64,000 nt of DNA from Streptomyces sp. NBC_00490 (GTDB lineage Bacteria > Actinomycetota > Actinomycetes > Streptomycetales > Streptomycetaceae). Numbering within the stretch: position 1 is the first letter of the stretch; the number at the start of each line of letters is the position of its first letter. Of the stretch, positions 1 to 64,000 are shown one piece after another. The notes beneath the pieces are model-generated. The model was not told where the DNA came from, did no database searches, and was given only the letters and a program-made list of their open reading frames with translations. Made by a program: the position numbers and the translations under genes. Location of the stretch: assembly GCF_036013645.1 (NCBI RefSeq), contig NZ_CP107869.1, positions 2,976,001 to 3,040,000 on the forward strand. Direction: 5' to 3'.

Positions 1-186
1 GGGCTGACCCACTCGATCACGCCCGGGACCATGTACCTCCTGGACGGACACGAGCGGCACACGCTGCGCGTCAAGGAGGACTTCCGCTGCCTGTGCGTGT
101 TCAACCCGCCCGTCACCGGCCGGGAGGACCACGACGAGAACGGCGTCTACCCGCTGCTCACCGAACCCGAATCCGAGGAGGTGTGA
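1..186 (+). CDS. ectC: L-ectoine synthase, C-terminal part (partial)
   Basis: This is the 3' end of a gene that enters from the left edge; 61 codons remain before TGA. The readable tail contains [15 protein letters not shown] and [10 protein letters not shown], the conserved C-terminal cupin segment of ectoine synthase, which cyclises N-gamma-acetyl-diaminobutyrate to ectoine in the cytoplasm. The next gene, 8 bases downstream on the same strand, is ectoine hydroxylase, the usual order in actinomycete ectABCD clusters. Family assignment is secure from the motif plus the neighbour; nothing can be said about its start or promoter. Confidence 0.93.
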
Positions 187-194
187 CCGCACCC

Positions 195-1085
195 ATGACC
201 ACCACCGTCACCGATCTCTATCCCAGCCGCGGCGCCACCGAGGTGTCGACGCCCCGCAAGGACCCGGTCGTCTGGTCGGCCCCCGGCGCGCCGGGACCGA
301 TCGCCACGGGCGAGCTGGAGGCGTTCGAGCGCGACGGCTTCCTCGCCGTCGACCAGATCATCGGCCCCGACGAAGTCCCCGTCTACCAGCGCGAGTTGGA
401 GCGGCTCGTCACCGACCCGGACATCCGCGCGGACGAGCGCTCGATCATCGAGCCGAAGTCCAAGGAGATCCGCTCGGTCTTCGAGGTGCACAAGATCAGC
501 GAGGTGTTCGCGAATCTGGTGCGCGACGAGCGGGTCGTGGGCCGGGCCCGGCAGATCCTCGGCTCGGACGTGTACGTCCACCAGTCGCGGATCAACGTCA
601 AGCCCGGATTCGGTGCCTCCGGCTTCTACTGGCACTCGGACTTCGAGACCTGGCACGCCGAGGACGGGCTGCCGAACATGCGGACGGTGTCCGTCTCCAT
701 CGCCCTGACGGAGAACTACGACACCAACGGCGGGCTCATGATCATGCCGGGCTCGCACCGTACGTTCCTCGGCTGCGCGGGGGCCACGCCGAAGGACAAC
801 TACAAGGAGTCGCTGCAGATGCAGGACGCGGGCACGCCCTCGGACGAGGCGCTCACCGCGATGGCCGGTGAGTACGGCATCAAGCTGTTCACCGGCAAGG
901 CCGGTTCGGCGACCTGGTTCGACTGCAACTGCATGCACGGGTCCGGCGACAACATCACGCCGTTCCCGCGCAGCAACGTGTTCATCGTGTTCAACAGTGT
1001 GGAGAACGCGGCCGTGGAGCCGTTCGCGGCACCGATCCGCCGGCCCGAGTTCATCGGCGCGCGGGACTTCACTCCCGTCCGCTGA
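195..1085 (+). CDS. ectD: Ectoine hydroxylase (Fe(II)/2-oxoglutarate dioxygenase)
   Basis: Converts ectoine to 5-hydroxyectoine, a cytoplasmic osmo- and thermoprotectant. The 296-residue product has the usual family length. The iron ligands are visible as His147-x-Asp149 in FYWHSDFETWHAEDG and the distal His248 in CNCMHGSGDN; the EctD signature between residues 144 and 160 is intact. I chose ATG 195 (MTTTVTDLYPSR, the normal EctD N-terminus). An in-frame GTG at 183 is possible, but the GAGGAGG ribosome-binding sequence around 175-181 would be too close to it. It follows ectC by 8 bases and is probably cotranscribed and osmotically induced. Confidence 0.96.
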   Translation: MTTTVTDLYPSRGATEVSTPRKDPVVWSAPGAPGPIATGELEAFERDGFLAVDQIIGPDEVPVYQRELERLVTDPDIRADERSIIEPKSKEIRSVFEVHKISEVFANLVRDERVVGRARQILGSDVYVHQSRINVKPGFGASGFYWHSDFETWHAEDGLPNMRTVSVSIALTENYDTNGGLMIMPGSHRTFLGCAGATPKDNYKESLQMQDAGTPSDEALTAMAGEYGIKLFTGKAGSATWFDCNCMHGSGDNITPFPRSNVFIVFNSVENAAVEPFAAPIRRPEFIGARDFTPVR

Positions 1086-1110
1086 GCACCGGGCACTCCG
1101 TCCGGCCTTT

Positions 1111-1152
1111 CGACGCCCCCGCCGTAGCACGTCTTGCGGTCGGGGGCTTCGA
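1111..1152. terminator. Bidirectional hairpin terminator between ectD and the zinc-finger regulator gene
   Basis: Seven-base arms GCCCCCG (1115-1121) and CGGGGGC (1141-1147), extended by CCG/CGG with one bulge, lie between the convergent stops at 1085 and 1174. No clear U tract follows. Confidence 0.55.
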
Positions 1153-1173
1153 AGGTTCCGCGAAGAAGACCGC

Positions 1174-2175
1174 TCAGAGCCAGGCCAGCCGGGACGCCCG
1201 GTCCAGTACGTTCCGGGCGGCATCCTCGTCGCCCGAGGTGCCGCGCGGTACCTCGTCGGGGGTGTGGCGGCCGCCCACCAGCAGGCAGAAGTCGACGGGA
1301 TCCAGGGTGAGTTCGGCCCGTACGGGATCGTCCTGCGAACCCAGTACCCACTGCTCGCCGCCGGTGACCGAGAACAGCACCGGCGCGGCGTCCCGGCCCA
1401 GGGCCAGGCCGAGGATGCGGACGGCCAGACGGACCAGTTGCCACAGGTGCGCCTCGGGCGGCGGCGGGACGGCGAGTCCGAGGGCGCGGCCGATGTCGTC
1501 GGTGTGGATCCATGCTTCGAAGGCGCGCACCACGTAGTGGTCGGCGACCGGCAGCCGTACGCCCGTCAACGTCACCGCGCGGGCGGCCGGTTCGGGATCG
1601 AGGGCCTCGGGCGCGGTGAGCAGGTCGTCCGCCTGCGCCGCCCAGTCCGCGACGGTCTCCTCGGGCGTACGGCCGTACTCGTGGGCGATGACCTCGGCGG
1701 TCCGCGCGTTCCAGGCCTCCCCCCAGTGGGTGTCGGGCGGGATCCGGGAGAGCGGCAGACGGGTGCCCAGGCCGAGCAGCCGCGCCAGGTGCTCGTCGGC
1801 GGCGAGGAGATGGGCGAGGGTCGCGTGCACGTCCCAGTCGTGCACGACCGGGGTGGACCAGCGGCCCTCGATCTCGGGCAGCAGCGCCTTGAGGCCGGTT
1901 ACCGCCGCGGCGTACGGGGCGGCGTGCGGCGCGACCAGGGGTGCGGCGGGGCGGGTGCGCAGGGCGCCGGAGAGGATGCCGGCGGCAGGGCGGTCCGGGC
2001 CGTTCGACGCGGGGCCGTCGAGGAGTCGTACCGTCTCGCGCAGCCGCTGCGCCTCCGCCGCGCAGCTCTCGCACTCGGCCAGGTGCAGCGGGACCGTTCT
2101 GCGGTCGGCCGGGTCCAGGGCCCCGAAGGCCCAGGCGGCCAGCAGGTCGCGTACGCCGTCGTGTTCGGTGGTCAC
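1174..2175 (-). CDS. Zinc-finger anti-sigma-like protein fused to a mycothiol-dependent maleylpyruvate isomerase-like domain
   Basis: The 333-residue product starts with a short anti-sigma zinc-binding helix (His31-x3-Cys35-x2-Cys38 in LHLAECESC). It continues into a DinB/MDMPI-type domain from about residue 90, with HDWDVHATLAHLLAADEHL and WIHTDDIGRALG carrying family-type histidines. It lies 34 bases downstream of an ECF sigma gene on the same strand, so the N-terminus probably binds that sigma factor. Whether the isomerase-like domain is catalytic (mycothiol or metal dependent) or a sensor cannot be told from sequence. No transmembrane segment is seen, so the regulator would be soluble. 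Confidence 0.75.
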   Translation of the reverse strand: MTTEHDGVRDLLAAWAFGALDPADRRTVPLHLAECESCAAEAQRLRETVRLLDGPASNGPDRPAAGILSGALRTRPAAPLVAPHAAPYAAAVTGLKALLPEIEGRWSTPVVHDWDVHATLAHLLAADEHLARLLGLGTRLPLSRIPPDTHWGEAWNARTAEVIAHEYGRTPEETVADWAAQADDLLTAPEALDPEPAARAVTLTGVRLPVADHYVVRAFEAWIHTDDIGRALGLAVPPPPEAHLWQLVRLAVRILGLALGRDAAPVLFSVTGGEQWVLGSQDDPVRAELTLDPVDFCLLVGGRHTPDEVPRGTSGDEDAARNVLDRASRLAWL

Positions 2176-2209
2176 CGGACGCCCCCCTTTCGCGCGAGGT
2201 CTCCTGCCA

Positions 2210-2827
2210 TCATGCGCCTCTTTCCAGCGCTGGATCGGGCGGGTCCGCCAAAGAGTCGGCCAAGGTACGTAACGCCGTGCGCAGCCGTGTCTTGGCCGTC
2301 CCTTCGGGGATGCCGAGTTCGACCGCGGCCTGCCGGTAGCTGCGGCCCCCGAAGTAGGCCAGGTGCACCACCTCCCGCTGGGTCTGCGGGAGTTCGGCGA
2401 GGGCGGAGTGGAGCAGGAGGGCGCGTTCCCGGTCGACGACCGTCTCGTCGGGGCCGGGACCGGGCTCGGGGATGGCCTGGAGCGCCAGGTCGTCGGCGCC
2501 GACTGCCTTGCGGTGCCGGGCCTCGCCTCGCACCCAGTCCACGGCCCGCCGGTGGGCGAGCATGGAGAGCCAGGTGCGCAGGGTGCCGCGGTCCGCGTCG
2601 AAGGCGTACGGCCTGCTCCACAGGTGGGTGAAGACCTCCTGCGCCACGTCCTCGGCGGCGCCCGGGCTGCGGGTGACCCGTACGGCGACCCGCCGGACCA
2701 GGCCGCCGTACGCCTCGTACGCCTCGGTCAGCGCGGACTCGTCGCCGTACACCAGCCGCCTGTGCAGCTCCTTGTCGACGGGAGGCCGCACGGACGTGTC
2801 GCCCGCGTTTTCCACCGGCACCACCAC
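2210..2827 (-). CDS. ECF-type RNA polymerase sigma factor
   Basis: The 205-residue protein has the two-domain ECF layout. Region 2 lies around residues 25-95 (DVAQEVFTHLWSRPYAFD, TLRTWLSMLAHRRAVDWVR) and region 4 around 140-195 (LAELPQTQREVVHLAYFGG, YRQAAVELGIPEGTAKTRL), the latter being a DNA-binding helix-turn-helix. It directs core polymerase to a small regulon, normally including its own operon. It is followed after 34 bases by the zinc-finger regulator, the classic sigma/anti-sigma order. The stimulus is unknown; a redox or thiol signal would fit the zinc-finger partner but is inference. Confidence 0.9.
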   Translation of the reverse strand: MVVPVENAGDTSVRPPVDKELHRRLVYGDESALTEAYEAYGGLVRRVAVRVTRSPGAAEDVAQEVFTHLWSRPYAFDADRGTLRTWLSMLAHRRAVDWVRGEARHRKAVGADDLALQAIPEPGPGPDETVVDRERALLLHSALAELPQTQREVVHLAYFGGRSYRQAAVELGIPEGTAKTRLRTALRTLADSLADPPDPALERGA

Positions 2828-2913
2828 CCCTGGTGCCTTTCCTAGCGTCCTCGCCGGGCCCGCGCCAGCGGTTCACGACAACGGGCCATGGCCAATGGTT
2901 CGCGCGCCGTAGG

Positions 2914-3966
2914 TCAGACGGACAGGGCGTCCAGAAGGCGGTCGACGTCCGCGGTGGTGTTGTAGAGATGGAAGGCGGCGCGCAGATTGCCCGCGCGGTC
3001 GGAGACCTCGATGCCCGCCGCGCTCAACGCGGGCTGTCGCGCGCCGAGTCCGGGGACGGAGACGATCGCCGAGCCGGGGGCCGGCACCGGTTCGTGGCCG
3101 AGGGCGGCGAGGCCCGCGCGGAAGCGGTCGGCCAGGGAGAGGTCGTGGGCGTGGATGGCGGCCACGTCGAGTTCCTCGATCAGGGAGAGGGAGGCGCGCA
3201 GGCCGGCGTAGCTGAACAGGGCGGGGCTGATGTCGAACCGGCGGGCGGAGTGGGCGAGTTCGGCGATCGGACCGTAGCAGCTGTTCCAGGGGATCTCGCC
3301 CGCCACCCAGCCGGCCAACAGGGGGGTCAGGGCGCCGAAGTCCTCCGGGACCACCAGGAAGGCGGCGCCGTGCGGACCGAGCAGCCACTTGAAGCCGGTG
3401 GAGACGGTGTAGTCGTACTCGGTCGCGTCCATGGCCAGCCATCCGGCGGCCTGGGAGAAGTCGACGTAGGTCCGGGCCCCGTGCGCCCGGGCGGCCTCGC
3501 GCAGCGCGGGCAGATCCGCGACACGGCCGTCGGCGGACTGGGCGGCGCTGACCGCGACGAGGGCGGTCTCCGGACGGACCGACTCGGCGAGCCGCTCCAG
3601 GGGGACGATGCGGACCTTGAGGTCGCCCCGGGCGTGGAAGGGGTTCACGACGGACGTGAAGTCGTCCTCCGCGGTGAGGACTTCGGCGCCCGCGGGAAGC
3701 GAGGCCGCGACCAGTCCGGAGTAGGTGGAGACGGAGGCGCCGGCCGCCACCCGGTGCGCCGGCACCGCGGCCAGCCGGGCGAAGGCCGCGCGGGCCGCCT
3801 CCACGTCCTCGAACAGCGGGTCCAGCGGCCTGCCCTCGGCGCGGATCCTCGTGGCCTCCGTCAGGGCGGTCACGGTGCGGGCGGGGAGCATACCGCTGGA
3901 CGCGGTGTTCAGATAGGTGTTCTTCGGGGCGAACTCGGAACGGACGAGGCTCTCGAAGGTCTCCAT
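2914..3966 (-). CDS. Class V aminotransferase-fold PLP-dependent enzyme
   Basis: The 350-residue protein has the cysteine-desulfurase/aminotransferase class V fold. The N-terminal substrate loop is YLNTASSGMLP, the cofactor-ring Asp169 is in TYVDFSQAAGW, and the Schiff-base lysine is Lys193 in STGFKWLLGPHG. The family includes desulfurases, kynureninase-like and isopenicillin-epimerase-like enzymes; the substrate here cannot be assigned. A lone C-S lyase-type cysteine is not evident, so I do not call it a desulfurase. It sits in a leftward run, 97 bases downstream of the FrnE-like gene, with a palindrome at 4018-4034 in the gap. No strong ribosome-binding site precedes the ATG. Confidence 0.82.
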   Translation of the reverse strand: METFESLVRSEFAPKNTYLNTASSGMLPARTVTALTEATRIRAEGRPLDPLFEDVEAARAAFARLAAVPAHRVAAGASVSTYSGLVAASLPAGAEVLTAEDDFTSVVNPFHARGDLKVRIVPLERLAESVRPETALVAVSAAQSADGRVADLPALREAARAHGARTYVDFSQAAGWLAMDATEYDYTVSTGFKWLLGPHGAAFLVVPEDFGALTPLLAGWVAGEIPWNSCYGPIAELAHSARRFDISPALFSYAGLRASLSLIEELDVAAIHAHDLSLADRFRAGLAALGHEPVPAPGSAIVSVPGLGARQPALSAAGIEVSDRAGNLRAAFHLYNTTADVDRLLDALSV

Positions 3967-4017
3967 GCGTCCACTGTGGAGCCGCTCGAAGCATTAGTCC
4001 ATTGCGATTTTTTACGT

Positions 4018-4034
4018 GGTTCCCCTAAGGAACC
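4018..4034. promoter_or_regulatory. Short perfect palindrome upstream of the class V aminotransferase gene
   Basis: GGTTCC and GGAACC are separated by five bases in the 97-bp gap between the FrnE-like gene and the leftward PLP-enzyme gene. There is no downstream U tract in the leftward direction, so an operator is at least as likely as a terminator. Confidence 0.3.
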
Positions 4035-4063
4035 CTTATGGGTCCCTCCCGACCTGCGCCGTC

Positions 4064-4780
4064 TCAGTGCTGCGGCACCGCGCATCCGTCGGGGCCGCAG
4101 GCCTCCGCGCCGTGGTCCTCGATCAGTGTCAGCGGCGGGCGCTCGCCCCAAGCCTGGGTCAGCGCCTGGGTGAAGACCTCGGCGGGCTGGGCGCCGGAGA
4201 TGCCGTACTTGCGGTCGAGGACGAAGAACGGCACGCCGTTCGCGCCGAGTTCGGCGGCCTCGCGCTCATCCGCGCGGACGTCGTCGGCATAGGCGGTGGG
4301 GTCGGCGAGGACCGCGCGGGCGTCGTCCGCGTCCAGGCCCGCGGCGACGGCCAGCTCCACGAGCCGCTCCTCGCCCTCGGAGAAGACGGACCGCTCCTCG
4401 GCGAAGTTGGCCCGGTAGAGCAGCTGGACGAGCTCGTCCTGCCGGCCCCGCGCCTTGGCGAGGTGGAGCAGGCGGTGCATGTCGAAGGTGTTGCCGTGGT
4501 CGCGGTCCCGGGTGCGGTACTCCAGGCCCTCCGCGGCGGCCTGCGTGCCGAGGTTCTCCTCGCCGGCCTGGGCCTGCGCCGCGCTCATGCCGTACTTCTT
4601 GGTCAGCATGCTGATCACCGGCTGGACGTCGCCCTTGGCGCGGTTCGGGTCCAGCTCGAAGGAGCGGTGGACCACCTCGACCTGGTCACGGTGCGGGAAG
4701 GCCTCGAGCGCCTTCTCGAAGCGGGCCTTGCCCACGTAGCACCAGGGGCAGGCGATGTCGCTCCAGATCTCGACGCGCAT
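4064..4780 (-). CDS. FrnE-type DsbA family oxidoreductase
   Basis: The product is 238 residues, a thioredoxin-fold protein with an inserted helical domain. The redox motif Cys-Pro-Trp-Cys is at residues 11-14 (DIACPWCYVGK) and the cis-proline loop is GANGVPFFVLDRKYGISGAQ near the C-terminus; both are typical of the FrnE/2-hydroxychromene-isomerase-like branch. No signal peptide is present, so it is a cytoplasmic thiol-disulfide oxidoreductase rather than a secreted DsbA. Start at 4780 rather than further upstream: MRVEIWSDIACPW is the canonical N-terminus and a GGAAAG-type ribosome site precedes it. A C-terminal ACGPDGC adds a second cysteine pair. Confidence 0.9.
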   Translation of the reverse strand: MRVEIWSDIACPWCYVGKARFEKALEAFPHRDQVEVVHRSFELDPNRAKGDVQPVISMLTKKYGMSAAQAQAGEENLGTQAAAEGLEYRTRDRDHGNTFDMHRLLHLAKARGRQDELVQLLYRANFAEERSVFSEGEERLVELAVAAGLDADDARAVLADPTAYADDVRADEREAAELGANGVPFFVLDRKYGISGAQPAEVFTQALTQAWGERPPLTLIEDHGAEACGPDGCAVPQH

Positions 4781-4856
4781 GTCTTCGGCTCTTTCCAGGT
4801 CGCACGGGGTACGGAGACGGCCTCCGATTAATCGGTGAACGTTCAAGGAGTGGGGT

Positions 4857-5351
4857 TCATTCCCCGGTCAGCGCCAGGGTCATGCGCAGATGGTGGTGCC
4901 CCGGTTCGACGGGGTGACGGGTCCAGCCCTGGCGTGCGTAGAAGGCCTGGGCGCGCGCGTTGTCCACATGCACCGCCAGCGCGGCGGTCCGTTTGCCGTC
5001 GGCCCGCCACTGCTCGACGCACGCCGCGTGCAGGGCGGTGCCGAGGCCGGAGCGCCACCGGTCGGGGTCGACGTGGAACTGGAAGAGCTCGACCGTCTCC
5101 GCCGGGGCTCCCTCGGAGGTACGGAAGGAGGCGAGCGCGACGACGCGCCCGTCGTCCACCAGGCACAGGACATGGCCGTCGGGCCGGGCGATGGCGCCCT
5201 GCCAGGCGGCGAGCCAGTCGGTGCCGTCGTCCGGGACGCCGTCGGGGTAGTACGTGGCCCGGGCGCGCGCGTGGAGCGCGGCGACCACCTCCGCCTCGGC
5301 GGGTACGGCGGTCCGGATCACCCTGGCTCCCAGGGCCCTGTCATGGATCAT
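4857..5351 (-). CDS. GNAT family N-acetyltransferase
   Basis: The 164-residue single-domain GNAT protein has motif A around VDPDRWRSGLGTALHAACVE and motif B at VHVDNARAQAFYARQGW, together forming the acetyl-CoA site. The acceptor is unknown. Its ATG at 5351 overlaps the TGA of the upstream GlxA-type regulator gene by four bases, so the two are translationally coupled. A much longer in-frame reading extends upstream, but it only shadows the regulator gene. Confidence 0.87.
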   Translation of the reverse strand: MIHDRALGARVIRTAVPAEAEVVAALHARARATYYPDGVPDDGTDWLAAWQGAIARPDGHVLCLVDDGRVVALASFRTSEGAPAETVELFQFHVDPDRWRSGLGTALHAACVEQWRADGKRTAALAVHVDNARAQAFYARQGWTRHPVEPGHHHLRMTLALTGE

Positions 5352-6337
5352 GCAACGGAGGACGTGACCTCGGTCGGCCCGGTTCCCAGGCGGGTGTACT
5401 GGGCCCGGTAGGCGCTCGGTGTCAGACCGGTGCGGCGCACCAGGTGGGCGCGGAGGGAGTCGGCGGTGCCGAGGCCGCAGGAGCGGGCCACCTGGTCCAT
5501 GGGGAGGGCGGTCGTCTCCAGGAGTTCCTTGGCGCGCTCGATGCGCTGGTGCAGGAGCCACTGGAGGGGGCTGACGCCGCTCTCCGCGTGGAAGCGGCGG
5601 GTGAGGGTGCGCACCGAGACACCGGCGTGACGGGCGAGGTCGGTGAGGGTGAGGGGCCTGTCGAGGTGGCGCATGGCCCAGCCCCGGGTGTCGGCGCAGG
5701 CCGTGCCGCGTTCGGGGGGCAGCGGGGTCTGGGTGAACTGGGTCTGGCCGCCCGGCCGTACCGGGGCGACCAGGGAGAGGCGGGCCACCTCGTTGGCGAC
5801 CGCGGCGCCGTAGTCGGTGCGGATCATGTGCAGGCACATGTCGATGCCGGCCGCGTAGCCGGAGGAGGTGAGGACCTGGCCGTCCTGTACGTACAGGACG
5901 TCGCCCTGGAGGTCCAGGGACGGGTAGCGGTCGCGCAGTTCGTCGGCCAGTTGCCAGTACGTGGTGGCGCTGCGGCCGTCCAGGAGGCCCGCCTCGGCCA
6001 GCACGAAGGCGCCGCTGCAGATGGAGGTCACGCGCTTGCCGGCCGCCGCCGCCTCGCGCACGGCGTGGATGGTGCGCGGGTCGGGGGCGTAGTGGTGGCC
6101 CGTCCCGGCCACCACCACCGTGTCGGCGCCCCCGACCGCGTCCAGGTCCCGGTCGATGTGGAGGGCGAGGCCGCCGGTGGTGGCGACGGGACCCGGGTCC
6201 GGGGTGCAGACCACGACCTCGTACCCCTGGCCGCCGTCCACCTCGACCTTCCCGAAGAGCATCTCGGGGATGGCCAGGTTGAACAGCGAGACCGGCGACG
6301 GCGCGATGACGACGACACGGTGCGGGGCGCGGGGCAT
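5348..6337 (-). CDS. GlxA family transcriptional regulator (DJ-1/PfpI domain plus AraC helix-turn-helix)
   Basis: The 329-residue protein has an N-terminal DJ-1/PfpI-like ligand domain (about 5-180; the CSGAFVLAEAGLLDG loop carries the nucleophile-elbow cysteine) and a C-terminal AraC double helix-turn-helix (about 225-315; LARHAGVSVRTLTRRFH and QVARSCGLGTADSLRAHL). Such proteins usually activate or repress neighbouring genes in response to small metabolites. It is divergent from an MFS exporter across 134 bases and coupled to a GNAT gene, so exporter and acetyltransferase are the likely targets. The ligand is unknown. Confidence 0.9.
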   Translation of the reverse strand: MPRAPHRVVVIAPSPVSLFNLAIPEMLFGKVEVDGGQGYEVVVCTPDPGPVATTGGLALHIDRDLDAVGGADTVVVAGTGHHYAPDPRTIHAVREAAAAGKRVTSICSGAFVLAEAGLLDGRSATTYWQLADELRDRYPSLDLQGDVLYVQDGQVLTSSGYAAGIDMCLHMIRTDYGAAVANEVARLSLVAPVRPGGQTQFTQTPLPPERGTACADTRGWAMRHLDRPLTLTDLARHAGVSVRTLTRRFHAESGVSPLQWLLHQRIERAKELLETTALPMDQVARSCGLGTADSLRAHLVRRTGLTPSAYRAQYTRLGTGPTEVTSSVA

Positions 6338-6471
6338 GGCCAGAACCTCCGGAGGTATGGCATTCAGGCCACTACTGTACGTCGGCGGAGATCCGCAGCA
6401 TGGAGGGCATGTCCGGTAATCACTTGGCCAGGAAACGTCGACTCACCGCTCCTTCCGGGGAGTCGCAGTCC

Positions 6472-7800
6472 ATGAGGACCTCTCCCGCCACCACCCTTGT
6501 CGCCGCGCTTCTCGGCTTCGCGCTGATCACCCTCGACGCGTCCGTGGTGAACGTGGCCCTCCCGGCCATCGGCTCGGCGCTCGGTGGCGAGATGGCGGGC
6601 CTGCAGTGGGTGGTGGACGCCTACACCCTCGCCTTCGCCGCGCTCATGCTGTCCACCGGCGCCTTCTCGGACCGGGCCGGGGCGAGCCGGGCGTACGCGA
6701 TCGGCATCCTGCTCTTCACCCTCGCCTCGGCGGCCTGCGGGCTGGCACCGGACCTGGCGGTGCTGATCGGCGCCCGGGCGGTGCAGGGCGTCGCGGCGGC
6801 CGTGGTGCTTCCGGCGTCGCTGGCCCTGGTACGGCAGGCGTATCCCGACGCCGCGCGCCGGGCGCGTGCGGTGGCCGCGTGGGCCGCGGGCGGTTCGGTG
6901 GCGGTCGCCCTGGGGCCGGTGGCGGGCGGTGCTCTGACGACGGCCTGGGACTGGCGGGGCATCTTCTTCATCAACCTGCCGCTGGGGGCGGTGGCGCTGG
7001 CGTTGCTGGTGCGGGCCCCTCGGTCGGAGCGGCGGCCGGCCCCTCTCGACCTGCCCGGGCAGCTGACGGCGATCGTGACCTTGACGGCGCTGACGTTCGC
7101 GGTGATCGAGGGCGGGGCGACCGGGCTGGTGGCGCTGGCGGTGGCGGTGGTGTCGGGCGTTCTCTTCGTGCGGGTCGAGGCGCGGCAGCCGCATCCGGTG
7201 GTGCCGCCGGGCCTGTTCCGTACCCGGGCCGTCTCCGTGGCGGTCGCGGCGGGGGTGGCGTGCAGTGTGGCCTTCTACGGGGTGGTGTTCGTCTTCTCCC
7301 TCTTCTTCCAGCAGGTCCAGGGGCGTTCGGCGCTGTACGCCGGGCTGCTGTTCCTGCCGATGTCGGGGCTGATCGCGGCGTCCAACGTGTCCGCGGGACG
7401 GCTGGCGGGGCGCTACGGGCCGAGGGTGCCGATCCTGATCGGCCAGGGCCTGGCGACGGCCGGTCTCCTGCTGCTGCTCGTGTGCGTCGACGAGGGGACC
7501 CCCGCGACCCTGGTGGCGGCCTTGCTCATCCCGCTGTCCGTCGGCTGCGCCCTGACGGTGCCGCCCCTGACGTCGCTGATGATGGAGGCGGTGCCGGCGG
7601 AGCGGGCCGGGCTGGCGGCCGGCGTCCTCAACTCCGCCCGCCAGACGGCGGGAGGGCTGGGGATCGCCGTGTTCGGGACGCTGGTCTCCCACGGGTTTAT
7701 CGAGGGGATGCGGCAGAGCCTCGGGATCGGTGCGGCCCTGTTCGCGGTGACCTGGCTGTTCAGCTTCCGTCTCTCAGGTCCTTCGGCCACTCGGGCCTGA
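6472..7800 (+). CDS. MFS drug exporter, DHA2-type
   Basis: The 442-residue integral membrane protein has many hydrophobic segments. Motif A-like SDRAGASRAY follows TM2 and a motif C-like ALGPVAGGALTTAWDWRGIF follows TM5, marking an antiporter of the drug:H+ DHA2 group. The substrate is unknown. I start at ATG 6472 because GGGGAG at 6457-6462 is well spaced and the protein then begins shortly before TM1; an ATG at 6400 would add 24 polar residues. It is divergent from the GlxA regulator. Its 3' end overlaps the opposing DUF1349 gene by 41 bases. Confidence 0.88.
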   Translation: MRTSPATTLVAALLGFALITLDASVVNVALPAIGSALGGEMAGLQWVVDAYTLAFAALMLSTGAFSDRAGASRAYAIGILLFTLASAACGLAPDLAVLIGARAVQGVAAAVVLPASLALVRQAYPDAARRARAVAAWAAGGSVAVALGPVAGGALTTAWDWRGIFFINLPLGAVALALLVRAPRSERRPAPLDLPGQLTAIVTLTALTFAVIEGGATGLVALAVAVVSGVLFVRVEARQPHPVVPPGLFRTRAVSVAVAAGVACSVAFYGVVFVFSLFFQQVQGRSALYAGLLFLPMSGLIAASNVSAGRLAGRYGPRVPILIGQGLATAGLLLLLVCVDEGTPATLVAALLIPLSVGCALTVPPLTSLMMEAVPAERAGLAAGVLNSARQTAGGLGIAVFGTLVSHGFIEGMRQSLGIGAALFAVTWLFSFRLSGPSATRA

Positions 7801-8368
7801 ACTCCAGGTGGTCGTACGTCACGACGCAGCCCTCCCCCATCGGGGACTGGGTCATGAAGCCGACGAGGGCGGCGTCGCTCTTCTTCTCGTCGTCGAGGGT
7901 GAACAGCCGGACGAATATCCAGCGTTCGCCGTCCCGGGAGGCGTGGAAGGCGAAGGCGCGGCCGGTGCGACTCACCCTGAGCCACACCGAACTTCCCTCC
8001 ACGGTGAAGGAGTTGGCGTCGTCGGAGTGCCCCCGGGTGACCACCGTGCAGATGGTGGCCACGTCCGGGGAGTACTCCAGACAGAGCTTCGCCCAGGCCC
8101 GGTCGCCGACATGGACGTAGAGCACACCCGCGTCGAAGGACGCGTTGAACCCCACGGTGACACGGGCGATGAGCTGAAAGTCCCCTTCGGGCGCCCCCAG
8201 CAGCCGCGGCGCGTCGGAGGCTGGGTCGAGCCCTTCGGCGGTCGGCGGCACAAACCGGTCCTGCCGCGGCCCGGCCCACCCACTGAGCACACCGTCCTCG
8301 TAGGACCAGTGCCCATCGGGGCCGTAAGTGCGGAGGCGGAAGGGCAGTTCGGGAAGCTCGATGTCCAT
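7760..8368 (-). CDS. DUF1349 domain protein (concanavalin-like fold)
   Basis: The 202-residue protein matches the DUF1349 pattern: an early aromatic/Gly-rich strand (WSYEDGVLSGWAGPRQDRF), DAGVLYVHVGDRAWAKLCLE, and SVWLRVSRTGRAFAFHASRDG ending in a beta-sandwich. The family has a laminarin/concanavalin A-like fold with no established enzymatic role. No signal peptide is visible, so it is probably cytoplasmic. Its C-terminal end is antisense to the last 41 bases of the exporter. Upstream is a copy of the dispersed intergenic repeat. Confidence 0.82.
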   Translation of the reverse strand: MDIELPELPFRLRTYGPDGHWSYEDGVLSGWAGPRQDRFVPPTAEGLDPASDAPRLLGAPEGDFQLIARVTVGFNASFDAGVLYVHVGDRAWAKLCLEYSPDVATICTVVTRGHSDDANSFTVEGSSVWLRVSRTGRAFAFHASRDGERWIFVRLFTLDDEKKSDAALVGFMTQSPMGEGCVVTYDHLEFRPEWPKDLRDGS

Positions 8369-8402
8369 CAGCCAACTATCTCAGGGTGGGTCGAGAAACC
8401 TA

Positions 8403-8446
8403 GGGGCGCGGGGAACTGCGCGACCAGCCACAACGAACCCGCAGCC
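8403..8446 (+). repeat. Dispersed intergenic repeat, copy 1
   Basis: Carries the 20-base core GGGGCGCGGGGAACTGCGCG followed by ACCAGCCACAACG. It lies between two leftward genes. The same core recurs at 12918, 26763, 31311 and 51089, always on the plus strand. Confidence 0.9.
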
Positions 8447-8478
8447 GCCACACAACCCCGCACCCCTACGGCGCGGCG

Positions 8479-10008
8479 CTATCGCTCCAGCTGCCCGTTG
8501 AACCGACGAGGCAGCCCCAACGGGTTGTCATCCCGCAACTCCACCGGCAGCAGAGCCTCCGGCGTCGTCTGATAGACAACCGGCCGCATCCACCGCTCAA
8601 TAGCCGTACCACCGACCGACGTCGACGTGGACGTCGTAGCCGGGTACGGACCGCCGTGATGCTGAGCCGCCGCCACGGCAACCCCGGTCGGCCACCCATT
8701 GACCAGCACACGCCCCGCCAGCGGCGTCAGCTCCGCCAGGATCTCCGTGCCACGCCCCTTGCCCTCGGTCTCCTCGGTCGACAGATGCACCGTCGCGGTG
8801 AGATTGCCCGGCAGCCGCGACAGCACGGCCCGCGCCTGCGCGTCGTCGTCGTAGCGCGCCACGACCGTCACCGGACCGAAGCACTCCTCCAGGAGCAGAT
8901 CGTGCTCGCCCTCGGCGGCCAGCTTGTCCGCCGGCACCGTCAGGAAGCCCGCGCTGACCGTGTGGTCACCGCCGGAGCCCGGCGTGACCGGCGTCTCCAC
9001 GTCGGCCAGTCCGGCGCGCTCGGCGACCCCGGCGATGAAGTTGTCCCGCATCCGGTGGTCGAGCAGCACGCCCGCGTCGGTGTCGCTGACGGCGTCCGTG
9101 AGGGACTTGACCACGCCGTCACCGGCTGCACCCGACGGCACCAGCACCAGGCCCGGCTTCACACAGAACTGGCCGACGCCCAGCGTCATGGAGCCCGCGA
9201 GGCCCGTACCGATGGCCTCGGCGCGCTCGGCGGCCGCGGCCTCGGTGACGACGACGGGGTTCAGGGAGCCCAGCTCGCCGTGGAAGGGGATCGGGACCGG
9301 ACGGGCGGCGGCCGCGTCGAAGAGGGCCCGCCCGCCACGGATGGACCCGGTGAAGCCGGCCGCGGCGATCAACGGGTGCTTGATCAGCTCGATACCGGCC
9401 TCGAAGCCGTGCACGAGACCGAGCACGCTCTCGGGGATGCCGTGCTCGGCGGCGGCCCGGCGCAGGACCGCCGCGACCAGCTCGGACAGGCCCGGGTGGT
9501 CGGGGTGCGACTTGACGACGACCGGGTTGCCGGCCGCCAGCGCGCTCGCGGTGTCACCGCCGGCGACGGAGAACGCGAAGGGGAAGTTGGAGGCCGAGTA
9601 GACGGCGACGACGCCGAGCGGCACCTTGTAGCGGCGCAGGTCCGGGATCGGCGGGGTCGCGGTGTCGTCGGGGTGGTTGATCACGACGTCGAGGAAGGCG
9701 CCCTCGTCGACGATGTCGGCGAAGGCCCGCAGCTGATAGCTGGTGCGGGCGAGTTCGCCGGTGAGCCGGACCGGGCCGAGCGCGGTCTCGGCGTCCGCGG
9801 CCTCGACGAGCTGGTCCTTGGCGGCCTGCAGCTTGTCGGCCGCGGTACGCAGGAAAGCGGCGCGGACCGTACGGTCGGCGAGGGCGCCACGGGCGTCGTG
9901 CGCAGCCCGGACGGTGGCGTCCACCTCCTGGGCGGTAGCCTCCACGGCAACCTGCTCACGCTGCTTCCCGGTTCGGGGGTCGACACTCCAGACTGGTGCT
10001 GCTGCCAC
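8479..10008 (-). CDS. 2-oxoglutarate semialdehyde (2,5-dioxovalerate) dehydrogenase
   Basis: The 509-residue NAD(P)-dependent aldehyde dehydrogenase belongs to the ketoglutarate-semialdehyde branch. YSASNFPFAFSVAGGDTAS carries the oxyanion Asn141, Glu245 is in PFHGELGSLNP and the catalytic Cys282 is in GVGQFCVKPG. It oxidises 2-oxoglutarate semialdehyde, the last intermediate of galacturonate/galactarate and pentonate oxidation, to 2-oxoglutarate. KdgD and uronate dehydrogenase genes at 49-51 kb would supply that substrate. GTG 10008 is chosen because GGAGGGA lies six bases upstream; GTG 10023 overlaps that site. It is divergent from an IclR regulator, with a candidate operator at 10051-10066. 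Confidence 0.87.
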   Translation of the reverse strand: MAAAPVWSVDPRTGKQREQVAVEATAQEVDATVRAAHDARGALADRTVRAAFLRTAADKLQAAKDQLVEAADAETALGPVRLTGELARTSYQLRAFADIVDEGAFLDVVINHPDDTATPPIPDLRRYKVPLGVVAVYSASNFPFAFSVAGGDTASALAAGNPVVVKSHPDHPGLSELVAAVLRRAAAEHGIPESVLGLVHGFEAGIELIKHPLIAAAGFTGSIRGGRALFDAAAARPVPIPFHGELGSLNPVVVTEAAAAERAEAIGTGLAGSMTLGVGQFCVKPGLVLVPSGAAGDGVVKSLTDAVSDTDAGVLLDHRMRDNFIAGVAERAGLADVETPVTPGSGGDHTVSAGFLTVPADKLAAEGEHDLLLEECFGPVTVVARYDDDAQARAVLSRLPGNLTATVHLSTEETEGKGRGTEILAELTPLAGRVLVNGWPTGVAVAAAQHHGGPYPATTSTSTSVGGTAIERWMRPVVYQTTPEALLPVELRDDNPLGLPRRFNGQLER

Positions 10009-10050
10009 CGCGGGTCCCTCCACACAGTTCCTAGGTCATCCACCAGGGTC

Positions 10051-10066
10051 GTTCGATATACTGAAC
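10051..10066. promoter_or_regulatory. Candidate IclR operator overlapping a -10 box
   Basis: GTTCGATATACTGAAC is an imperfect palindrome midway between the divergent dehydrogenase and iclR starts. It contains TATACT (10057-10062), a good rightward -10 box. A related 16-mer occurs at 50081-50096 between kdgD and udh. Confidence 0.5.
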
Positions 10067-10130
10067 GCTGTCTCTGATGGTGAATATGCTGTTGGAGACT
10101 ATTTCCCGTCCAACGAAGGGGTCAAGGGCG

Positions 10131-10904
10131 ATGTCGGCAGGCGAGACGGGCGGCGGGGCGCAGGTCAAGTCCGCGGTACGGACGGTTGAACTGCTCGAAT
10201 ACTTCGCCGGACGCCCCGGCATGCACTCCCTCGCGGCGGTCCAGGAGGCCGTCGGATATCCGAAGTCCAGCCTCTACATGCTGCTGCGCACGCTGGTGGA
10301 GCTGGGCTGGGTGGAGACGGACGCGACGGGCACGCGGTACGGCATCGGGGTGCGGGCGCTGCTGGTCGGCACGTCGTACATCGACGGCGACGAGGTGGTC
10401 GCGGCGGCGCGTCCGACGCTGGACCGGCTGTCGGACGACACGACCGAGACCATCCACCTGGCGCGTCTGGACGGCACGAACGTGGTCTACCTGGCCACGC
10501 GGCAGTCGCAGCACTATCTGCGGCCCTTCACCCGGGTCGGCCGCCGGCTCCCGGCGCACTCCACCTCCCTCGGCAAGGCGCTGCTGAGCACCTACACCGA
10601 CGAGCAGGTCCGCAAGATGCTCCCGGAGACACTGCCCGCGCTCACCGAGAACACGATCACCGACCGGGAGAAGCTCATCGAGGAGCTGCACCTGGTGCGG
10701 GAGCAGGGCTTCGCCGTGGACCGCGAGGAGAACACGCTGGGGCTGCGCTGCTTCGGCGTGGCGATCCCCTACCGGACCCCCGCGCGGGACGCGATCAGCT
10801 GCTCGGTGCCGGTGGCCCGGCTCACCCCGGCGCACGAACAGATGGTGAAGGACGCGCTGTTCGACGCACGGGACCGGCTGACACTGGCCACCCGTAGGCT
10901 CTGA
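10131..10904 (+). CDS. IclR family transcriptional regulator
   Basis: The 257-residue protein has an N-terminal winged helix (about 10-70; VKSAVRTVELLEYFAGRPG, YPKSSLYMLLRTLVELGW) and a C-terminal IclR effector domain (about 85-255; HSTSLGKALLSTYTDEQVR, LRCFGVAIPYRTPA). ATG 10131 is preferred (GAAGGGG at 10114-10120); ATG 10077 would add 18 residues and lies only a few bases past the predicted -10. It is divergent from the ketoglutarate-semialdehyde dehydrogenase gene, making it the likely repressor of that gene and, from motif similarity, perhaps of kdgD/udh. A sugar-acid ligand is likely but unproven. Confidence 0.88.
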   Translation: MSAGETGGGAQVKSAVRTVELLEYFAGRPGMHSLAAVQEAVGYPKSSLYMLLRTLVELGWVETDATGTRYGIGVRALLVGTSYIDGDEVVAAARPTLDRLSDDTTETIHLARLDGTNVVYLATRQSQHYLRPFTRVGRRLPAHSTSLGKALLSTYTDEQVRKMLPETLPALTENTITDREKLIEELHLVREQGFAVDREENTLGLRCFGVAIPYRTPARDAISCSVPVARLTPAHEQMVKDALFDARDRLTLATRRL

Positions 10905-10907
10905 GGC

Positions 10908-11378
10908 ATGCAGATCACGCTCCGAGAGGTCCACGACAGTGATCTGCCGGTGTTCTTCCGGCAGATGAACGATCCCGAAGCCCTGCACATGGCGGCCTTC
11001 ACCTCGCAGGACCCGACCGACCGGGACGCCTTCGACGCCCACTGGAAACGGATCCGGGCCTCCGACGCCGTACATCGCACGGTCCTGGTGGACGGGGACG
11101 TGGTGGGCAGCGCGTCGGTGTACGGCGAGCCGAACGAGCGCGAGGTGACGTACTGGATCGACCGCGCGTACTGGGGCCGCGGCATCGCCACGGCGGCCCT
11201 GCGCGAGCTGGTGACCCAGGTGCCCGAGCGCCCGCTGTACGCCCGCGCCGCCGCCGACAACGCCGGCTCCCGGCGCGTGCTGGAGAAGTGCGGGTTCCGG
11301 CTGACGGCCCATGCGCGGGGGTACGCGAACGCGCGCGGCGAGGAGATCGACGAGGTCGTCCTGACGCTGGACGGCTGA
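10908..11378 (+). CDS. GNAT family N-acetyltransferase
   Basis: The 156-residue acetyltransferase of the RimJ/RimL-like shape has an N-terminal LREVHDSDLPVFFRQMNDPE, acetyl-CoA loop YWGRGIATAALRELV and AADNAGSRRVLEKCGFRL near the C-terminus. It begins three bases after the iclR stop, so it is cotranscribed with that regulator. The acceptor molecule is unknown and no functional link to uronate metabolism is evident. Confidence 0.85.
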   Translation: MQITLREVHDSDLPVFFRQMNDPEALHMAAFTSQDPTDRDAFDAHWKRIRASDAVHRTVLVDGDVVGSASVYGEPNEREVTYWIDRAYWGRGIATAALRELVTQVPERPLYARAAADNAGSRRVLEKCGFRLTAHARGYANARGEEIDEVVLTLDG

Positions 11379-11459
11379 CGGCGCCGCGTATGAACGTCCC
11401 ATGAGAAACGCGGACACACGGGAACGATTCGCGGTGCTCCGCTCGTCTACCTGAGCGGG

Positions 11460-12908
11460 ATGAACAAGACGATCAGGCGCGCCTCGGTCTTCGCGCTGCT
11501 GCTGGTGTTCGCTCTGCTGCTGCGAGCGACCTGGGTGCAGTTCTACGACGGCCAGGCGCTCGCGGACGACAACGACAACCGGCGGAACGCGATCGAGACG
11601 TACTCGTCGCCGCTCGGGAACATCATCGTGGCCGGTGAGTCGATCACCGGTTCCGCGCAGACGAAGGGCAGCGACCTCAGATACAAGCGCACCTACAAGG
11701 ACGGTGAGCTGTACGCCGCGGTGACGGGTTACGCCTCGCAGGCCTACGCCCCGACCCAGCTGGAAGGCATCTACACCGACCTTCTCAACGGCTCGGACAG
11801 CCGGCTGAAGTCCGTCATGGACACGGTGACCAACCAGCGCGCCGAGCCCGGCAACGTGGTCACCACGATCGACCCGGACGTGCAGAAGGCGGCCTATGAG
11901 GCGCTCGGCGACAAGCAGGGCGCGGCCGTCGCGATCGATCCGGCGACCGGCAAGATCCTGGCCGTCGTGTCGACCCCGTCGTACGACCCGTCCTCGCTGA
12001 CCGACGCCAACACGGCCGGTTCGGCCTGGAAGAAGCTCACCACGGACGCCGACAAGCCGCTGACCAACCGCGCGCTGCGGCAGCCGGTGGCGCCGGGTTC
12101 GACGTTCAAGCTGGTCGTGGCGGCGGCCGCGCTGGAGGACGGTCTGTACTCGTCGGTGGACGAGAAAACCGAGAGCCCGGACCCGTACCGGCTGCCGGGC
12201 ACGGTGACCGATCTGGAGAACGAGAACAAGTCCGCGCCCTGCGAGAACGCCTCGATCCGCACCGCGCTCCAGTACTCCTGCAACAACGTGTTCGCGAAGA
12301 TGGCGTTCAATCTCGGCCAGGACAAGCTGCGGGCGATGGCGGAGAAGTTCGGCTTCAACGACGAGTCGCAGGACGTGCCCGTGCGGGCGTACACCAGCGT
12401 CTACCCGTCGGACATGAACGACTCGTCGACGGCCCTCACCGGCATCGGCCAGTTCGATGTCACCGCGACGCCGCTCCAGATGGCCATGGTGTCCGCGGCC
12501 ATCTCCAACGGCGGCAAGCTGGTCTCGCCGCACATGGTGTCGCAGATCACGGACAACGGCGGCGATGCGCTGGAGAACTACGACGACCAGGCGTCGACGA
12601 CCGAGGTCGTCAGCTCCGAGACCGCCGAGCAGCTCCAGTCCGCGATGCAGACGGTCGTCAAGGACGGCACCGGCACCAACGCGCAGATCGCCGGGGCGAC
12701 CGTCGGCGGCAAGACGGGTACCGCACAGCGCGGCGAGAACAACAGCAAGTCGCCGTACGCCTGGTTCACGTCCTATGCCAAGTCAGGGGACAAGGAAGTC
12801 GCCGTGGCGGTCCTCGTCGAGCAGTCGGACGCGGCCCGCTCCGAAGTGAGCGGCAACGGCCTGGCGGCCCCGGTGGCCAGGGCGATGATGAAAGCGGCGA
12901 TCAGCTAG
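11460..12908 (+). CDS. Penicillin-binding transpeptidase (PbpA-like class B PBP)
   Basis: The 482-residue protein has one N-terminal membrane anchor (about 8-24), a short dimerisation region and a transpeptidase domain with all three active-site motifs: Ser214-Thr-Phe-Lys217 (PGSTFK), Ser273-Cys-Asn275 (YSCNN) and Lys418-Thr-Gly420 (GGKTGTAQ). It cross-links peptidoglycan on the outer face of the membrane. The length and the absence of a PASTA tail resemble actinobacterial PbpA. The gene is monocistronic, ending in a strong hairpin shared with the opposing permease gene. Confidence 0.92.
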   Translation: MNKTIRRASVFALLLVFALLLRATWVQFYDGQALADDNDNRRNAIETYSSPLGNIIVAGESITGSAQTKGSDLRYKRTYKDGELYAAVTGYASQAYAPTQLEGIYTDLLNGSDSRLKSVMDTVTNQRAEPGNVVTTIDPDVQKAAYEALGDKQGAAVAIDPATGKILAVVSTPSYDPSSLTDANTAGSAWKKLTTDADKPLTNRALRQPVAPGSTFKLVVAAAALEDGLYSSVDEKTESPDPYRLPGTVTDLENENKSAPCENASIRTALQYSCNNVFAKMAFNLGQDKLRAMAEKFGFNDESQDVPVRAYTSVYPSDMNDSSTALTGIGQFDVTATPLQMAMVSAAISNGGKLVSPHMVSQITDNGGDALENYDDQASTTEVVSSETAEQLQSAMQTVVKDGTGTNAQIAGATVGGKTGTAQRGENNSKSPYAWFTSYAKSGDKEVAVAVLVEQSDAARSEVSGNGLAAPVARAMMKAAIS

Positions 12909-12917
12909 GCGCCCCCA

Positions 12918-12960
12918 GGGGCGCGGGGAACTGCGCGACCAGCCACGACGAACCCGCGGC
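12918..12960 (+). repeat. Dispersed intergenic repeat, copy 2
   Basis: Same 20-base core as the other copies. Here the sequence is extended so that its second half becomes one arm of a perfect hairpin (12931-12971), converting the repeat into a terminator between convergent genes. Confidence 0.9.
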
Positions 12961-12971
12961 TGGTCGCGCAG
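12931..12971. terminator. Bidirectional terminator built from the dispersed repeat
   Basis: Fourteen-base perfect inverted repeat, CTGCGCGACCAGCC (12931-12944) and GGCTGGTCGCGCAG (12958-12971), with a 13-base loop. It fills the 68-bp gap between the stops of the PBP gene and the NCS2 permease gene. Confidence 0.8.
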
Positions 12972-12976
12972 CGTCC

Positions 12977-14434
12977 TCACTTCGCGCCGAGGATCTGCTC
13001 GATCGGGTCGATCGCGAAGTAGATCAGGAACAGCACCGACGTCCCCCACAGCAGCCAGTGGATCTCCTTCGCCTTGCCGAGAACCATCTTGATCACGACG
13101 TAGGCGAGGAACCCCGCCCCGATGCCGTTGGTGATCGAGTACGTGAACGGCATCACGGCGATGGTGAGGAACGCCGGGATGGCGATCTCGTACTTCTCCC
13201 AGTCGATGTGCTTGACCTGGGTCATCATCAGGAAGCCGACGGCGACCAGCGCGGGGGCGGCCGCCTGGAGCGGGACGATGGTGAGCAGCGGGCCCAGGAA
13301 CAGGGCGAGGCCGAAGAGGCCACCGGTGATCAGGTTCGAGAAGCCGGTGCGCGACCCCTCGCCGACACCCGCCGCCGACTCGATGTACGACGTGGCGGAG
13401 GACGACGACGCCGCGCCGCCCGCGACCGCGGCGGCGCCGTCGATGAGCAGCACCCGGCCGAGGTTCGGGACCTTGCCCTCCTCGTCGAGGAGGCCCGCCT
13501 CCGCGCTGATGCCGACGACCGTGCCCATGGTGTCGAAGAAGTCGGACAGGATCAGCGTGAAGATCAGCAGGACGACGGTGATGACACTGACGTCGGCGGC
13601 GCTGAACGCCCCGAAGAGGCTGAAGTGACCGATCAGCCCGAAGTCCGGGGTGTCGACGAGCTTGTCGGGCCACGCGGGCGTGGTCAGGCCCCAGCTCTTG
13701 ATGTCAGCGGCCGAGTTGATGATCATCGCGATGATCGTCATGGTCACGATGCTGATCAGGATGGCGCCCTTGACCTTGCGGGCGAGCAGTCCGATCGTCA
13801 GCAGCACACCGAGACAGAAGACGAGAATCGGCCATCCGGAGAGGGTGCCGGTGCCGCCGAGCTGGACCGGCACGGTGGTGTTCGCGGCGTCGGGGATCCG
13901 GCTGACGAAGCCGGCGTCGACGAAGCCGATGAAGGCGATGAACAGGCCGATGCCGACACTGATCGCCTGCTTGAGCGGCTGCGGGATGGCGTGCATGACG
14001 GCCTCGCGCAGACCGGTCACCACCAGGACGCAGATCAGCAGGCCCTCGAGGACGACGAGGCCCATCGCGTCGTCCCAGCTCATCAGCGGGGCGATCTGGA
14101 AGGCGACGACTGCATTCAATCCGAGGCCTGCGGCGAGCGCGAGGGGCAGGTTTCCGCCGACGCCCATGATGATCGTCATCACCGCGGCCACCAGGGCGGT
14201 GGCGGTGGTGAGTTGGACCGGGTCGAGGGTGTCGCCGAACTTGTCCTTGGCGCTGCCCAGGATGATGGGATTCAGGACAAGGATGTAGGCCATCGTGAAG
14301 AATGTGGCGAAGCCGCCGCGTATCTCGCGGGCGAAGGTGGATCCCCGCTCGGAGATCCTGAAGTACCGGTCGACGCCGTTCGCCGCTGGTGGCGGGCCGC
14401 TCGGCCGGTCGGCCACCTTCTGCGTGTCGGACAT
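12977..14434 (-). CDS. AzgA-type NCS2 purine permease (adenine/guanine/hypoxanthine)
   Basis: The 485-residue polytopic membrane protein has about 12-14 hydrophobic segments. AzgA-branch hallmarks are the start RYFRISERGSTFAREIRGG, the FTMAYILVLNPIIL helix, GLGLNAVVAF, and the transport-site region SDFFDTMGTVVGISAEAGL followed by SATSYIESAAGVGEGSRTG. It imports purine bases by proton symport. It is monocistronic and convergent with the PBP gene. I looked for a purine riboswitch in the 236-bp region upstream and found no recognisable purine aptamer. Confidence 0.9.
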   Translation of the reverse strand: MSDTQKVADRPSGPPPAANGVDRYFRISERGSTFAREIRGGFATFFTMAYILVLNPIILGSAKDKFGDTLDPVQLTTATALVAAVMTIIMGVGGNLPLALAAGLGLNAVVAFQIAPLMSWDDAMGLVVLEGLLICVLVVTGLREAVMHAIPQPLKQAISVGIGLFIAFIGFVDAGFVSRIPDAANTTVPVQLGGTGTLSGWPILVFCLGVLLTIGLLARKVKGAILISIVTMTIIAMIINSAADIKSWGLTTPAWPDKLVDTPDFGLIGHFSLFGAFSAADVSVITVVLLIFTLILSDFFDTMGTVVGISAEAGLLDEEGKVPNLGRVLLIDGAAAVAGGAASSSSATSYIESAAGVGEGSRTGFSNLITGGLFGLALFLGPLLTIVPLQAAAPALVAVGFLMMTQVKHIDWEKYEIAIPAFLTIAVMPFTYSITNGIGAGFLAYVVIKMVLGKAKEIHWLLWGTSVLFLIYFAIDPIEQILGAK

Positions 14435-14628
14435 GGCTGTTGCTCCTTGTTGCCTGATTGATCTGTGCGCGGATGCTGGCTGGATTGTTCCCGTGTTGAA
14501 CGCGCTTCAGGTTTTCAACGTGTTACGGAATCGGGGTCCGGTGGGCCAGACTGCGTTCGAAGCCCCGTACGAACCACGAGGTTGATCACTGCTACGCTTC
14601 CGGATCTCGTCCGGGTCACCTCCGGATG

Positions 14629-14650
14629 ATCACATGTCATTCACATGACA
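14629..14650. promoter_or_regulatory. Direct and inverted repeats just upstream of the SigE-type sigma gene
   Basis: TGTCAT (14635-14640) and ATGACA (14645-14650) form an inverted repeat. TCACATG occurs twice, 11 bases apart (14630 and 14641). The element ends seven bases before the GGGAGG ribosome-binding site (14657-14662) of the sigma gene. Confidence 0.4.
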
Positions 14651-14670
14651 GGCACTGGGAGGTTTCGCCC

Positions 14671-15237
14671 GTGGGCACGGTCGTCGACGACGCAGCCTCC
14701 GTGGAGTTCCATGCCTTCTTCGAGCGCCACTACGCCGAACTGTCCCGTCTCGCCCATCTGCTGACCGGCGAGTCGGATGCCGCCGACGATCTCGCGGCGG
14801 ACGCGCTGCTCGCGCTCTGGAACCGCTGGGACCGGGTGCGCGCGGCCGACCATCCGGCAGCGTACGCCCGCGGTGTCGTCGCCAATCTCGCCCGCACCCG
14901 CATCCGCAGCGCGGTCCGTGAGCGCCGCCGGATCGCCCTGTTCTGGTCGCAGCGCGAGGAGAAGATCGAAAACCCGGACATAGCGGGTGTCGTGGACGTC
15001 CAAGAGGCGCTGCGCAGGCTGCCGTTCCGTAAACGGGCGTGCGTGGTCCTGCGGCACGCGTTCGACCTGTCGGAGAAGGACACCGCTCTCGCCCTCGGTG
15101 TTTCCGTGGGTACGGTTAAGTCCCAGACGTCCAAGGGCATGGCGGAACTGCAGCGGCTGCTCGGTGCCCAGGGCGTACCGCAGAGGGTGCACGCGGCGAT
15201 GGCGCGCGGCGGCGAGACCGGAGGACGGAACCGATGA
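14671..15237 (+). CDS. SigE-family ECF sigma factor
   Basis: The 188-residue short ECF sigma factor has region 2 with FFERHYAELSRLAHLLTGE and AADDLAADALLALWNRWDRV, then region 4 with RLPFRKRACVVLRHAFDLS and ALALGVSVGTVKSQTSKG, typical of the actinobacterial SigE family. GTG 14671 is chosen because GGGAGG lies eight bases upstream; an in-frame ATG at 14626 has no ribosome site and adds unrelated residues. It is coupled by an ATGA overlap to a membrane protein that is probably its anti-sigma factor. Confidence 0.9.
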   Translation: MGTVVDDAASVEFHAFFERHYAELSRLAHLLTGESDAADDLAADALLALWNRWDRVRAADHPAAYARGVVANLARTRIRSAVRERRRIALFWSQREEKIENPDIAGVVDVQEALRRLPFRKRACVVLRHAFDLSEKDTALALGVSVGTVKSQTSKGMAELQRLLGAQGVPQRVHAAMARGGETGGRNR

Positions 15238-16094
15238 GGCAGCAGGACGTGCACGACGAGCTGCGCGCCCGGCTGCACGAGGCGGCCGGACAGCACGAGC
15301 CCGATCGCGCGCGCATCCTGGCGCGGATCGAGCGCGGCATGGCCGAGGAGGTCCGCCCGGACCACCGGGCGACCCGTCCGCCGGTGTTCGGCTGGGTGCG
15401 GGTGGTCAGCGCCACGGCCGCGGTCGCGTGCGTGCTCGGCGTCGGCGGCTACGCGGTGGCCTCGGCCGTGAAGGACGACGCCCCGCAGCAGACCGTGGCG
15501 ACCACGGCGACCCCCGAGCCGTCGCCGGACGCGACGAGCCGGGCGCCGGTCGAACCGGCCGACCCGTCGCCGGGCGAGGCCCAGGAGACCGGCAAGCCCA
15601 GCGGCACCCCCACGCGCCAGCAGCCCTCCGCGACCCCCACCGCCCGGCCCCCGGTCACCGCCGCCGGCGAGGAGGACGGCCCCCTGTGGTCGGACGGCTC
15701 GGTCGACCCGCACAGCAACGACTTCTGGGCACAGAGCGACATCACCCTGAAGACCTCCGAGGAACTGACCGCGCTCACCGTGCAGTTGAAGGTCGCGCAG
15801 ACCGGCGGCGTCACCTCGACCGGTGCCTGGCGCTCGCCGCCCGAGGACGACTTCACGCTGACGACCGAGGAGAAGGACGGCTTCCTCGTCTACACCTGGA
15901 CGCTCAAGGAGGGCCGCAAGGTCGCCAAGGGCGAGTGGGTGTTCGCGGGGCAGTACGACCATGAGCGCGGCGGCCGCGACGCGGCGGCCGACCGGTACAC
16001 CGCGACCGGCACCGCGGGCGGCGAACAGCTCGCGGTGAAGGGCGACTTCGCCTCCCACTCGGGCGGCGACGCGTCCTCCGACGGGGATTCGTAA
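15234..16094 (+). CDS. Putative membrane anti-sigma factor
   Basis: The 286-residue single-pass protein has a cytoplasmic helical N-terminus (about 1-58), a transmembrane segment (about 62-82, VVSATAAVACVLGVGGYAVA), an extracellular Pro/Thr/Ala-rich spacer (about 90-150) and a folded C-terminal domain starting at DGSVDPHSNDFWAQSDITLK. Its ATG overlaps the sigma-gene stop by four bases, the standard coupling of sigma and anti-sigma. The outer domain has no recognised ligand. Placement before a pectate lyase gene may be coincidence, but an envelope or substrate sensor is conceivable. Confidence 0.65.
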   Translation: MRQQDVHDELRARLHEAAGQHEPDRARILARIERGMAEEVRPDHRATRPPVFGWVRVVSATAAVACVLGVGGYAVASAVKDDAPQQTVATTATPEPSPDATSRAPVEPADPSPGEAQETGKPSGTPTRQQPSATPTARPPVTAAGEEDGPLWSDGSVDPHSNDFWAQSDITLKTSEELTALTVQLKVAQTGGVTSTGAWRSPPEDDFTLTTEEKDGFLVYTWTLKEGRKVAKGEWVFAGQYDHERGGRDAAADRYTATGTAGGEQLAVKGDFASHSGGDASSDGDS

Positions 16095-16178
16095 AGAAAT
16101 TCCGCAGACGCGGCAACCCTTTCCCTCACCCGTGGCGACCAGGAGCCGTAAGGATCCTCTCCCACGCAAGGAACGGGC

Positions 16179-17009
16179 ATGACTGCACGAGCTGAACAGC
16201 GCGTCCGCCACCGCCGCCAGGTCTCCAAGCGCCGGGCGGTGATCGCCGGAGCCTCGGCCCTCGGTCTCACGGGTGCGGCGATCGTCACGACGACGATGCT
16301 GTCCTCCGCGAGCGCCGCGTCCTCCTGGCCGACCGCCACCGGCAAGCAGGCCGTGAGCAGCACCATCAAGGTCACGGGCACCTACAACGGCGGCTACAAG
16401 CAGTTCTACGGCAGCGGCGCCCTCGGCGGCGACAGTCAGGACGAGGGCCAGGACCCGGTCTTCCAGCTGGCGGACGGTGCCGTCCTGAAGAACGTGATCA
16501 TCGGCACCCCGGCCGCGGACGGCGTCCACTGCCTGGGCAGCTGCACGCTGCAGAACGTGTGGTGGACGGATGTCGGCGAGGACGCGGCGACCTTCAAGGG
16601 CAAGTCCTCCTCGTCCGTGTACACGGTCTACGGCGGCGGCGCGAAGAACGGCTCGGACAAGGTCCTGCAGTTCAACGGCGCCGGCAAGCTGGTCGTCTCC
16701 AAGTTCCAGGTCGAGAACTCCGGCAAGCTGGTGCGCAGTTGCGGCAACTGCTCCACGCAGTACAAGCGCACGATCATCCTCAACGACGTGGACGTGACCG
16801 CGCCGATGAACGCGATCGTGGGCATCAACACGAACTACGGCGACACCGCCGCGCTGCGCAAGGTCCGTATCCACGGCGACAGCGGCAAGAAGATCAAGAC
16901 CTGTGTCCGCTTCAAGGGCAACAACACGGGCGCCGAACCGGCCCAGATCGGTACCGGTGCCGACGGAACCTTCTGCAAGTTCTCTTCCTCTGACATTTCG
17001 TACGAGTGA
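16179..17009 (+). CDS. Pectate lyase, PL3 family, secreted
   Basis: The 276-residue secreted enzyme has a long positively charged N-terminus, hydrophobic core and an ASA site around residue 47, then the PL3 right-handed beta-helix. Family strings include GAVLKNVIIGTPAADGVHC, NVWWTDVGEDAATFKG, GKLVRSCGNCSTQYKRT and KTCVRFKGNNTG, with the conserved cysteine pairs. It cleaves de-esterified homogalacturonan by beta-elimination with Ca2+. It is the first gene of the pectin locus on the plus strand, directly before the rhamnogalacturonan lyase gene. Confidence 0.93.
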   Translation: MTARAEQRVRHRRQVSKRRAVIAGASALGLTGAAIVTTTMLSSASAASSWPTATGKQAVSSTIKVTGTYNGGYKQFYGSGALGGDSQDEGQDPVFQLADGAVLKNVIIGTPAADGVHCLGSCTLQNVWWTDVGEDAATFKGKSSSSVYTVYGGGAKNGSDKVLQFNGAGKLVVSKFQVENSGKLVRSCGNCSTQYKRTIILNDVDVTAPMNAIVGINTNYGDTAALRKVRIHGDSGKKIKTCVRFKGNNTGAEPAQIGTGADGTFCKFSSSDISYE

Positions 17010-17040
17010 GTGATCCTTCAAGCATGACGGAGTCATCCCC

Positions 17041-18722
17041 TTGAGCACGCACAAGAGACACCTCACACGCCGCCGCGTGCTCGGGGCATCCGCGATCGGC
17101 GTCGCCGCCACCGGCGCCGCCGTCGCGGGCGGAACCGGACTGCTGTCGTCGGCGTCCGCCGCGGCCTTCGGCTACCGGGACGACGGCAAGAACTACGTCA
17201 TCGACACCGGTGCCTCGCTCGTGTTCAAGGTCTCCAAGTCGACGGGCGACCTCACCTCCCTCGCCTACAAAGGCAAGGAGTACGAGGGCTACGGCGGCAA
17301 GCACTCGCACGTCGAGTCCGGCCTCGGCGCCTCCACGGTGACGATCAAGCAGTGGGCTCGACGATCCTGGTGAAGGCCGCCCACGGCGCGATCACCCAGT
17401 GGTACGCGGCCCGCAGCGGCCAGAACAACGTCTACGCCTGGACGAACAAGGCGGACGCCTCCTTCACCGCGACCCGCTACCTCGTCCGCCTCAAGCCCGG
17501 GATGTTCCCCAACGAGGGCTCCGACTCCTGGATCGAGGCCTCCGACAAAATCATCGAGGCCGGTGATGTCTGGAAGCGGGGCGACGGCACGACCCACTCC
17601 AAGCACTACTCGGGCAAGCGTGTCATCGACTACGACCACGTCGGCTTCACCACCGGCTCGGTCGGTCTGTACCTGGTGCGCTCCCATCACGAGAAGGCCT
17701 CGGGCGGCCCCTTCTACCGCTCGCTGCTGCGCCACTCCAACGACCTGGGCGCCGGGCTCTACGAGATCCTGCACTACAACCAGGCCCAGACGGAGCCGGA
17801 GCGCTTCGGTCTCCAGGGCCCGTACGTGCTGGCCTTCACCGACGGAGGTACTCCCTCCTCGTCCCTCTTCCACGACAGGCTCGACACCTCCTGGGTGGAC
17901 GGCCTCGGCATCACCGGCTGGGTCGGCGCGGCCGGCCGCGGCAAGGTGGCGGGCGTCGGGCTGAAGGGGATGGACGCCAGGTACCCCTACACCGTGGGCT
18001 TCGCCAACGCGGACGCCCAGTACTGGGCGAAGGCCGCTGCGGGCACGGGCGGTTTCTCCTGCAAGGGGATGCTGCCGGGGACGTACACGCTGACCGTCTA
18101 CAAGGGCGAACTCGCCGTGCACACCGCGTCGGTGAAGGTCACGGCGGGCGGTACGACGTCCCTGAACAGCCTGACCGTCACGGGCGACCCGTCGACGGCT
18201 CCGGCGATCTGGCGGCTCGGCGACTGGGACGGCACGCCCGGGGAGTTCAAGAACGCCGAGCTGATGACGTACGCGCACCCGTCCGACGCCCGCGCGGCGA
18301 AGTGGACCGGCAACGTCACGATCGGCGGCGGCGGTGAGGCGGCGTCCTTCCCCGCGTACATGTGGAAGGACGTCAACGACGGCATCCTGGTCCACTTCAA
18401 GTTGACCAAGGCACAAGCCGCGTCCGCGCACACTCTCAGGATCGGTGTCACGGACGCCTTCCTCAACGGGCGTCCGCGCGTCACCGTGAACGACTGGGTT
18501 TCGGCCGTCCCCTCGGCCCCCGCCCAGCCCAACACCCGCTCTCTCACCACAGGTTCATACCGTGGGAACAACCATTCGTTCACCTTCAACGTCCCTAATA
18601 GTGCGTGGCAGACGGACACCTCCCGGTACAACGTCCTGAAGCTCGAGATCGTCAGTGGTTCGACCGGCACGGCCTATCTCAGCCCGGGCACGTCGTTCGA
18701 CTGCATGGACCTGCTGACCTGA
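17041..18722 (+). pseudogene. Rhamnogalacturonan endolyase (PL4-like), interrupted by a single-base frameshift
   Basis: Two reading frames together encode one protein of about 560 residues. Frame 1 (17041-17373; TTG start with GGAG nine bases upstream) gives a twin-arginine-type signal and the first beta-sandwich strands up to VTIKQW. Frame 2 continues at once with GSTILVKAAHGAITQWYA and runs to 18722 through the catalytic domain, a fibronectin-like domain and a C-terminal carbohydrate-binding domain. The junction is at GGG 17354-17356; one extra G would restore Trp-Gly-Ser. No slippery heptamer is present. It would cut the rhamnose-galacturonate backbone; as written it is broken, or the base is a sequencing error. 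Confidence 0.85.
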
Positions 18723-18773
18723 GCCCCCCTCGGTCAGCAGTAGCCGGCCCGAGCCCCCCTCGGCCGGCACAGA

Positions 18774-18807
18774 GAACGCCCCGCCTGTGACGACAGGCGG
18801 GGCGTTC
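18774..18807. terminator. Strong bidirectional terminator
   Basis: Fifteen-base perfect inverted repeat, GAACGCCCCGCCTGT (18774-18788) and ACAGGCGGGGCGTTC (18793-18807), with a four-base loop. It lies between the convergent rhamnogalacturonan lyase and PL9 genes and is followed by CGTTTCCC. Confidence 0.9.
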
Positions 18808-18819
18808 CGTTTCCCGCGT

Positions 18820-19974
18820 TCAGTTCATCGTCGAACCGATGGCGGTCGAGCCGGTGGTGAGGAAGGTGGTGGCCGGGAGCGAACCGTCCGACTTCCGCGC
18901 GCTGTACGCCGTTGTGGCGTCCGTCGACTTGAAGGACGGTGTCGAGACCCCGCCGTCCCAGTTGTTCGCGGCGGACACCGTCGACGAGCCCGGCTTCGAC
19001 AGGCCGCCCTTGTTGCCCACGGCCAGGTTCCGCGCGAGGCGGGCCTTGCCCGTGGCGAAGTAGAAGCCCGCCTCGGCGTTGGCGTACGCCGTGTTGCGGT
19101 TCAGGACGATCGCGCCCGGGTTGGAGTTCTCGGTGAACCCGTTCAGCGTGTTGTCCCAGGCCGCGTTGTTGTTGACGACGTGCGCGACCGTGACACCCCC
19201 GCCGCCCAGCTTGTAGCCGTTGCCGTTGCCCTCGAAGGCCGAGTCGTTCCAGCGGTTCTTGCCGTTGCCGAAGGCCCAGGAGTGCTCGATGGTGACGGGG
19301 GAGGAGAACTGCCAGAGGTCGAGACCGTCATCCGAGTTGTTGTGGAGACGGGCGCCGGTGATCCTGTTGCCGGTGCCGGAGCCGAACTTGACCGCGATGC
19401 CGTCGGCGTTCTGTCCGTGTCCGGCCGGGTCGTAGTTGCCGTGGCTGTCCAGGTTCTGCACGAGGTTGTTCGTCGTGCCGTCGCCGCGCAGCGTGAACCC
19501 GGAGTCGCCGTTGTTCGCGGTGACGAGGTTCTTGAAGACGCCGCCCACGGACGAGGTGACGACGAAGCCCTGGGCCGGGGAGTTCTGGAAGGTCAGGTTC
19601 TGCACGGTCCAGTAGTCGCCGTAGATCCCGGCCAGCCAGGACCCGTCGGCCAGCTTGGAGCCGTCGATCTTGACCTTCTCGCTGCCGTACGCCTGGAGGG
19701 TGATCCGTGCCGAACTCGTGCCGTTCGCGGTCGACTTGAGGGTCGTCGTCGGGTAGTAGGTGCCGGCGCGGAGCTGGATGGTGGTGCCCGCGGCGGCGCT
19801 CTTCACGGCTGCTTCGAGCTGTGCGGTGGTGGTCACGGTGACCGTCGACGAAGCGGCCTCGGCGCCGCCGTTCGACAGGCCGAGGTAGACGCCGCCCGCC
19901 CCCGCGGCGACGGCCACCGCCGCGGCGACGGAGAGCGTTCGGGTCCTGCGGTGGCGTCCGGTGCTCTGACGCAC
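18820..19974 (-). CDS. Pectate lyase, PL9-like right-handed beta-helix, secreted
   Basis: The 384-residue secreted protein has a basic N-terminus and hydrophobic helix ending near GAEA (about residue 40), then a parallel beta-helix of short Asn-rich turns. The PL9 core NADGIAVKFGSGTGN contains Lys196, which by comparison with Pel9A is the expected catalytic base; nearby NNSDDGLDLW supplies Ca2+-binding acidic residues. It is an endo-acting polygalacturonate lyase. It is divergent from the tandem GH43 gene and convergent with the PL4 gene. It is a clear paralogue of the PL9 protein encoded at 23279-24391. Confidence 0.9.
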   Translation of the reverse strand: MRQSTGRHRRTRTLSVAAAVAVAAGAGGVYLGLSNGGAEAASSTVTVTTTAQLEAAVKSAAAGTTIQLRAGTYYPTTTLKSTANGTSSARITLQAYGSEKVKIDGSKLADGSWLAGIYGDYWTVQNLTFQNSPAQGFVVTSSVGGVFKNLVTANNGDSGFTLRGDGTTNNLVQNLDSHGNYDPAGHGQNADGIAVKFGSGTGNRITGARLHNNSDDGLDLWQFSSPVTIEHSWAFGNGKNRWNDSAFEGNGNGYKLGGGGVTVAHVVNNNAAWDNTLNGFTENSNPGAIVLNRNTAYANAEAGFYFATGKARLARNLAVGNKGGLSKPGSSTVSAANNWDGGVSTPSFKSTDATTAYSARKSDGSLPATTFLTTGSTAIGSTMN

Positions 19975-20004
19975 GGGGCGTTCCTTTCCTAGGCGATGGA
20001 GGCG

Positions 20005-20036
20005 AAACGGGCCGGAGGGGCCGCCCCGGCCCGTTT
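20005..20036. terminator. Terminator-like hairpin inside a divergent promoter region
   Basis: AAACGGGCCGG (20005-20015) and CCGGCCCGTTT (20026-20036) form an 11-bp perfect stem with a 10-base loop. It sits between the divergent PL9 (19974) and GH43 (20198) starts, where a terminator is not expected. Confidence 0.6.
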
Positions 20037-20092
20037 CTGCATCCAGGTCGCCGCCGCGCCCGCAAAAGTTGCCGCGGAGCGTGAAGATCGAT

Positions 20093-20103
20093 CGAAAGTT
20101 TCG
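20093..20103. promoter_or_regulatory. Candidate LacI-family operator upstream of the GH43 gene
   Basis: CGAAAGTTTCG is a perfect 11-base palindrome. It fits the CGAA-N-TTCG type bound by LacI-family xylan/arabinan regulators of Streptomyces, and lies 95 bases before the GH43 start. The cognate regulator is not in the window. Confidence 0.5.
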
Positions 20104-20197
20104 GTGTCACCCATCCCCTGCACACCGATTGACGCGTCCGGTCCCACCGATGACACTCCGATCGAACACAAACCCCCACACTCACACAGGATGTGTC

Positions 20198-22408
20198 ATG
20201 CGCCCCCGCACCGCTCGCACGCTCCTGCTCCCCCTCCTCGCCCTTCTGCTGGGCCTTCTGTCGGCCCCGCCCAGTACCGCCGACTCCGGAGCTCCACCCG
20301 TGAACAAGCCCAAGTACGCCGGATATCTCTTCACCTACTTCACCGGCGAGGGCACCGCCGACGGCGAGCAGATCCGCTATGCCCTCAGCCGTGGCAACGA
20401 CCCGCTGCACTGGCGTGAGCTGAACGCCGGAAAGCCGGTCCTGACCTCGACGACCGGCGAGAAGGGGCTGCGCGACCCGTTCGTGATCCGCTCCCCCAAG
20501 GGCGACAAGTTCTATCTGATCGCCACCGACCTGCGCATGTACAAGAACAGCAGCGGCAGCTGGGACCACGTCCAGCGGCACGGCAGCAAGTCGATCATGG
20601 TCTGGGAGTCCACCGATCTGGTCCACTGGACCGACCAGCGCCTGGTGAAGGTCTCCCCCGACGCCGCGGGCAACACCTGGGCGCCGGAGGCCTACTGGGA
20701 CGACTCCCTCGGCGAGTACGTCGTCTTCTGGGCCTCGAAGCTGTACGCGGACGACGACCCCGACCACACGGGATCGACGTACAACAAGATGCTGTACGCG
20801 ACCACGAAGGACTTCCGCACCTTCAGCGAGCCGAAGGTCTGGGACGACCCGGGCTACTCGGTCATCGACTCGACCGTGGTGAAGCACAAGGGCACCTACT
20901 ACCGCTACACCAAGGACGAGCGGGACCCCGGCTCCTCCAGCCCCTGCTCGAAGTTCATCACCGCCGAGAAGTCGACGTCCCTGACCTCGACGACGTACGA
21001 CTTCGTCGCGGACTGTGTCGGCAGTGGCGCGATGTCGCGCGGCGAGGGGCCGACGGTGTTCAAGTCGAACACCGAGGAGAAGTGGTACCTCTTCATCGAC
21101 GAGTACGGCGGTCGCGGGTACGTCCCCTTCGAGACGACCGACCTCGACTCGGGCCGGTGGACCCCGTCGACGGACTACCAGCTCCCGGCAAGTCCCCGGC
21201 ACGGAACGGTACTTCCGGTGACGCGGGCCGAGTACGACCGGCTGCTGGCGGCCTACCCGGCGACCCCCGCCTCGGTCGTGGACGTGACGGCGAAGGACCA
21301 GAAGGGGTACGCCATCGTCACGGAGGCCGCCTCGAAGGCCGTGCTGCCGATGCGGCCGGACGCGGACCTCGCGCGCCTGGCACCGAAGATCGCGATCGGC
21401 GAAGGCGCCACCGTCAGCCCCCGGTCCGGTACCCGACGCGACTTCCGCAAGCCGCAGACGTACACCGTGACGGCGGCCGACGGCACCAGGCGCACCTGGA
21501 CGGTGGAGGCGGTACGGACCGGGAGTCCCGTCCTGCCGGGCCTCAACGCCGACCCCGACGTGCACTATCTGAACGGCGAGTACTGGATCTACCCGACGAC
21601 GGACGGCTTCCAGGGCTGGGGCGGGACCCGCTTCAAGGCGTACTCGTCGAAGGACCTGGTCCACTGGAAGGACCACGGCGTCATCCTGGACCTCGGTCCG
21701 GACGTCACCTGGGCGGACAAGTACGCCTGGGCACCGGCCATCGCCGAGCGGAACGGCAGGTACTACTTCTACTTCTGCGCCGAGCAGCAGATCGGCGTCG
21801 CGGTCGCGGACTCCCCCGCCGGCCCGTTCAAGGACGCGCTGGGCAAGCCGCTGGTGGCCAAGGGCGGCTCGTTCCAGGGCCAGATGATCGACCCCGCCGT
21901 GTACACGGACGACGACGGGACGTCGTATCTCTACTGGGGCAACGGCCACGGATACGTCGTGCCGCTGAACGACGACATGACCTCGTACGACCCGGCGGAG
22001 GTCAAGGACATCACCCCGGAGAACTTCCGCGAGGGATCCTTCGTGATCAAGCGGAAGGGCACGTACTACTTCATGTGGTCCGAGGACGACACCCGCAGCG
22101 AGAACTACCACGTCGCCTACGCGACGGGACCGTCCCCGCTCGGCCCGTGGACCAAGAAGGGGACGATCCTGTCCAAGCGTCCCGAGTACGGCATCCTCGC
22201 CACCGGCCATCACTCCGTGGTGAACACGCCCGGCACCGACGACTGGTACATCGTCTACCACCGGTTCGCCCTGAACGGGCCGGGCACGTCGGGCGGGGAC
22301 GGCATGCACCGGGAGACGACCGTCGACCGCATGGAGTTCGCGGCCGACGGATCGATTCTGCCGGTGGTGCCGACCCTGGAGGGGATCAGGCCGGTCAGGA
22401 AGAACTAG
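20198..22408 (+). CDS. Secreted tandem GH43 protein (two GH43-type five-bladed propellers)
   Basis: The 736-residue protein has a signal peptide (about 1-29), a first GH43-like module (about 38-350; GYLFTYFTGEG, LRDPFVIR, WAPEAYWDD), an Ig-like linker domain (about 365-445) and a second GH43 module (about 447-735). In the second module the catalytic triad is visible: Asp452 in NADPDVHYL, Asp565 in QMIDPAVYTDD and Glu612 in FREGSFVIK. Arabinofuranosidase, arabinanase or galactanase activity on pectin side chains is likely; the substrates of each half are not assignable. Start 20198 gives a clean signal peptide. Its stop overlaps the opposing phosphatase gene by four bases. Confidence 0.85.
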   Translation: MRPRTARTLLLPLLALLLGLLSAPPSTADSGAPPVNKPKYAGYLFTYFTGEGTADGEQIRYALSRGNDPLHWRELNAGKPVLTSTTGEKGLRDPFVIRSPKGDKFYLIATDLRMYKNSSGSWDHVQRHGSKSIMVWESTDLVHWTDQRLVKVSPDAAGNTWAPEAYWDDSLGEYVVFWASKLYADDDPDHTGSTYNKMLYATTKDFRTFSEPKVWDDPGYSVIDSTVVKHKGTYYRYTKDERDPGSSSPCSKFITAEKSTSLTSTTYDFVADCVGSGAMSRGEGPTVFKSNTEEKWYLFIDEYGGRGYVPFETTDLDSGRWTPSTDYQLPASPRHGTVLPVTRAEYDRLLAAYPATPASVVDVTAKDQKGYAIVTEAASKAVLPMRPDADLARLAPKIAIGEGATVSPRSGTRRDFRKPQTYTVTAADGTRRTWTVEAVRTGSPVLPGLNADPDVHYLNGEYWIYPTTDGFQGWGGTRFKAYSSKDLVHWKDHGVILDLGPDVTWADKYAWAPAIAERNGRYYFYFCAEQQIGVAVADSPAGPFKDALGKPLVAKGGSFQGQMIDPAVYTDDDGTSYLYWGNGHGYVVPLNDDMTSYDPAEVKDITPENFREGSFVIKRKGTYYFMWSEDDTRSENYHVAYATGPSPLGPWTKKGTILSKRPEYGILATGHHSVVNTPGTDDWYIVYHRFALNGPGTSGGDGMHRETTVDRMEFAADGSILPVVPTLEGIRPVRKN

Positions 22409-23202
22409 CTGACGAAGTACGTCGGGTTCGGGAGCTTGTACGTCCTGTCGGCGTAGCCGCCGTCCAGGTCGGAGTACTGGTCACCGAAGTTGGCGACGAT
22501 GTCGTACCCGAGGTCCTGCTCGATGTGCTTGCGGGTGCCGGACTTGTACTGCACGGTCGTGCAGGTCCAGGCGCCCGGCGTGGCGCAGGCGCTGAGGTAG
22601 GACGGCGGGTTGGCCTTGTCCTTGAGGAACACGTGGTCGGCGTCGAGGTTCACATCGGCGCCGATCTTCTTCAGGTTCTCGACGGCCGCGGAGCGCTGCG
22701 CCTCGGACAGACCCGAGTTGTAGAAGACCTCAACGCCCTTGGACTCGGCGTACCGGACCAGCTCGGGGCTGCCGAAGACGGCCGGGCGGTCGGCCTTGTT
22801 CACGTAGTCGGCCCAGGTGGTGGCGTTGTACGTGTAGTTGGTCTTCTTCTCGTAGTCGAGGCTGAGCAGCAGCGTGTCGTCGATGTCGAAGACGACCGCG
22901 GGCTTGTCGTGCTTCTTCAGCGCCTTGCGGGCCGACTTGTCGATCTGCTTCCTGGCGGCCGCGTCGAGCTTGGCCAGGTCCTTGGCGTACTGGCTGCTCG
23001 TGGACGCCTGGTAGACGCCGTTGGCGTCGAGCGTGGTGCCGTAGTAGGTGTCGATGTCTTTCACCAGGAGCCCGATGTTGTAGGGCTCGTGGGTGCTGTT
23101 CGCGGTGGACTGGCCGGCCGTGGCCGCACCGGCGCCGTAGAGGGCGGCGCCGGTGACGGCACACGCTGCGGCGAGCGCCGCGATACGCAGTGGCTTATGC
23201 AT
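22405..23202 (-). CDS. Secreted HAD superfamily acid phosphatase
   Basis: The 265-residue protein has a signal peptide (about 1-31) and the class B/HAD acid phosphatase core: motif I Asp106-Ile-Asp108-Asp-Thr in VVFDIDDTLLLSLDYE, motif II VFYNSGLSEAQR, and a C-terminal GYDIVANFGDQYSDLDGG acidic loop. Asp106 is the expected nucleophile. It hydrolyses phosphomonoesters outside the membrane. It interrupts an otherwise pectin-dedicated region and may simply scavenge phosphate. Start at 23202 (MHKPLRIAAL) places the signal at the N-terminus; longer reading frames add unrelated residues. Confidence 0.87.
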   Translation of the reverse strand: MHKPLRIAALAAACAVTGAALYGAGAATAGQSTANSTHEPYNIGLLVKDIDTYYGTTLDANGVYQASTSSQYAKDLAKLDAAARKQIDKSARKALKKHDKPAVVFDIDDTLLLSLDYEKKTNYTYNATTWADYVNKADRPAVFGSPELVRYAESKGVEVFYNSGLSEAQRSAAVENLKKIGADVNLDADHVFLKDKANPPSYLSACATPGAWTCTTVQYKSGTRKHIEQDLGYDIVANFGDQYSDLDGGYADRTYKLPNPTYFVS

Positions 23203-23278
23203 GACAGACGTTCTACGCGCGTCACCCGGGTGGGCGCGAGACCCGCCGGGCAAAAAACGGGTCAAGCACCCCGGGAGG

Positions 23279-24391
23279 TCAGTTCATCGTGGCGCCGATG
23301 GTCGTCGAGCCCGTGGTGAGGAAGGTCGTGGCCGGCAGGGTGCCGCTGGAGCTGCGGGCGTTGTACGTCGTCGACGCGTTCGTGGAGATGAAGGACGGCG
23401 TCGCGATGCCGGAGTCCCAGTTGTTGCCGGACGAGGTGACCGACGAGCCCTTGCTGACCGAGCCGCCGCTGTTGCCGACGGCGAGGTTCTTGCCGAGCTT
23501 GGCGGCGCCGGTGGCGAAGTAGTAGCCCCACTTGCTGTTGGCGTAGGCGGTGGTGCGGTTGATGACGATCGCGCCCTTGTTGGAGTTCTCGGTGAACCCG
23601 TTGCCGGCGTTGCCCCAGGCCGCCGAGTTGTTGATGACGTGCGCGACGACCTCGCCGTCGCCGCCCAGCTTGTAGCCGTTGCCGTCGCCCGCGAAGGCCG
23701 AGTCGGACCAGCGGTTGACGCCGTTGCCCATGGCCCAGGTGTGCTCGACGGTGACGGGCGAGGAGAAGGACCAGAAGTCCAGACCGTCGTCCGAGTTGTT
23801 GTAGAGGCGGGCGCCGGTGATCAGGTTGCCGGTGCCGGAGCCGAACTTCACGGCGATGCCGTCGGCGTTCTCGCCGTGGTTGGCGGCGTCGTAGTGGCCG
23901 TAGGAGTCGATGTTTTTGACCGTGTTGTTGACGGTCCCGTCGCCGGTGAGCGTGAATCCGGAGTCGCCGCCGTTGATGGTCTTGATGTTGTTCCACACCG
24001 TGCCGGTGCAGGACTGGCAGACGACCGCGCTGTCCGGGGAGTTCTGGAAGGTGATGTTGGAGACGTTCCAGTAGTCCGCGGTCAGCTTGAAGATCCAGTC
24101 GCCGTCGGGCAGGTTCGAGCCGTCGATCTTGACGGTCTCCGATCCGTACGCGGTGAGCTGGACCGGCGCGGACGAGGTGCCGTTGGCCGTGGACTGAAGG
24201 GTGGCCGTCGGGTAGTAGGTGCCGCCGCGGACCTGGATGACCGTGCCGGCGGTGGCACCGGATATGGCGCTGCTCAGCTCGGCCGAGGTGTCCACGACCA
24301 CGGTCGCGGCCTGGGCCTGGGTGGGGAGGACGGCCACGGCGGTGCCGAGGGCGAGGGCCGTCGTGGCGATCAGAGCGGTACGACGAGACAT
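23279..24391 (-). CDS. Pectate lyase, PL9-like right-handed beta-helix, secreted
   Basis: The 370-residue secreted enzyme has a signal peptide ending near AQAA (residues 25-29) and a PL9 beta-helix. Lys182 in ENADGIAVKFGSGTGN is the expected base, and NNSDDGLDFW provides acidic Ca2+ ligands. It is closely similar to the 18820-19974 protein but has a CQSCTG pair absent from that copy, suggesting an added disulfide. It is the last lyase of the long leftward pectin gene run, 45 bases after the alpha/beta hydrolase gene. Confidence 0.9.
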   Translation of the reverse strand: MSRRTALIATTALALGTAVAVLPTQAQAATVVVDTSAELSSAISGATAGTVIQVRGGTYYPTATLQSTANGTSSAPVQLTAYGSETVKIDGSNLPDGDWIFKLTADYWNVSNITFQNSPDSAVVCQSCTGTVWNNIKTINGGDSGFTLTGDGTVNNTVKNIDSYGHYDAANHGENADGIAVKFGSGTGNLITGARLYNNSDDGLDFWSFSSPVTVEHTWAMGNGVNRWSDSAFAGDGNGYKLGGDGEVVAHVINNSAAWGNAGNGFTENSNKGAIVINRTTAYANSKWGYYFATGAAKLGKNLAVGNSGGSVSKGSSVTSSGNNWDSGIATPSFISTNASTTYNARSSSGTLPATTFLTTGSTTIGATMN

Positions 24392-24436
24392 GGAGTGCGG
24401 TCCTTTTCTCGTACGGATGGGGAGGGGGACGGTGGA

Positions 24437-25486
24437 TCAGAGGACGTGGTCGAGCCAGTGGAAGACCTCGTCCTGCATGCGGTCGACGAAGACATGGCCG
24501 AGATCGGGCCAGGTCTTCAGACGCAACCGCTCCTCGGCGTGGCACGAGTGCCAGACGGCGCGCAGCGTGTCGTACGCGGCTCGGACGCCGTCGGCGGGGA
24601 ACAGCGGGTCGAGCCCGCCGTCGAAGAAGAGCATCGGCCTGGGGGCGGCGATGCTCGCCACGTCGGGGAAGTCGAGGAACCGGGAGAGTCCCGGGTGGAG
24701 CATGTAGTACGCCGACTGCCCGCGCAGTGCGTTGTTGCCGGGCACCATCATTTCCCTGAGGCCGGTCATCCAGCAGACGGCGGCGGTGGCCGCGATGTCG
24801 TGGCTGAGCGCGGCGGTCTGCCAGGCGCGGTAGGCGCCCATGGAGAAGCCGAGGGCGGCGACCCGGCGCACGCGTTTCAGGCCGGCCAGGAAGCCGGCGG
24901 CGCGGGCGTCCTCGCGGGCCATGAGTCCGGCGAGGGAGGAGCCGAGGTGGAAGAAGTTGCTCGCCAGGGCCTGCTGCTGGTCGTAGGCGATCGGGCCGCG
25001 GTCGCCCCAGCCCGGGGCGTCCAGGCACAGCACGACATATCCGCGCCGGGCCAGTTCGTCGCCCACGAACCGACCGCTGTAGTACCGGTCGGCCCACGCC
25101 TGGGCGGCGGGCAGCCGGGTCTCGTCGTACCAGGGCCGGACGAGTTTCTCCTTGCCGATGCCGAACTCGGACCCGTGGTCGTGGAAGAGGAGCACGGCGG
25201 GGAAGGGGCCGGGGCCGCGCGGGGTGAGGAGGGCACCCCGCACGCGCTCGTACCGGGTGAGGGAGAGCGTCACCAACTCCCGGGTGTAGAAGTCGGTTCG
25301 GGAGGGCACGCCGTACTCCGGCGCGTACGGTGTCTCGTCCTGCCGCTCCACCAGGAGGTGCTTCTCGACCTTGGCCCGGGCCAGGAGCCGCCAGTCGCTG
25401 AAGTCCCGGACCGGCGACGTGCCCCAGGCGAGCGGGAAGGTGAGCTCCTTCCTCAACTCCCGGTACAGGCTGTCAGGAGTGGCCAT
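24437..25486 (-). CDS. Alpha/beta hydrolase (putative carbohydrate esterase)
   Basis: The 349-residue alpha/beta-hydrolase has its nucleophile elbow at GFSMGAYR (Ser215), acid Asp293 in DGGLDPLFP and His331 in LGHVF. The N-terminal half contains the DHGSEFGIG oxyanion region and an insertion of about 40 residues (KLVRPWYDE...) seen in dienelactone-hydrolase/acetyl-xylan-esterase-like enzymes. No signal peptide, so it acts inside the cell, perhaps de-esterifying imported pectin oligomers; this is inferred from context only. Its ATG (GGGGAGA upstream) overlaps the PL1 gene end by 14 bases, indicating coupling. Confidence 0.78.
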   Translation of the reverse strand: MATPDSLYRELRKELTFPLAWGTSPVRDFSDWRLLARAKVEKHLLVERQDETPYAPEYGVPSRTDFYTRELVTLSLTRYERVRGALLTPRGPGPFPAVLLFHDHGSEFGIGKEKLVRPWYDETRLPAAQAWADRYYSGRFVGDELARRGYVVLCLDAPGWGDRGPIAYDQQQALASNFFHLGSSLAGLMAREDARAAGFLAGLKRVRRVAALGFSMGAYRAWQTAALSHDIAATAAVCWMTGLREMMVPGNNALRGQSAYYMLHPGLSRFLDFPDVASIAAPRPMLFFDGGLDPLFPADGVRAAYDTLRAVWHSCHAEERLRLKTWPDLGHVFVDRMQDEVFHWLDHVL

Positions 25487-26750
25487 ACGGTCTCCCCGTG
25501 CCGGCGTGGGTCAGGACGTGGTGCTCGACCGCCGCCGGGGATCTGAGCGGCCGGTAGTCGTAGACGTCGGCCGGGTCCCAGCCGACGTCGTCGGTCAGTC
25601 CGAGGCCGCTCGCCACCGCGTCGAGCCGGGCCGGGCGGCCGTTGGACCAGGAGCCGGTGTCGTGGAAGTGCTCGCCCCCGTAGGCGGCCAGGGCGAGAGT
25701 CGGGTCGTACCGGAAGACGTTGCGCTCGGAGTAGATCGCCGACTCCACGCCCACGCCCAGCGCGTAGAGAGGTGCCCGGCCCCGGTAGACGTTGTTGACG
25801 ACATGCACCTGTCCGAAGCGGACGCGGGGGCCGCGCTGCATGATGTCGGTGAAGAGGTTCCGGGCGAAGGTGATCCTGAGGTGCCCCCGGTCGCGGTCGC
25901 CGCGTCCGTCGCCCGACCCGATGAGGAGCGCCTTGTCGTGGTCGGTGAACCGGCTGTCGGAGACGGTGACGAAGTCGGAGCCGTCCTCGATGTCCAGCAG
26001 TCCGTCGTGCCGTTGGACGTGCTCGCCGTGGAAGCCGAGCGGTGCCTCGCGGTCCGGGAAGCGGCCGTCGGTGAAGGTGCAGTGGTCGACCCAGATGTTC
26101 TTGCCGGTGATGACGGTCATCGCGTCGAAGCGGGCGTTCCAGTTGCCCTGGGTGCCGTCGTCGGGCGACCAGCTGGTGAAGTGGTCGACGGGGGCCTCGA
26201 GGCGGAGGTTGCGCACGATGATGTTCGTGCCGGTATTGACCGTCAGGAAGACACCGAGCAGCCGGGCGTCCCGGCCGACGCCGACGAGTGTCGTGTTGCT
26301 CGGCACGGTCAGCTGGATCTGTGCCTTCTCCTTGTTCGACCCGGTCTGGCGCAGCTGCCGCTGCTGTCTGCAGTAGTCGTGACGGGTGTCGGACCAGGTG
26401 GTGCCGTCCTCGCCGAAGCAGGACATGTACTTGGCGAGGTCGTATCCGGGCGCGTAGTCCTGCTCGCCGAGGAGTGAACCGTCGTCCGCCTCATGGCCGT
26501 TGATGTCGCCGACGACCCGGATCACCTTGGGCGCGGTGGGATCGCCCGCGTTGGCGAGGGCCTCCTTGAGCCCGGCACGGGTGTGCACCGTCGAGACGCT
26601 GCCGCCCGCCCCGCCGGTGGTGCCGGCGCCGGTGGAGGCCCAGCCGACGGGACCGCGCTCGGTGGCGCCGACCGCCTGCGGTGCCCAGCCGAAGGCGAGG
26701 CACACGCAGGCGAGGAGAGCCGCGGCGGCCCTGAGTGTCGGGTGCGCCAC
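25473..26750 (-). CDS. Pectate lyase, PL1 family, secreted
   Basis: The 425-residue secreted beta-helix enzyme has GTTGGAGGSVSTVHT near the N-terminus, KNIWVDHCTFTDG, HDGLLDIEDGSDFVTVSDS and MQRGPRVRFGQVHVVNNVY, the last holding the conserved Arg-x-Pro-Arg catalytic region of PL1. GTG 26750 is chosen because the signal peptide (HPTLRAAAALLACVCLAFG) then starts the protein; further upstream the frame runs into a dispersed repeat. It cleaves homogalacturonan. It is adjacent to two pectin methylesterase genes that would prepare its substrate. Confidence 0.88.
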   Translation of the reverse strand: MAHPTLRAAAALLACVCLAFGWAPQAVGATERGPVGWASTGAGTTGGAGGSVSTVHTRAGLKEALANAGDPTAPKVIRVVGDINGHEADDGSLLGEQDYAPGYDLAKYMSCFGEDGTTWSDTRHDYCRQQRQLRQTGSNKEKAQIQLTVPSNTTLVGVGRDARLLGVFLTVNTGTNIIVRNLRLEAPVDHFTSWSPDDGTQGNWNARFDAMTVITGKNIWVDHCTFTDGRFPDREAPLGFHGEHVQRHDGLLDIEDGSDFVTVSDSRFTDHDKALLIGSGDGRGDRDRGHLRITFARNLFTDIMQRGPRVRFGQVHVVNNVYRGRAPLYALGVGVESAIYSERNVFRYDPTLALAAYGGEHFHDTGSWSNGRPARLDAVASGLGLTDDVGWDPADVYDYRPLRSPAAVEHHVLTHAGTGRPYGHS

Positions 26751-26762
26751 CGTGCCCCGCAA

Positions 26763-26805
26763 GGGGCGCGGGGAACTGCGCGGCCGGCCCCCACCGGCCC
26801 GCGGC
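26763..26805 (+). repeat. Dispersed intergenic repeat, copy 3 (diverged)
   Basis: Retains the 20-base core, then diverges to GCCGGCCCCCACCGGC. It lies between the CE8 gene and the PL1 gene, in the leader of the latter. Confidence 0.8.
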
Positions 26806-26832
26806 GAACGAACCGCGTGTCCGGCGGAGCGC

Positions 26833-27861
26833 TCAGGCACGGGGGCACCAGTCGCCGAGATACGTGGCCTTGGTGTGCGACTCGGCTTGTTCGCGGGTCA
26901 GTTGAGGCCTGTTCTCCGGAACCGGGATCGCCGCGCCGGGGCCGGAGTTGCGGTACTCCCGGAACCGCATGGTCTGCCAGGGGTACGCCTCCCGCATGTT
27001 GGTGTAGGGCGCGACGGGGTCGATACCGGGTCCGATCCGGGTGTCCCGCACGACGAGGGACGGCCAGGCGGTCGTCTCGTACGACGGGACCCAGGGCCGG
27101 GCCAGCTTGTACGCCGCGTCCTCGGCGCCCGAGGTGATGCGGGAGCGCAGGGCGAGGATGCCGTGGGGGTTGGCGCGGGCGGTGGACGGGGCGAAGACCA
27201 TGCCCTTCGGGGTGAAGGTGACGTCCCGCTGGAGGGTGTGGAAGTGGCACTCCTCGAAGACGGCGGTGGCCCGGCCGAAGACGAAGTCGACGTCGCCCTC
27301 GATGTAGCAGCGGTGGAAGTACTGACGGTCGAAGGAGGTGAGCGCGGTCGTCTCGACGAAGACGGTGTCCTGGTGGGCGAGCAGCCGGACGTTGTCGAAG
27401 TGCGTGCGGTCGCCGTACGTGCAGGAGGCGACCGCCTGGGTCCCGGTGATGTCGGGATGGTCGGCGCGCAGCCAGTCGTTGGCGAGGGTCAGGTCGCGGA
27501 CGGTGAGGCCGGGGGCGGCCGAGGTGAAGGTGGCGGAGCCCGCGGTGCCGTACGTTCCGGAGCCGTCGGGCTTCTGTGTTCCGTTCGCGTTGTTGTAGAC
27601 GATCACGGTGTCGCGGGGGTCGCGGGAGGCGCCGCGCAGGGTCAACTCGGCCTTGTCGGCGGGCACGTCGACGACCTCGCGGTATGTCCCCGGGTGGACG
27701 ACGATCGTCCAGCCCGGACCGTCGACCGCGTCCACGGCCGCCTGGACGGAGCCGCCGGGGCGCACGTGCAGGACCCGGCGGGCACCGGTGGCGGAGGCGG
27801 GGGTGGCGACCCCTGCCGCGAACAGGCCCGCACCGGCGGCGAGAAGGGTGCGTCGGCGCAT
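26833..27861 (-). CDS. Pectinesterase (CE8), secreted
   Basis: The 342-residue secreted methylesterase starts with RRRTLLAAGAGLFAAG, a signal peptide with a basic start. CE8 motifs follow in order: GTQAVASCTYG, LLAHQDTVFVE (catalytic Asp and transition-state Gln), EGDVDFVFGRATAVFEE (catalytic Asp) and KLARPWVP (substrate-binding Arg and Trp). It removes methyl esters from homogalacturonan so that lyases can act. The start at 27861 is one base from the upstream stop, so it is tightly coupled to the paralogous CE8 gene. Confidence 0.92.
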   Translation of the reverse strand: MRRRTLLAAGAGLFAAGVATPASATGARRVLHVRPGGSVQAAVDAVDGPGWTIVVHPGTYREVVDVPADKAELTLRGASRDPRDTVIVYNNANGTQKPDGSGTYGTAGSATFTSAAPGLTVRDLTLANDWLRADHPDITGTQAVASCTYGDRTHFDNVRLLAHQDTVFVETTALTSFDRQYFHRCYIEGDVDFVFGRATAVFEECHFHTLQRDVTFTPKGMVFAPSTARANPHGILALRSRITSGAEDAAYKLARPWVPSYETTAWPSLVVRDTRIGPGIDPVAPYTNMREAYPWQTMRFREYRNSGPGAAIPVPENRPQLTREQAESHTKATYLGDWCPRA

Positions 27862-27862
27862 C

Positions 27863-28993
27863 TCAGCACCCCCGCTTCCACGGCTGCCAGTCACCGAGGT
27901 AGGCGGCGCGGGTCGCCGACTCGGCCTGTTCGTAGGTGAGTTGGGGCCGGTTCTCGGCAACCGTGATCACCGCGCCCGGTCCGGTGTTGCGGTACTCGGC
28001 GAAACGCTGGTTCTGCCAGGGGAAGCTGTCCGACATGTTGGCGTAGGGCGCCACCGCGTCGATGCCCGCGTCGAGGCGGCTGTCCCGGACGGTGAGGCTC
28101 GGGCGGGCGGTGGGGTCGGAGCTGGGCACCCAGGGGCGGGCCAGCTTGTAGTAGGCGTCGGGGGCCTCGCTGCTGATGCGGCTCTTCGTGACCAGGTAGC
28201 CGAGCGGGTTGGCGCCCGCCGTGGACGGCGCGAAGACGAAGCCGTACGGGGCGGAGGCCAGGTCGGTGCGGGTCAGGGTGCGGAAGTGGCACTGCTCGAA
28301 CACGGCGGAGCCCCGGCCGAAGACGAAGTCGACGTCGCCCTCGACGTAGCAGTGCGAGAAGTACTGGCGGGCGAAGACGGCCAGGGCGGTGGAGTCGGCG
28401 TACAGGGTGTCCTGGTGGCCCAGGAAGCGGCAGTGGTGGAAGGCCGAGCGGTCGCCCAGCACCTTGATGGCGACGGCCTGGGTGCCGGAGACGCCCGGGT
28501 GGTCGGCGCGCAGCCAGTCGTTGGCGAAGGTGATCCAGCGGGCGGTGAAGCCGTCGGGGCGGACCAGGGTGGTGGCGGAGCCGGTGGTGCCGTAGGTGCC
28601 GGAGCCGTCGGGCTTGGGGGTGCCGGCCGCGTTGTCGTAGACGATGACGACGTCCCGCGGGTCCTCGCTCGCGCCGATCCAGGTCAGCTCGGTGGCGGTG
28701 GCCGCGACGGCGACGGTCTCCCGGTAGACGCCGGGGGCGAGGACCAGGGTGTACCCGGTGGTGGTGACCGTGGTGACGGCGGCCTGGACGGTGGTGAAGT
28801 CGCCGCGGCCCCGGGCGTCGACGTAGAGCGTGGTCGGGGTGAGCCGGGCGGCCGGGGAACCGAACCGGCCGAAGGGGCGCCGACCGCCGGCGGAGGCGGG
28901 CGCGGACGCGAGGCCGAGCGCGGCGGCCGCACCGGCGCTCGCGGTCAGGAATCCCCTTCTGGACAGGGGTAGTTGGCGGTGGGGCGAGGGCAT
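27863..28993 (-). CDS. Pectinesterase (CE8), Tat-type signal
   Basis: The 376-residue enzyme has a twin-arginine-like signal (SRRGFLTASAGAAAALG). CE8 motifs are GTQAVAIKVLGDR, FLGHQDTLYADS, EGDVDFVFGRGSAVFEQ and KLARPWVPSSDP, so the two catalytic Asp residues and the Arg/Trp pair are all present. It is highly similar throughout to the next CE8 protein, indicating tandem duplication, but has its own secretion signal. AAGGAGC seven bases before the ATG makes 28993 a secure start. It is part of the leftward pectin run. Confidence 0.93.
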   Translation of the reverse strand: MPSPHRQLPLSRRGFLTASAGAAAALGLASAPASAGGRRPFGRFGSPAARLTPTTLYVDARGRGDFTTVQAAVTTVTTTGYTLVLAPGVYRETVAVAATATELTWIGASEDPRDVVIVYDNAAGTPKPDGSGTYGTTGSATTLVRPDGFTARWITFANDWLRADHPGVSGTQAVAIKVLGDRSAFHHCRFLGHQDTLYADSTALAVFARQYFSHCYVEGDVDFVFGRGSAVFEQCHFRTLTRTDLASAPYGFVFAPSTAGANPLGYLVTKSRISSEAPDAYYKLARPWVPSSDPTARPSLTVRDSRLDAGIDAVAPYANMSDSFPWQNQRFAEYRNTGPGAVITVAENRPQLTYEQAESATRAAYLGDWQPWKRGC

Positions 28994-29060
28994 GGCGATG
29001 CTCCTTGGCTGTGCGGCTCTGCGGGGATGTGCGTGGTGTTTCCTCGCCGTGGGGGGCTGG

Positions 29061-29111
29061 GGCCGGGGCGGCGCACTCGGGGTGGTGCGTGCGGTGCGGG
29101 CCGCCCCGGCC
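29061..29111. terminator. Large hairpin between PL1 and CE8 genes
   Basis: GGCCGGGGCGGC (29061-29072) and GCCGCCCCGGCC (29100-29111) are perfect 12-base arms with a 27-base loop, in the 133-bp gap between two leftward genes. It may terminate part of the transcript or protect its 3' end. Confidence 0.6.
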
Positions 29112-29126
29112 GTTCAGGGGCGGGTG

Positions 29127-30458
29127 TCAGCAGACGCGGCCGGCGCCGGCGCCGCGGCCGACGATGCCGGGGACCTTCTTGACCGGGTCGATCTTCGTGC
29201 GCAGGGTCGGCGTCCAGCCGGCGCCGGGCTGGAGGACCTCGGCGGGGATCTCGGCGTTGTGGACGGCGATCAGGTCGGTGAGCTTGCCGTTGACGTAGTT
29301 GTCGGCGGCGGTGACCGGGGAGACGTTCCAGCGCTTGAGCACCTTGGCCGCGCTGACCCCCTCCGGCAGCGTGAACGCGTTGTGCTCGGCGACCAGTTGG
29401 GACTCCTTGCCGATGCCGAAGCTGTAGGCGTAGTCCTCGTTGGCCACGAAGTGGTTGTTGTAGGAGTCGACCTGTCCGAACCGCACGCGCGGGGCGCGCT
29501 CGACGAGGTCGGAGAACTGGTTGTGGTGGAAGGTGACCTTGAGCTTGCCCCGGTCGCCCACCGCCGTGGACTCGCTGTCGCTGTTGCCGATCAGGATCGT
29601 CTTGTCGTGCTCGGTGAAGACGTTCCAGGAGGCGGTGACGTAGTTGGAGCCTCGGACGATGTCCAGCTCCCCGTCGTGCTGCTGGTAGAGCATGCCGAAA
29701 TAGGTCGGCGCGGCGCTGTCGGGGTGGGAGCCGTCGGTGAAGGTGTTGTGGTCCATCCACACGTGGGTGGAGCCGTAGACGACGGCGGTGTCGTACTCGG
29801 AGTTCCAGTTGCCCTTGGTGCCGTCGGTCGGGTCCCACTGCGGGAAGCAGTCGATGGGGCTCTCGAAGGCGAGGTTGCGGATGATGACGTTGTCGACGGC
29901 CTTGATCTGGAGGCTGGCGCCCTTGATGCCGGCGTTCTTGCCGATGCCGATGATCGTGGTGTTGGAGGGGATGTTGGCCTTGATGGCCTTGTCCTGGTTG
30001 GCGGCGGAGGTGCGGCGCAGCCCCTCGGGGCTGTCGTCGGGCTCGGCGCTGAGGTCGGTGTCGAGCCCCCAGGTCTCCGGCGCGTACCTGGCGAGGTAGG
30101 CGTCGAAGTCGTACCCGGCGGCGGCGAAGGCGTCGCAGCCCTCCGAGACGGCGTCGATCGTCCCCTTGACCTTGATGATCTTCGGCGCGTCTCCGCCGGC
30201 GGCCAGGGCGGCCTTGAAGTCGGCCCAGGTGGAGACGGTGTGGACGTGGGCGGCGTCGGCCGCGGCGCCACCGGTGGTCCCCGTCCCGTAGGAACCCCAG
30301 CCGTCCCCGGCCGGGAGGGTCTGCCGAGCGGCGTCACGACCGCTCGCCTGGGCGCCGGGCCCGGTGACGGTCAGCACGAGGGCGGTGCAGCCGACGACGG
30401 CGGCGGCACGCGCCACCTTGGCTGCTATGTCATGCCCATGCCATTTCTGTGTGCTCAT
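29127..30458 (-). CDS. Pectate lyase, PL1 family, secreted
   Basis: The 443-residue secreted enzyme has a signal peptide (about 1-38, ending GAQASG) and a PL1 beta-helix. Visible landmarks are YGTGTTGGAAADAAHVHTV, STHVWMDHNTFTDGSHPDS, HDGELDIVRGSNYVTASWN and ERAPRVRFGQVDSYNNHF, the last holding the catalytic Arg region. It closely resembles the 38346-39635 protein, including the C-terminal GWTPTLRTKID element. It acts on polygalacturonate with Ca2+. It lies directly downstream of the acetylesterase gene (32-bp gap), consistent with coordinated deacetylation and cleavage. Confidence 0.92.
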   Translation of the reverse strand: MSTQKWHGHDIAAKVARAAAVVGCTALVLTVTGPGAQASGRDAARQTLPAGDGWGSYGTGTTGGAAADAAHVHTVSTWADFKAALAAGGDAPKIIKVKGTIDAVSEGCDAFAAAGYDFDAYLARYAPETWGLDTDLSAEPDDSPEGLRRTSAANQDKAIKANIPSNTTIIGIGKNAGIKGASLQIKAVDNVIIRNLAFESPIDCFPQWDPTDGTKGNWNSEYDTAVVYGSTHVWMDHNTFTDGSHPDSAAPTYFGMLYQQHDGELDIVRGSNYVTASWNVFTEHDKTILIGNSDSESTAVGDRGKLKVTFHHNQFSDLVERAPRVRFGQVDSYNNHFVANEDYAYSFGIGKESQLVAEHNAFTLPEGVSAAKVLKRWNVSPVTAADNYVNGKLTDLIAVHNAEIPAEVLQPGAGWTPTLRTKIDPVKKVPGIVGRGAGAGRVC

Positions 30459-30490
30459 GGTGCGGCTCTCTCTTCCGGTTCAGGGGGTGG

Positions 30491-31285
30491 TTACGCGGTG
30501 GCTTCGGGCCAGGTGATCCAGGACGTGGGGATCTCCTGGTCGAGCCGTCGCACGTCCTGCGGGCGCAGCACCCGGGTGCGCAGCAGCTCCTGCGCCACGA
30601 GCCGCGCCACGGCGATCGCACCGGGCGGGTTGAAGTGCGTGTTGTCCTGCTCGGTCGCGGTCCAGTTGAAGTACGTCTTGGTCTCCTCGACCCCGAGCTT
30701 CTGCCACAGGGCCAGGGACAGCGCCTGGATGTCGAGCAGCGCGACCCGCTCCTCCTCGGCGAGGGCGCGCATCGACGCCGGGTAGTCGCCGTGGGTCGGC
30801 ACGGCGTTGCCGGCCGTGTCGAACTTCCGGCGCTCCACGGAGGTGGCGAGCACGGGCCGCGCACCACGGGCACGGGCGCCGTCGATGTACAGCCGCAGAT
30901 AGTCCTGGTACGTCGTCCAGGGCTCGGTGTAGCGGGTGGGGTCGGCGGACTTCTCGTCGTTGTGCGCGAACTGGACGAGGAGGAAGTCGCCGGGCCGGAT
31001 GGCCCCGAGGATCACATCGAGTCGGCCCTCGTCGACAAAGCTCTTGGAACTCCGCCCGTTCACCGCGTGATTGGAAACGGGACGGTCCTTGTGCAGAAAG
31101 AAGGGGAGCGCCATGCCCCAGCCGGTTTCGGGGGCCGCGTCGGCGTATTTCTGGGCGGCGGTGGAATCACCGGCGATGTAGAGGGTGCGATTGCGGGCGG
31201 ATGCCTGAGCGGTGCCGGTGGCGGCACAGGCGAGCGGAACGGCGGCGAGGGCCGCGGAGGTGATCTGTCTGCGGGTAATGGACAC
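30491..31285 (-). CDS. Rhamnogalacturonan acetylesterase (SGNH hydrolase, CE12)
   Basis: The 264-residue secreted SGNH enzyme has block I LYIAGDSTAAQ (nucleophile Ser41), block II around NGRSSKSFVDEG (oxyanion Gly), block III LVQFAHNDEKS (Asn) and block V DNTHFNPPGA (catalytic Asp and His). It removes acetyl groups from rhamnogalacturonan or pectin. GTG 31285 is chosen, with GAAAGG upstream and the signal ITRRQITSAALAAVPLACA at the start; longer reading runs into the dispersed repeat. It lies between the solute-binding protein gene and a PL1 gene. Confidence 0.9.
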   Translation of the reverse strand: MSITRRQITSAALAAVPLACAATGTAQASARNRTLYIAGDSTAAQKYADAAPETGWGMALPFFLHKDRPVSNHAVNGRSSKSFVDEGRLDVILGAIRPGDFLLVQFAHNDEKSADPTRYTEPWTTYQDYLRLYIDGARARGARPVLATSVERRKFDTAGNAVPTHGDYPASMRALAEEERVALLDIQALSLALWQKLGVEETKTYFNWTATEQDNTHFNPPGAIAVARLVAQELLRTRVLRPQDVRRLDQEIPTSWITWPEATA

Positions 31286-31310
31286 GATGTGCCTTTCGTG
31301 AAACCCCCTG

Positions 31311-31352
31311 GGGGCGCGGGGAACTGCGCGACCAGCCACGGCGGACCCGCAG
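31311..31352 (+). repeat. Dispersed intergenic repeat, copy 4
   Basis: Core plus ACCAGCCACGGCGGACCCGC, in the 96-bp gap between the solute-binding protein gene and the acetylesterase gene. Confidence 0.9.
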
Positions 31353-31381
31353 CTCCCCACGAACCGAAAACACCCGAGCTC

Positions 31382-32722
31382 TTAGCCGTTCTGCGACTTC
31401 CACTCGGTCTGGGCCTCGTTCAGCTGGTCCGCCAGCGTGTCGAGGAAGTCCTTCGCGCTCATCTTTCCGAGCAGCACCTTCTGGAAGTTCGGCTCGTTGT
31501 CGGCCTTCGAGATGGTGCCCCAGTCGGGCAGGTAGTACGGCAGCTGGACGATGCTGGTGGAACCGTCGGTCAGCGCGGCCGCGGCCAGCTTGGTCGGCTC
31601 GGCCTTCGAGATCCACGCGTCCTGCGCCGCGTCGTTGTTCGCGGGCACCTGCCCCGCGGACTCGTTGAACTTCGAGTTCTCCGCCTTCGACAGCGCGAAC
31701 TCGATGAACTTCCAGGCCGCGTCCTTGTTCTTGGAGGTCTTGAACAGGCCGATGCCGTCAACGGGGTTGGAGACCTGGACCCGCTTTCCGTCGGGCCCGG
31801 TCGGCTGCGGAATACCCCGGAACTTGTCGACCCCGAGCGCCTTCACATGGTCCTGGTACGACCCCAGGTTGTGGTTCAGCATTCCGATGGTGCCGGAATC
31901 CCACTGGGCGACCATCTTGGTGAAGTCGTTGTTGAGGTCGGCGGCCGGTGTGACCTTCTTGAAGAGGGCCGCGTACTTCTCCAACGCCGCCACGTTCTTC
32001 GGGTCGTTGACCGTGGTTTTGTCGCCGTTCCAGAACGACGTGATCCCGGACTGCCCGTACATCGCGTCCAGTGCCTGCGCGATGGATCCGGCGCCGCCGC
32101 GGATGGTGTAGCCGAACTCGTTCTTGCCGGCGTTGGTGAGCTTGTCCGCGGCCTTGTAGAACTTGTCCCAGGTGGTCGGCTCGTCCAGGCCCGCCTGCTT
32201 GAACAGGTCGGTGCGGTAGTAGAGCACACCGTTGTTCGCGGAGGTGGGGATCGAGTAGAGCCGGCCGTCACCGCCGCCGGCGGCGGTCAGCGACTCGACC
32301 ATGTCCTCGTTGAGCTTGCCGTTGAGCGAGGACTTGGCGAGCCGGTTGTCCAGCGGCTCCAGGGCGCCTTGGGCGGAGAAGCTCGCGAGCATCGCCGCGC
32401 CGACGCCACCGACGTCCGGCAGGCTGTCGGCCTGGATGGCGGTGTCGACCTTGGACTGGTAGTCGGTGGAGGCGATGCCGACGTACTCGACGTCGATCTT
32501 CGGGTTCGCCTTCTCGAAGTCGGCGATGACCTCCTTCCAGATGTCGGTGCGGACGCCACCGTTGTTGTCCCAGAAGACGATCTTGCCCGTGCCGGTGCCC
32601 TCGTTGCCCTTGTCACCCGTGCTGCTGCCGTCGTCACCGCAGGCGGTGGCGGTCAGCGCGAGGACGGAGCCCAGGGCGACCGCCACGGCGGCTCGCCTGC
32701 TTCTGCGGATGCTGATCTTCAT
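31382..32722 (-). CDS. Sugar ABC transporter substrate-binding lipoprotein (family 1)
   Basis: The 446-residue extracellular solute-binding protein has a lipoprotein signal with cysteine around residue 28 (LALTATACGDDG), then the family-1 fold: KIVFWDNNGGVRTDIWKE, SIPTSANNGVLYYRTDLFK, AAWKFIEFALSKAENSKF and a C-terminal KMSAKDFLDTLADQLNE helix. It would capture pectin-derived oligosaccharides for the permeases encoded about 7 kb upstream (39835-41663), the only partners in the locus. The ligand is inferred from context; no ATPase gene is nearby, as usual for Streptomyces importers that share MsiK. Confidence 0.87.
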   Translation of the reverse strand: MKISIRRSRRAAVAVALGSVLALTATACGDDGSSTGDKGNEGTGTGKIVFWDNNGGVRTDIWKEVIADFEKANPKIDVEYVGIASTDYQSKVDTAIQADSLPDVGGVGAAMLASFSAQGALEPLDNRLAKSSLNGKLNEDMVESLTAAGGGDGRLYSIPTSANNGVLYYRTDLFKQAGLDEPTTWDKFYKAADKLTNAGKNEFGYTIRGGAGSIAQALDAMYGQSGITSFWNGDKTTVNDPKNVAALEKYAALFKKVTPAADLNNDFTKMVAQWDSGTIGMLNHNLGSYQDHVKALGVDKFRGIPQPTGPDGKRVQVSNPVDGIGLFKTSKNKDAAWKFIEFALSKAENSKFNESAGQVPANNDAAQDAWISKAEPTKLAAAALTDGSTSIVQLPYYLPDWGTISKADNEPNFQKVLLGKMSAKDFLDTLADQLNEAQTEWKSQNG

Positions 32723-32800
32723 TGGTCGGCTCTCTCTTCTGGGTCAATCTCAGCTGGATCGAGATGTGAACTGCTGTGTGGAGCTGTGAAGTTGTGGGGG

Positions 32801-34783
32801 TCAGTGGTGGGCGTGGGGAGCCCAGTCGTCGCTGCCGCGGAGGTAGTCGGCGACGGTGTGGGCGCGGGCGTCCGCGTCGCTCATCTGCGGCCGGTCCGCG
32901 GTGACTTCGGCACCGGGCCCGTAGTTGCGGTACTCGGTGAACCGGGCGTCCCTCCACGAGAAACCGCTCATGTCGGTCCACGGGGAGGCCTTGACCGCGG
33001 CCGGCAGCTTGGTGTCGCGGATCAGGACCTGGGCGACGGCCTCCGGTTCCCCTCCCGGATGCCAGGGCCTGCCGAGGTGGAAGCTCCCGGCCGGCGCGTC
33101 GCTCACGATCCTGGAGTCGGTGATGAGGAACCCGTAGGGATTCCCGGTCCAGGTCGAAGCCGCCGTGATGTAGCCGTTGTTGGTCGCCGAGCCCCGGCTC
33201 AGCGCCTTGATGACCGACCGCTCGATCACCGTCGTCGCCCGTCCGTAGACGAAGTCGACGTCGCCCTCGATGTACGAGTCGCGGACATAGACCCGGCTGA
33301 CGGTGGTCAGCTTGGGGCTGTCGGTCATCAGGGTGTCCTGGTTGCCCAGGAAGGCGGTGTCCTCGAAGACGATCCGGTCGCCGGTCGTCTTCATCGCCAG
33401 CGCCTGCTCGCCGTTCAGCTCGACCGCGGCCTCGTCGAAGTCGTTGCTGAAGGTGAGGTTGCGCGCCGTGACGTCGTTCGCGGCGATGCGCACGGTGGCG
33501 CTGCCGGTCGAACCGCCGTACGCGGCGGGCGTGTCGTAGACGATGACGGTGTCGGACCGATCTTGTCCAGTCCCCTGCAGCACGATGTTCGGCTTGCTCG
33601 CGGGGATGAGGACCTTGGCGCGGTACGTCCCCGGCGCGACGGCGATCGTCACGGGCACGGTGTTGCCGTCCGGCACGGCGTCCACGGCGGCCTGCACGGT
33701 CGCGTAGTCGGCCGGGACGCGCAGGGTGACCCCGCCGATCTGCTTCTGGGGCCCGGAGAACCGCGTCACCAGCGCCGGGACGGCGGCGGCCGGGTCCAGC
33801 CGGTAGGCATAGAAGTCCCGGGGGTCGAATGCCGTCCCCCATGCGTCGGTTCGCCCGGTCGTGTGCTTCAGGATGGAGCCGCGTTGCACCAACTCGGCCG
33901 TGGCATCGGCCTGGTAGGGGTGCTGGACGCCGTCGTAGTAGCTGTTCTCGATGACCATCCTGGTCCTGCCGCGCGACCAGTTCCCGTACGTCCACGTCGG
34001 GTCCCCGTCGGCGACCTGGGCCGAGAGGTAGTTGTTGTAGAGGTGGGCGTAGGCGCAGTTGTCCGCGGAGGGATTGCGCTGCTTCGTCCCCGTGAACCAG
34101 TTGTGGTCGAGCGTGATCTCGGTCAGGACGTTCGTCGTCCAGCCGATCCCGAGCGCCTTGTTGTGGCTCGTGAACTGGTTGTAGGAGACGGTGATGTACC
34201 GGCTGTCCTTGCGGATGTCGAGCAGCCCGTCGCCCATGTGCGTGAAGCGGTTGTGGTCGATCCAGACGTGGTCGACGGTGTCCATCTGGATCGCGTCGAA
34301 GTCGGTGGTCTTGCCGTCCCAGTCGCCCTCGACGTAGGAGTCCCGGATCGTCAGGTTGCGGATGATGACGTTGCTGGTGCCGGGGTTGAGGTGCAGCTCA
34401 CCGTGGACGATCTCGCCGGTGTCGCCGACGCCGATGATCGTCTTGTCCGAGGCCACGACGATGTCCGAGCCGAACGGCTCGACGGCTATCGCCCCCGACA
34501 CCCGGATGACATACGGCTCTTCGGCCGCCGCGTACCGGGCGAGCGAGGCCTGGTCGGTGACGGTGACGACCTTGCCGCCCGCCCCGCCGGTGGTGCCGCC
34601 GGCGAGGGAGGCGAAGCCGTGCGGCTGGTCGGTCCAGCGCGGGGCGGCCACCGGCGAGGGTCCTGCCGAGGCGTCGGCTTCCCCGCTCGCCCCCAGCACG
34701 AGGGCGGCCAGCAGGCCCACGACGGTGGCCAGGACTCTGCCGGGACCGAGTCCCGACAAGCGCTTGCTATGGAGGTGCGTCAT
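32801..34783 (-). CDS. Secreted fusion of PL1 pectate lyase and CE8 pectinesterase
   Basis: The 660-residue two-enzyme protein has a signal peptide (about 1-40), a PL1 beta-helix (about 55-310; HVWIDHNRFTHMGDGLLDI, TKQRNPSADNCAYAHLYNNY) and a CE8 domain (about 330-650; AFLGNQDTLMTD, EGDVDFVYGRATTVIE, GRPWHPGGEP). The PL1 part belongs to a different subgroup from the other PL1 enzymes here: the Arg is in QRNPSADN rather than RAPRVRFG. One chain could demethylate and cut in succession. ATG 34783 has GGGAG six bases upstream; an in-frame TTG four codons earlier overlaps that site. Confidence 0.9.
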   Translation of the reverse strand: MTHLHSKRLSGLGPGRVLATVVGLLAALVLGASGEADASAGPSPVAAPRWTDQPHGFASLAGGTTGGAGGKVVTVTDQASLARYAAAEEPYVIRVSGAIAVEPFGSDIVVASDKTIIGVGDTGEIVHGELHLNPGTSNVIIRNLTIRDSYVEGDWDGKTTDFDAIQMDTVDHVWIDHNRFTHMGDGLLDIRKDSRYITVSYNQFTSHNKALGIGWTTNVLTEITLDHNWFTGTKQRNPSADNCAYAHLYNNYLSAQVADGDPTWTYGNWSRGRTRMVIENSYYDGVQHPYQADATAELVQRGSILKHTTGRTDAWGTAFDPRDFYAYRLDPAAAVPALVTRFSGPQKQIGGVTLRVPADYATVQAAVDAVPDGNTVPVTIAVAPGTYRAKVLIPASKPNIVLQGTGQDRSDTVIVYDTPAAYGGSTGSATVRIAANDVTARNLTFSNDFDEAAVELNGEQALAMKTTGDRIVFEDTAFLGNQDTLMTDSPKLTTVSRVYVRDSYIEGDVDFVYGRATTVIERSVIKALSRGSATNNGYITAASTWTGNPYGFLITDSRIVSDAPAGSFHLGRPWHPGGEPEAVAQVLIRDTKLPAAVKASPWTDMSGFSWRDARFTEYRNYGPGAEVTADRPQMSDADARAHTVADYLRGSDDWAPHAHH

Positions 34784-34817
34784 TGCGGCTCCCAACAGGC
34801 GTACAAGAAGAGGTGTG

Positions 34818-36362
34818 CTACAGCTGGTCGATCCTGAACTTCGTGAAGGTTGCCGCGCCGGCGTGACCGTGTCCGGTGGGCGCGAGGGCGACGAGACCGA
34901 GCAGAGCGCCGACCCAGCGCCACGGTGTGGCCGCGAAGACGGGACCGGACGGACGCGGGCCGTCGCCGATGTCGTAGAAGAAGCGGCACCGCGCCCCCGC
35001 GCCGATCTCGATCCGCAGCCGCACCCGTCCCTCGGGGGCGGTCACGGGGTGGGCGGCGTCGCGCTCCCGCTCGGCGACCGCCTCGGCGAACCGGTGCACC
35101 ACCTGCACGGTTCCGTCCTCGTCGCGCTGGAGCCCGATCCAGCCGAACGCGTCCCCGAGGACCGCGAGCCCGGCCCGCGCCCCCGGCTCCTCGCTGTCCA
35201 GGCGCAGCTCCACCTCGACGGCACAGGGCTTGCCGGGCAGCCGCTGGGTGAGGACGTTCGGCAGTCTGCGCAGGTCGTGCGCGTCGGCCGAGCGGACGCA
35301 GGTGAGGCGGAGCCCGTCGCCGGAGTGGTGGGTGGCCCAGCCGTCCCGCGGGTTGGCGGTCCAGCTCCACTGGCGGCCGAAGCGTCCGCCGGGGAAGTCG
35401 TCGTCGGTGGCGGGCGCGGCGGGCGGCTGCGGCGGCAGGTCGGGCCTGGTGTGTACGGCCACGGGGGCGCCGTCGTCCCCGAGCACCGGCCAGCCTCCCC
35501 CACTCTCGGCTTCGCTCGAGCGGGAGGTGCCCCCATCGCCCCAGCGCATCGGCTGGAGGTGGACGACCCTGCCGTAGGCGCCCTTCTGCTGGAAGTGCAG
35601 GAACCAGTCCTCGCCGGACGGGGTGCGCACCCAGCCGCCCTGGTGGGGGCCGTTGACGTCGGTGTCCTTCTGCTCCAGGACGACCTTCTCCTCGTACGGC
35701 CCGAAGAACTCGCGTGAGCGGAAGGCGCCCTGCCAGCCGGTCTCCACTCCCCCGGCGGGGGCCAGGATCCAGAACCAGCCGTCGTGCCGATAGAGCTTGG
35801 GGCCTTCCAGGGTGAACCAGCCCGGTATCCGGTCGCCGTCGACGATCACCTTGCCGTCGTCGAGGAGTTCGGTGCCGTCGGGGTGCATTCGGTGGCCGGT
35901 GAGCCGGTTCTTGACGCCGGAGCGGGACTTGGCCCAGGCGTGCACCAGGTAGGCCTCGCCGGTCTCGTCGTCCCACAGGGGGCAGGCGTCGATCAGGCCC
36001 TTGCCCGCCTTGAGGAGGTGCGGCCGGGTCCAAGGCCCCCTGATCGCGGGGGCGTTGATCTGGAAGATGCCCTGGTCGGGGTCGCCCCAGAAGATCCAGA
36101 ACCGGTCGTCGTGGTGGCGCAACGACGGGGCCCAGACACCGCAGTCGTGCCGGGGTGCCTTGAACTCGGCCGCGGGCTCCAGGCGTTGCAGCGCGTGGCC
36201 GACCAGGGTCCAGTTGACGAGGTCGCGGGAGTGCAGCAGCGGCAGGCCGGGGGCGCGGCCGAAGCTGGAGGCGGTGAGGTAGAAGTCGTCGCCGACGCGC
36301 AGGACGTCCGGGTCGGACCAGTCGGCGTCGAGCACCGGGTTGGTGTACGTCTCGGCGGTCAC
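34818..36362 (-). CDS. GH43 glycosidase with C-terminal beta-sandwich (GH43_12/CBM91-like), carrying an in-frame repeat insertion
   Basis: The 514-residue cytoplasmic enzyme has a GH43 propeller (about 5-300) with base Asp17 (DWSDPDV), Asp125 (GLIDACPLW) and acid Glu186 (FTLEGPKLY). A concanavalin-like C-terminal domain (about 320-514) follows. Beta-xylosidase or alpha-arabinofuranosidase action on imported oligomers is likely. GTG 36362 overlaps the upstream stop by four bases. Residues 276-289 (GGTSRSSEAESGGG) are encoded by a palindromic repeat (35494-35537) that interrupts an otherwise normal MRW...GWPV segment without breaking the frame. Confidence 0.86.
   Translation of the reverse strand: MTAETYTNPVLDADWSDPDVLRVGDDFYLTASSFGRAPGLPLLHSRDLVNWTLVGHALQRLEPAAEFKAPRHDCGVWAPSLRHHDDRFWIFWGDPDQGIFQINAPAIRGPWTRPHLLKAGKGLIDACPLWDDETGEAYLVHAWAKSRSGVKNRLTGHRMHPDGTELLDDGKVIVDGDRIPGWFTLEGPKLYRHDGWFWILAPAGGVETGWQGAFRSREFFGPYEEKVVLEQKDTDVNGPHQGGWVRTPSGEDWFLHFQQKGAYGRVVHLQPMRWGDGGTSRSSEAESGGGWPVLGDDGAPVAVHTRPDLPPQPPAAPATDDDFPGGRFGRQWSWTANPRDGWATHHSGDGLRLTCVRSADAHDLRRLPNVLTQRLPGKPCAVEVELRLDSEEPGARAGLAVLGDAFGWIGLQRDEDGTVQVVHRFAEAVAERERDAAHPVTAPEGRVRLRIEIGAGARCRFFYDIGDGPRPSGPVFAATPWRWVGALLGLVALAPTGHGHAGAATFTKFRIDQL
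35494..35537. repeat. Palindromic repeat element inserted in frame within the GH43 gene
   Basis: The segment contains CTCTCGGCTTCGCTCGAGCG flanked by CCTCCC and GGGAGG. From memory, closely similar sequences are common between genes in many Streptomyces genomes; here it is coding. Confidence 0.75.
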
Positions 36363-37204
36363 AGGCTCACCGCCTTGCGGATCAGGGCGGCGGCCCCGCC
36401 GCGGTCGAGGCGGCCGTCGGCGACGACCGTGACGACTCGGCGCACAAGGGTGTCGCCGGGGGCGATCGGTACCCGCTCGGTGTGCGCCAACGACGAGCCC
36501 ACACCGGGGTATTCGCCGGTGCGCACGAACCACGGGTCCCGGCGGGTCCGCTCGGTGGCCCCGGCGAAGACCAGCGTCCAGGTGGAGCCGGCGAGGGCGA
36601 GCCAGTCGGCGCGGTGGGCGTGCACTTCGGACTCGCCGTCGGCGCTCGGGGTGAACACGTCCGGCGCCCGGTCCTCCTTGCGGGCCCGCCAGAAGAAGCC
36701 GCCGTATGCGGCGCCCGGGCGGCCGTTGGTGGCCGGGCTGCCGATGGACAGCGGGCCGGACGTGACATTGGTGAGCGAGAACGTGAAGTCCAACGCCCAG
36801 GCGGCGTCGGTGAGTTCGGTGGCCGCGACGGTACGGCGCTCGCGCAGCAGCTCGGCTCCCGCGGCGATCCAGCGCAGTTCCTCCACGAAGCCGTCCGGGT
36901 CGCGGAGCTGGAAGGAGCTGTGGCGCTGGGCGCCGTGGTTGTCGAGCTCGGTGGGGCCCTGGTCGCGGACGTAGGTGCGCCCGCCCCAGAAGTTGAATCC
37001 CTCGACGTCGGGAACGGCGACACCGACGCCGAGGTGATGGAGGTGGTCGGCAGGGCTCAGTTCGGTGACCGCCGTGCCGGCCAGGGTGGTGACGGGGTGC
37101 AGATAGGGGCGCGGGGAGAGCCGCGCGGGCAGCTCGGGCCGGGTGACATAGCGGCCGACCGGGCGGCCCGCGACGCGCAGGACCGGGGAGTCGGGGGTCG
37201 TCAT
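36359..37204 (-). CDS. DUF6807 (PmoA-like) family protein
   Basis: The 281-residue protein of the DUF6807 group has an early SPRPYLHPVTTLAGTAVTEL strand, SPADHLHHLGVGVAVPDVEG with paired histidines, GFNFWGGRTYVRDQG, HSSFQLRDPDGFVEELRW and AAYGGFFWRARKE. The family has a beta-rich fold and no proven reaction; it is habitually encoded beside Gfo/Idh oxidoreductases in sugar operons, as here. No signal peptide. Its ATG shares one base with the oxidoreductase stop (TGATG) and its own stop overlaps the GH43 start, so stoichiometric coexpression is expected. A sugar epimerase or ring-opening role is speculation. Confidence 0.8.
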   Translation of the reverse strand: MTTPDSPVLRVAGRPVGRYVTRPELPARLSPRPYLHPVTTLAGTAVTELSPADHLHHLGVGVAVPDVEGFNFWGGRTYVRDQGPTELDNHGAQRHSSFQLRDPDGFVEELRWIAAGAELLRERRTVAATELTDAAWALDFTFSLTNVTSGPLSIGSPATNGRPGAAYGGFFWRARKEDRAPDVFTPSADGESEVHAHRADWLALAGSTWTLVFAGATERTRRDPWFVRTGEYPGVGSSLAHTERVPIAPGDTLVRRVVTVVADGRLDRGGAAALIRKAVSL

Positions 37205-38349
37205 CAGGTACTCACCTCTTTCGGTAGGGCCCAGGTGGCGCCGAGCTCGGAGTAGAGGGCGAGGGTGTCCGCGGAGGCCGCGACGAGCCCGTCGACGCCG
37301 GGGACGACCCTGCGGTCCTCGCCGGGGACCCGGTGCCAGGCGCTCTCGGGCAGCGGGGCCGGGTCGGGGGCCGTGCGGATCGCCTCGACGACCTTCATGA
37401 AGGCGCCGGTCACGTCCGGCGGGACCAGCAGGTCGGTGCCGTCGGTGAGGTGGTCGACGAGGTTCTCCAGCAGGTCGGTGCGGCCGTGGTCGTACTCCTG
37501 CGGGCCGTGGTCCGCGCGCTGGAGCAGGACGCGGTCCTGCTTGTACCAGAAGGTGATCCGGCCGCGCGTGCCGTGCACGAGGACGTACGGGTCGTCCGGG
37601 TCCTCGGCGCACAGGGTCGCGGCGACGGTGACCGGGCGGCCCTGTGCCGTGGAGATCCGGACACAGGAGGTGTCGTCGGACTCGATGTCGTTGGCGCGCA
37701 GCAGCTCGGTCTCGATGCGGGTGACGTCCTCGGCGCGCGTGGAGCCGTTCAGGGCGAGGCCGGTGGCGACGGCGTGCGCGAGCGGGTTGGTCAGCGCGCC
37801 GTCGATCACGTCGACGCCGTTCAGGCGCCGCTTGCCCGCCCAGGGGGCCCGCGTGTAGTAGGACTCCGGGCGCGCCCAGGCGCCGGCGCCCCCGACGCCG
37901 ACCAGCTCGCCGATGGCCCCCTCGGCGATCAGCTGCCGGATCGCGGGCACCGCGTGCGAGCCCAGCGACTGGAAGCCGATCTGGCAGACGACCCCGGCCG
38001 CGGCGACCCCGTCGGCCATGCGCCGGAACTCGGCGTACGACGGGGCCGGAGGCTTCTCCAGCAGGATGTGCACGCCCCGGCGGGCCGCTTCGAGCGCCAG
38101 GTCGGTGTGGGTCGGGATCGGCGTGCAGATCACCGCGATCCGGGCGCCCGTGGCGTCCAGGAGGGCACCGAAGTCGGCGGACTGCTCGGGCGTACCGAGG
38201 CCCTCGGGGAGCTCGCCCGCGGTCAGCGGGGTCAGCTCGCAGATGCCCGCCAGGCGGACGATCCCCTTGTCCTGGAGCCGGCGGATGTTCTCCAGGTGCC
38301 AGCGGCCGTGGCCGCGCGCTCCCGCCAGGACGATGTCTACGGTGCTCAT
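37204..38349 (-). CDS. Gfo/Idh/MocA family oxidoreductase
   Basis: The 381-residue cytoplasmic NAD(P)-dependent sugar oxidoreductase has a Rossmann N-terminus VDIVLAGARGHGRWHLENI, AVICTPIPTHTDLALEAARR and the family signature HILLEKPPAPSYAEF. The Lys of EKP is the usual catalytic residue. The C-terminal beta-sheet domain (about 125-381) includes YVLVHGTRGRITFWYKQDR. It probably oxidises or epimerises a pectin-derived sugar together with the coupled DUF6807 protein. It overlaps the preceding PL1 gene by four bases (ATGA). The substrate cannot be read from sequence. Confidence 0.86.
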   Translation of the reverse strand: MSTVDIVLAGARGHGRWHLENIRRLQDKGIVRLAGICELTPLTAGELPEGLGTPEQSADFGALLDATGARIAVICTPIPTHTDLALEAARRGVHILLEKPPAPSYAEFRRMADGVAAAGVVCQIGFQSLGSHAVPAIRQLIAEGAIGELVGVGGAGAWARPESYYTRAPWAGKRRLNGVDVIDGALTNPLAHAVATGLALNGSTRAEDVTRIETELLRANDIESDDTSCVRISTAQGRPVTVAATLCAEDPDDPYVLVHGTRGRITFWYKQDRVLLQRADHGPQEYDHGRTDLLENLVDHLTDGTDLLVPPDVTGAFMKVVEAIRTAPDPAPLPESAWHRVPGEDRRVVPGVDGLVAASADTLALYSELGATWALPKEVST

Positions 38350-39635
38350 GGGATCCTCCCTGCGCCCGCGCCGCGTGCCACCTCTCGGTCGGCCGCCTCG
38401 GCGCTGTCGATCTTTGTGTGCAGGGTAGGCGTCCAGCCGACGTCGGCCGTGAGGTCACGCTCGCTGCCGGAGTTGTAGGCGTTGTTGATCGCCAGCAGGT
38501 CCACCGGGAAGCCGTTGAAGAGGGTGCCCTCGTCGTGCAGGGCGGTGCCGTTCCAGCTCTTGACCAGGTCGGCGACCTCTACATGGCCCGGGGTGGTGAA
38601 GGCGTTGTTCTGGGCGTGGATGGCGGACTCGGTGGAGACGCCGATCGAGTAGCGGTAGTCGTGGGCGTCCTCGGGGACGACGTAGCGGTTGTTGTAGACG
38701 TGCACCTGGCCGAAGCGGACGCGCGGGGCGCGCTGGACGATCGACTCGAACTGGTTGTGGTGCAGGGTGACCCGGAGCTTGCCGCGGTCGCCCGTCACCG
38801 CGTCGCCGTTGCCGATGAGCATCGCCTTGTCGTGGCCCACGAACCGGCTCCAGGAGACGGTGACCAGGTCGGAGCCGTTGGTGATGTCCAGCAGGCCGTC
38901 GTGGCGCAGGTAGTTGCGGCCGAGGAGGGTGGGTTCCTTCTCGTCCGGGTGGCCCTTGTCGCTGAGGGTGACGTGGTCGACCCAGACGTGGTCGGAGCCG
39001 GTCAGCCAGATGGCGTCGTAGGCCGTCTTCCAGTCGCCGAGGCCGCCGGTGTTGGGCTGCCAGACGGGGAAGCAGTCGTAGGCGTCGCGCAGGTCGAGGT
39101 TGCGGATGATGACGTTGGAGGCGTTCTTGACCTGGAGGTTGGCGCCCTTGAGGACCGCGCCCTGGAGTCCGACGATCGTGGTGTTGGAGCCGACGGTCAG
39201 CGTGACCCGCTCGGCCTGCCGGGCCGCGGAGGCCTGGCGGGCCTCCTCCTGCGCTCCGCTGGGCTTGGCCTGGCCCCAGGTGCGGGGGTCGTAGGCGGCG
39301 AGGTACTTCTTCAGGGTGTAGCCGCCGGTGGCGTAGTCGGCGCAGTCCAGGTGGTCGCCGTCGTCGTCGGTGTTGGCGTCGATCGTCCCGGCGACCTTGA
39401 TGATCTTCGGGGTGGCGCTGCCGCCGTCGAGGGCGCGGACCAGTCCGGCCCGGTCGGTGACGGTGTGGACGTGCGCCGCGTCGGCGGCGGAGCCTCCGGT
39501 GGTGCCTTCTCCCTCGGAAGCCCAGCCGTCGTTCGCGGGCAGGGTGTCCCGGCTGATGTCGCGGGCCTCGGCGTGGGCGGGAAGGCAGAACACCCCCACC
39601 ATGCCTGCGGCGAGCGCGATATGACGGAACCTCAT
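38346..39635 (-). CDS. Pectate lyase, PL1 family, secreted
   Basis: The 429-residue secreted enzyme has a signal peptide of about 24 residues (MRFRHIALAAGMVGVFCLPA) and a PL1 domain with SDHVWVDHVTLSDKGHPDE, HDGLLDITNGSDLVTVSWS and QRAPRVRFGQVHVYNNRY. It is closely related to the 29127-30458 lyase. Its ATG overlaps the stop of an upstream 68-codon reading frame (39632-39838), and its stop overlaps the oxidoreductase start, so it is part of a continuous coupled chain starting with the ABC permeases. Confidence 0.92.
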   Translation of the reverse strand: MRFRHIALAAGMVGVFCLPAHAEARDISRDTLPANDGWASEGEGTTGGSAADAAHVHTVTDRAGLVRALDGGSATPKIIKVAGTIDANTDDDGDHLDCADYATGGYTLKKYLAAYDPRTWGQAKPSGAQEEARQASAARQAERVTLTVGSNTTIVGLQGAVLKGANLQVKNASNVIIRNLDLRDAYDCFPVWQPNTGGLGDWKTAYDAIWLTGSDHVWVDHVTLSDKGHPDEKEPTLLGRNYLRHDGLLDITNGSDLVTVSWSRFVGHDKAMLIGNGDAVTGDRGKLRVTLHHNQFESIVQRAPRVRFGQVHVYNNRYVVPEDAHDYRYSIGVSTESAIHAQNNAFTTPGHVEVADLVKSWNGTALHDEGTLFNGFPVDLLAINNAYNSGSERDLTADVGWTPTLHTKIDSAEAADREVARGAGAGRIP

Positions 39636-39838
39636 GCCCTCACCCCCCTGCCAGAACCACAGACCGACCGCTGCCGCACACCTGCGGCCGCCCCCGCCCG
39701 ACCGCGACCGACCGCCTCGGGCACCCCGGCGTCACTCACACCGAGGAGAACCCTGCCGACGGCACGACCCTCGGCCCGGACGACGACTCCCATCAGGCCC
39801 AGCACCACGCCCCCCACCGCGATCCGACGGAGCCTCAT
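39632..39838 (-). CDS. Small 68-residue protein, translationally coupled on both sides
   Basis: This frame fills the gap between permease and PL1 genes exactly: its ATG overlaps the permease TGA by four bases (39835-39838) and its TGA overlaps the PL1 ATG by four (39632-39635). The N-terminus MRLRRIAVGGVVLGLMGVVV looks like a signal or membrane peptide and resembles the start of the downstream lyase (MRFRHIALAAGMVGVF); the rest is Gly/Arg/Val-rich with no known domain. Third-position GC is lower than in neighbours. It may be a coupling leader, a small membrane protein, or a relic of a duplicated signal-peptide region. Confidence 0.5.
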   Translation of the reverse strand: MRLRRIAVGGVVLGLMGVVVRAEGRAVGRVLLGVSDAGVPEAVGRGRAGAAAGVRQRSVCGSGRGVRA

Positions 39839-40731
39839 CCCTTCACCGCCCCCGCGCTGAAGCCCGTGATCAGCCACTTCTGGATGAAGGCGAACACGAT
39901 CACCACGGGTACGGCCGCGATGATGCCGCCGGCGGCCAGCGCGCCGAGGTCGACGCTGTCCGCGCCCATCAGGGTGTTGAGGCCGACCGGGATCGTCTGC
40001 TTGTCCTGGTTGTTGAGGAACATCAGGGCGAACAGGAAGTGGTTCCAGGAGTGCACGAAGGCGAAGGAACCCACCGCGATCAGACCGGGCCGCAGCAGGG
40101 GCAGGACGACGATCCGGAACGCGGTGAAGCGGTTGCAGCCGTCGACCCAGGCCGCCTCCTCCAGGGAGTACGGCACGTTCTTGATGAAGTTGCTGATCAG
40201 GATGATCGACAGCGGCAGCTGGAAGACCGTCTCGGCGATGATGACACTGGTCAGCGAGTTGATCATCTGCAGTTCGGCGAAGATCTCGAACAGCGGCACC
40301 AGGAGCAGCGCGCCCGGCACGAACTGGGAGCACAGCAGGCCGAGCATGAAGGCCCGCTTGACCTTGAAGTTGAACCGGGCGAGGGCGTAGCCGCCGGCCA
40401 GCGCCACGAGGGTCGTCATCACCAGGGTGGCGACGCCGACGAGGACGCTGTTCTCGAAGTAGGTGCCGAACGACCGCTCCGTCCAGACCTTCTCGAAGTG
40501 GTCGAAGGTCATCGGCCACGGTACGAGCGAGGTCGAGCCGGACGGGCGGAGCGCGAAGAGCAGGATCCAGTAGAACGGGATCAGGGTGAAGAGCAGGTAG
40601 ATCGACAGCGGCAGGTAGATGTGCCAGCGGGGCACCTCGTCCCAGGCGCGCTGGTGCTTCTTGGGGCGCGGCGGTGCGGGATCCGCGGCCTGCGGGGCCG
40701 GGGCGACCGGGGTGGCTTCCTTGGTGATCAC
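39835..40731 (-). CDS. Carbohydrate ABC permease (MalG/LacG type)
   Basis: The 298-residue inner-membrane permease has six predicted helices (first at HIYLPLSIYLLFTLIPFYWI) and the MalG-type EAA loop SLEEAAWVDGCNRFTAFRIV that contacts the ATPase. It forms a heterodimer with the product of the preceding gene and works with a solute-binding lipoprotein, most likely that encoded at 31382-32722. GTG 40731 overlaps the stop of the first permease gene by four bases. No ATPase gene is present. Confidence 0.92.
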   Translation of the reverse strand: MITKEATPVAPAPQAADPAPPRPKKHQRAWDEVPRWHIYLPLSIYLLFTLIPFYWILLFALRPSGSTSLVPWPMTFDHFEKVWTERSFGTYFENSVLVGVATLVMTTLVALAGGYALARFNFKVKRAFMLGLLCSQFVPGALLLVPLFEIFAELQMINSLTSVIIAETVFQLPLSIILISNFIKNVPYSLEEAAWVDGCNRFTAFRIVVLPLLRPGLIAVGSFAFVHSWNHFLFALMFLNNQDKQTIPVGLNTLMGADSVDLGALAAGGIIAAVPVVIVFAFIQKWLITGFSAGAVKG

Positions 40732-41663
40732 TTGTCGTCGCCTCCGAACTTGCTCAGGCGCAGATAGACCATCGAGCAGAAGAGCAGAATCACGAACGCC
40801 ACCGTGGTCAGGGCCGATGCGTAGCCGAAGTTGTGGGCGTCGACGCTGGTGTTGGCGATGTAGAGCGGGAGGGTCGTCGTCTCGCCGGCGGGTCCGCCGC
40901 CGGTGAGGGTGTAGAGCAGGTCGACGTTGTTGAACTCCCAGACCGCCCGCAACAGCGTGGACAGGATGATCGCGTCCTTCAGGTGCGGCAGCGTGATGTG
41001 CAGGAACTGCTTGAACCGGCTGGCCCCGTCGACCTCGGCGGCTTCGTAGAGGTCCTTCGATACGGACTGGAGGTCGGCGAGGATGAGGATCGCGAAGAAG
41101 GGGACCCCGCGCCACAGGTCGGCGACGATCGCCGCCGGGAACACGGTGGAGGTGTCCGACAGCCAGCTGGTGCCGTAGGAGCCGATGCCCATGTCCGCGA
41201 GGTAACGGGTGATGCCCGTCTGGGAGTTGTAGAGCAGGACCCAGATCGCGGAGGTCAGCACACCGGAGACGGCCCACGGGGAGAAGACCATGGCGCGTCC
41301 CATGGCCCGGCCCACGAAGCTCTGGTTGACGATGAGGGCCAGCGCGAGACCGAAGAGCAGCTGGAGACCGACCTCGACGAAGACCCACTTGGCGCTGAAG
41401 ACCAGCGTGTCCCAGAAGATCGGGTCCTCGGTGAAGGCGTGGACGAAGTTGTCGAAGCCCGCGTATCCGTTGCGCCAGGGCTTGGTGGGGTTGTAGTTCT
41501 GCAGGCTGTAGTAGAAGACGCTGATGACCGGGTAGGCGATGAAGCCCAGCATGAGCACGCCGGCCGGTGCGATCAGCAGATAGGGGAGCTTGCGTGGGGT
41601 GGCGGAGGCACGGCGCCGCCGGGGTGGCGCTGGCGGTTTCGCCACGGCTGCGGCTTGGGCCAT
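40728..41663 (-). CDS. Carbohydrate ABC permease (MalF/LacF type)
   Basis: The 311-residue permease has a Pro/Arg-rich cytoplasmic start, six helices and the EAA loop LYEAAEVDGASRFKQFLHIT. ATG 41663 is chosen: GGAGAA is six bases upstream, while a longer frame from 41726 would read through the promoter and a LacI-like operator at 41704-41715. It is the first gene of a leftward chain (permeases, small ORF, PL1, Gfo/Idh, DUF6807, GH43) in which every junction overlaps. It would import pectin-derived sugars. Confidence 0.92.
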   Translation of the reverse strand: MAQAAAVAKPPAPPRRRRASATPRKLPYLLIAPAGVLMLGFIAYPVISVFYYSLQNYNPTKPWRNGYAGFDNFVHAFTEDPIFWDTLVFSAKWVFVEVGLQLLFGLALALIVNQSFVGRAMGRAMVFSPWAVSGVLTSAIWVLLYNSQTGITRYLADMGIGSYGTSWLSDTSTVFPAAIVADLWRGVPFFAILILADLQSVSKDLYEAAEVDGASRFKQFLHITLPHLKDAIILSTLLRAVWEFNNVDLLYTLTGGGPAGETTTLPLYIANTSVDAHNFGYASALTTVAFVILLFCSMVYLRLSKFGGDDK

Positions 41664-41703
41664 GACTGTTCTCCGATCTCGGTACGTCTTGGTACGACGT
41701 GCG

Positions 41704-41715
41704 GGAAGCGCTTTC
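41704..41715. promoter_or_regulatory. Candidate LacI-family operator before the permease operon
   Basis: GGAAGCGCTTTC has the perfect 8-bp palindrome AAGCGCTT at its centre, typical of LacI-type sites, 41 bases upstream of the first permease start. GGTACG occurs twice nearby (41684 and 41694 region). Confidence 0.5.
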
Positions 41716-41753
41716 TCTCTGGACATGCGGGTGCGCTGTGGTGCTGCTGCGGC

Positions 41754-43490
41754 TCAGCCGGCGTGCGGGTCGGTCGCCTTGCCCGGACGGGCCAGGAACT
41801 CGAAGTCGCAGCCGGTGTCGGCCTGCGTGATCTGCTCGTTGTAGAGCGCGCCGTAGCCTCGCTCGTAACGGACGGGCGGCGGTGTCCACTGCGCCCTGCG
41901 GCGCTCCAACTCCTCGTCGTCCACATGGAGATGGAGGGAGCGCGCCTCGACGTCCAGGGTGATCCGGTCACCGCTGCGGACGAGGGCGAGCGGTCCGCCG
42001 ATGTACGACTCGGGCGCGACATGCAGTACGCACGCGCCGTAACTCGTGCCGCTCATCCGGGCGTCGGAGATCCGGACCATGTCCCGCACCCCCTGTTTGA
42101 GCAGGTGGTCGGGGATGGGCAGCATGCCGTACTCGGGCATGCCGGGGCCGCCCTTGGGCCCGGCGTTGCGCAGCACCACCACACTGTCGGCGGTGATGTT
42201 CAGCGACGGGTCGTTGATGGTCCGCTGCATGGTCTTGTAGTCGTCGAAGACGACCGCGGGACCGGTGTGCTTGAGCAGGTGCGGCTCGGCGGAGATGTGC
42301 TTGATGACCGCGCCGTCCGGGCAGAGGTTGCCGCGCAGGACGGCTACACCGCCCTCGTCGGCGACCGGGTTCTCACGGGTGCGGATGACGTCGTCGTTGT
42401 GCACGACGGCACCTTCGAGCTGCTCCCCCAGCGTGCCGTTGACGGTCGGCCGGTCCAGGTGCAGCAGGTCGGTGATCCGGGTGAGGAAGGCGGGCAGCCC
42501 GCCGGCGAAGTAGAAGTCCTCCATGAGGTACGTCTGGCCGCCGGGGCGTACGTTCGCCAGCACCGGGACGGTACGGGCGATGCGGTCGAAGTCGTCGAGG
42601 GCGAGCTTGATCCCGGACCGGCCCGCCATCGCGATCAGGTGGATCACGGCGTTGGTGGAGCCGCCGAGTCCGAGCACCGTGGTGACGGCGTCCTCGAAGG
42701 CCTCGCGGGTCAGGATCTCCGACGGCTTGAGGGCGGTCCAGGCGAGCTCCACGGCACGGCGCCCGGAGGCGGCGGCCATCCGCTCGTGCGCGGAGTCGAC
42801 GGCCGGGATCGAGGAGGCGCCCGGCAGTGTCATGCCGAGGACCTCCGCCGCCGCGGTCATCGTGGACGCGGTGCCCATGGTCATGCAGTGGCCGGGCGAA
42901 CGCGCCAACCCGCCCTGGAGTTCGCGGAGTTCGCAGTCCGTCAGATTGCCCGCGCGATGCTCGTCCCAGTACTTCCACATGTCGGTGCCGGACCCGAGGG
43001 TCTCCCCGCGCCAGTGCCCCGGCAGCATCGGCCCCGCGGGCACGAAGAGCGAGGGCACATCGGCCGAGGTGGCGCCCATGAGCAGCGCCGGCGTCGACTT
43101 GTCACAGCCGCCGAGCAGCACCGCCGCGTCGATCGGGTACGACCGCAGCAGCTCCTCCGTCTCCATCGCGAGGAGGTTGCGGTAGAGCATCGGGGTCGGC
43201 TTCTGGTAGGTCTCCGAGAGGGTGGCGACCGGGAACTCCAGCGGGAAACCCCCCGCCTGCCACACGCCCCGCTTGACCGCCTCGGCGCGCTCACGCAGAT
43301 GGACATGGCAGGGGTTGATGTCGGACCAGGTGTTGAGGACGGCGATCACCGGGCGGCCCCGGTACTCCTCCGCCTCGTAACCCAGCTGGCGCATCCGGGC
43401 GTTGTGCGACCAGGTGCGCAACTGGCCCTCGGTGCCGTACCACTGGTGGCTCCGGAGCTCCTCGGGGCTTTTGCGTTCTCTGTCGGTCAT
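41754..43490 (-). CDS. IlvD/Edd family sugar-acid dehydratase (L-arabinonate dehydratase-like)
   Basis: The 578-residue Fe-S dehydratase has cluster cysteines Cys61 (NTWSDINPCHVH), Cys129 (LGGCDKSTPA) and Cys202 (PGHCMTMGTAST). The NTWSD-x2-PC motif and the length favour the sugar-acid branch over the biosynthetic dihydroxyacid dehydratase. It converts an aldonate or aldarate to the 2-keto-3-deoxy acid; L-arabinonate from pectin arabinan is the best guess, galactarate a possible alternative. ATG 43490 overlaps the stop of a DHDPS-fold enzyme gene that would take the next step. A promoter region with operator (41664-41753) separates it from the ABC genes. Confidence 0.82.
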   Translation of the reverse strand: MTDRERKSPEELRSHQWYGTEGQLRTWSHNARMRQLGYEAEEYRGRPVIAVLNTWSDINPCHVHLRERAEAVKRGVWQAGGFPLEFPVATLSETYQKPTPMLYRNLLAMETEELLRSYPIDAAVLLGGCDKSTPALLMGATSADVPSLFVPAGPMLPGHWRGETLGSGTDMWKYWDEHRAGNLTDCELRELQGGLARSPGHCMTMGTASTMTAAAEVLGMTLPGASSIPAVDSAHERMAAASGRRAVELAWTALKPSEILTREAFEDAVTTVLGLGGSTNAVIHLIAMAGRSGIKLALDDFDRIARTVPVLANVRPGGQTYLMEDFYFAGGLPAFLTRITDLLHLDRPTVNGTLGEQLEGAVVHNDDVIRTRENPVADEGGVAVLRGNLCPDGAVIKHISAEPHLLKHTGPAVVFDDYKTMQRTINDPSLNITADSVVVLRNAGPKGGPGMPEYGMLPIPDHLLKQGVRDMVRISDARMSGTSYGACVLHVAPESYIGGPLALVRSGDRITLDVEARSLHLHVDDEELERRRAQWTPPPVRYERGYGALYNEQITQADTGCDFEFLARPGKATDPHAG

Positions 43491-44395
43491 ATCGACCACC
43501 CGGCGGCTATCCCGGCGACCTCGGCCCGCTCGTCCTCGGGCAGCGTCCGGCTCGGCGGGCGCACCTCGCGGCGGCACAGACCCAGGGAGGCGAGGGCCTC
43601 CTTGACGACGGTGACGTTGTTGGCGGAGCCGTTGGCGGCGCGGAGCTCCTCGAAGCGGCGGATCTGCTCCCAGACCTTCATGGCGGCCGGGTAGTCGCCG
43701 GACCGCAGCGCTTCGATCATGTTCAGCGAGACGGCCGGGGCGACGTTCACCAGTCCGGAGGTGAAACCGGTGGCGCCCGCGGAGAAGTACGAGGGGGCGT
43801 AGGGCTCGGCGAGGCCGGCCACCCACACGAAGCGTTCCAGGCCCGCGTCCCGGGCGAAGGCGGCGAACCTCGCCGCGTCCGGGACGGCGTACTTCACCCC
43901 GATGACGTTCGGGCAGACGTCGGCGAGTTCGGCGAGACGGGCACCGGTGAGCTGCGCGTTGCGGATGTACGGCACGACGCCGAGCTCGGGCACGGCCTCG
44001 GCGATGGCGCGGTGGTAGTCGACCCAGCCGCCCTGGGAGACGTACGGGTGGACGGGCTGGTGGACCATCACCATCGCCGCGCCCAGCTCACGGGCGTGCT
44101 GCGCGGAGGCGACGGCGGTGGGCACGTCGTGGCCGACGCCGACGAGGATCACGGCACGGTCGCCGGCCTCGTCGACCGTCAACTCGGTGACGAGTTGGCG
44201 CTCTTGGGGGGTCAGGGCGTAGAACTCGCCGGTGTTCCCGTTGGGGGTGAGGGTCGTGACCCCACCGTCGAGGAGACGACGCAGCAGGGCCCGGTGGGTG
44301 TCCTGGTCGACGGTGCCGTCCTCGGCGAACGGTGTCACCGGGATCGCCACCACGTCGGCCAGGGCCGCCCGCTGGGTCTCGAACGTCGCTGTCAT
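43487..44395 (-). CDS. DHDPS-fold dehydratase or aldolase for a 2-keto-3-deoxy sugar acid
   Basis: The 302-residue TIM-barrel protein has Schiff-base Lys168 (NVIGVKYAVPD), catalytic Tyr143 (VVPYIRNAQ) and the GNTGEFYALTPQER loop. With the coupled IlvD/Edd enzyme it forms a two-step module: either dehydration of 2-keto-3-deoxy-pentonate to 2-oxoglutarate semialdehyde, or aldol cleavage as in YagE/YjhH-type enzymes. It differs clearly from KdgD at 49087-50031, so the two are not simple duplicates. Overlaps of four bases join it to the GntR gene upstream and the dehydratase gene downstream. Confidence 0.8.
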   Translation of the reverse strand: MTATFETQRAALADVVAIPVTPFAEDGTVDQDTHRALLRRLLDGGVTTLTPNGNTGEFYALTPQERQLVTELTVDEAGDRAVILVGVGHDVPTAVASAQHARELGAAMVMVHQPVHPYVSQGGWVDYHRAIAEAVPELGVVPYIRNAQLTGARLAELADVCPNVIGVKYAVPDAARFAAFARDAGLERFVWVAGLAEPYAPSYFSAGATGFTSGLVNVAPAVSLNMIEALRSGDYPAAMKVWEQIRRFEELRAANGSANNVTVVKEALASLGLCRREVRPPSRTLPEDERAEVAGIAAGWSI

Positions 44396-45060
44396 GCCTG
44401 ACCGTCCTCTCCCTGGGCCTCGGACTCCGCGTCCGGGAAGGCCCGTTGCACGAACGACGCGATGTGCGCGTGAAGGGCGCGGGCCGCGCCGTCGGCGTCA
44501 CCGTCGAGCGCGAGCCGCAGGATCTCCCGGTGCTCACCGGCCTCCCGCTCCCACGAGGGTGAGGCCGCCCAGGCGACGGCGGAGACGAGGGCCGCCTGGT
44601 CACGGACCTCGTCGAGCATCCGGCCGAGCAGCGGGTTGCCGCACGGCAGATACAGCGACCGGTGGAACTCCCGGTTGGCGAGGGAGCGTTCGGCGGTGTC
44701 GGTGGCCTGGTCGGCCCGGGTCAGCGCGTCACGGGCCTCGTCGAGGGAGGCGCCGCGCTTCACCGCCCGCTTCAGGGCCTCGGGCTCCAGGAGCAGCCGG
44801 ACGTCGTAGACCTCGCGCGCCATGTCCGCGTCCACCATGCGCACCGTGACGCCCTTGTACTGGTTCATCACGACGAGACCGGTGCCGGCCAGGGTCTTGA
44901 GCGCCTCGCGCACCGGGGTCTTGGACACCCCGAACTGCGCGGCGAGCTCGGTCTCGACCAGAGCCTGCCCCGGCGTCAACTGGCCGGTGAGGATGCGGCG
45001 TTTGATCTCCTCGAGCACGTACTGCGTGCGGGAGGGGATCGGCGTGGGCACAGAGGTCAT
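44392..45060 (-). CDS. GntR family regulator, FadR subfamily (FCD domain)
   Basis: The 222-residue regulator has an N-terminal winged helix (about 10-75; LVETELAAQFGVSKTPVREA) and an all-helical FCD effector domain (about 85-205; YDVRLLLEPEALKRAVKRG, NREFHRSLYLPCGNPLLG) with the metal/ligand-binding Asp and His positions. It is the first gene of the coupled dehydratase operon, so it probably represses its own operon until a sugar acid binds. A palindrome and three tandem 14-bp repeats lie directly upstream (45071-45127). Confidence 0.9.
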   Translation of the reverse strand: MTSVPTPIPSRTQYVLEEIKRRILTGQLTPGQALVETELAAQFGVSKTPVREALKTLAGTGLVVMNQYKGVTVRMVDADMAREVYDVRLLLEPEALKRAVKRGASLDEARDALTRADQATDTAERSLANREFHRSLYLPCGNPLLGRMLDEVRDQAALVSAVAWAASPSWEREAGEHREILRLALDGDADGAARALHAHIASFVQRAFPDAESEAQGEDGQA

Positions 45061-45070
45061 GCGCGCCTCT

Positions 45071-45112
45071 CGGATCTCGCGTATCGGATCTCACGTATCG
45101 CGTCTCATATAT
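45071..45112. repeat. Three tandem 14-bp repeats in the GntR leader
   Basis: Units CGGATCTCGCGTAT, CGGATCTCACGTAT and CGCGTCTCATATAT lie end to end, 10 bases before the GntR start codon. They may be multiple operator half-sites or a slipped duplication. Confidence 0.7.
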
Positions 45113-45114
45113 GA

Positions 45115-45127
45115 CGTACGAAGTACG
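45115..45127. promoter_or_regulatory. Candidate GntR operator
   Basis: CGTACGAAGTACG has perfect 5-base arms around GAA, directly next to the tandem repeats and upstream of the leftward GntR operon. FadR-type regulators usually bind GT-N-AC-centred palindromes like this. Confidence 0.5.
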
Positions 45128-45205
45128 ACGGGTTGAACGTAGGAGGGGGCCCGTGTTTCGTCAATGCTTCTGACAAAGGAAGTTGAGGTTGCCGAGCAGA
45201 GAGTG

Positions 45206-45958
45206 TCAGACGGTGTACGTCTCGCCGACACGGGCGGCTGTGGTGCGGCCGCCGAAGACGGAGGCGGCACGGGCGGTGGCGTGCTCGGGGGTGAGGGTGG
45301 GGCCGACATGGGTGACGAGCAGCTGTCGGGCCCGCGCCGCCCGCGCCACGCCGCCGGCGTCCTCGGGCGTCAGATGAACCTGTTCGCCATCGCGATGCGC
45401 ATCGATGTCGGCCTCGCAGAGGAACAGGTCCGCCCCGTCCGCGAGACGCGGCAGTGCGTCGCAGGGCCCGGTGTCCCCGGAGTACGCCAGGGCTCGTCCG
45501 CCGCTCTCGGCCCACAGGCCGTAGGCCTCGACGTCGTGCAGGACCTCGCGGGCGGTGAGCGTCAGATCGGCGTGCCGGACGGTGTGCCCGTCGTGCAGCG
45601 GCCGGAAGTCGAAGACGCCGCTCAGGAACCCGGAGTCGGGCCGCCCGAAGAATCCGGCGAGGCGTGCGGCGCAGTCGCGCGGCGCGTAGACCGGGACCGG
45701 CGCGGGGAGGGTGAGCCCGCCGTACGCGAAGCCGTAGAAGGCGGCGGTGAGGTCGGCGTAGTGGTCGGCGTGCAGATGCGAGATCCAGATCGCGCTCAGC
45801 CGCGTCGGGTCCGTGTGCCGCTGCAACTCGGCGAAGGTCCCGGTCCCGGCGTCCACCCACACCTCGGCACCGCCTCCCCGCACCAGATGCCCGGAGCACG
45901 GGGTGTCCGGGCCGGGGTGCGGGGAGGCGGTGCCGAGGACGGTGAGGGTGAGAGACAT
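45206..45958 (-). CDS. MBL-fold metallo-hydrolase
   Basis: The 250-residue metallo-beta-lactamase-fold protein has the zinc motif His61-x-His63-x-Asp65-His66 (SHLHADHYADL), a distal AYSGDTGPCDAL Asp and LLVTHVGPT near the C-terminus, as in RNase Z-like or lactonase-like hydrolases. The substrate is unknown. A lactonase role in uronate oxidation is tempting given the locus, but sequence alone does not support it. ATG 45958 gives the usual MSLTLTVLGTASPHPGPDTP start. It has its own upstream region containing 14-bp tandem repeats. Confidence 0.8.
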   Translation of the reverse strand: MSLTLTVLGTASPHPGPDTPCSGHLVRGGGAEVWVDAGTGTFAELQRHTDPTRLSAIWISHLHADHYADLTAAFYGFAYGGLTLPAPVPVYAPRDCAARLAGFFGRPDSGFLSGVFDFRPLHDGHTVRHADLTLTAREVLHDVEAYGLWAESGGRALAYSGDTGPCDALPRLADGADLFLCEADIDAHRDGEQVHLTPEDAGGVARAARARQLLVTHVGPTLTPEHATARAASVFGGRTTAARVGETYTV

Positions 45959-45996
45959 GCGGGGAGCGTAGGTCCGGGTGCCGCGCACACGCCTCT

Positions 45997-46064
45997 GATT
46001 AAGGCCGCTCGACCAAGGCTCCGATCAAGACGGTCCGATCAAGACCGTTCGATCAAGGCCGCTG
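45997..46064. repeat. Five imperfect tandem repeats of about 14 bp
   Basis: Successive units begin GATTAAGGCC, GACCAAGGCT, GATCAAGACG, GATCAAGACC and GATCAAGGCC. They lie upstream of the MBL gene and run into the last codons of the next gene. Confidence 0.75.
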
Positions 46065-46634
46065 CCATCCGGGATCCCGCCCGCTCAGTCCGACGGCCCG
46101 GTCGAGCAGCGGGGCGCCGTCCGGCACGGGCACCACGGGACCGAAGATGCCACCGCCCTGGTCGTCCTCCTTGGCGGCCGCGAGCAGGAAGTCGTACGAC
46201 ACCTGGAGTGCGGCGGGGTCCGGGTCGTACGGGAGGCCGGTGGCGCGGGCCAGGTCCCAGCCGTGGATGACCAGTTCGTCGATCGCGACCGCTCCGGCGA
46301 CCTCGCCGGGCAGATCGACACCGCCCGCGCGGGTCATCCCGGTCCAGGCCGACGGGTCGCGCCAGGCGTCGGCGAGTTCGTCGAGGACCTTCGGCAGTTC
46401 CTCACGCCAGCCGGGACCGATGTCCGGTACGGCGGAGGCGGGATCGGTGTTCGTCGTGGGGCCGAGGTCCTTGCGGGCGGCGTCACGGAAGGCGACGGAC
46501 AGGCCCAGCAGGTGGCCCAGCAGATTGCGGACCGCCATCGCCGGACAGGGGGTCGGGTCCGTCAGCTGGTCGTCCCGGACGGCCTGGGCGAGGCGCGCCA
46601 GGGTGCGGGTCTGGGGGCCGAGGTCGAAAGTCAT
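46053..46634 (-). CDS. TIGR03086-type DinB/MDMPI-like metal-binding protein
   Basis: The 193-residue single-domain protein of the mycothiol-dependent maleylpyruvate-isomerase-like superfamily has TDPTPCPAMAVRNLLGHLLG near the N-terminus, where the family metal-site His sits, and AIDELVIHGWDLARATG supplying a second histidine. It is probably a mycothiol-related enzyme, with an unknown reaction. GGAGGAGC six bases before the ATG fixes the start. It is divergent from an MFS gene; its end overlaps a tandem repeat array. Confidence 0.8.
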   Translation of the reverse strand: MTFDLGPQTRTLARLAQAVRDDQLTDPTPCPAMAVRNLLGHLLGLSVAFRDAARKDLGPTTNTDPASAVPDIGPGWREELPKVLDELADAWRDPSAWTGMTRAGGVDLPGEVAGAVAIDELVIHGWDLARATGLPYDPDPAALQVSYDFLLAAAKEDDQGGGIFGPVVPVPDGAPLLDRAVGLSGRDPGWQRP

Positions 46635-46775
46635 GCGTGCTCCTCCGGGATGGGTGCCCTTCGGGAGGTAGACCGACAGGCCTCCCGGAACTCATCGCCG
46701 CGCCCCGAAACACCTCTCCTTCTAGGGCATCCGCCCGATCCCCTCACCCCCTCCTCAGTCCCACGATCAACAGGC

Positions 46776-47990
46776 ATGGCACCTCTTCGGACCGTCCTGC
46801 GCGACCGCGACGCAGGCCTCTACCTCACCGCCGTCGTCGTCTCCGGCTTCGGCACCTCCGCGCTCTGGCTGGCCTCGGGCGTCTGGGTCAAGGACCTCAC
46901 CGGCTCCGACGGCCTCGCCGCGCTGTGCCTGCTCGTCATGTGGGCGCCGACGCTGCTCGGCCCGCTCCTGGGCACCCTCGCCGACCGTGTGCGGCGCAAA
47001 CCGCTGCTGATCGGCGCGAACCTGCTCCTGGCCGCCCTGCTGCCCACCCTCTTCACCGTCGACTCCACCGACGGCCTGTGGCTTGTCTACGCGGTCCTCT
47101 TCGTCTACGGCGCGGCGGGCGTCGTCCATGACGCGGCCGAGTCCGCTCTGGTCGCCGCCACCGTCGACCCGGCTCTGCTCGGCGCGTTCAACGGCCTGCG
47201 CATGGCGATCACGGAGGGCATGAAACTCGTGGCCCCGCTGGCGGGCGCGGGACTCTACTCCGCGTACGGCGGACCGGCCGTCGCTCTCCTCGACGCCGGC
47301 ACCTTCGTGCTGGCCACGGTCCTGTACGCCGCCCTGCGCGTCCGGGAGAGCGGGCCGGGGCCGTCGCGGCGCGCCCCGGCCGCCGAGGCCGTCCGCCATC
47401 TGCGGGCCCACCCGCTCCTGCGCCCCCTCGTCCTGGCCGGCGGCACCACCATGCTCTTCGCGGGCCTGAGCGGTGCGATGCTCTACGCCGTCATCGACGA
47501 CCTCGGGCACTCCCCCGCGTACGCCGGTGTCCTCTACGCCGTCCAGGGCGCCGGTTCCGTGGTGGTCGGGCTGCTCTCGGGACCCGCCCTGCGGCTCCTC
47601 GGCGCCCGCCGGTTCGCGGCGTACGGCATCGCCCTCGCGGCCGTCGCGACGGGGCTGCGGGCCGTGCCGTCCGATCCGGTGGCCCTCGCGTGCAGCGCGG
47701 CGAGCGGGGTGGGGCTGCCCTGTGTGCTGATCGCCGCGCTCACCGCCGTACAGCGCGAGACACCGGACGCACTGCTGGGCCGTACGGTCGCCACGGCCAA
47801 CACGCTGGTGTTCGCACCGAACGTCCTCGGGCTGGCCGCGGGGGCGGTCCTGGTCGAACTGGTCGACCAGAAGCCGCTGTTGGTCGTCCTGGGCGGGTTG
47901 TGGCTGCTGACGGCGGTGCCGTTGGCTCAGAGGCCGGCGAGCGCCGCGCGCACCAGCTCCAGGTCCCCGTCCGACGCCAACCCCGCGTGA
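46776..47990 (+). CDS. MFS transporter, MFS_3/EntS-like
   Basis: The 404-residue membrane protein has about 12 helices: TVLRDRDAGLYLTAVVVSGFG in TM1, then LLGPLLGTLADRVRRKPLLI as motif A. It resembles macrolide- or siderophore-exporter-like MFS proteins. The substrate is unknown. No convincing ribosome-binding site precedes ATG 46776; the frame is open further upstream, but the residues there are antisense to the neighbouring gene. Its last 64 bases overlap the opposing 47927-49090 gene. Confidence 0.82.
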   Translation: MAPLRTVLRDRDAGLYLTAVVVSGFGTSALWLASGVWVKDLTGSDGLAALCLLVMWAPTLLGPLLGTLADRVRRKPLLIGANLLLAALLPTLFTVDSTDGLWLVYAVLFVYGAAGVVHDAAESALVAATVDPALLGAFNGLRMAITEGMKLVAPLAGAGLYSAYGGPAVALLDAGTFVLATVLYAALRVRESGPGPSRRAPAAEAVRHLRAHPLLRPLVLAGGTTMLFAGLSGAMLYAVIDDLGHSPAYAGVLYAVQGAGSVVVGLLSGPALRLLGARRFAAYGIALAAVATGLRAVPSDPVALACSAASGVGLPCVLIAALTAVQRETPDALLGRTVATANTLVFAPNVLGLAAGAVLVELVDQKPLLVVLGGLWLLTAVPLAQRPASAARTSSRSPSDANPA

Positions 47991-49090
47991 TAGAGCCGCA
48001 TCTCCGTGGCGCCCAGCTCCCGCGCGCGCGCCGCGTCCGTCGCGAGCGTGCCGGGGCTGCCGCCCATCCCGGAGACCACGCCGAAGTTGGCGGCGATCAC
48101 CGCGTCCGTCCGGCCCTGCCCGGCGAACGGCGTCAGCAGGCCCGGTCCGCCCGCGCACGGCACGACCACGCCGTCCGCGACGGAGAGGATGTGCGCGGGG
48201 TCCACGCCCGGGTTCGCGCCGACGTGGTACGTCACCGGGTCGGCGTGCAGCAGGATCTGGAAACCGTCGGGAGCCGCCGCGCGCACCGCGCCGACCGCCG
48301 CCTCCTGGAGCGTGCGGGCGGTTTCGTCGCGCCACGCGCGCGTGGCCGCAGCCACCGAGGCACCGAGGAGCTTCTCGACCCCCGCCCAGTCACCGTCGTC
48401 CGGCGCCCCCTGCCACAGCGGCTCCAGCGCGTCCCGTACCGCGGCGGCGAGTTCGCCGGCGTCCAGGCCCTGGGCGGCGTAGCCCTCCCGGCAGACCGCG
48501 CAGAAGCAGAGCGCCATCAGATACATGCCGGCGTCCCCGAGGCCGACCCCGCCGGTCTTGTCGTGGGCGTGCAGATGCTGGAGGCCGTACCAGCCGAGGG
48601 ACTCCAGTTCGGTGCCGCGCGCGCCCGGGCGTACCGCCGCCTCGGCGGCCAGGTCGACGAGGTACGCGCGCGTGGCGGGCTGGGCGATACAGGGGGCCCA
48701 CGGGTAGCGGTCACCGTAGGCGTTGACGACCGAGGTGTCCGGATGTTCCGCGCCCAGGCGGGAGTTGTGGGCGAGGACCACCCAGGTGTGCACCTCCAGA
48801 CCGGCCTCCGTCAGCGCGGCGGCCGCCTCGCCGAAGGCGTCGCCGGGCGCCCAGTCGCCGGCCGGGTAGGGGCTCAGCTCCCGTCCCCGCCAGCGGTCGT
48901 CGGTGGGGTAGAGCACGGACGCGTGCTCGGCGGTCACGATGCGGTGGCGCGGGTGGCGGGGCGTCAACGCGCGCGTGGAGTGGTACGCGGAGGCGAGCGT
49001 CACCTGGCGCACGCCGAGGGCGGCGATGCGCGCGGCGGCCTCCGGGTCCCCGTTGACGTCCCAGGGGTAGACGAATGTCGACGCCTTCAC
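47927..49090 (-). CDS. Uncharacterised TIM-barrel-like protein coupled to kdgD
   Basis: This 387-residue protein has no function I recognise. It starts KASTFVYPWDVNGDPEAAAR and contains paired-aromatic and acidic motifs spaced as in barrel glycosidases (TLASAYHSTRAL, ESLGWYGLQHLHAHDK). It also has a cysteine motif, LCFCAVCREGY, of the kind found in glycosidase-like family-10/42 barrels. No signal peptide, so it is cytoplasmic. GTG 49090 overlaps the kdgD stop by four bases, implying a role in the same pathway, for example hydrolysing galacturonate oligomers or handling galactaro-lactone. Both ideas are inference. A 64-base antisense overlap with the MFS gene marks its 3' end. Confidence 0.7.
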   Translation of the reverse strand: MKASTFVYPWDVNGDPEAAARIAALGVRQVTLASAYHSTRALTPRHPRHRIVTAEHASVLYPTDDRWRGRELSPYPAGDWAPGDAFGEAAAALTEAGLEVHTWVVLAHNSRLGAEHPDTSVVNAYGDRYPWAPCIAQPATRAYLVDLAAEAAVRPGARGTELESLGWYGLQHLHAHDKTGGVGLGDAGMYLMALCFCAVCREGYAAQGLDAGELAAAVRDALEPLWQGAPDDGDWAGVEKLLGASVAAATRAWRDETARTLQEAAVGAVRAAAPDGFQILLHADPVTYHVGANPGVDPAHILSVADGVVVPCAGGPGLLTPFAGQGRTDAVIAANFGVVSGMGGSPGTLATDAARARELGATEMRLYHAGLASDGDLELVRAALAGL

Positions 49091-50031
49091 TTGGTGTCCT
49101 CCTCCAGCAGCGCGTATCCACGCTCGATGATCTGAGCGAGCTGCTTCACATGATCCTCGGTCGGCTCGTGCAGCGGCGGCCGCACCTCCCCCACGTCGAG
49201 CCCGCGCAGCCGTACACCGGCCTTGACCAGGGCGACGGCGTAACCGCGGCCCTGGGCGCGCAACTCGACGAACGGGCGGTAGAAGCCGTCCAGGAGACGG
49301 TTGGCCGTCTTCGAGTCGCCCGACTCCAGCGCCCGGTGGAAGGCGAGGGCGACCTCGGGGGCGAAGCAGAACACGGCGGAGGAGTAGAGCGGGACGCCGA
49401 CCGCGCGGTAGGCGAGCTGGGTCTGTTCGGCGGTCGGCAGGCCGTTGAAGTAGAGGAAGTCGCCGGGGACCTCGGTGCGCACGGCGCTGACGATCCGCTG
49501 GACGAGGTCGAGGTCGCCGAGCCCGTCCTTGAGGCCGACGATCCCTTCGGTGCGGGCCAGTTCGACGACGGTCTCCGGCGTGAACACGGCGTTGTCGCGC
49601 TGGTAGACGACGACGGGCAGCGCGGTGGCCGCCGCGATCTCCTTGTAGTGCCGCAGCAGTCCCTCCTGCCCGGCGATCACGAGGTACGGCGGCAGCGCGA
49701 GCAGTCCGTCCGCGCCGGCCGCCTCGGCCAGCTTCGCGTACCGCACGGCGAGCGCGGTGCCGTACCCGGCGCCCGCGACGACCGGCACCCGTCCGGCCGT
49801 CTCCGCCACGGCCGCCCGCACGCACGCCTCGAACTCCTCGGGCGTCAGTGCGTGGAACTCCCCGGTGCCGCAGCACGCGAAGACGGCGGCGGCCCCGGCC
49901 TCCACCCCGCGGCGCACATGCGCGCGGTAGACGTCGAGGTCGACCGAGCCGTCGGGCGCGTAGGCGGTGACGGGGAAGAACAGCGGCCCGCTGGGGATGC
50001 CGAGTCGGGTGGCGAGGTCGGCAGTCGTCAC
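49087..50031 (-). CDS. kdgD: 5-dehydro-4-deoxyglucarate dehydratase
   Basis: The 314-residue DHDPS-fold enzyme has the KdgD pattern: PLFFPVTAYAPDGSVDLD, GTGEFHALTPEEFEACV, VVAGAGYGTALAVRYA, ALPPYLVIAGQEGL, Tyr143 in VVVYQRDNAVF and Schiff-base Lys168 in IVGLKDGLGD. It dehydrates and decarboxylates 5-dehydro-4-deoxyglucarate to 2-oxoglutarate semialdehyde, the substrate of the dehydrogenase encoded at 8479-10008. It is divergent from uronate dehydrogenase across a 168-bp regulatory region. GTG start with GGGAGAG just upstream. Confidence 0.9.
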   Translation of the reverse strand: MTTADLATRLGIPSGPLFFPVTAYAPDGSVDLDVYRAHVRRGVEAGAAAVFACCGTGEFHALTPEEFEACVRAAVAETAGRVPVVAGAGYGTALAVRYAKLAEAAGADGLLALPPYLVIAGQEGLLRHYKEIAAATALPVVVYQRDNAVFTPETVVELARTEGIVGLKDGLGDLDLVQRIVSAVRTEVPGDFLYFNGLPTAEQTQLAYRAVGVPLYSSAVFCFAPEVALAFHRALESGDSKTANRLLDGFYRPFVELRAQGRGYAVALVKAGVRLRGLDVGEVRPPLHEPTEDHVKQLAQIIERGYALLEEDTK

Positions 50032-50070
50032 GGGCTCTCCCTGGGGTCGATAAACAGAGGTGTGCGGGAT

Positions 50071-50096
50071 TCTGATCAGAGTTTACATTTCTGAAC
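50071..50096. promoter_or_regulatory. Candidate operator region between kdgD and udh
   Basis: TCTGATCAGA (50071-50080) is a perfect palindrome, followed at once by GTTTACATTTCTGAAC (50081-50096). The second element matches the IclR-type 16-mer at 10051-10066 at both ends (GTT and CTGAAC) and overlaps a leftward -10-like TAAACT. Confidence 0.5.
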
Positions 50097-50112
50097 ATGC
50101 GTAGCACCACCC

Positions 50113-50141
50113 TTGACGAGGAGTGGTGATGATCCTTAACT
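50113..50141 (+). promoter_or_regulatory. Predicted promoter of udh
   Basis: TTGACG (50113-50118), 17-base spacer, TTAACT (50136-50141). AAGGAGA (50186-50192) precedes the ATG at 50200. Confidence 0.55.
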
Positions 50142-50199
50142 TGTCCACGAATGTGAATACTGAGCAGTCGTACGGTCGTCGACTCAAGGAGAACTGAGG

Positions 50200-51009
50200 A
50201 TGCCCACGCCCCGCACCGTTCTGCTCACCGGCGCCGCCGGCGGGCTCGGCACCCTGATGCGGGACCTGCTCCCCGGGTACGGCTACGAGTTGCGCCTCCT
50301 CGACCTGCTCCCCATCGAGGGCGAACCCGACGCGATCGTCGCGGACCTCGCCGACAAGGACGCCGTGCGCGAGGCCGTCCGGGGCGTCGACGCGATCATC
50401 CACCTCGCGGGCATCTCCCTGGAGGCCTCGTTCGAGAAAATCCTCAGGGCGAACATCGAGGGCACCTACAACCTGTACGAGGCCGCCCGCGAGGAGGGCG
50501 TACCGAGGATCGTCTTCGCCTCCTCCAACCACGCGGTGGGCTTCACCCCCCGCCCCCAGGGCGACGCCCCCCTGATCCCGATCGACACCCCGCACCGCCC
50601 GGACACCTTCTACGGCCTGTCCAAGTCCTTCGGCGAGGACCTGGCCCAGCTCTACTGGGACAAGCACGCCCTGGAGACCGTGTCGGTACGCATCGGCTCC
50701 TGCTTCCCCGAGCCCAGCAGCGTCCGCATGCTCTCGGTGTGGATGAGCCCCGCCGACGGCGCCCGTCTCTTCCACGCGGCCCTCACCGCCGAGAACGTCC
50801 AGCACACCGTCGTCTACGGCTCCTCCGCCAACACCCGCCTGTGGTGGGACCTCAGCACCGCCCGGGCGATCGGCTACGACCCCCAGGACGACTCCGAGCA
50901 GTACGCCGAGAAGCTCATCGCCGAGCAGGGCGAGCTCGACCCGGAGAACATCGCCCACGCCCACCTGGGCGGCCACTTCGTGAGCGACCCGCCGATCTGG
51001 CCGTACTGA
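50200..51009 (+). CDS. udh: Uronate dehydrogenase
   Basis: The 269-residue extended short-chain dehydrogenase has an NAD-binding TGAAGGLG (10-17), Ser109 in FASSNHAVGF and the catalytic Tyr138-x3-Lys142 in TFYGLSKSFGED. The motif spacing and length match bacterial uronate dehydrogenases, which oxidise galacturonate or glucuronate to the aldaro-lactone with NAD+. This is the entry step of oxidative galacturonate catabolism, fitting the pectin locus and divergent kdgD. A strong ribosome site and promoter precede it. Confidence 0.88.
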   Translation: MPTPRTVLLTGAAGGLGTLMRDLLPGYGYELRLLDLLPIEGEPDAIVADLADKDAVREAVRGVDAIIHLAGISLEASFEKILRANIEGTYNLYEAAREEGVPRIVFASSNHAVGFTPRPQGDAPLIPIDTPHRPDTFYGLSKSFGEDLAQLYWDKHALETVSVRIGSCFPEPSSVRMLSVWMSPADGARLFHAALTAENVQHTVVYGSSANTRLWWDLSTARAIGYDPQDDSEQYAEKLIAEQGELDPENIAHAHLGGHFVSDPPIWPY

Positions 51010-51088
51010 CGGTCACAGAACGGACCGGCCCGCAGATCGATACGGGCATGACGGGCGCCGTGGATCGTGGCGCGCAGCGCCACGTCCA

Positions 51089-51132
51089 GGGGCGCGGGGA
51101 ACTGCGCGACCAGCCACAACGAGCCCGCAGCC
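51089..51132 (+). repeat. Dispersed intergenic repeat, copy 5
   Basis: Core plus ACCAGCCACAACGAGCCCGC, in the 287-bp gap between udh and the deoR-type gene. Apart from this repeat I see no gene or convincing hairpin in that gap. Confidence 0.9.
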
Positions 51133-51296
51133 GCCCCGCAACAGCCGCCCCCGAGCTCGTCGGCGCACCCTGCCCGAACGGGCACATCCGGTCAGCATCC
51201 CCGTCGTAACAGACCTGGTCACCGCCACCCAGCCGCTGTAGAACTTCCTCCATAAGGCCCGAACGGGCAGCACCACCGGGGAAGGCGGGTGACGAC

Positions 51297-52064
51297 ATGA
51301 CCGGCACCGCAGAAGACCGCCAGCGGCACATCGTGCAGGCCGCCCGCACCACAGGCGCCGTGGACGTCAACACCCTCGCCACCCAACTCGGCGTGGCGAA
51401 GGAGACCGTCCGCCGAGACCTCCGCGCCCTGGAGGACCACGGCCTGATCCGCCGCACCCACGGCGGCGCCTACCCCGTGGAGAGCGCCGGTTTCGAGACG
51501 ACGCTCGCCTTCCGCGCCACCAGCCACGTCCCCGAGAAGCGCCGCATCGCCACCGCCGCGGCCGAACTGCTCGGGGACGCCGAGACGGTCTTCGTCGACG
51601 AGGGCTTCACCCCCCAGCTCATCGCCGAGGCCCTGCCCCGGGACCGCCCCCTGACCGTGGTCACCGCGTCCCTCCCGGTCGCGGGCGCCCTCGCCGAGGC
51701 GGACAACGTCTCGGTCCTGCTGCTCGGGGGCCGGGTCCGCTCCGGCACCCTGGCCACCGTCGACCACTGGACGACGAAGATGCTCGCCGGCTTCGTCCTC
51801 GACCTCGCCTACATCGGCGCCAACGGAATCTCCCGCGAACACGGCCTCACCACCCCCGACCCCGCGGTCAGCGAGGTCAAGGCACAGGCGATCCGGGCCG
51901 CGCGCCGCACGGTGTTCGCGGGTGTCCACACCAAGTTCGGGGCGGTCAGCTTCTGCCGGTTCGCGGAGATCGGCGTGCTGGAGACGATCGTCACGAGCAC
52001 CCTGCTCCCCACGTCCGAGGCCCACCGCTACTCATTGCTCGGGCCCCAGGTCATCCGCGTCTGA
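51297..52064 (+). CDS. DeoR family transcriptional regulator
   Basis: The 255-residue regulator has an N-terminal DeoR helix-turn-helix (about 6-60; VDVNTLATQLGVAKETVRRD, RRTHGGAYP) and a C-terminal sugar-phosphate-sensing domain (about 75-235; DEGFTPQLIAEAL, LLGGRVRSGTLATV, DLAYIGANGISREHGLTTPD). It is immediately upstream of, and in the same direction as, a polyol-type ABC operon, so it is the probable repressor responding to a phosphorylated sugar or polyol. Confidence 0.91.
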   Translation: MTGTAEDRQRHIVQAARTTGAVDVNTLATQLGVAKETVRRDLRALEDHGLIRRTHGGAYPVESAGFETTLAFRATSHVPEKRRIATAAAELLGDAETVFVDEGFTPQLIAEALPRDRPLTVVTASLPVAGALAEADNVSVLLLGGRVRSGTLATVDHWTTKMLAGFVLDLAYIGANGISREHGLTTPDPAVSEVKAQAIRAARRTVFAGVHTKFGAVSFCRFAEIGVLETIVTSTLLPTSEAHRYSLLGPQVIRV

Positions 52065-52141
52065 AAAACCAACTCACCACTTAATACGGCACGCCACACC
52101 TTGTCGTGCCCTTTATCTCCCCATAAGTCCAGGAGCGATCC

Positions 52142-53512
52142 ATGCGAACCCAGAGCCGACGACGGCCACCGCGAGCCACGCTCGCCCTGGCCGCCGCAGG
52201 GACGCTGCTCACCCCGCTGCTCTCCGGCTGCTGGGTCGGAGCCGGCGGGGCGGGGGCGGGCGGCGACGCGATCAACGTCCTCATGGTCAACAACCCCCAG
52301 ATGACCGAGTTGCAGAAACTCGCCCCCCGCTTCACCGAAGAGACCGGCATCAAGGTCAACTTCACCGTCCTGCCCGAGAACGACGTCCGCGACAAGATCA
52401 GCCAGGACTTCGCCAACCAGGCGGGCCAGTACGACGTCGCCACCCTCTCCAACTACGAGATCCCGATCTACGCCCGCAACGGCTGGCTGCACGAGATGGA
52501 CTCCTACGTCGCCAAGGACCCGGCGTACGACGAACAGGACGTCCTCAAGCCGATGCGCCAGTCCCTGACCGGCGACGACGGCAAGCTCTACGGCCAGCCC
52601 TTCTACGGCGAGTCCTCCTTCCTGATGTACCGCAAGGACGTCTTCGCGAAGGCGGGCCTGACGATGCCGGCCCACCCCACCTGGACCCAGGTGGCCGACC
52701 TGGCCGCGAGGGCGGACGGCGCCGAGTCCGGCATGAAGGGCATCTGTCTGCGCGGACTGCCGGGCTGGGGCGAGGTGATGGCGCCCCTGACGACCGTCGT
52801 GAACACCTTCGGCGGCACCTGGTTCGACCAGAACTGGAAGGCCCGGCTCGACTCCCCCGAGTGGGAGAAGGCGACCAAGTTCTATGTCGACCTCGTCCGT
52901 GAGCACGGCGAGTCGGGAGCACCCCAGTCCGGCTTCGCCGAGTGCCTCAACAACATGACCCAGGGCAAGGTCGCCATGTGGTACGACGCCACGAGCGCCG
53001 CCGGCTCCCTGGAGGCGAAGGACTCCCCCGTCAAGGGCAAGGTCGGCTACGCCCCCGCCCCCGTCGAGGAGACGAAGTCCGCCGGCTGGCTCTACACCTG
53101 GGCCTGGGGCATCCAGGACGCCTCCCGCAACCCCGACAAGGCCTGGAAGTTCGTGTCCTGGGCCTCCGGCAAACAGTACGAACAGCTGGTCGGCGACCAG
53201 ATCGGCTGGTCCAACGTCCCGGCCGGCAAGCGCGCGTCGACGTACACGAATCCGGCGTACGTCAAAGAGGCCGCCGCCTTCCAGGAGATGACCAAGGAGG
53301 CCATCGAAGGCGCTCGGCCCAACGACCCGGGGGTGCAGCCGCGTCCCGCGCCCGGCATCCAGTTCGTCGGCATCCCCGAGTTCACCGATCTCGGCACCAA
53401 GGTCTCCCAGGAGATCAGCGCGGCCATCGCCGGACGCCAGTCCGTCGAGTCGGCGCTGAAGAAGTCCCAGCGGCTCGCCGAGAAGATCTCCGAGGAGTAC
53501 GAGGGACGATGA
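52142..53512 (+). CDS. Polyol-type ABC substrate-binding lipoprotein
   Basis: The 456-residue solute-binding protein has a lipobox LLSGC at about residues 26-30 and a family-1 fold resembling SmoE/MtlE sorbitol-mannitol binding proteins: INVLMVNNPQMTELQKLAPR, YDVATLSNYEIPIYARNGWL, FYGESSFLMYRKDVF and GWLYTWAWGIQDASRN. AGGAG lies six bases before the ATG. It is the first structural gene of the operon; its stop overlaps the first permease start. The ligand is inferred from family resemblance and the downstream dehydrogenase. Confidence 0.87.
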   Translation: MRTQSRRRPPRATLALAAAGTLLTPLLSGCWVGAGGAGAGGDAINVLMVNNPQMTELQKLAPRFTEETGIKVNFTVLPENDVRDKISQDFANQAGQYDVATLSNYEIPIYARNGWLHEMDSYVAKDPAYDEQDVLKPMRQSLTGDDGKLYGQPFYGESSFLMYRKDVFAKAGLTMPAHPTWTQVADLAARADGAESGMKGICLRGLPGWGEVMAPLTTVVNTFGGTWFDQNWKARLDSPEWEKATKFYVDLVREHGESGAPQSGFAECLNNMTQGKVAMWYDATSAAGSLEAKDSPVKGKVGYAPAPVEETKSAGWLYTWAWGIQDASRNPDKAWKFVSWASGKQYEQLVGDQIGWSNVPAGKRASTYTNPAYVKEAAAFQEMTKEAIEGARPNDPGVQPRPAPGIQFVGIPEFTDLGTKVSQEISAAIAGRQSVESALKKSQRLAEKISEEYEGR

Positions 53513-54447
53513 CAGCGACGACAACGGCTCCGATAGCCGCCACTCCCGTACGCACCACCCGTCAGCCGTCGGCCCGTCTGCGCAACTGGGCCACCCGGGC
53601 CCCGCTCCTGCCCGCCCTGATCTTCATGATCGTGGTCACCCAGCTCCCGTTCGTGGCCACCCTGGTGATCTCGTTCTTCGACTGGAACGCCCTGTACCCG
53701 AAGGCCCGGCACTTCACCGGCCTCGACAACTACCAACAGGTCCTGACCGACGCCGACCTGCGCCACTCGGTGTGGACGACGGTCCTGCTGACGGCGACGG
53801 TGGTGCTGGTCAGCCTGGTACTCGGCCTGGCTCTGGCGCTCCTGCTGGACCGTCGGTTCAAGGGCCGCGGTGTGGTCCGCACGCTCCTGATCGCCCCCTT
53901 CCTCGTCGTCCCCGTAGCGGCGGCCCTGCTCTGGAAGCATGTGCTCTACAACCCTGAATACGGTCTGCTCAATGGGCTGTTGCACTACGTGGGCGGCCCA
54001 CAGCCCGACTGGATCTCCAACACCCCGCTGCTCGCCGTCGAAGCTTCTCTCGTCTGGCAGTGGACGCCGTTCATGATGCTGATCCTGCTGGCCGGCCTGC
54101 AGAGCCGCGACCAGCAGCAGATGGAGGCGGCGAAGGTGGACGGCGCCAGCGAGTGGCAGATGTTCCGCTACCTGACCCTCCCGCACCTGCGCCGCTACCT
54201 CGAACTCGGCGCCCTGCTGGGCTCGATCTACATCGTCCAGAACTTCGACGCGGTCTTCACGATCACGTCGGGCGGCCTCGGCACCGCCAACCTCCCCTAC
54301 ACCGTCTACCAGAGCTTCTACCAGGCCCACGAGAACGGCCTCGCCTCGGCCGCGGGCGTCCTGGTGGTCATCGGCTCGATCATCATCGCGACCTTCGCCC
54401 TGCGCGTGGTGTCGTCCCTGTTCCGTGAGGAGGCGGGTCGGGCATGA
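53509..54447 (+). CDS. Polyol-type ABC permease (SmoF-like)
   Basis: The 312-residue permease has six helices after a Thr/Pro-rich start. TM1 is PLLPALIFMIVVTQLPFVAT and the EAA loop is QQMEAAKVDGASEWQMFRYL. It pairs with the next permease. ATG overlaps the binding-protein stop by four bases, and its own stop overlaps the next start in the same way. No ATPase gene is present; a shared one such as MsiK is expected to energise it. Confidence 0.92.
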   Translation: MTATTTAPIAATPVRTTRQPSARLRNWATRAPLLPALIFMIVVTQLPFVATLVISFFDWNALYPKARHFTGLDNYQQVLTDADLRHSVWTTVLLTATVVLVSLVLGLALALLLDRRFKGRGVVRTLLIAPFLVVPVAAALLWKHVLYNPEYGLLNGLLHYVGGPQPDWISNTPLLAVEASLVWQWTPFMMLILLAGLQSRDQQQMEAAKVDGASEWQMFRYLTLPHLRRYLELGALLGSIYIVQNFDAVFTITSGGLGTANLPYTVYQSFYQAHENGLASAAGVLVVIGSIIIATFALRVVSSLFREEAGRA

Positions 54448-55280
54448 GTGCAACGACCGTACGCCGTAAGGGCGTTGGCCTGGGCCTGCTGGCCTGGTTC
54501 CTGGGAGTGGTGTTCTTCCTCCCCATCGCGTGGATGGCCCTGACGTCCTTCCACTCGGAGACGGACGCGGCGACGAATCCCCCCTCCTTCGGGGCCTCCC
54601 TCACCCTGGACGGCTACCGCGAGTTCTTCGGCACGGGCGGCGGCGCGAGCCCCTGGCCCTCGCTGATCAACTCGACGGTGGCGTCGCTGGCGTCGACGGC
54701 CTTCGTCCTGCTCCTGGCACTCCCGGCGGCGTACGCGCTGTCGATCCGCCCGGTGAAGAAGTGGACGGACGTCCTGTTCTTCTTCCTGTCCACGAAGATG
54801 CTGCCGGTGGTGGCGGGGCTGCTGCCCATCTACCTGTTCGCCAAGAACACGGACATGCTCGACAACATCTGGCTGCTGGTCATCCTCTACACCTCCATGA
54901 ACCTGCCGATCGCGGTCTGGATGATGCAGTCGTTCCTGGCCGAGGTGCCGGTGGCGATCATCGAGGCGGCCAGGGTGGACGGCGCCCGGCTCCCGACGAT
55001 CCTGGCGCGCGTGGTCGCCCCGATCGCCCTCCCGGGAATCGCCGCGACAGCGCTGATCTGCTTCATCTTCAGCTGGAACGAGCTGCTGTTCGCGAGGGTC
55101 CTGACCGGCGTGGTGGCGGAGACCGCCCCCGTCTTCCTGACCGGCTTCATCACCAGCCAGGGCCTGTTCCTGGCGAAGGTGTGCGCCGCGTCGCTCGTCA
55201 TCTCCCTGCCGGTGCTCGCCGCGGGGTTCGCCGCCCAGGACAAGCTGGTCCAGGGCCTGTCTCTGGGAGCCGTGAAATGA
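54444..55280 (+). CDS. Polyol-type ABC permease (SmoG-like)
   Basis: The 278-residue permease has six helices (GLLAWFLGVVFFLPIAWMAL first), the MalG-type periplasmic loop and the EAA motif IIEAARVDGARLPTILARVV. It is the second half of the importer, coupled by four-base overlaps to the first permease gene and to the dehydrogenase gene. Confidence 0.92.
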   Translation: MSATTVRRKGVGLGLLAWFLGVVFFLPIAWMALTSFHSETDAATNPPSFGASLTLDGYREFFGTGGGASPWPSLINSTVASLASTAFVLLLALPAAYALSIRPVKKWTDVLFFFLSTKMLPVVAGLLPIYLFAKNTDMLDNIWLLVILYTSMNLPIAVWMMQSFLAEVPVAIIEAARVDGARLPTILARVVAPIALPGIAATALICFIFSWNELLFARVLTGVVAETAPVFLTGFITSQGLFLAKVCAASLVISLPVLAAGFAAQDKLVQGLSLGAVK

Positions 55281-56266
55281 AGGCCGCCGTCATCGAGTCC
55301 GTGGGCCGTGCCGTCGTCGCCGAGGTCCCGGACCCGACGCCGGGTCCGCGCGAGGTCGTCGTCGAGGTCGCCGCGTGCGGTCTGTGCGGCACCGACCTGC
55401 ACATCCTCCAGGGCGAGTTCGCGCCGAAGCTGCCGATCGTGCCGGGGCACGAGTTCGCGGGCGAGGTGGTGGGGGTGGGTACCCAGGTCACGGAGGTCGC
55501 GGTCGGCGACCGGGTGGCGGTCGATCCCTCGCTGTACTGCTACGAGTGCCGGTACTGCCGTACGGGCCACAACAACCTCTGCGAACGGTGGGCCGCGATC
55601 GGTGTGACCACGGCCGGCGGCGCGGCGCAGTACGCGGTGGCCCCGGTGGCCAACTGCGTACGGCTTCCCGAACACGTCCGCACCCAGGACGCGGCACTGG
55701 TCGAACCGCTGTCCTGCGCGGTCCGGGGCTACGACGTCCTCCAGTCCCGCCTCGGCGCCCATGTCCTGATCTACGGCTCCGGAACCATGGGGCTGATGAT
55801 GCTGGAGCTGGCGAAGCGGACCGGTGCGGCGAGCGTGGACGTGGTGGATGTGAACCCGGCCCGCCTGGAGACGGCCCGCCGCCTCGGCGTCTCGTCCTCG
55901 GCGGCGAACGCGGACGAGCTCGAGCGTCCTCAGGGCTGGGACGTGGTGGTCGACGCGACGGGCAACGCGGCGGCGATCCAGGACGGGCTGGAGCGGGTGG
56001 CCAAGGCGGGCACGTTCCTCCAGTTCGGCGTGGCCGACTACGCGACGCGCGTCACGATCGACCCCTACCGCATCTACAACCAGGAGATCACCATCACCGG
56101 CTCGATGGCGGTCCTGCACAGCTTCGAACGCGCGGCGGAACTCTTCGCGAACGGCGTCCTCGACCCCGACATCTTCATCAGCGACCGCATCCCCCTGGAC
56201 CGCTACCCGGAGGCCCTGAACCAGTTCGCGGCGGGCGTCGGCAGAAAGATCGTGGTGGTGCCGTAG
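55277..56266 (+). CDS. Zinc-dependent polyol dehydrogenase (MDR superfamily)
   Basis: The 329-residue medium-chain dehydrogenase has catalytic zinc ligands Cys37 (GLCGTDLH) and His58-Glu59 (PGHEF), structural zinc cysteines Cys88, Cys91, Cys94 and Cys102 (CYECRYCRTGHNNLC), and the Rossmann loop IYGSGTMGLMMLELAKR. It belongs to the sorbitol/threonine dehydrogenase branch and would oxidise the imported polyol or sugar. It is last in the operon (binding protein, two permeases, dehydrogenase), joined by an ATGA overlap. Confidence 0.88.
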   Translation: MKAAVIESVGRAVVAEVPDPTPGPREVVVEVAACGLCGTDLHILQGEFAPKLPIVPGHEFAGEVVGVGTQVTEVAVGDRVAVDPSLYCYECRYCRTGHNNLCERWAAIGVTTAGGAAQYAVAPVANCVRLPEHVRTQDAALVEPLSCAVRGYDVLQSRLGAHVLIYGSGTMGLMMLELAKRTGAASVDVVDVNPARLETARRLGVSSSAANADELERPQGWDVVVDATGNAAAIQDGLERVAKAGTFLQFGVADYATRVTIDPYRIYNQEITITGSMAVLHSFERAAELFANGVLDPDIFISDRIPLDRYPEALNQFAAGVGRKIVVVP

Positions 56267-56276
56267 AGCGTTACCT

Positions 56277-56657
56277 CGCCCCCGCCGCCCCTACCCGTCC
56301 CATCCCCAGGGGCTGCCGCCCCTTCAACCCCGCCCCCAGAGGGCTCCGCCCCCTGGCCCCCGCTCCTCAAACGCCGGAGGGGCTGAATACAACCCAGCCC
56401 CTCCGGCACCCCGCAACGAGGCTGCCGCCGTCCCACCTCCCACCCGCCGGTGGCTTCGCCTCTTTCAGCCCCTCTGGCGTCCCGGGACGAGGCTGCCGCC
56501 GTCCCGAACCCCACCCACCCGCCGGGGCTTCGCCTTTCGACGCCGGCCCGCATCTTTCAGCCCGTCCGGCGTTTGAGGACGAGGCCCTTTCGGGGCCGAC
56601 GGCGGGGGTCTGGGGGCGCAGCCCCCAGGGATGGGACGGGTAGGGGCGGCGGGGGCG
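56277..56657. repeat. Cluster of inverted and direct GC-rich repeats
   Basis: The 436-bp region 56267-56702 has no convincing gene. It is framed by a perfect 30-bp inverted repeat (56277-56306 and 56628-56657). Inside are opposed copies of a TCAAACGCCGGAGGGGCTGA-like element (around 56367 and 56550) and a direct repeat ACGAGGCTGCCGCCGTCCC (around 56417 and 56482). It probably ends the ABC operon transcript. Confidence 0.8.
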
Positions 56658-56702
56658 AAAAACCGTTGGGGCCCGCCCCCACCGGCCGCCTACCATCCCC
56701 GC

Positions 56703-56927
56703 ATGCCAAGCCCCCAGGGATTCCACTACCAGGCCCACACCAACGGAACCGTCCACATCACCCACCACCACCGCCCCGCCACCACCCTCCACGGCCCCCG
56801 AGCCGCCCAGTTCCTCGCCGAGGTCGAATCCTCCTCCGACCCCCAGCTCGTCATGGCCCGCTGGACCGGAAACTACAAGCGAGGAAATGAGCGCACCGCC
56901 CGCAACCACCCCAGAAACCGCCGCTGA
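56703..56927 (+). CDS. Small conserved hypothetical protein (74 residues)
   Basis: The small soluble protein starts PSPQGFHYQAHTNGTVHITH and ends in a basic tail (NYKRGNERTARNHPRNRR). It reads like a short conserved Streptomyces protein of unknown role; I cannot name a domain. There is no ribosome-binding site, but TACCAT ends six bases before the ATG, which suggests a leaderless transcript. It is followed by the TerD-type gene 54 bases on. Confidence 0.65.
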   Translation: MPSPQGFHYQAHTNGTVHITHHHRPATTLHGPRAAQFLAEVESSSDPQLVMARWTGNYKRGNERTARNHPRNRR

Positions 56928-56981
56928 CCCGATCGGTCGCAGGTAAGGGAACGGTAAAGCGGGCTCGATCGTTCACCGGGC

Positions 56982-58208
56982 ATGACAGCTATGACCCCCG
57001 GCTCGAACATCCCTCTCTCCACCGCGCGCGTGACGGTGGACGTCGCCGCCCCGGTGCGGCTCGACGTATCGGGCCTGCTGCTCACCGCCGACGGCAAGGT
57101 GCGCTCCGACGACGACTTCATCTTCTACAACCAGCCCAACGGCCCGGGCGTGACGTACCGCTCCGGCGGCGGCACCGCCCCGGACGCGATCGTGGTCGAC
57201 ACCGCCGCACTCCCGCCCGGCATCGAGAAGATCGTCGTCACCGCCAGCCCGGACTCCGCCGGCCAGACCTTCCAGGGCGTCGAACCGACGGCGACGATCC
57301 GCAGCGCCGACGACAACGCCGTCCTGGCCACCTTCACACCCCCGCAGCTCGCCGCCGAGACCGCGCTGGTGGTCGTGGAGATCTACCTGCGCAACGGCGC
57401 GTGGAAGGTACGCGCGGTGGGCCAGGGCTACGCCAACGGCCTGGCCGGCATCGCCACCGACTTCGGCGTGAGCGTGGAGGAACCGGCCCCCGTGGCTCCG
57501 CCCCAGCCGGCCGCCCCCGTCACCCCCGTCGCCCCGCCGCAGCCCACCGTCCAGACCCCCGTGACCCCGCCCGCCCCGCCGATGACCACTCCGGCGACCC
57601 CGCCGCCGCCCGCGCACGCGCCCGGTGCGGGGAAGATCAACCTCGACAAGGGCCGCGTCAGCCTCCAGAAGAACCAGACGGTGTCCCTCGTCAAGGGCGG
57701 CCGCCCCCTGCTCTCCTCGGTGAAGATGGGCCTCGGCTGGGAGCCGGCGTACCGCGGCAAGGACATCGACCTGGACGCCTCGGTCATCGCGTACGGCCCG
57801 CAGCGCAACCACGTCGACAGCTGCTACTTCGGCAAGCTCCAGATCGTGGGCGGCGCCATCCGCCACTCCGGCGACAACCTCACCGGCGAGGGCGGCGGCG
57901 ACGACGAGGTCATCACCGTCGACCTCGGACGGCTGCCGCAGGAGGTCAGCGGACTGGTCTTCACCGTCAACTCCTTCTCCGGGCAGAAGTTCACCGAGGT
58001 CGCCAAGGCTTACTGCCGGCTGCTGGACGCCACGACCGGCGAGGAACTCGTCCGCTTCGACCTCACCGGCGCCGAGGCCCAGACCGGCGTGATGATGGCG
58101 AAGCTGATCCGCCAGTTCTCCGGCGAGTGGGAGATGACGGCGATGGGCGACTTCGTGAAGTCCCGCACGGTCCGCGGCATGGTGAAGCCGGCCGCTCAGG
58201 CCCTGTAG
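56982..58208 (+). CDS. Two-module TerD/TerA-type tellurite-resistance family protein
   Basis: The 408-residue cytoplasmic protein has an N-terminal TerD-like domain (about 1-165; SDDDFIFYNQPNGPGVTYRS is the acidic Ca2+-binding signature), a Pro/Ala/Thr-rich linker (about 165-212) and a second TerD-like domain (about 215-405; DIDLDASVIAYG, IRHSGDNLTGEGGGDDEVIT, FTVNSFSGQKFTEV). Such proteins bind Ca2+ and occur in stress complexes; tellurite itself is not necessarily the substrate. Two ATGs (56982, 56991) are possible. It ends in a strong hairpin shared with the opposing ACC deaminase gene. Confidence 0.9.
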   Translation: MTAMTPGSNIPLSTARVTVDVAAPVRLDVSGLLLTADGKVRSDDDFIFYNQPNGPGVTYRSGGGTAPDAIVVDTAALPPGIEKIVVTASPDSAGQTFQGVEPTATIRSADDNAVLATFTPPQLAAETALVVVEIYLRNGAWKVRAVGQGYANGLAGIATDFGVSVEEPAPVAPPQPAAPVTPVAPPQPTVQTPVTPPAPPMTTPATPPPPAHAPGAGKINLDKGRVSLQKNQTVSLVKGGRPLLSSVKMGLGWEPAYRGKDIDLDASVIAYGPQRNHVDSCYFGKLQIVGGAIRHSGDNLTGEGGGDDEVITVDLGRLPQEVSGLVFTVNSFSGQKFTEVAKAYCRLLDATTGEELVRFDLTGAEAQTGVMMAKLIRQFSGEWEMTAMGDFVKSRTVRGMVKPAAQAL

Positions 58209-58227
58209 TCGGGTAGTCAGTCGTCAC

Positions 58228-58260
58228 GGGTCCGGCCGGCGTCCTCCCCCGGCCGGACCC
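58228..58260. terminator. Bidirectional terminator
   Basis: GGGTCCGGCCGG (58228-58239) and CCGGCCGGACCC (58249-58260) form a perfect 12-bp stem with a 9-base loop between convergent genes. Confidence 0.8.
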
Positions 58261-58318
58261 GACCGCCGATCCGGTGCGCCGGTCCGGTCCACCGAGGTCC
58301 GCCGAAGCCCGTCGCAGT

Positions 58319-59335
58319 TCAGAAGAGCGCGCTGTAGGCGTTCAGCGCGGGCTGCCCGCCCAGGTGGGCGTACAGGACGGTGGAGTCCCGTCCGATCTCC
58401 CCGCGCTCCACGAGATCGACGAGGCCGGCCATGGACTTCCCCTCGTACACGGGGTCGGTGACCATCCCCTCGGTGCGGGCGGCGAGCCGCATCGCCGCGA
58501 GGGTGGTCTCGTCGGGGATGCCGTAGACGCCCGCGTGGTACCGGTCGTCCAGCTCGACGTCCGCCTCGGTCAACTCCCTTTTGACACCGATGAGTTGCCC
58601 CGTGTTGTGGGCGATCCGGGCGATCTGCTCACGGGTGGCGGCGGGCTTCGCGGACGCGTCGATGCCGAGCACCCGGCGCGGCCGCGCCCCCGCTTCCTCC
58701 AGGGCGGCGAACCCGGCGACCATCCCCGCCTGGGTGGACCCGGTGACCGAGCACACCACCACGGTGTCGAAGAAGACCCCCGACTCCCGTTCCTGCTCGG
58801 CGACTTCGTACGCCCATCCGGCGAAGCCGAGACCGCCGAGCGGATGGTCGGAGGCGCCCGCGGGGATGGCGTACGGCTTGCCGCCCGACTCCTCGACCTC
58901 CCTGAGCGCCTGCTCCCAGCTCTCCTTGAACCCGATCCCGAACCCGGCCTTCACCAGCCGTACGTCGGCCCCGGCGAGCCGGCTGATCAGGATGTTGCCG
59001 ACCTTGTCGTACACGGCGTCCGGCCAGTCCACCCAACTCTCCTGCACGAGAACGCATTTGAGCCCGGCTCGGGCGGCACAGGCCGCGACCTGACGGGTGT
59101 GGTTGGACTGCACTCCACCGATCGAGACCAGCGTGTCGCAGCCCTGTGCGAGGGCGTCGGCGATCAGATACTCCAGCTTGCGGGTCTTGTTCCCGCCGTA
59201 CGCCACCCCGGAGTTGCAGTCCTCACGCTTGGCCCAGATCGCCGCACCGCCGAGGTGGGCGGTGAGCCGCTCCAACCGATGCACCGGCGACGGACCGAAG
59301 AGAAGCGGGTAACGCTCGTACGAGGAAAGGGACAT
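58319..59335 (-). CDS. acdS: 1-aminocyclopropane-1-carboxylate (ACC) deaminase
   Basis: The 338-residue PLP enzyme is of exactly the AcdS length. Cofactor Lys50 is in [13 protein letters not shown], Ser77 in [12 protein letters not shown], and the Tyr-Glu pair (about 297-298) in DPVYEGKSM distinguishes true ACC deaminases from D-cysteine desulfhydrases; GGQPALNAY carries the expected Leu region. It cleaves the plant ethylene precursor ACC to 2-oxobutyrate and ammonia in the cytoplasm, a trait of plant-associated bacteria. It lies 19 bases after a GntR gene in the same operon. Confidence 0.93.
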
Positions 59336-59354
59336 GGGTCCTCCCGGGACGGGT

Positions 59355-59993
59355 TCAGTCGCTGTCGGCGAGTTCGGCGAGGCCGCGCCAGATCTCGGCC
59401 GTGACCCGGACCGCCTCGTCCACGTCACCGGCCGCGCAGGCCTCGATGAGCCGTTCGTGCAGCCCTGCGGAGCGGCAGGCGCCGCCCTCGCCGAAGCGCC
59501 GACGCTCCAGCCGGCGGACGAGCGGGGTGTAGCGGGCGGCGGTGGCGGCCGCGGCGCGGTTGCCGCTGACGCGGACGAGGACGTCGTGGAGTGCGTCGTC
59601 GGCCTGGAGTGCGGCGTCCACGTCACCCGCGGCGACGGCCGCCGCGAACCGCTCGTTGGCCGTGCGCATCGTCTCGACGTCCGCGGCGAACAGCCGGGGC
59701 ACGGCGACCCGGGTGACGAGTTCGTGCATGGCACCCACCACGGCCGCGGCATCCCGCACCTCACCGGCCATCAACGGGGTCACGCGCGTATAGCTCTGCG
59801 GCTTGCTCTCCAGCAGCCCCTCGTCGACGAGCCGCGAGAACGCCTCCCGCACCGGCGCCCGGGACAGCCCGAGCCGCTCCGCGAGGTCGGCGTCCCGCAC
59901 CACCGCGCCGGGTGCGAGCTCACCGGCGACGATGGCGTCCCGGATGGATTCGTAGGCGCGATCCCTGAGCAAGGTGCGCGGTATGGCTTCCAC
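59355..59993 (-). CDS. GntR family regulator (FCD domain) of the ACC deaminase operon
   Basis: The 212-residue regulator has a winged helix (about 8-72; [20 protein letters not shown]) and an FCD domain (about 80-205; [35 protein letters not shown]). It is cotranscribed with acdS and most likely controls it in response to ACC or a related amino acid, by context. The start is GTG 59993. On the minus strand TAACAT ends about eight bases before it, so the message may be leaderless. Confidence 0.9.
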
Positions 59994-60060
59994 GAACTGA
60001 AATGTTAGATGTCAATCCACGCGACGGACAAGGGCCACGTCAAAAGTCCGGACATGGGTG

Positions 60061-60093
60061 TGGCCCGCACTCCCCGTGAAAGTGCGGGCCACG
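60061..60093. terminator. Terminator of the TROVE gene
   Basis: GTGGCCCGCACT (60061-60072) and AGTGCGGGCCAC (60082-60093) form a perfect 12-bp stem just beyond the TROVE stop at 60105. Confidence 0.8.
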
Positions 60094-60104
60094 CTGGTCA
60101 CCGG

Positions 60105-61685
60105 TCAGGCGGCCCAGGGCCAGTCGGCGTCCCGGGCGCTCTCCAGCAGCGGCACCATCCGGAAAGCCGCGTCCGAGAGACCACCGAAGGTGTGCCGGTT
60201 CGCCTTGCCGGAGGGGCCGTGGCCCGCGCGGTAGCCGGCCAGGTTCCAGGTGTAGACCGGCACATGGTCGGGGACCTGCTGGGTCGGGTCGCCGTGCCGG
60301 TTGAACGTGTACTGCTCGTCGGTGACGATCAGCACCCGGTCCTGCCCCCGGTAGTGCGCACGGACCGCCGAGGTGGTGTCGGTGCCGCCCAGGTCGCCGA
60401 AGCGGCCCAGGATCTTCAGCACCGACTCGCCGTTGTCGTACGCCAGGTTCCGGCTCGTGGTGCCGAACTCGACGAGGTCCGCCTGCTCGGCCCGCAGCGC
60501 CAGCGCCGTGCCGAAGATCGCCGCCGCGTCGGCCCGGTTGAGCTCCGAGCGGTCCGACAGCCGCGCCCACATCGAGCCCGAACGGTCGACCAGGACCAGC
60601 GTCCGGCCGGCCAGCGCGGGCACATTGGCCAGCGAGTGGCCGAGCGCCTGCTCCAGCGGGTACGCCCAGCGCAGCGAGGGCGCGTGCTGGTACGCGGCCA
60701 GGTACCGGAAGGGGAACTGTCGCGACCGCGCGACCTCGGCCGGGTCGCTGATGCGCGCCGCGACCTGGGCCGCGACCTCGTCCGAGACACCGGCCTGGTC
60801 GAAGTTGCGCAGGTTGCGGACGAGCGCCATGGCACCCATGGACGGGATCACGGCCTCCCAGGCCGCCTTGTCCATCGGGCCCTGGAGCCATCCGGCCAGC
60901 GCCTCCCACGTCATCCCGGCCGCCGCGAGCCGCTCGGCGCCGCCCTCGGACGTGACGACCGCACGCCGCCGCTCGACCGGCACCGCCATCAGCTCGCGGT
61001 GCGCGGTGAGCACGGTGTTCGACGCGGGCGGCACGGCCGTGTCCGGGTTGTGCCGGCGGTCGAGCGCGTACCGGAACAGCTCGCCCTGCCACGGCTTGTC
61101 CGCGTCGGGCGCCGCGTGCACCAGGTTCAGGATGTCCCCGAAGCGGTAGCCCTTGGACGCGGTGTCGTACTTCAGCAGCGACTTGCCGTTGTAGAGACGC
61201 TGTACCGCGTCGGCGACTCCGCGCTTGACGGGCTTGGGCACCGCGCGGCCGTACGTCGCCGTCCAGCACCCGAGCAGTTCGCCGGGCTCGTCCGGGCGCC
61301 GCAGCACCGAGGCGATGACCTGCCGGTTGGCCGGGCCGTCGGTGACGCCCGCGTCGAGGCGTGCCTTGACGTACTCGGCGGCGCCCACGATCGAGGCCGT
61401 ACGGAGGTTGCCCTCGCCGCGCAGCCAGCCGAGCAGGCCGGCCGTCCACGCGGGGTCCTCGACGGCGAGCTGCCGCACGAGGCGTACGTAACGGTCGTCA
61501 CGGTCGGCGCCGGACTCGTAGAAGGTCTGCTGCGAGACGAAGTTGGCGATCGCCAGCAGAAAGAGTTCGGAACGCGCGTCCCGCTCATGACCGCGGCCGC
61601 CCTCGTACGACCGGAGTACTCGTCCGGTGGAGGTGACACGCGAGGTGGGCTGAGCTCGTGCCGCCTTCTTGTTGAATCGCGCCAT
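60105..61685 (-). CDS. TROVE domain protein (Ro60/Rsr orthologue)
   Basis: The 526-residue RNA-binding protein has an N-terminal TROVE HEAT-repeat ring (about 15-350; GGRGHERDARSELFLLAIAN, RRPDEPGELLGCWTATYG) and a C-terminal von Willebrand A domain with an intact MIDAS: DRSGSM (about residue 366), GGTDTTSAVRAHYRG and LIVTDEQ. The family binds Y RNAs on the ring's outer face and misfolded or degraded RNA in its hole. ATG 61685 has GGGGGA upstream. Directly upstream on the same strand are two tRNA-like RNA candidates, the expected Y RNA partners. Confidence 0.93.
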   Translation of the reverse strand: MARFNKKAARAQPTSRVTSTGRVLRSYEGGRGHERDARSELFLLAIANFVSQQTFYESGADRDDRYVRLVRQLAVEDPAWTAGLLGWLRGEGNLRTASIVGAAEYVKARLDAGVTDGPANRQVIASVLRRPDEPGELLGCWTATYGRAVPKPVKRGVADAVQRLYNGKSLLKYDTASKGYRFGDILNLVHAAPDADKPWQGELFRYALDRRHNPDTAVPPASNTVLTAHRELMAVPVERRRAVVTSEGGAERLAAAGMTWEALAGWLQGPMDKAAWEAVIPSMGAMALVRNLRNFDQAGVSDEVAAQVAARISDPAEVARSRQFPFRYLAAYQHAPSLRWAYPLEQALGHSLANVPALAGRTLVLVDRSGSMWARLSDRSELNRADAAAIFGTALALRAEQADLVEFGTTSRNLAYDNGESVLKILGRFGDLGGTDTTSAVRAHYRGQDRVLIVTDEQYTFNRHGDPTQQVPDHVPVYTWNLAGYRAGHGPSGKANRHTFGGLSDAAFRMVPLLESARDADWPWAA

Positions 61686-61724
61686 GGTGAATTCCCCCGA
61701 ATTCATTGTCTTTTCGGAGGGAGG

Positions 61725-61960
61725 CGCAACAAAAGGAGGGTGTCCGAGGTCGAAGTCGACTGCGGTGACCATAAACTGGCGCGTCTTCCGTTCCGCCACA
61801 CCGGCCCTGGGCCGATGACGGGATTCGAACCCGCACGAGGGACTCGCCCCCACCAGTTCCCGAAGTATCCGCCGCCTGCGCACCGGGCACCCACCTTGAG
61901 CTGCGCCTCCCCGAGATCAAAATGCTTCGCACCGGGAGGTGCATGAAGTTGTGGTGTCCA
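61725..61960 (-). ncRNA. Y RNA-like, tRNA-mimicking RNA, unit 2
   Basis: Read on the minus strand: stem CACCA (61956-61952) with TGGTG (61855-61851) encloses a long arm. Its tip is CTTC-AT-GCACC, loop TCCC, GGTGC-GAAG (61948-61925). Then come a T-arm (GCGGG, TTCGAAT, CCCGT; 61834-61818), a closed acceptor-like hairpin CATCGGC/GCCGGTG with loop CCAGG (61817-61799) and a tRNA-Leu-like D-arm GCG...CGC (61796-61781). Two hairpins and a T-rich stretch (to about 61727) may end it. T-arm to acceptor to D-arm is a circularly permuted tRNA order, as known for bacterial Y RNAs. The TROVE gene follows directly. Ends are approximate. Confidence 0.6.
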
Positions 61961-61961
61961 G

Positions 61962-62122
61962 AGTTCAGGTCGGCGGAACCGACATTAGGTGCTCTAACCC
62001 CTGAGCTACACCGGCGCGTTGTACCGGTGGCGGGACTCGAACCCGCGGCCGCCCCATTATCAGTGGAAGTAGGTCCTGCCTTCGCACCTGGACGTTCATC
62101 ACTGTAGGAGGGCGGCCGCGGA
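61962..62122 (-). ncRNA. Y RNA-like, tRNA-mimicking RNA, unit 1
   Basis: On the minus strand a 10-bp stem GCGGCCGCCC (62119-62110) with GGGCGGCCGC (62054-62045) encloses an arm. That arm contains CAGTG/CACTG (62104-62100 with 62065-62061) and the GGTGCGAAGG motif shared with unit 2. Next are a perfect T-arm (GCGGG, TTCGAGT, CCCGC; 62046-62030), a closed acceptor-like hairpin CACCGG/CCGGTG (62029-62009), a canonical D-arm GCTC-AGGGGTTA-GAGC (62006-61991) and GTCGG/CCGAC (61983-61969 region). Same permuted tRNA plan as unit 2. A standard tRNA is excluded because no anticodon arm joins D- and T-arms. Confidence 0.6.
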
Positions 62123-62139
62123 ACGGGCGAGCGAATTAA

Positions 62140-63588
62140 TTACCCGCGCTTGTGGCGCTTCCAGGGTCCGGTGATGGCGAGCATGATTCCGGGCGTCTGG
62201 ATGTTGGCGTACAGGGTCCGGCCGCTGGGCGAGAAGGTGACGCCGGTGAACTCGCTGTACTCGGGCTCCTCTTCGGTGCCGATGTTGAGTTCGTTGCGGG
62301 CGATGGGGTAGGTGCGGCCGCTGTCAGTGGCGCCGAACAGATGCTGGACGCCCTCGCCGTCCTCGGCGATGACGAGGCCGCCGTAGGGGGAGACGGTGAT
62401 GTTGTCGGGGCCGTCGAAGGCGCCGTCCTTGGAGGGGTCGGGGTTGACGCCCAGCAGGACCTTCAACGTCAGGGTGCGGCGCTTGGGGTCGTAGAACCAG
62501 ACCTGGCCGTCGTGCTGGACGGGGCTCTCGTCACGGGCGTAGGAGGAGACGATGTAGGTGCCGCCGTCGCCCCACCACATGCCCTCCAGCTTGCGGGCGC
62601 GGGTGACCTGGCCGTCGGTGAACTGCTTGCGGACGGGCACCGTCTTGGCGTCTCGGTCGGGGACGTCGATCCAGTCGACGCCGTAGACCGTGCCGGTCTT
62701 CGTGGCGCGGGAGAGGTCGTCGACGAACTTGCCGCCGGAGTCGAAGCACTTGAACGCCTGGAGGACGCCGGCGTCGTCGGCGAGGGTGCGCAGCTTGCCG
62801 CGGCCGTGCCGGAAGCCCTCGGGCGGGGTCCAGCGGAAGAGCAGGCCGTTGGGGCCCGAGGCGTCCTCGGTGAGGTAGGCGTGGCCGCGCTTGGGGTCGA
62901 TGACGACCGCCTCGTGGGCGTACCGGCCGAACGCCTTGACGGGCCTGGGGTCGCGGTTGGCACGGCGGTCGGCGGGGTCGACCTCGAAGATGTAACCGTG
63001 GTCCTTGGTCATGCCGTTCTGGCCGGCCTTGTCCTCGGTCTCCTCGCCGGTGAGCCAGGTGCCCCAAGGGGTGCTGCCGCCCGCGCAGTTGGTGGAGGTG
63101 CCGGCGATGCCGACCCACTCGGCGACCTGTCCGTCGGGGCGGACCTCGACGACGGTGCAGCCGCCGGACGCGGCGGGGTCGTAGACCAGGCCCTCGGTGA
63201 GCGGCACGGGGTACTTCCAGTTGGCGCGCGGGCCCTTCAGCTCGTGGTTGTTGACGAGGAGGGTGGTGCCGCGGGGGCCCGCGAAGGTGGCCGTGCCGTC
63301 GTGGTTGGAGGGCGTGATCTCGCCGGACTCCAGCTTGGTCTTCCCGCTGTAGGTGATGACGCGGTACTTGAACCCGGCGGGCAGCGCGAGGATGCCGTCG
63401 GGGTCGGGGATCAGCGGCCCGTAGCCGACACCGCCGTGGCCGCCCGCGGCCTCGGCTCCCTGGCTCTCGATGTCGGTGGCCGCGAGGGCGTTGGGCGCGG
63501 TGGCGAGGGCGCCGACACTGCCGGCCAGCGCGACCCCGGCGCCGGTGATCGCGGATTTCGTGGCGAAGTCCCTGCGGGTGAGCGACAT
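62140..63588 (-). CDS. phoX: PhoX-family alkaline phosphatase, Tat-exported
   Basis: The 482-residue protein has a twin-arginine signal (SLTRRDFATKSAITGAGVA) followed by the PhoX/DUF839 propeller: VNNHELKGPRANW, STNCAGGSTPWGTWLTGEE (the family Cys and active-site loop), FGRYAHEAVVIDPKRGHAYL and EGMWWGDGGTYIVSS. It releases phosphate from organic esters outside the cell, using Ca2+/Fe in characterised members. AGGAGA five bases before the ATG fixes the start. A PHO box at 63661-63682 points to PhoR-PhoP control. Confidence 0.9.
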   Translation of the reverse strand: MSLTRRDFATKSAITGAGVALAGSVGALATAPNALAATDIESQGAEAAGGHGGVGYGPLIPDPDGILALPAGFKYRVITYSGKTKLESGEITPSNHDGTATFAGPRGTTLLVNNHELKGPRANWKYPVPLTEGLVYDPAASGGCTVVEVRPDGQVAEWVGIAGTSTNCAGGSTPWGTWLTGEETEDKAGQNGMTKDHGYIFEVDPADRRANRDPRPVKAFGRYAHEAVVIDPKRGHAYLTEDASGPNGLLFRWTPPEGFRHGRGKLRTLADDAGVLQAFKCFDSGGKFVDDLSRATKTGTVYGVDWIDVPDRDAKTVPVRKQFTDGQVTRARKLEGMWWGDGGTYIVSSYARDESPVQHDGQVWFYDPKRRTLTLKVLLGVNPDPSKDGAFDGPDNITVSPYGGLVIAEDGEGVQHLFGATDSGRTYPIARNELNIGTEEEPEYSEFTGVTFSPSGRTLYANIQTPGIMLAITGPWKRHKRG

Positions 63589-63660
63589 GGTGTCTCCTGT
63601 GACGGTGGGTGGCCTGGAGGGTGGGGGACCTCGGGTCGGCGCCACCGTTTCGCCCGCGTC

Positions 63661-63682
63661 TGAACAGAAGTTGAACAGGGGA
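63661..63682 (-). promoter_or_regulatory. PHO box (PhoP-binding direct repeats) upstream of phoX
   Basis: On the minus strand GTTCA occurs twice exactly 11 bases apart (63676-63672 and 63665-63661), giving CTGTTCAACTT then CTGTTCAGACG, the 11-bp direct-repeat layout of Streptomyces PHO boxes. It lies about 75 bases before the phoX start. Confidence 0.75.
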
Positions 63683-63812
63683 CGGCTGCGAGGGCCCCGC
63701 TTCCGTGAATCCGCCAGATCGCCGCTGTTCGAGCCAACAGGCGGAATAATCTTCGTAATGAAGGTCAACGGGGGCGAATCGTAATGAAATTCGTGATTCA
63801 TTTCAGAATGCC

Positions 63813-63841
63813 TTGACTCTCGGAGTCCCGGGACATAGACC
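63813..63841 (+). promoter_or_regulatory. Predicted promoter of the right-edge gene
   Basis: TTGACT (63813-63818), 17-base spacer, TAGACC (63836-63841), reading toward the gene that starts at 63877. Confidence 0.55.
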
Positions 63842-63876
63842 GGAAGAGCACACCACCCGAAGGGGAGGCGAGCCCG

Positions 63877-64000
63877 ATGGACGCAAGGCGGGTGAGTCGC
63901 CTCCATGAAGGCCGGCTCATGAAGCTGGCCCATGTGAGTGGAGTCGGCACCGGGAGGGACGAGCACTCGGGACAGGACGTGATCATCGTCTTCGTCACCC
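63877..64000 (+). CDS. Unidentified protein, N-terminal part (runs off the window)
   Basis: The open frame starts at ATG 63877 with a near-ideal AGGGGAGG ribosome site (63861-63868), eight bases upstream, and a matching promoter. The visible 41 residues include RLHEGRLMKLAHVSGVGTG and GQDVIIVFVT, a pattern I associate with short bacterial proteins in which a helix is followed by a GVG turn and a V-V-F-V strand. No function is assigned. The minus-strand frame in the same place has no ribosome site and I do not call it. Confidence 0.65.
   Translation, partial: MDARRVSRLHEGRLMKLAHVSGVGTGRDEHSGQDVIIVFVT

Follow-up and report, generated by a model that had tools for sequence, protein, structure and literature searches.

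TROVE proteins are bacterial cousins of the human lupus antigen Ro60. The Y RNAs that accompany proteins of this family attach to the Ro ring by their basal stem; their tRNA-like domain is a binding site for PNPase and is recognised by tRNA-modifying enzymes (PMC8394870, PMC4726728 and PMC7790460, in the sections available of each). Criteria for a YrlA-type bacterial Y RNA include binding by Ro60, D and pseudouridine bases and a tether to PNPase. The vertebrate Ro60 site on Y RNA comprises a 7-bp helix, a bulged C and a 3-nt bulge opposite (PMC4726728, same sections). Salmonella encodes two Y RNAs with a Ro60 homologue in the rsr-yrlBA-rtcBA operon (PMC7790460, in part), and in Deinococcus Rsr, Y RNA and PNPase make up RYPER (PMC8394870, in part).

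We analysed a candidate system of this kind in a 64,000-nucleotide stretch of Streptomyces sp. NBC_00490 (the window). On its minus strand, the gap between the stop of a PhoX-like gene (62140; PF05787 match) and the start of a TROVE gene (61685) is occupied by three RNA elements, Y1, a middle element and Y2. The other neighbours are FCD/GntR and PALP genes. The features of the locus are as follows.

62101..62106, minus strand: −10-like hexamer TACAGT, separated by 7 nt from the closing helix of Y1; putative promoter element
61956..62093, minus strand: Y1, a Y RNA-like element whose class I tRNA module is permuted between the D-arm and the anticodon arm (YrlA match; pair counts in alignment A4; 77.0 bits with model R2)
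62052..62068, minus strand: anticodon-arm-like hairpin of Y1, TTCCA / loop CTGATAA / TGGGG (pattern in 56 of 56 loci)
62030..62046, minus strand: T-arm of Y1 (pair counts)
61991..62029, minus strand: closed acceptor-like stem (7 bp, 7-nt loop) and D-arm of Y1 (pair counts)
61906..61941, minus strand: middle Y element, truncated in the window (36.9 bits with model R1)
61738..61892, minus strand: Y2, a Y RNA-like element whose permuted tRNA module is of Leu-type class II (pair counts in alignment A2; RNAalifold; 85.5 bits with model R2)
61836..61852, minus strand: long variable arm of Y2 (pair counts; the weakest helix, with 69.7% of cells paired)
61818..61834, minus strand: T-arm of Y2 (pair counts)
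61780..61817, minus strand: closed acceptor-like stem and Leu-type D-arm of Y2 (pair counts; D-arm comparison)
61689..61704, minus strand: GAATTC-GGGG-GAATTC repeat covering the probable ribosome-binding site of TROVE (73 of 80 loci)
60105..61685, minus strand: TROVE (Ro60-like) protein, 526 aa (PF05731; PDB relatives)

The initial annotation had placed two minus-strand units with a common module order here, and this order is borne out between 62140 and 61685: Y1 and Y2 each run from a stem strand through a T-arm, an acceptor-like stem closed by a short loop and a D-arm to the second stem strand. Both annotated units are real, but the count of two had merged the middle element (61906-61941) into unit 2. 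The sequence GGTGCGAAG, which had been given to unit 2, in fact sits at 61925-61933 within this separate hairpin, and Y2 has its own GGTGCGCAGG at 61875-61884. The proposed closed acceptor-like stems form 7 of 7 pairs in both units (CACCGGT/GCCGGTG in unit 1, CATCGGC/GCCGGTG in unit 2; G-U allowed), and the D-arms are class I in unit 1 and Leu-type in unit 2, as annotated for the window. To that description we add the anticodon-like arm of unit 1 (62052-62068) and the long variable arm of unit 2 (61836-61852). The middle element of the window keeps the lower helix with GGTGCG and GATCTC and has lost its upper part. The gaps between the elements are 14 and 13 nt.

The covariance search that had been proposed for these RNAs gave a match beyond chance for unit 1 and not for unit 2. 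Scanned over 651 bases, the Rfam YrlA model (RF02553) scores 35.0 bits (E 7e-6) on Y1, where the alignment covers 62058-61982, and 15.7 bits (E 2.5) on Y2; both values are below the curated cut-off of 69 bits. The window, 18 further loci and 41 genomes contain no YrlA match at or above this cut-off. The best score in the 41 genomes, 58.4 bits, lies just upstream of the TROVE gene of genome G012. The model also matches in seven of 14 control genomes and on tandem tRNA pairs, and so a bare YrlA match is insufficient for identification. Because the scores stay under the cut-off, the window RNAs are divergent YrlA-like relatives and not members of RF02553. At its cut-off the current Rfam model misses the Streptomyces branch in the genomes tried.

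The array has further traits of YrlA-type RNAs. The elements are encoded beside a Ro60/TROVE gene in the window and in 79 of 79 usable comparison loci. A tRNA-like domain with D, T and acceptor arms is present in Y1 and Y2 and absent from the middle element. The 5′ and 3′ ends form a long stem, whose lower helices are paired in 96.7-100% of cells; these helices are invariant in the middle element and Y1, and there is therefore no covariation there. In the place of the vertebrate Ro60 site, the array elements have a conserved internal loop, GGUGCG / GAWCUC, and the vertebrate form is not seen in them.

The comparison set consists of Streptomyces TROVE loci L001-L080, the best 80 of 186 relatives. 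One of them (L071) starts at the TROVE gene and was dropped, leaving 79 usable loci, or 80 with the window. Every one of the 79 carries a middle element, together with one or more elements that have a tRNA module. Y1 is present in 58 of 80 loci, window included. The middle element, which in its full form is a Y-type element without a tRNA module, is full in 68 of 80 loci and short in 12, among them the window (L051 was counted by eye). At the Y2 position, where the window has a Leu-type module, other species hold a class I module: 42 of the 80 Y2 elements are class I, 36 are class II (Leu-type) and two (L011 and L043) are without a tRNA module. The initial reading of the two units as a duplication, one canonical and one Leu-type, therefore stands for the D-arm types in the window, but not as a simple duplication, because the array has three elements and swapped modules. 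A pattern search took 211 elements, comprising 56 of the 58 Y1 (L043 and L056 differ in motif), 79 middle elements and 41 and 35 Y2. All 211, a set found partly by these motifs, have GGTGCG towards the 5′ end and, towards the 3′ end, YTCKGG or CTCGG.

Pair counts were made on MAFFT alignments built without structure, with shuffles as control (Y2 class I, A1, 41 of 42; Y2 class II, A2, 35 of 36, the pattern having missed L057 and L002; middle element, A3, 63 distinct of 67 full elements, or of 68 with L051; Y1, A4, 51 distinct of the 56 pattern-found). Paired cells amount to 98.0% in A1, 96.1% in A2, 96.2% in A3 and 99.9% in A4, as against about 30-65% when the 3′ partner is slid by 1-3 columns. 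Two-sided pairs number 11 in A1 (3.8 in shuffles), 15 in A2 (7.4) and six in A3 (2.5). For Y1 there are three, against 1.5, and 29 of 500 shuffles do as well; additional pair types in Y1 show no excess over shuffles (410/500); covariation is weak here because the Y1 sequence is so conserved. The compensatory changes that the initial annotation had proposed to look for upstream of other Streptomyces TROVE genes are thus present in Y2 and the middle element and weak in Y1. The fused acceptor halves of Y2 co-vary with each other in both class I and class II (in A1 the acceptor stem of locus L070 is out of register), and RNAalifold, unaided, recovers the main helices of class II Y2 and of the middle element. 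Folding energy gives no support (z 0.74 and −0.79), and the minimum-energy folds differ from the conserved ones, at −54.4 versus −48.1 kcal/mol for unit 1 and −69.4 versus −56.1 kcal/mol for unit 2; we rejected it as evidence on both grounds.

Read in tRNA order, Y2 of the window resembles tRNA-Leu, with D-arm TGGCGGAACGGAAGACGCG, anticodon stem CCAGTT/AACTGG, variable arm, T-arm and acceptor; the genome's own tRNA-Leu is found in loci L147, L149 and L150. D-arms were compared with 83 tRNA sequences called in 54 loci of the same genome, a set that covers some of 76 tRNA matches. The nearest D-arm is Leu for 35 of 35 class II Y2 and Val for 40 of 56 Y1, and is mixed for class I Y2 (L070 was misread in this comparison); the likenesses found for Y1 and class I Y2 are generic. 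Among 20 Y RNAs away from TROVE, the copies at the priA locus are nearest to Ser or Tyr (5/5), and those elsewhere to Glu in 11 of 15, with one Glu/Ser tie and three class I. That modules are exchanged while the stem stays constant suggests that what matters for effector function is overall tRNA shape and not one isotype. In genomic order, ARAGORN makes 19 tRNA calls on 165 Y RNAs cut out of all loci. With the pieces reordered as tRNA its calls were uninformative and carry no weight here: 56 of 56 Y1 were called, as were 899 of 1,120 constructs with a shuffled anticodon region and the majority of Y2 constructs (31 of 40 and 29 of 35).

On tRNA-Asn pairs, which are identical tRNA genes in tandem, the YrlA model scores about 40 bits, since the arms stand in the permuted order where two equal tRNAs meet. 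This order hints at how the modules could arise; capture from the point where tandem tRNA genes join is one possible source.

The anticodon-like arm of Y1 has a 5-bp stem and a 7-nt CTNNNNA loop in 56 of 56 elements, and is followed by 5 nt (CGGCC, CGGTC, AGGCC or AGGTC in 51 of 51 aligned rows) and then the T-arm, which is the canonical layout. Of shuffled versions of this segment, 2.3% form a 7-nt loop on a stem of 4 bp or more. The loops are of nine kinds: C32, U33 and A38 are kept, positions 34-35 vary, U36 is present in 55 of 56 and position 37 is a purine in 50 of 56. A similar hairpin occurs in 51 of 67 middle elements (0.7% of shuffles), 43 of the 51 having the form YTNNNRN (0.07% of shuffles); the other 16 of the 67 do not fit. 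CTNNNNA was not found in Y2 (0/41 and 0/35), whose anticodon stem pairs across, with no anticodon loop. Elsewhere it is present in 14 of 20 hand-picked extra loci and in nine of 13 chosen R3 matches (from 30 R3 loci), some of them in other families. Loops mostly have U36 beside TAGCTCA-type D-arms and often read NUC beside Glu-type D-arms, five Glu-type copies having a CUC loop. All of these anticodon-arm counts come from related, non-independent sequences.

The window protein matches the TROVE domain PF05731 with 50.9 bits (cut-off 23) over 60 residues, and its PDB TROVE relatives 9l5y and 9kop match at E about 3e-27 over two stretches. Co-occurrence was assessed with R1, a covariance model of the middle element that can also match other Y elements. 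In 197 genomes of the order, R1 and Pfam TROVE matches occur together in 109, TROVE alone in two (G158 and G264), RNA alone in three (G214, G235 and G308) and neither in 83 (Fisher p 3.5e-49, relatedness ignored). Within a sample of 150 genomes of the genus, R1 matches 79, and each of these belongs to the 90 genomes in which TROVE is matched. The 11 remaining TROVE-match genomes comprise seven with weak, partial TROVE matches only and four (G044, G059, G081 and G147) with a strong match and no R1; in G044 and G059 an R2 match adjoins TROVE.

Y elements also occur away from TROVE genes. The window genome has two without a tRNA module, at G000:C1:9864109-9864188 and 9855696-9855775 (L120:12110-12189 and 3697-3776, minus strand), inside a 194-nt repeat that is 91% alike between the two; the former lies ahead of a Ku domain gene (PF02735) and is itself preceded by a TAGGGT hexamer. 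In other Streptomyces, Y elements lie between metK and priA, with both genes seen in L122, L123, L124, L128, L140, L143 and L145 and one of the two in L144 and L146 (neighbours by Pfam for L122, L143 and L146, and read from translations for the others). Stand-alone Y RNAs with Glu-type D-arms are scattered over L130, L132-L139, L142 and L127, five of them with the CUC loop, and the Y element of L126 precedes a THAP4-like heme-binding gene. Another permuted tRNA-like stretch of the window genome, at G000:C1:3143235-3143372 (L151:235-372, minus strand), scores 37.9 bits with R2; ARAGORN calls an odd tRNA-Phe over part of it.

The initial proposal of a Y RNA system beside a Ro60-like gene is upheld by the YrlA match to unit 1 (below the cut-off), synteny, covariation and TROVE co-occurrence. 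We consider it likely that the region is a Y RNA array for the adjacent TROVE protein, whose RNAs bind it in trans and use their tRNA-like end to bring in an effector. In all 56 pattern-found Y1 loci, 7 nt separate a TANNNT hexamer from the closing helix of Y1, a fixed distance at which the start site would fall near the RNA end. The gaps of 14 and 13 nt are too short for separate promoters, pointing to one precursor. Most probably, a single promoter before Y1 would give a precursor containing Y1, the middle element and Y2, which, to judge from the gaps, would be cut into separate RNAs. In each RNA the ends would form the stem, with the common core 5′ GGUGCG and 3′ YUCKGG as the putative TROVE-binding part. 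The far end of Y1 would be a class I tRNA mimic opened between the D-arm and the anticodon arm, with its acceptor ends fused, and that of Y2 a Leu-type class II mimic opened in the anticodon loop. If the array works like the systems of Deinococcus and Salmonella, its stem would grip the Ro ring, leaving the tRNA-like end to recruit an effector such as PNPase or tRNA-modifying enzymes.

Alternatively, the array might stay in the TROVE mRNA as a cis-acting leader that binds TROVE and regulates its own expression, with no separate Y RNAs. This would fit the distance of only 52 nt from the Y2 helix to the TROVE start, the GAATTC-Gn-AATTC repeat that 73 of 80 loci keep across the likely ribosome-binding site and, by eye, the lack of a strong terminator after Y2. 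We regard it as unlikely, since stand-alone Y elements occur at places without TROVE, two of them in the window genome, and since the bacterial Y RNAs studied so far are separate RNAs (PMC8394870, in the part available). The kept anticodon loops call for a second reader of these RNAs, and therefore for the reading that actinobacterial Y RNAs are Ro60-tethered, swappable tRNA mimics whose loops are shown to a tRNA-directed enzyme. The anticodon-like arms and whole-tRNA modules would then act as decoys or sensors, baiting for example anticodon nucleases, and would not be a PNPase handle. The set of mimics would comprise whole tRNAs permuted between the D-arm and the anticodon arm (Y1, and Glu-type copies elsewhere), class II bodies that are Leu-like in Y2 and Ser/Tyr-like at the priA locus, and, in the middle element, an anticodon arm by itself. 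Such a role is only a tentative possibility. The arm is present in 56 of 56 Y1 and 51 of 67 middle elements with varied triplets, YrlA has been proposed as a possible competitive inhibitor of anticodon nuclease (PMC7790460, in part) and tRNA cleavage is known in Streptomyces coelicolor (PMC8628891, in part, citing Haiser 2008); against this, Y2 has no anticodon loop (0/41, 0/35), 16 of 67 middle elements do not fit, YrlA itself is uncut in Salmonella (PMC7790460, in the part available) and no such enzyme is known at the array. It could be compatible with a Y RNA array for TROVE.

Two further alternatives were weighed. In tandem or decayed tRNA genes, a T-arm followed by the D-arm of the next tRNA mimics permutation, and both the YrlA and R2 models match tandem tRNA-Asn pairs. 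We rejected this explanation for the window, where it is very improbable: ARAGORN calls no tRNA or tmRNA genes there, the fused acceptor halves of Y2 co-vary, and the outer stems are common to all three elements and absent from tRNA pairs. Tandem tRNA genes do explain the model matches in L111, L113 and L118. The initial annotation had also offered a fold in which GCCGGTG of unit 1 pairs with CATCGGC of unit 2, making one tRNA-like body with a large insert. These strands can pair 7/7 in the window, but do so in only 17 of 53 loci, as against 51 of 53 for the units' own stems, and 22 loci have unit 2 without unit 1, leaving this fold with almost no credence.

A Y RNA array for TROVE of this form bears on why bacterial Y RNAs copy tRNA. 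It offers a natural swap set in which the Ro-type stem is constant and the tRNA part is changed (class I, Leu, Glu, Ser/Tyr-like or anticodon arm only), letting one ask which tRNA feature the partner reads and whether the anticodon arm is bait for tRNA-cutting enzymes. In the open-licence literature covered, a selection outside the main bacterial Y RNA papers, we found nothing on Ro60 with Y RNA in Streptomyces or on bacterial Y RNAs with a tRNA-like module and a variable arm; nor did we meet there any printed account of the Leu-type module, of module swapping or of an anticodon-arm mimic.

In the permuted precursor of two-piece tmRNA, the acceptor halves are reversed in order and joined by a loop. 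The array shares this arrangement and differs in that its insert is a Ro-type stem at the anticodon side and that no tmRNA is called in the window. As in the Salmonella operon, more than one Y RNA is encoded with the Ro60 homologue, but rtcBA is not among the neighbours of the window locus (PhoX-like, FCD/GntR and PALP). The expected logic would be that of Deinococcus RYPER, with the stem leading to Ro and the other end to a nuclease; unlike in RYPER, the module varies in tRNA type. The closest relative is YrlA, with which the array shares the stem of the 5′ and 3′ ends, the order of T-arm, closed acceptor stem and D-arm, the Ro60 neighbour and a consensus that aligns to Y1. The Rfam YrlA model is class I without an anticodon hairpin; the array differs in its Leu-type class II Y2, in the anticodon arm of Y1 and in having three elements in tandem. 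Judged by its sequence features, the locus is a conserved Y RNA array of the known YrlA kind, in variant form.
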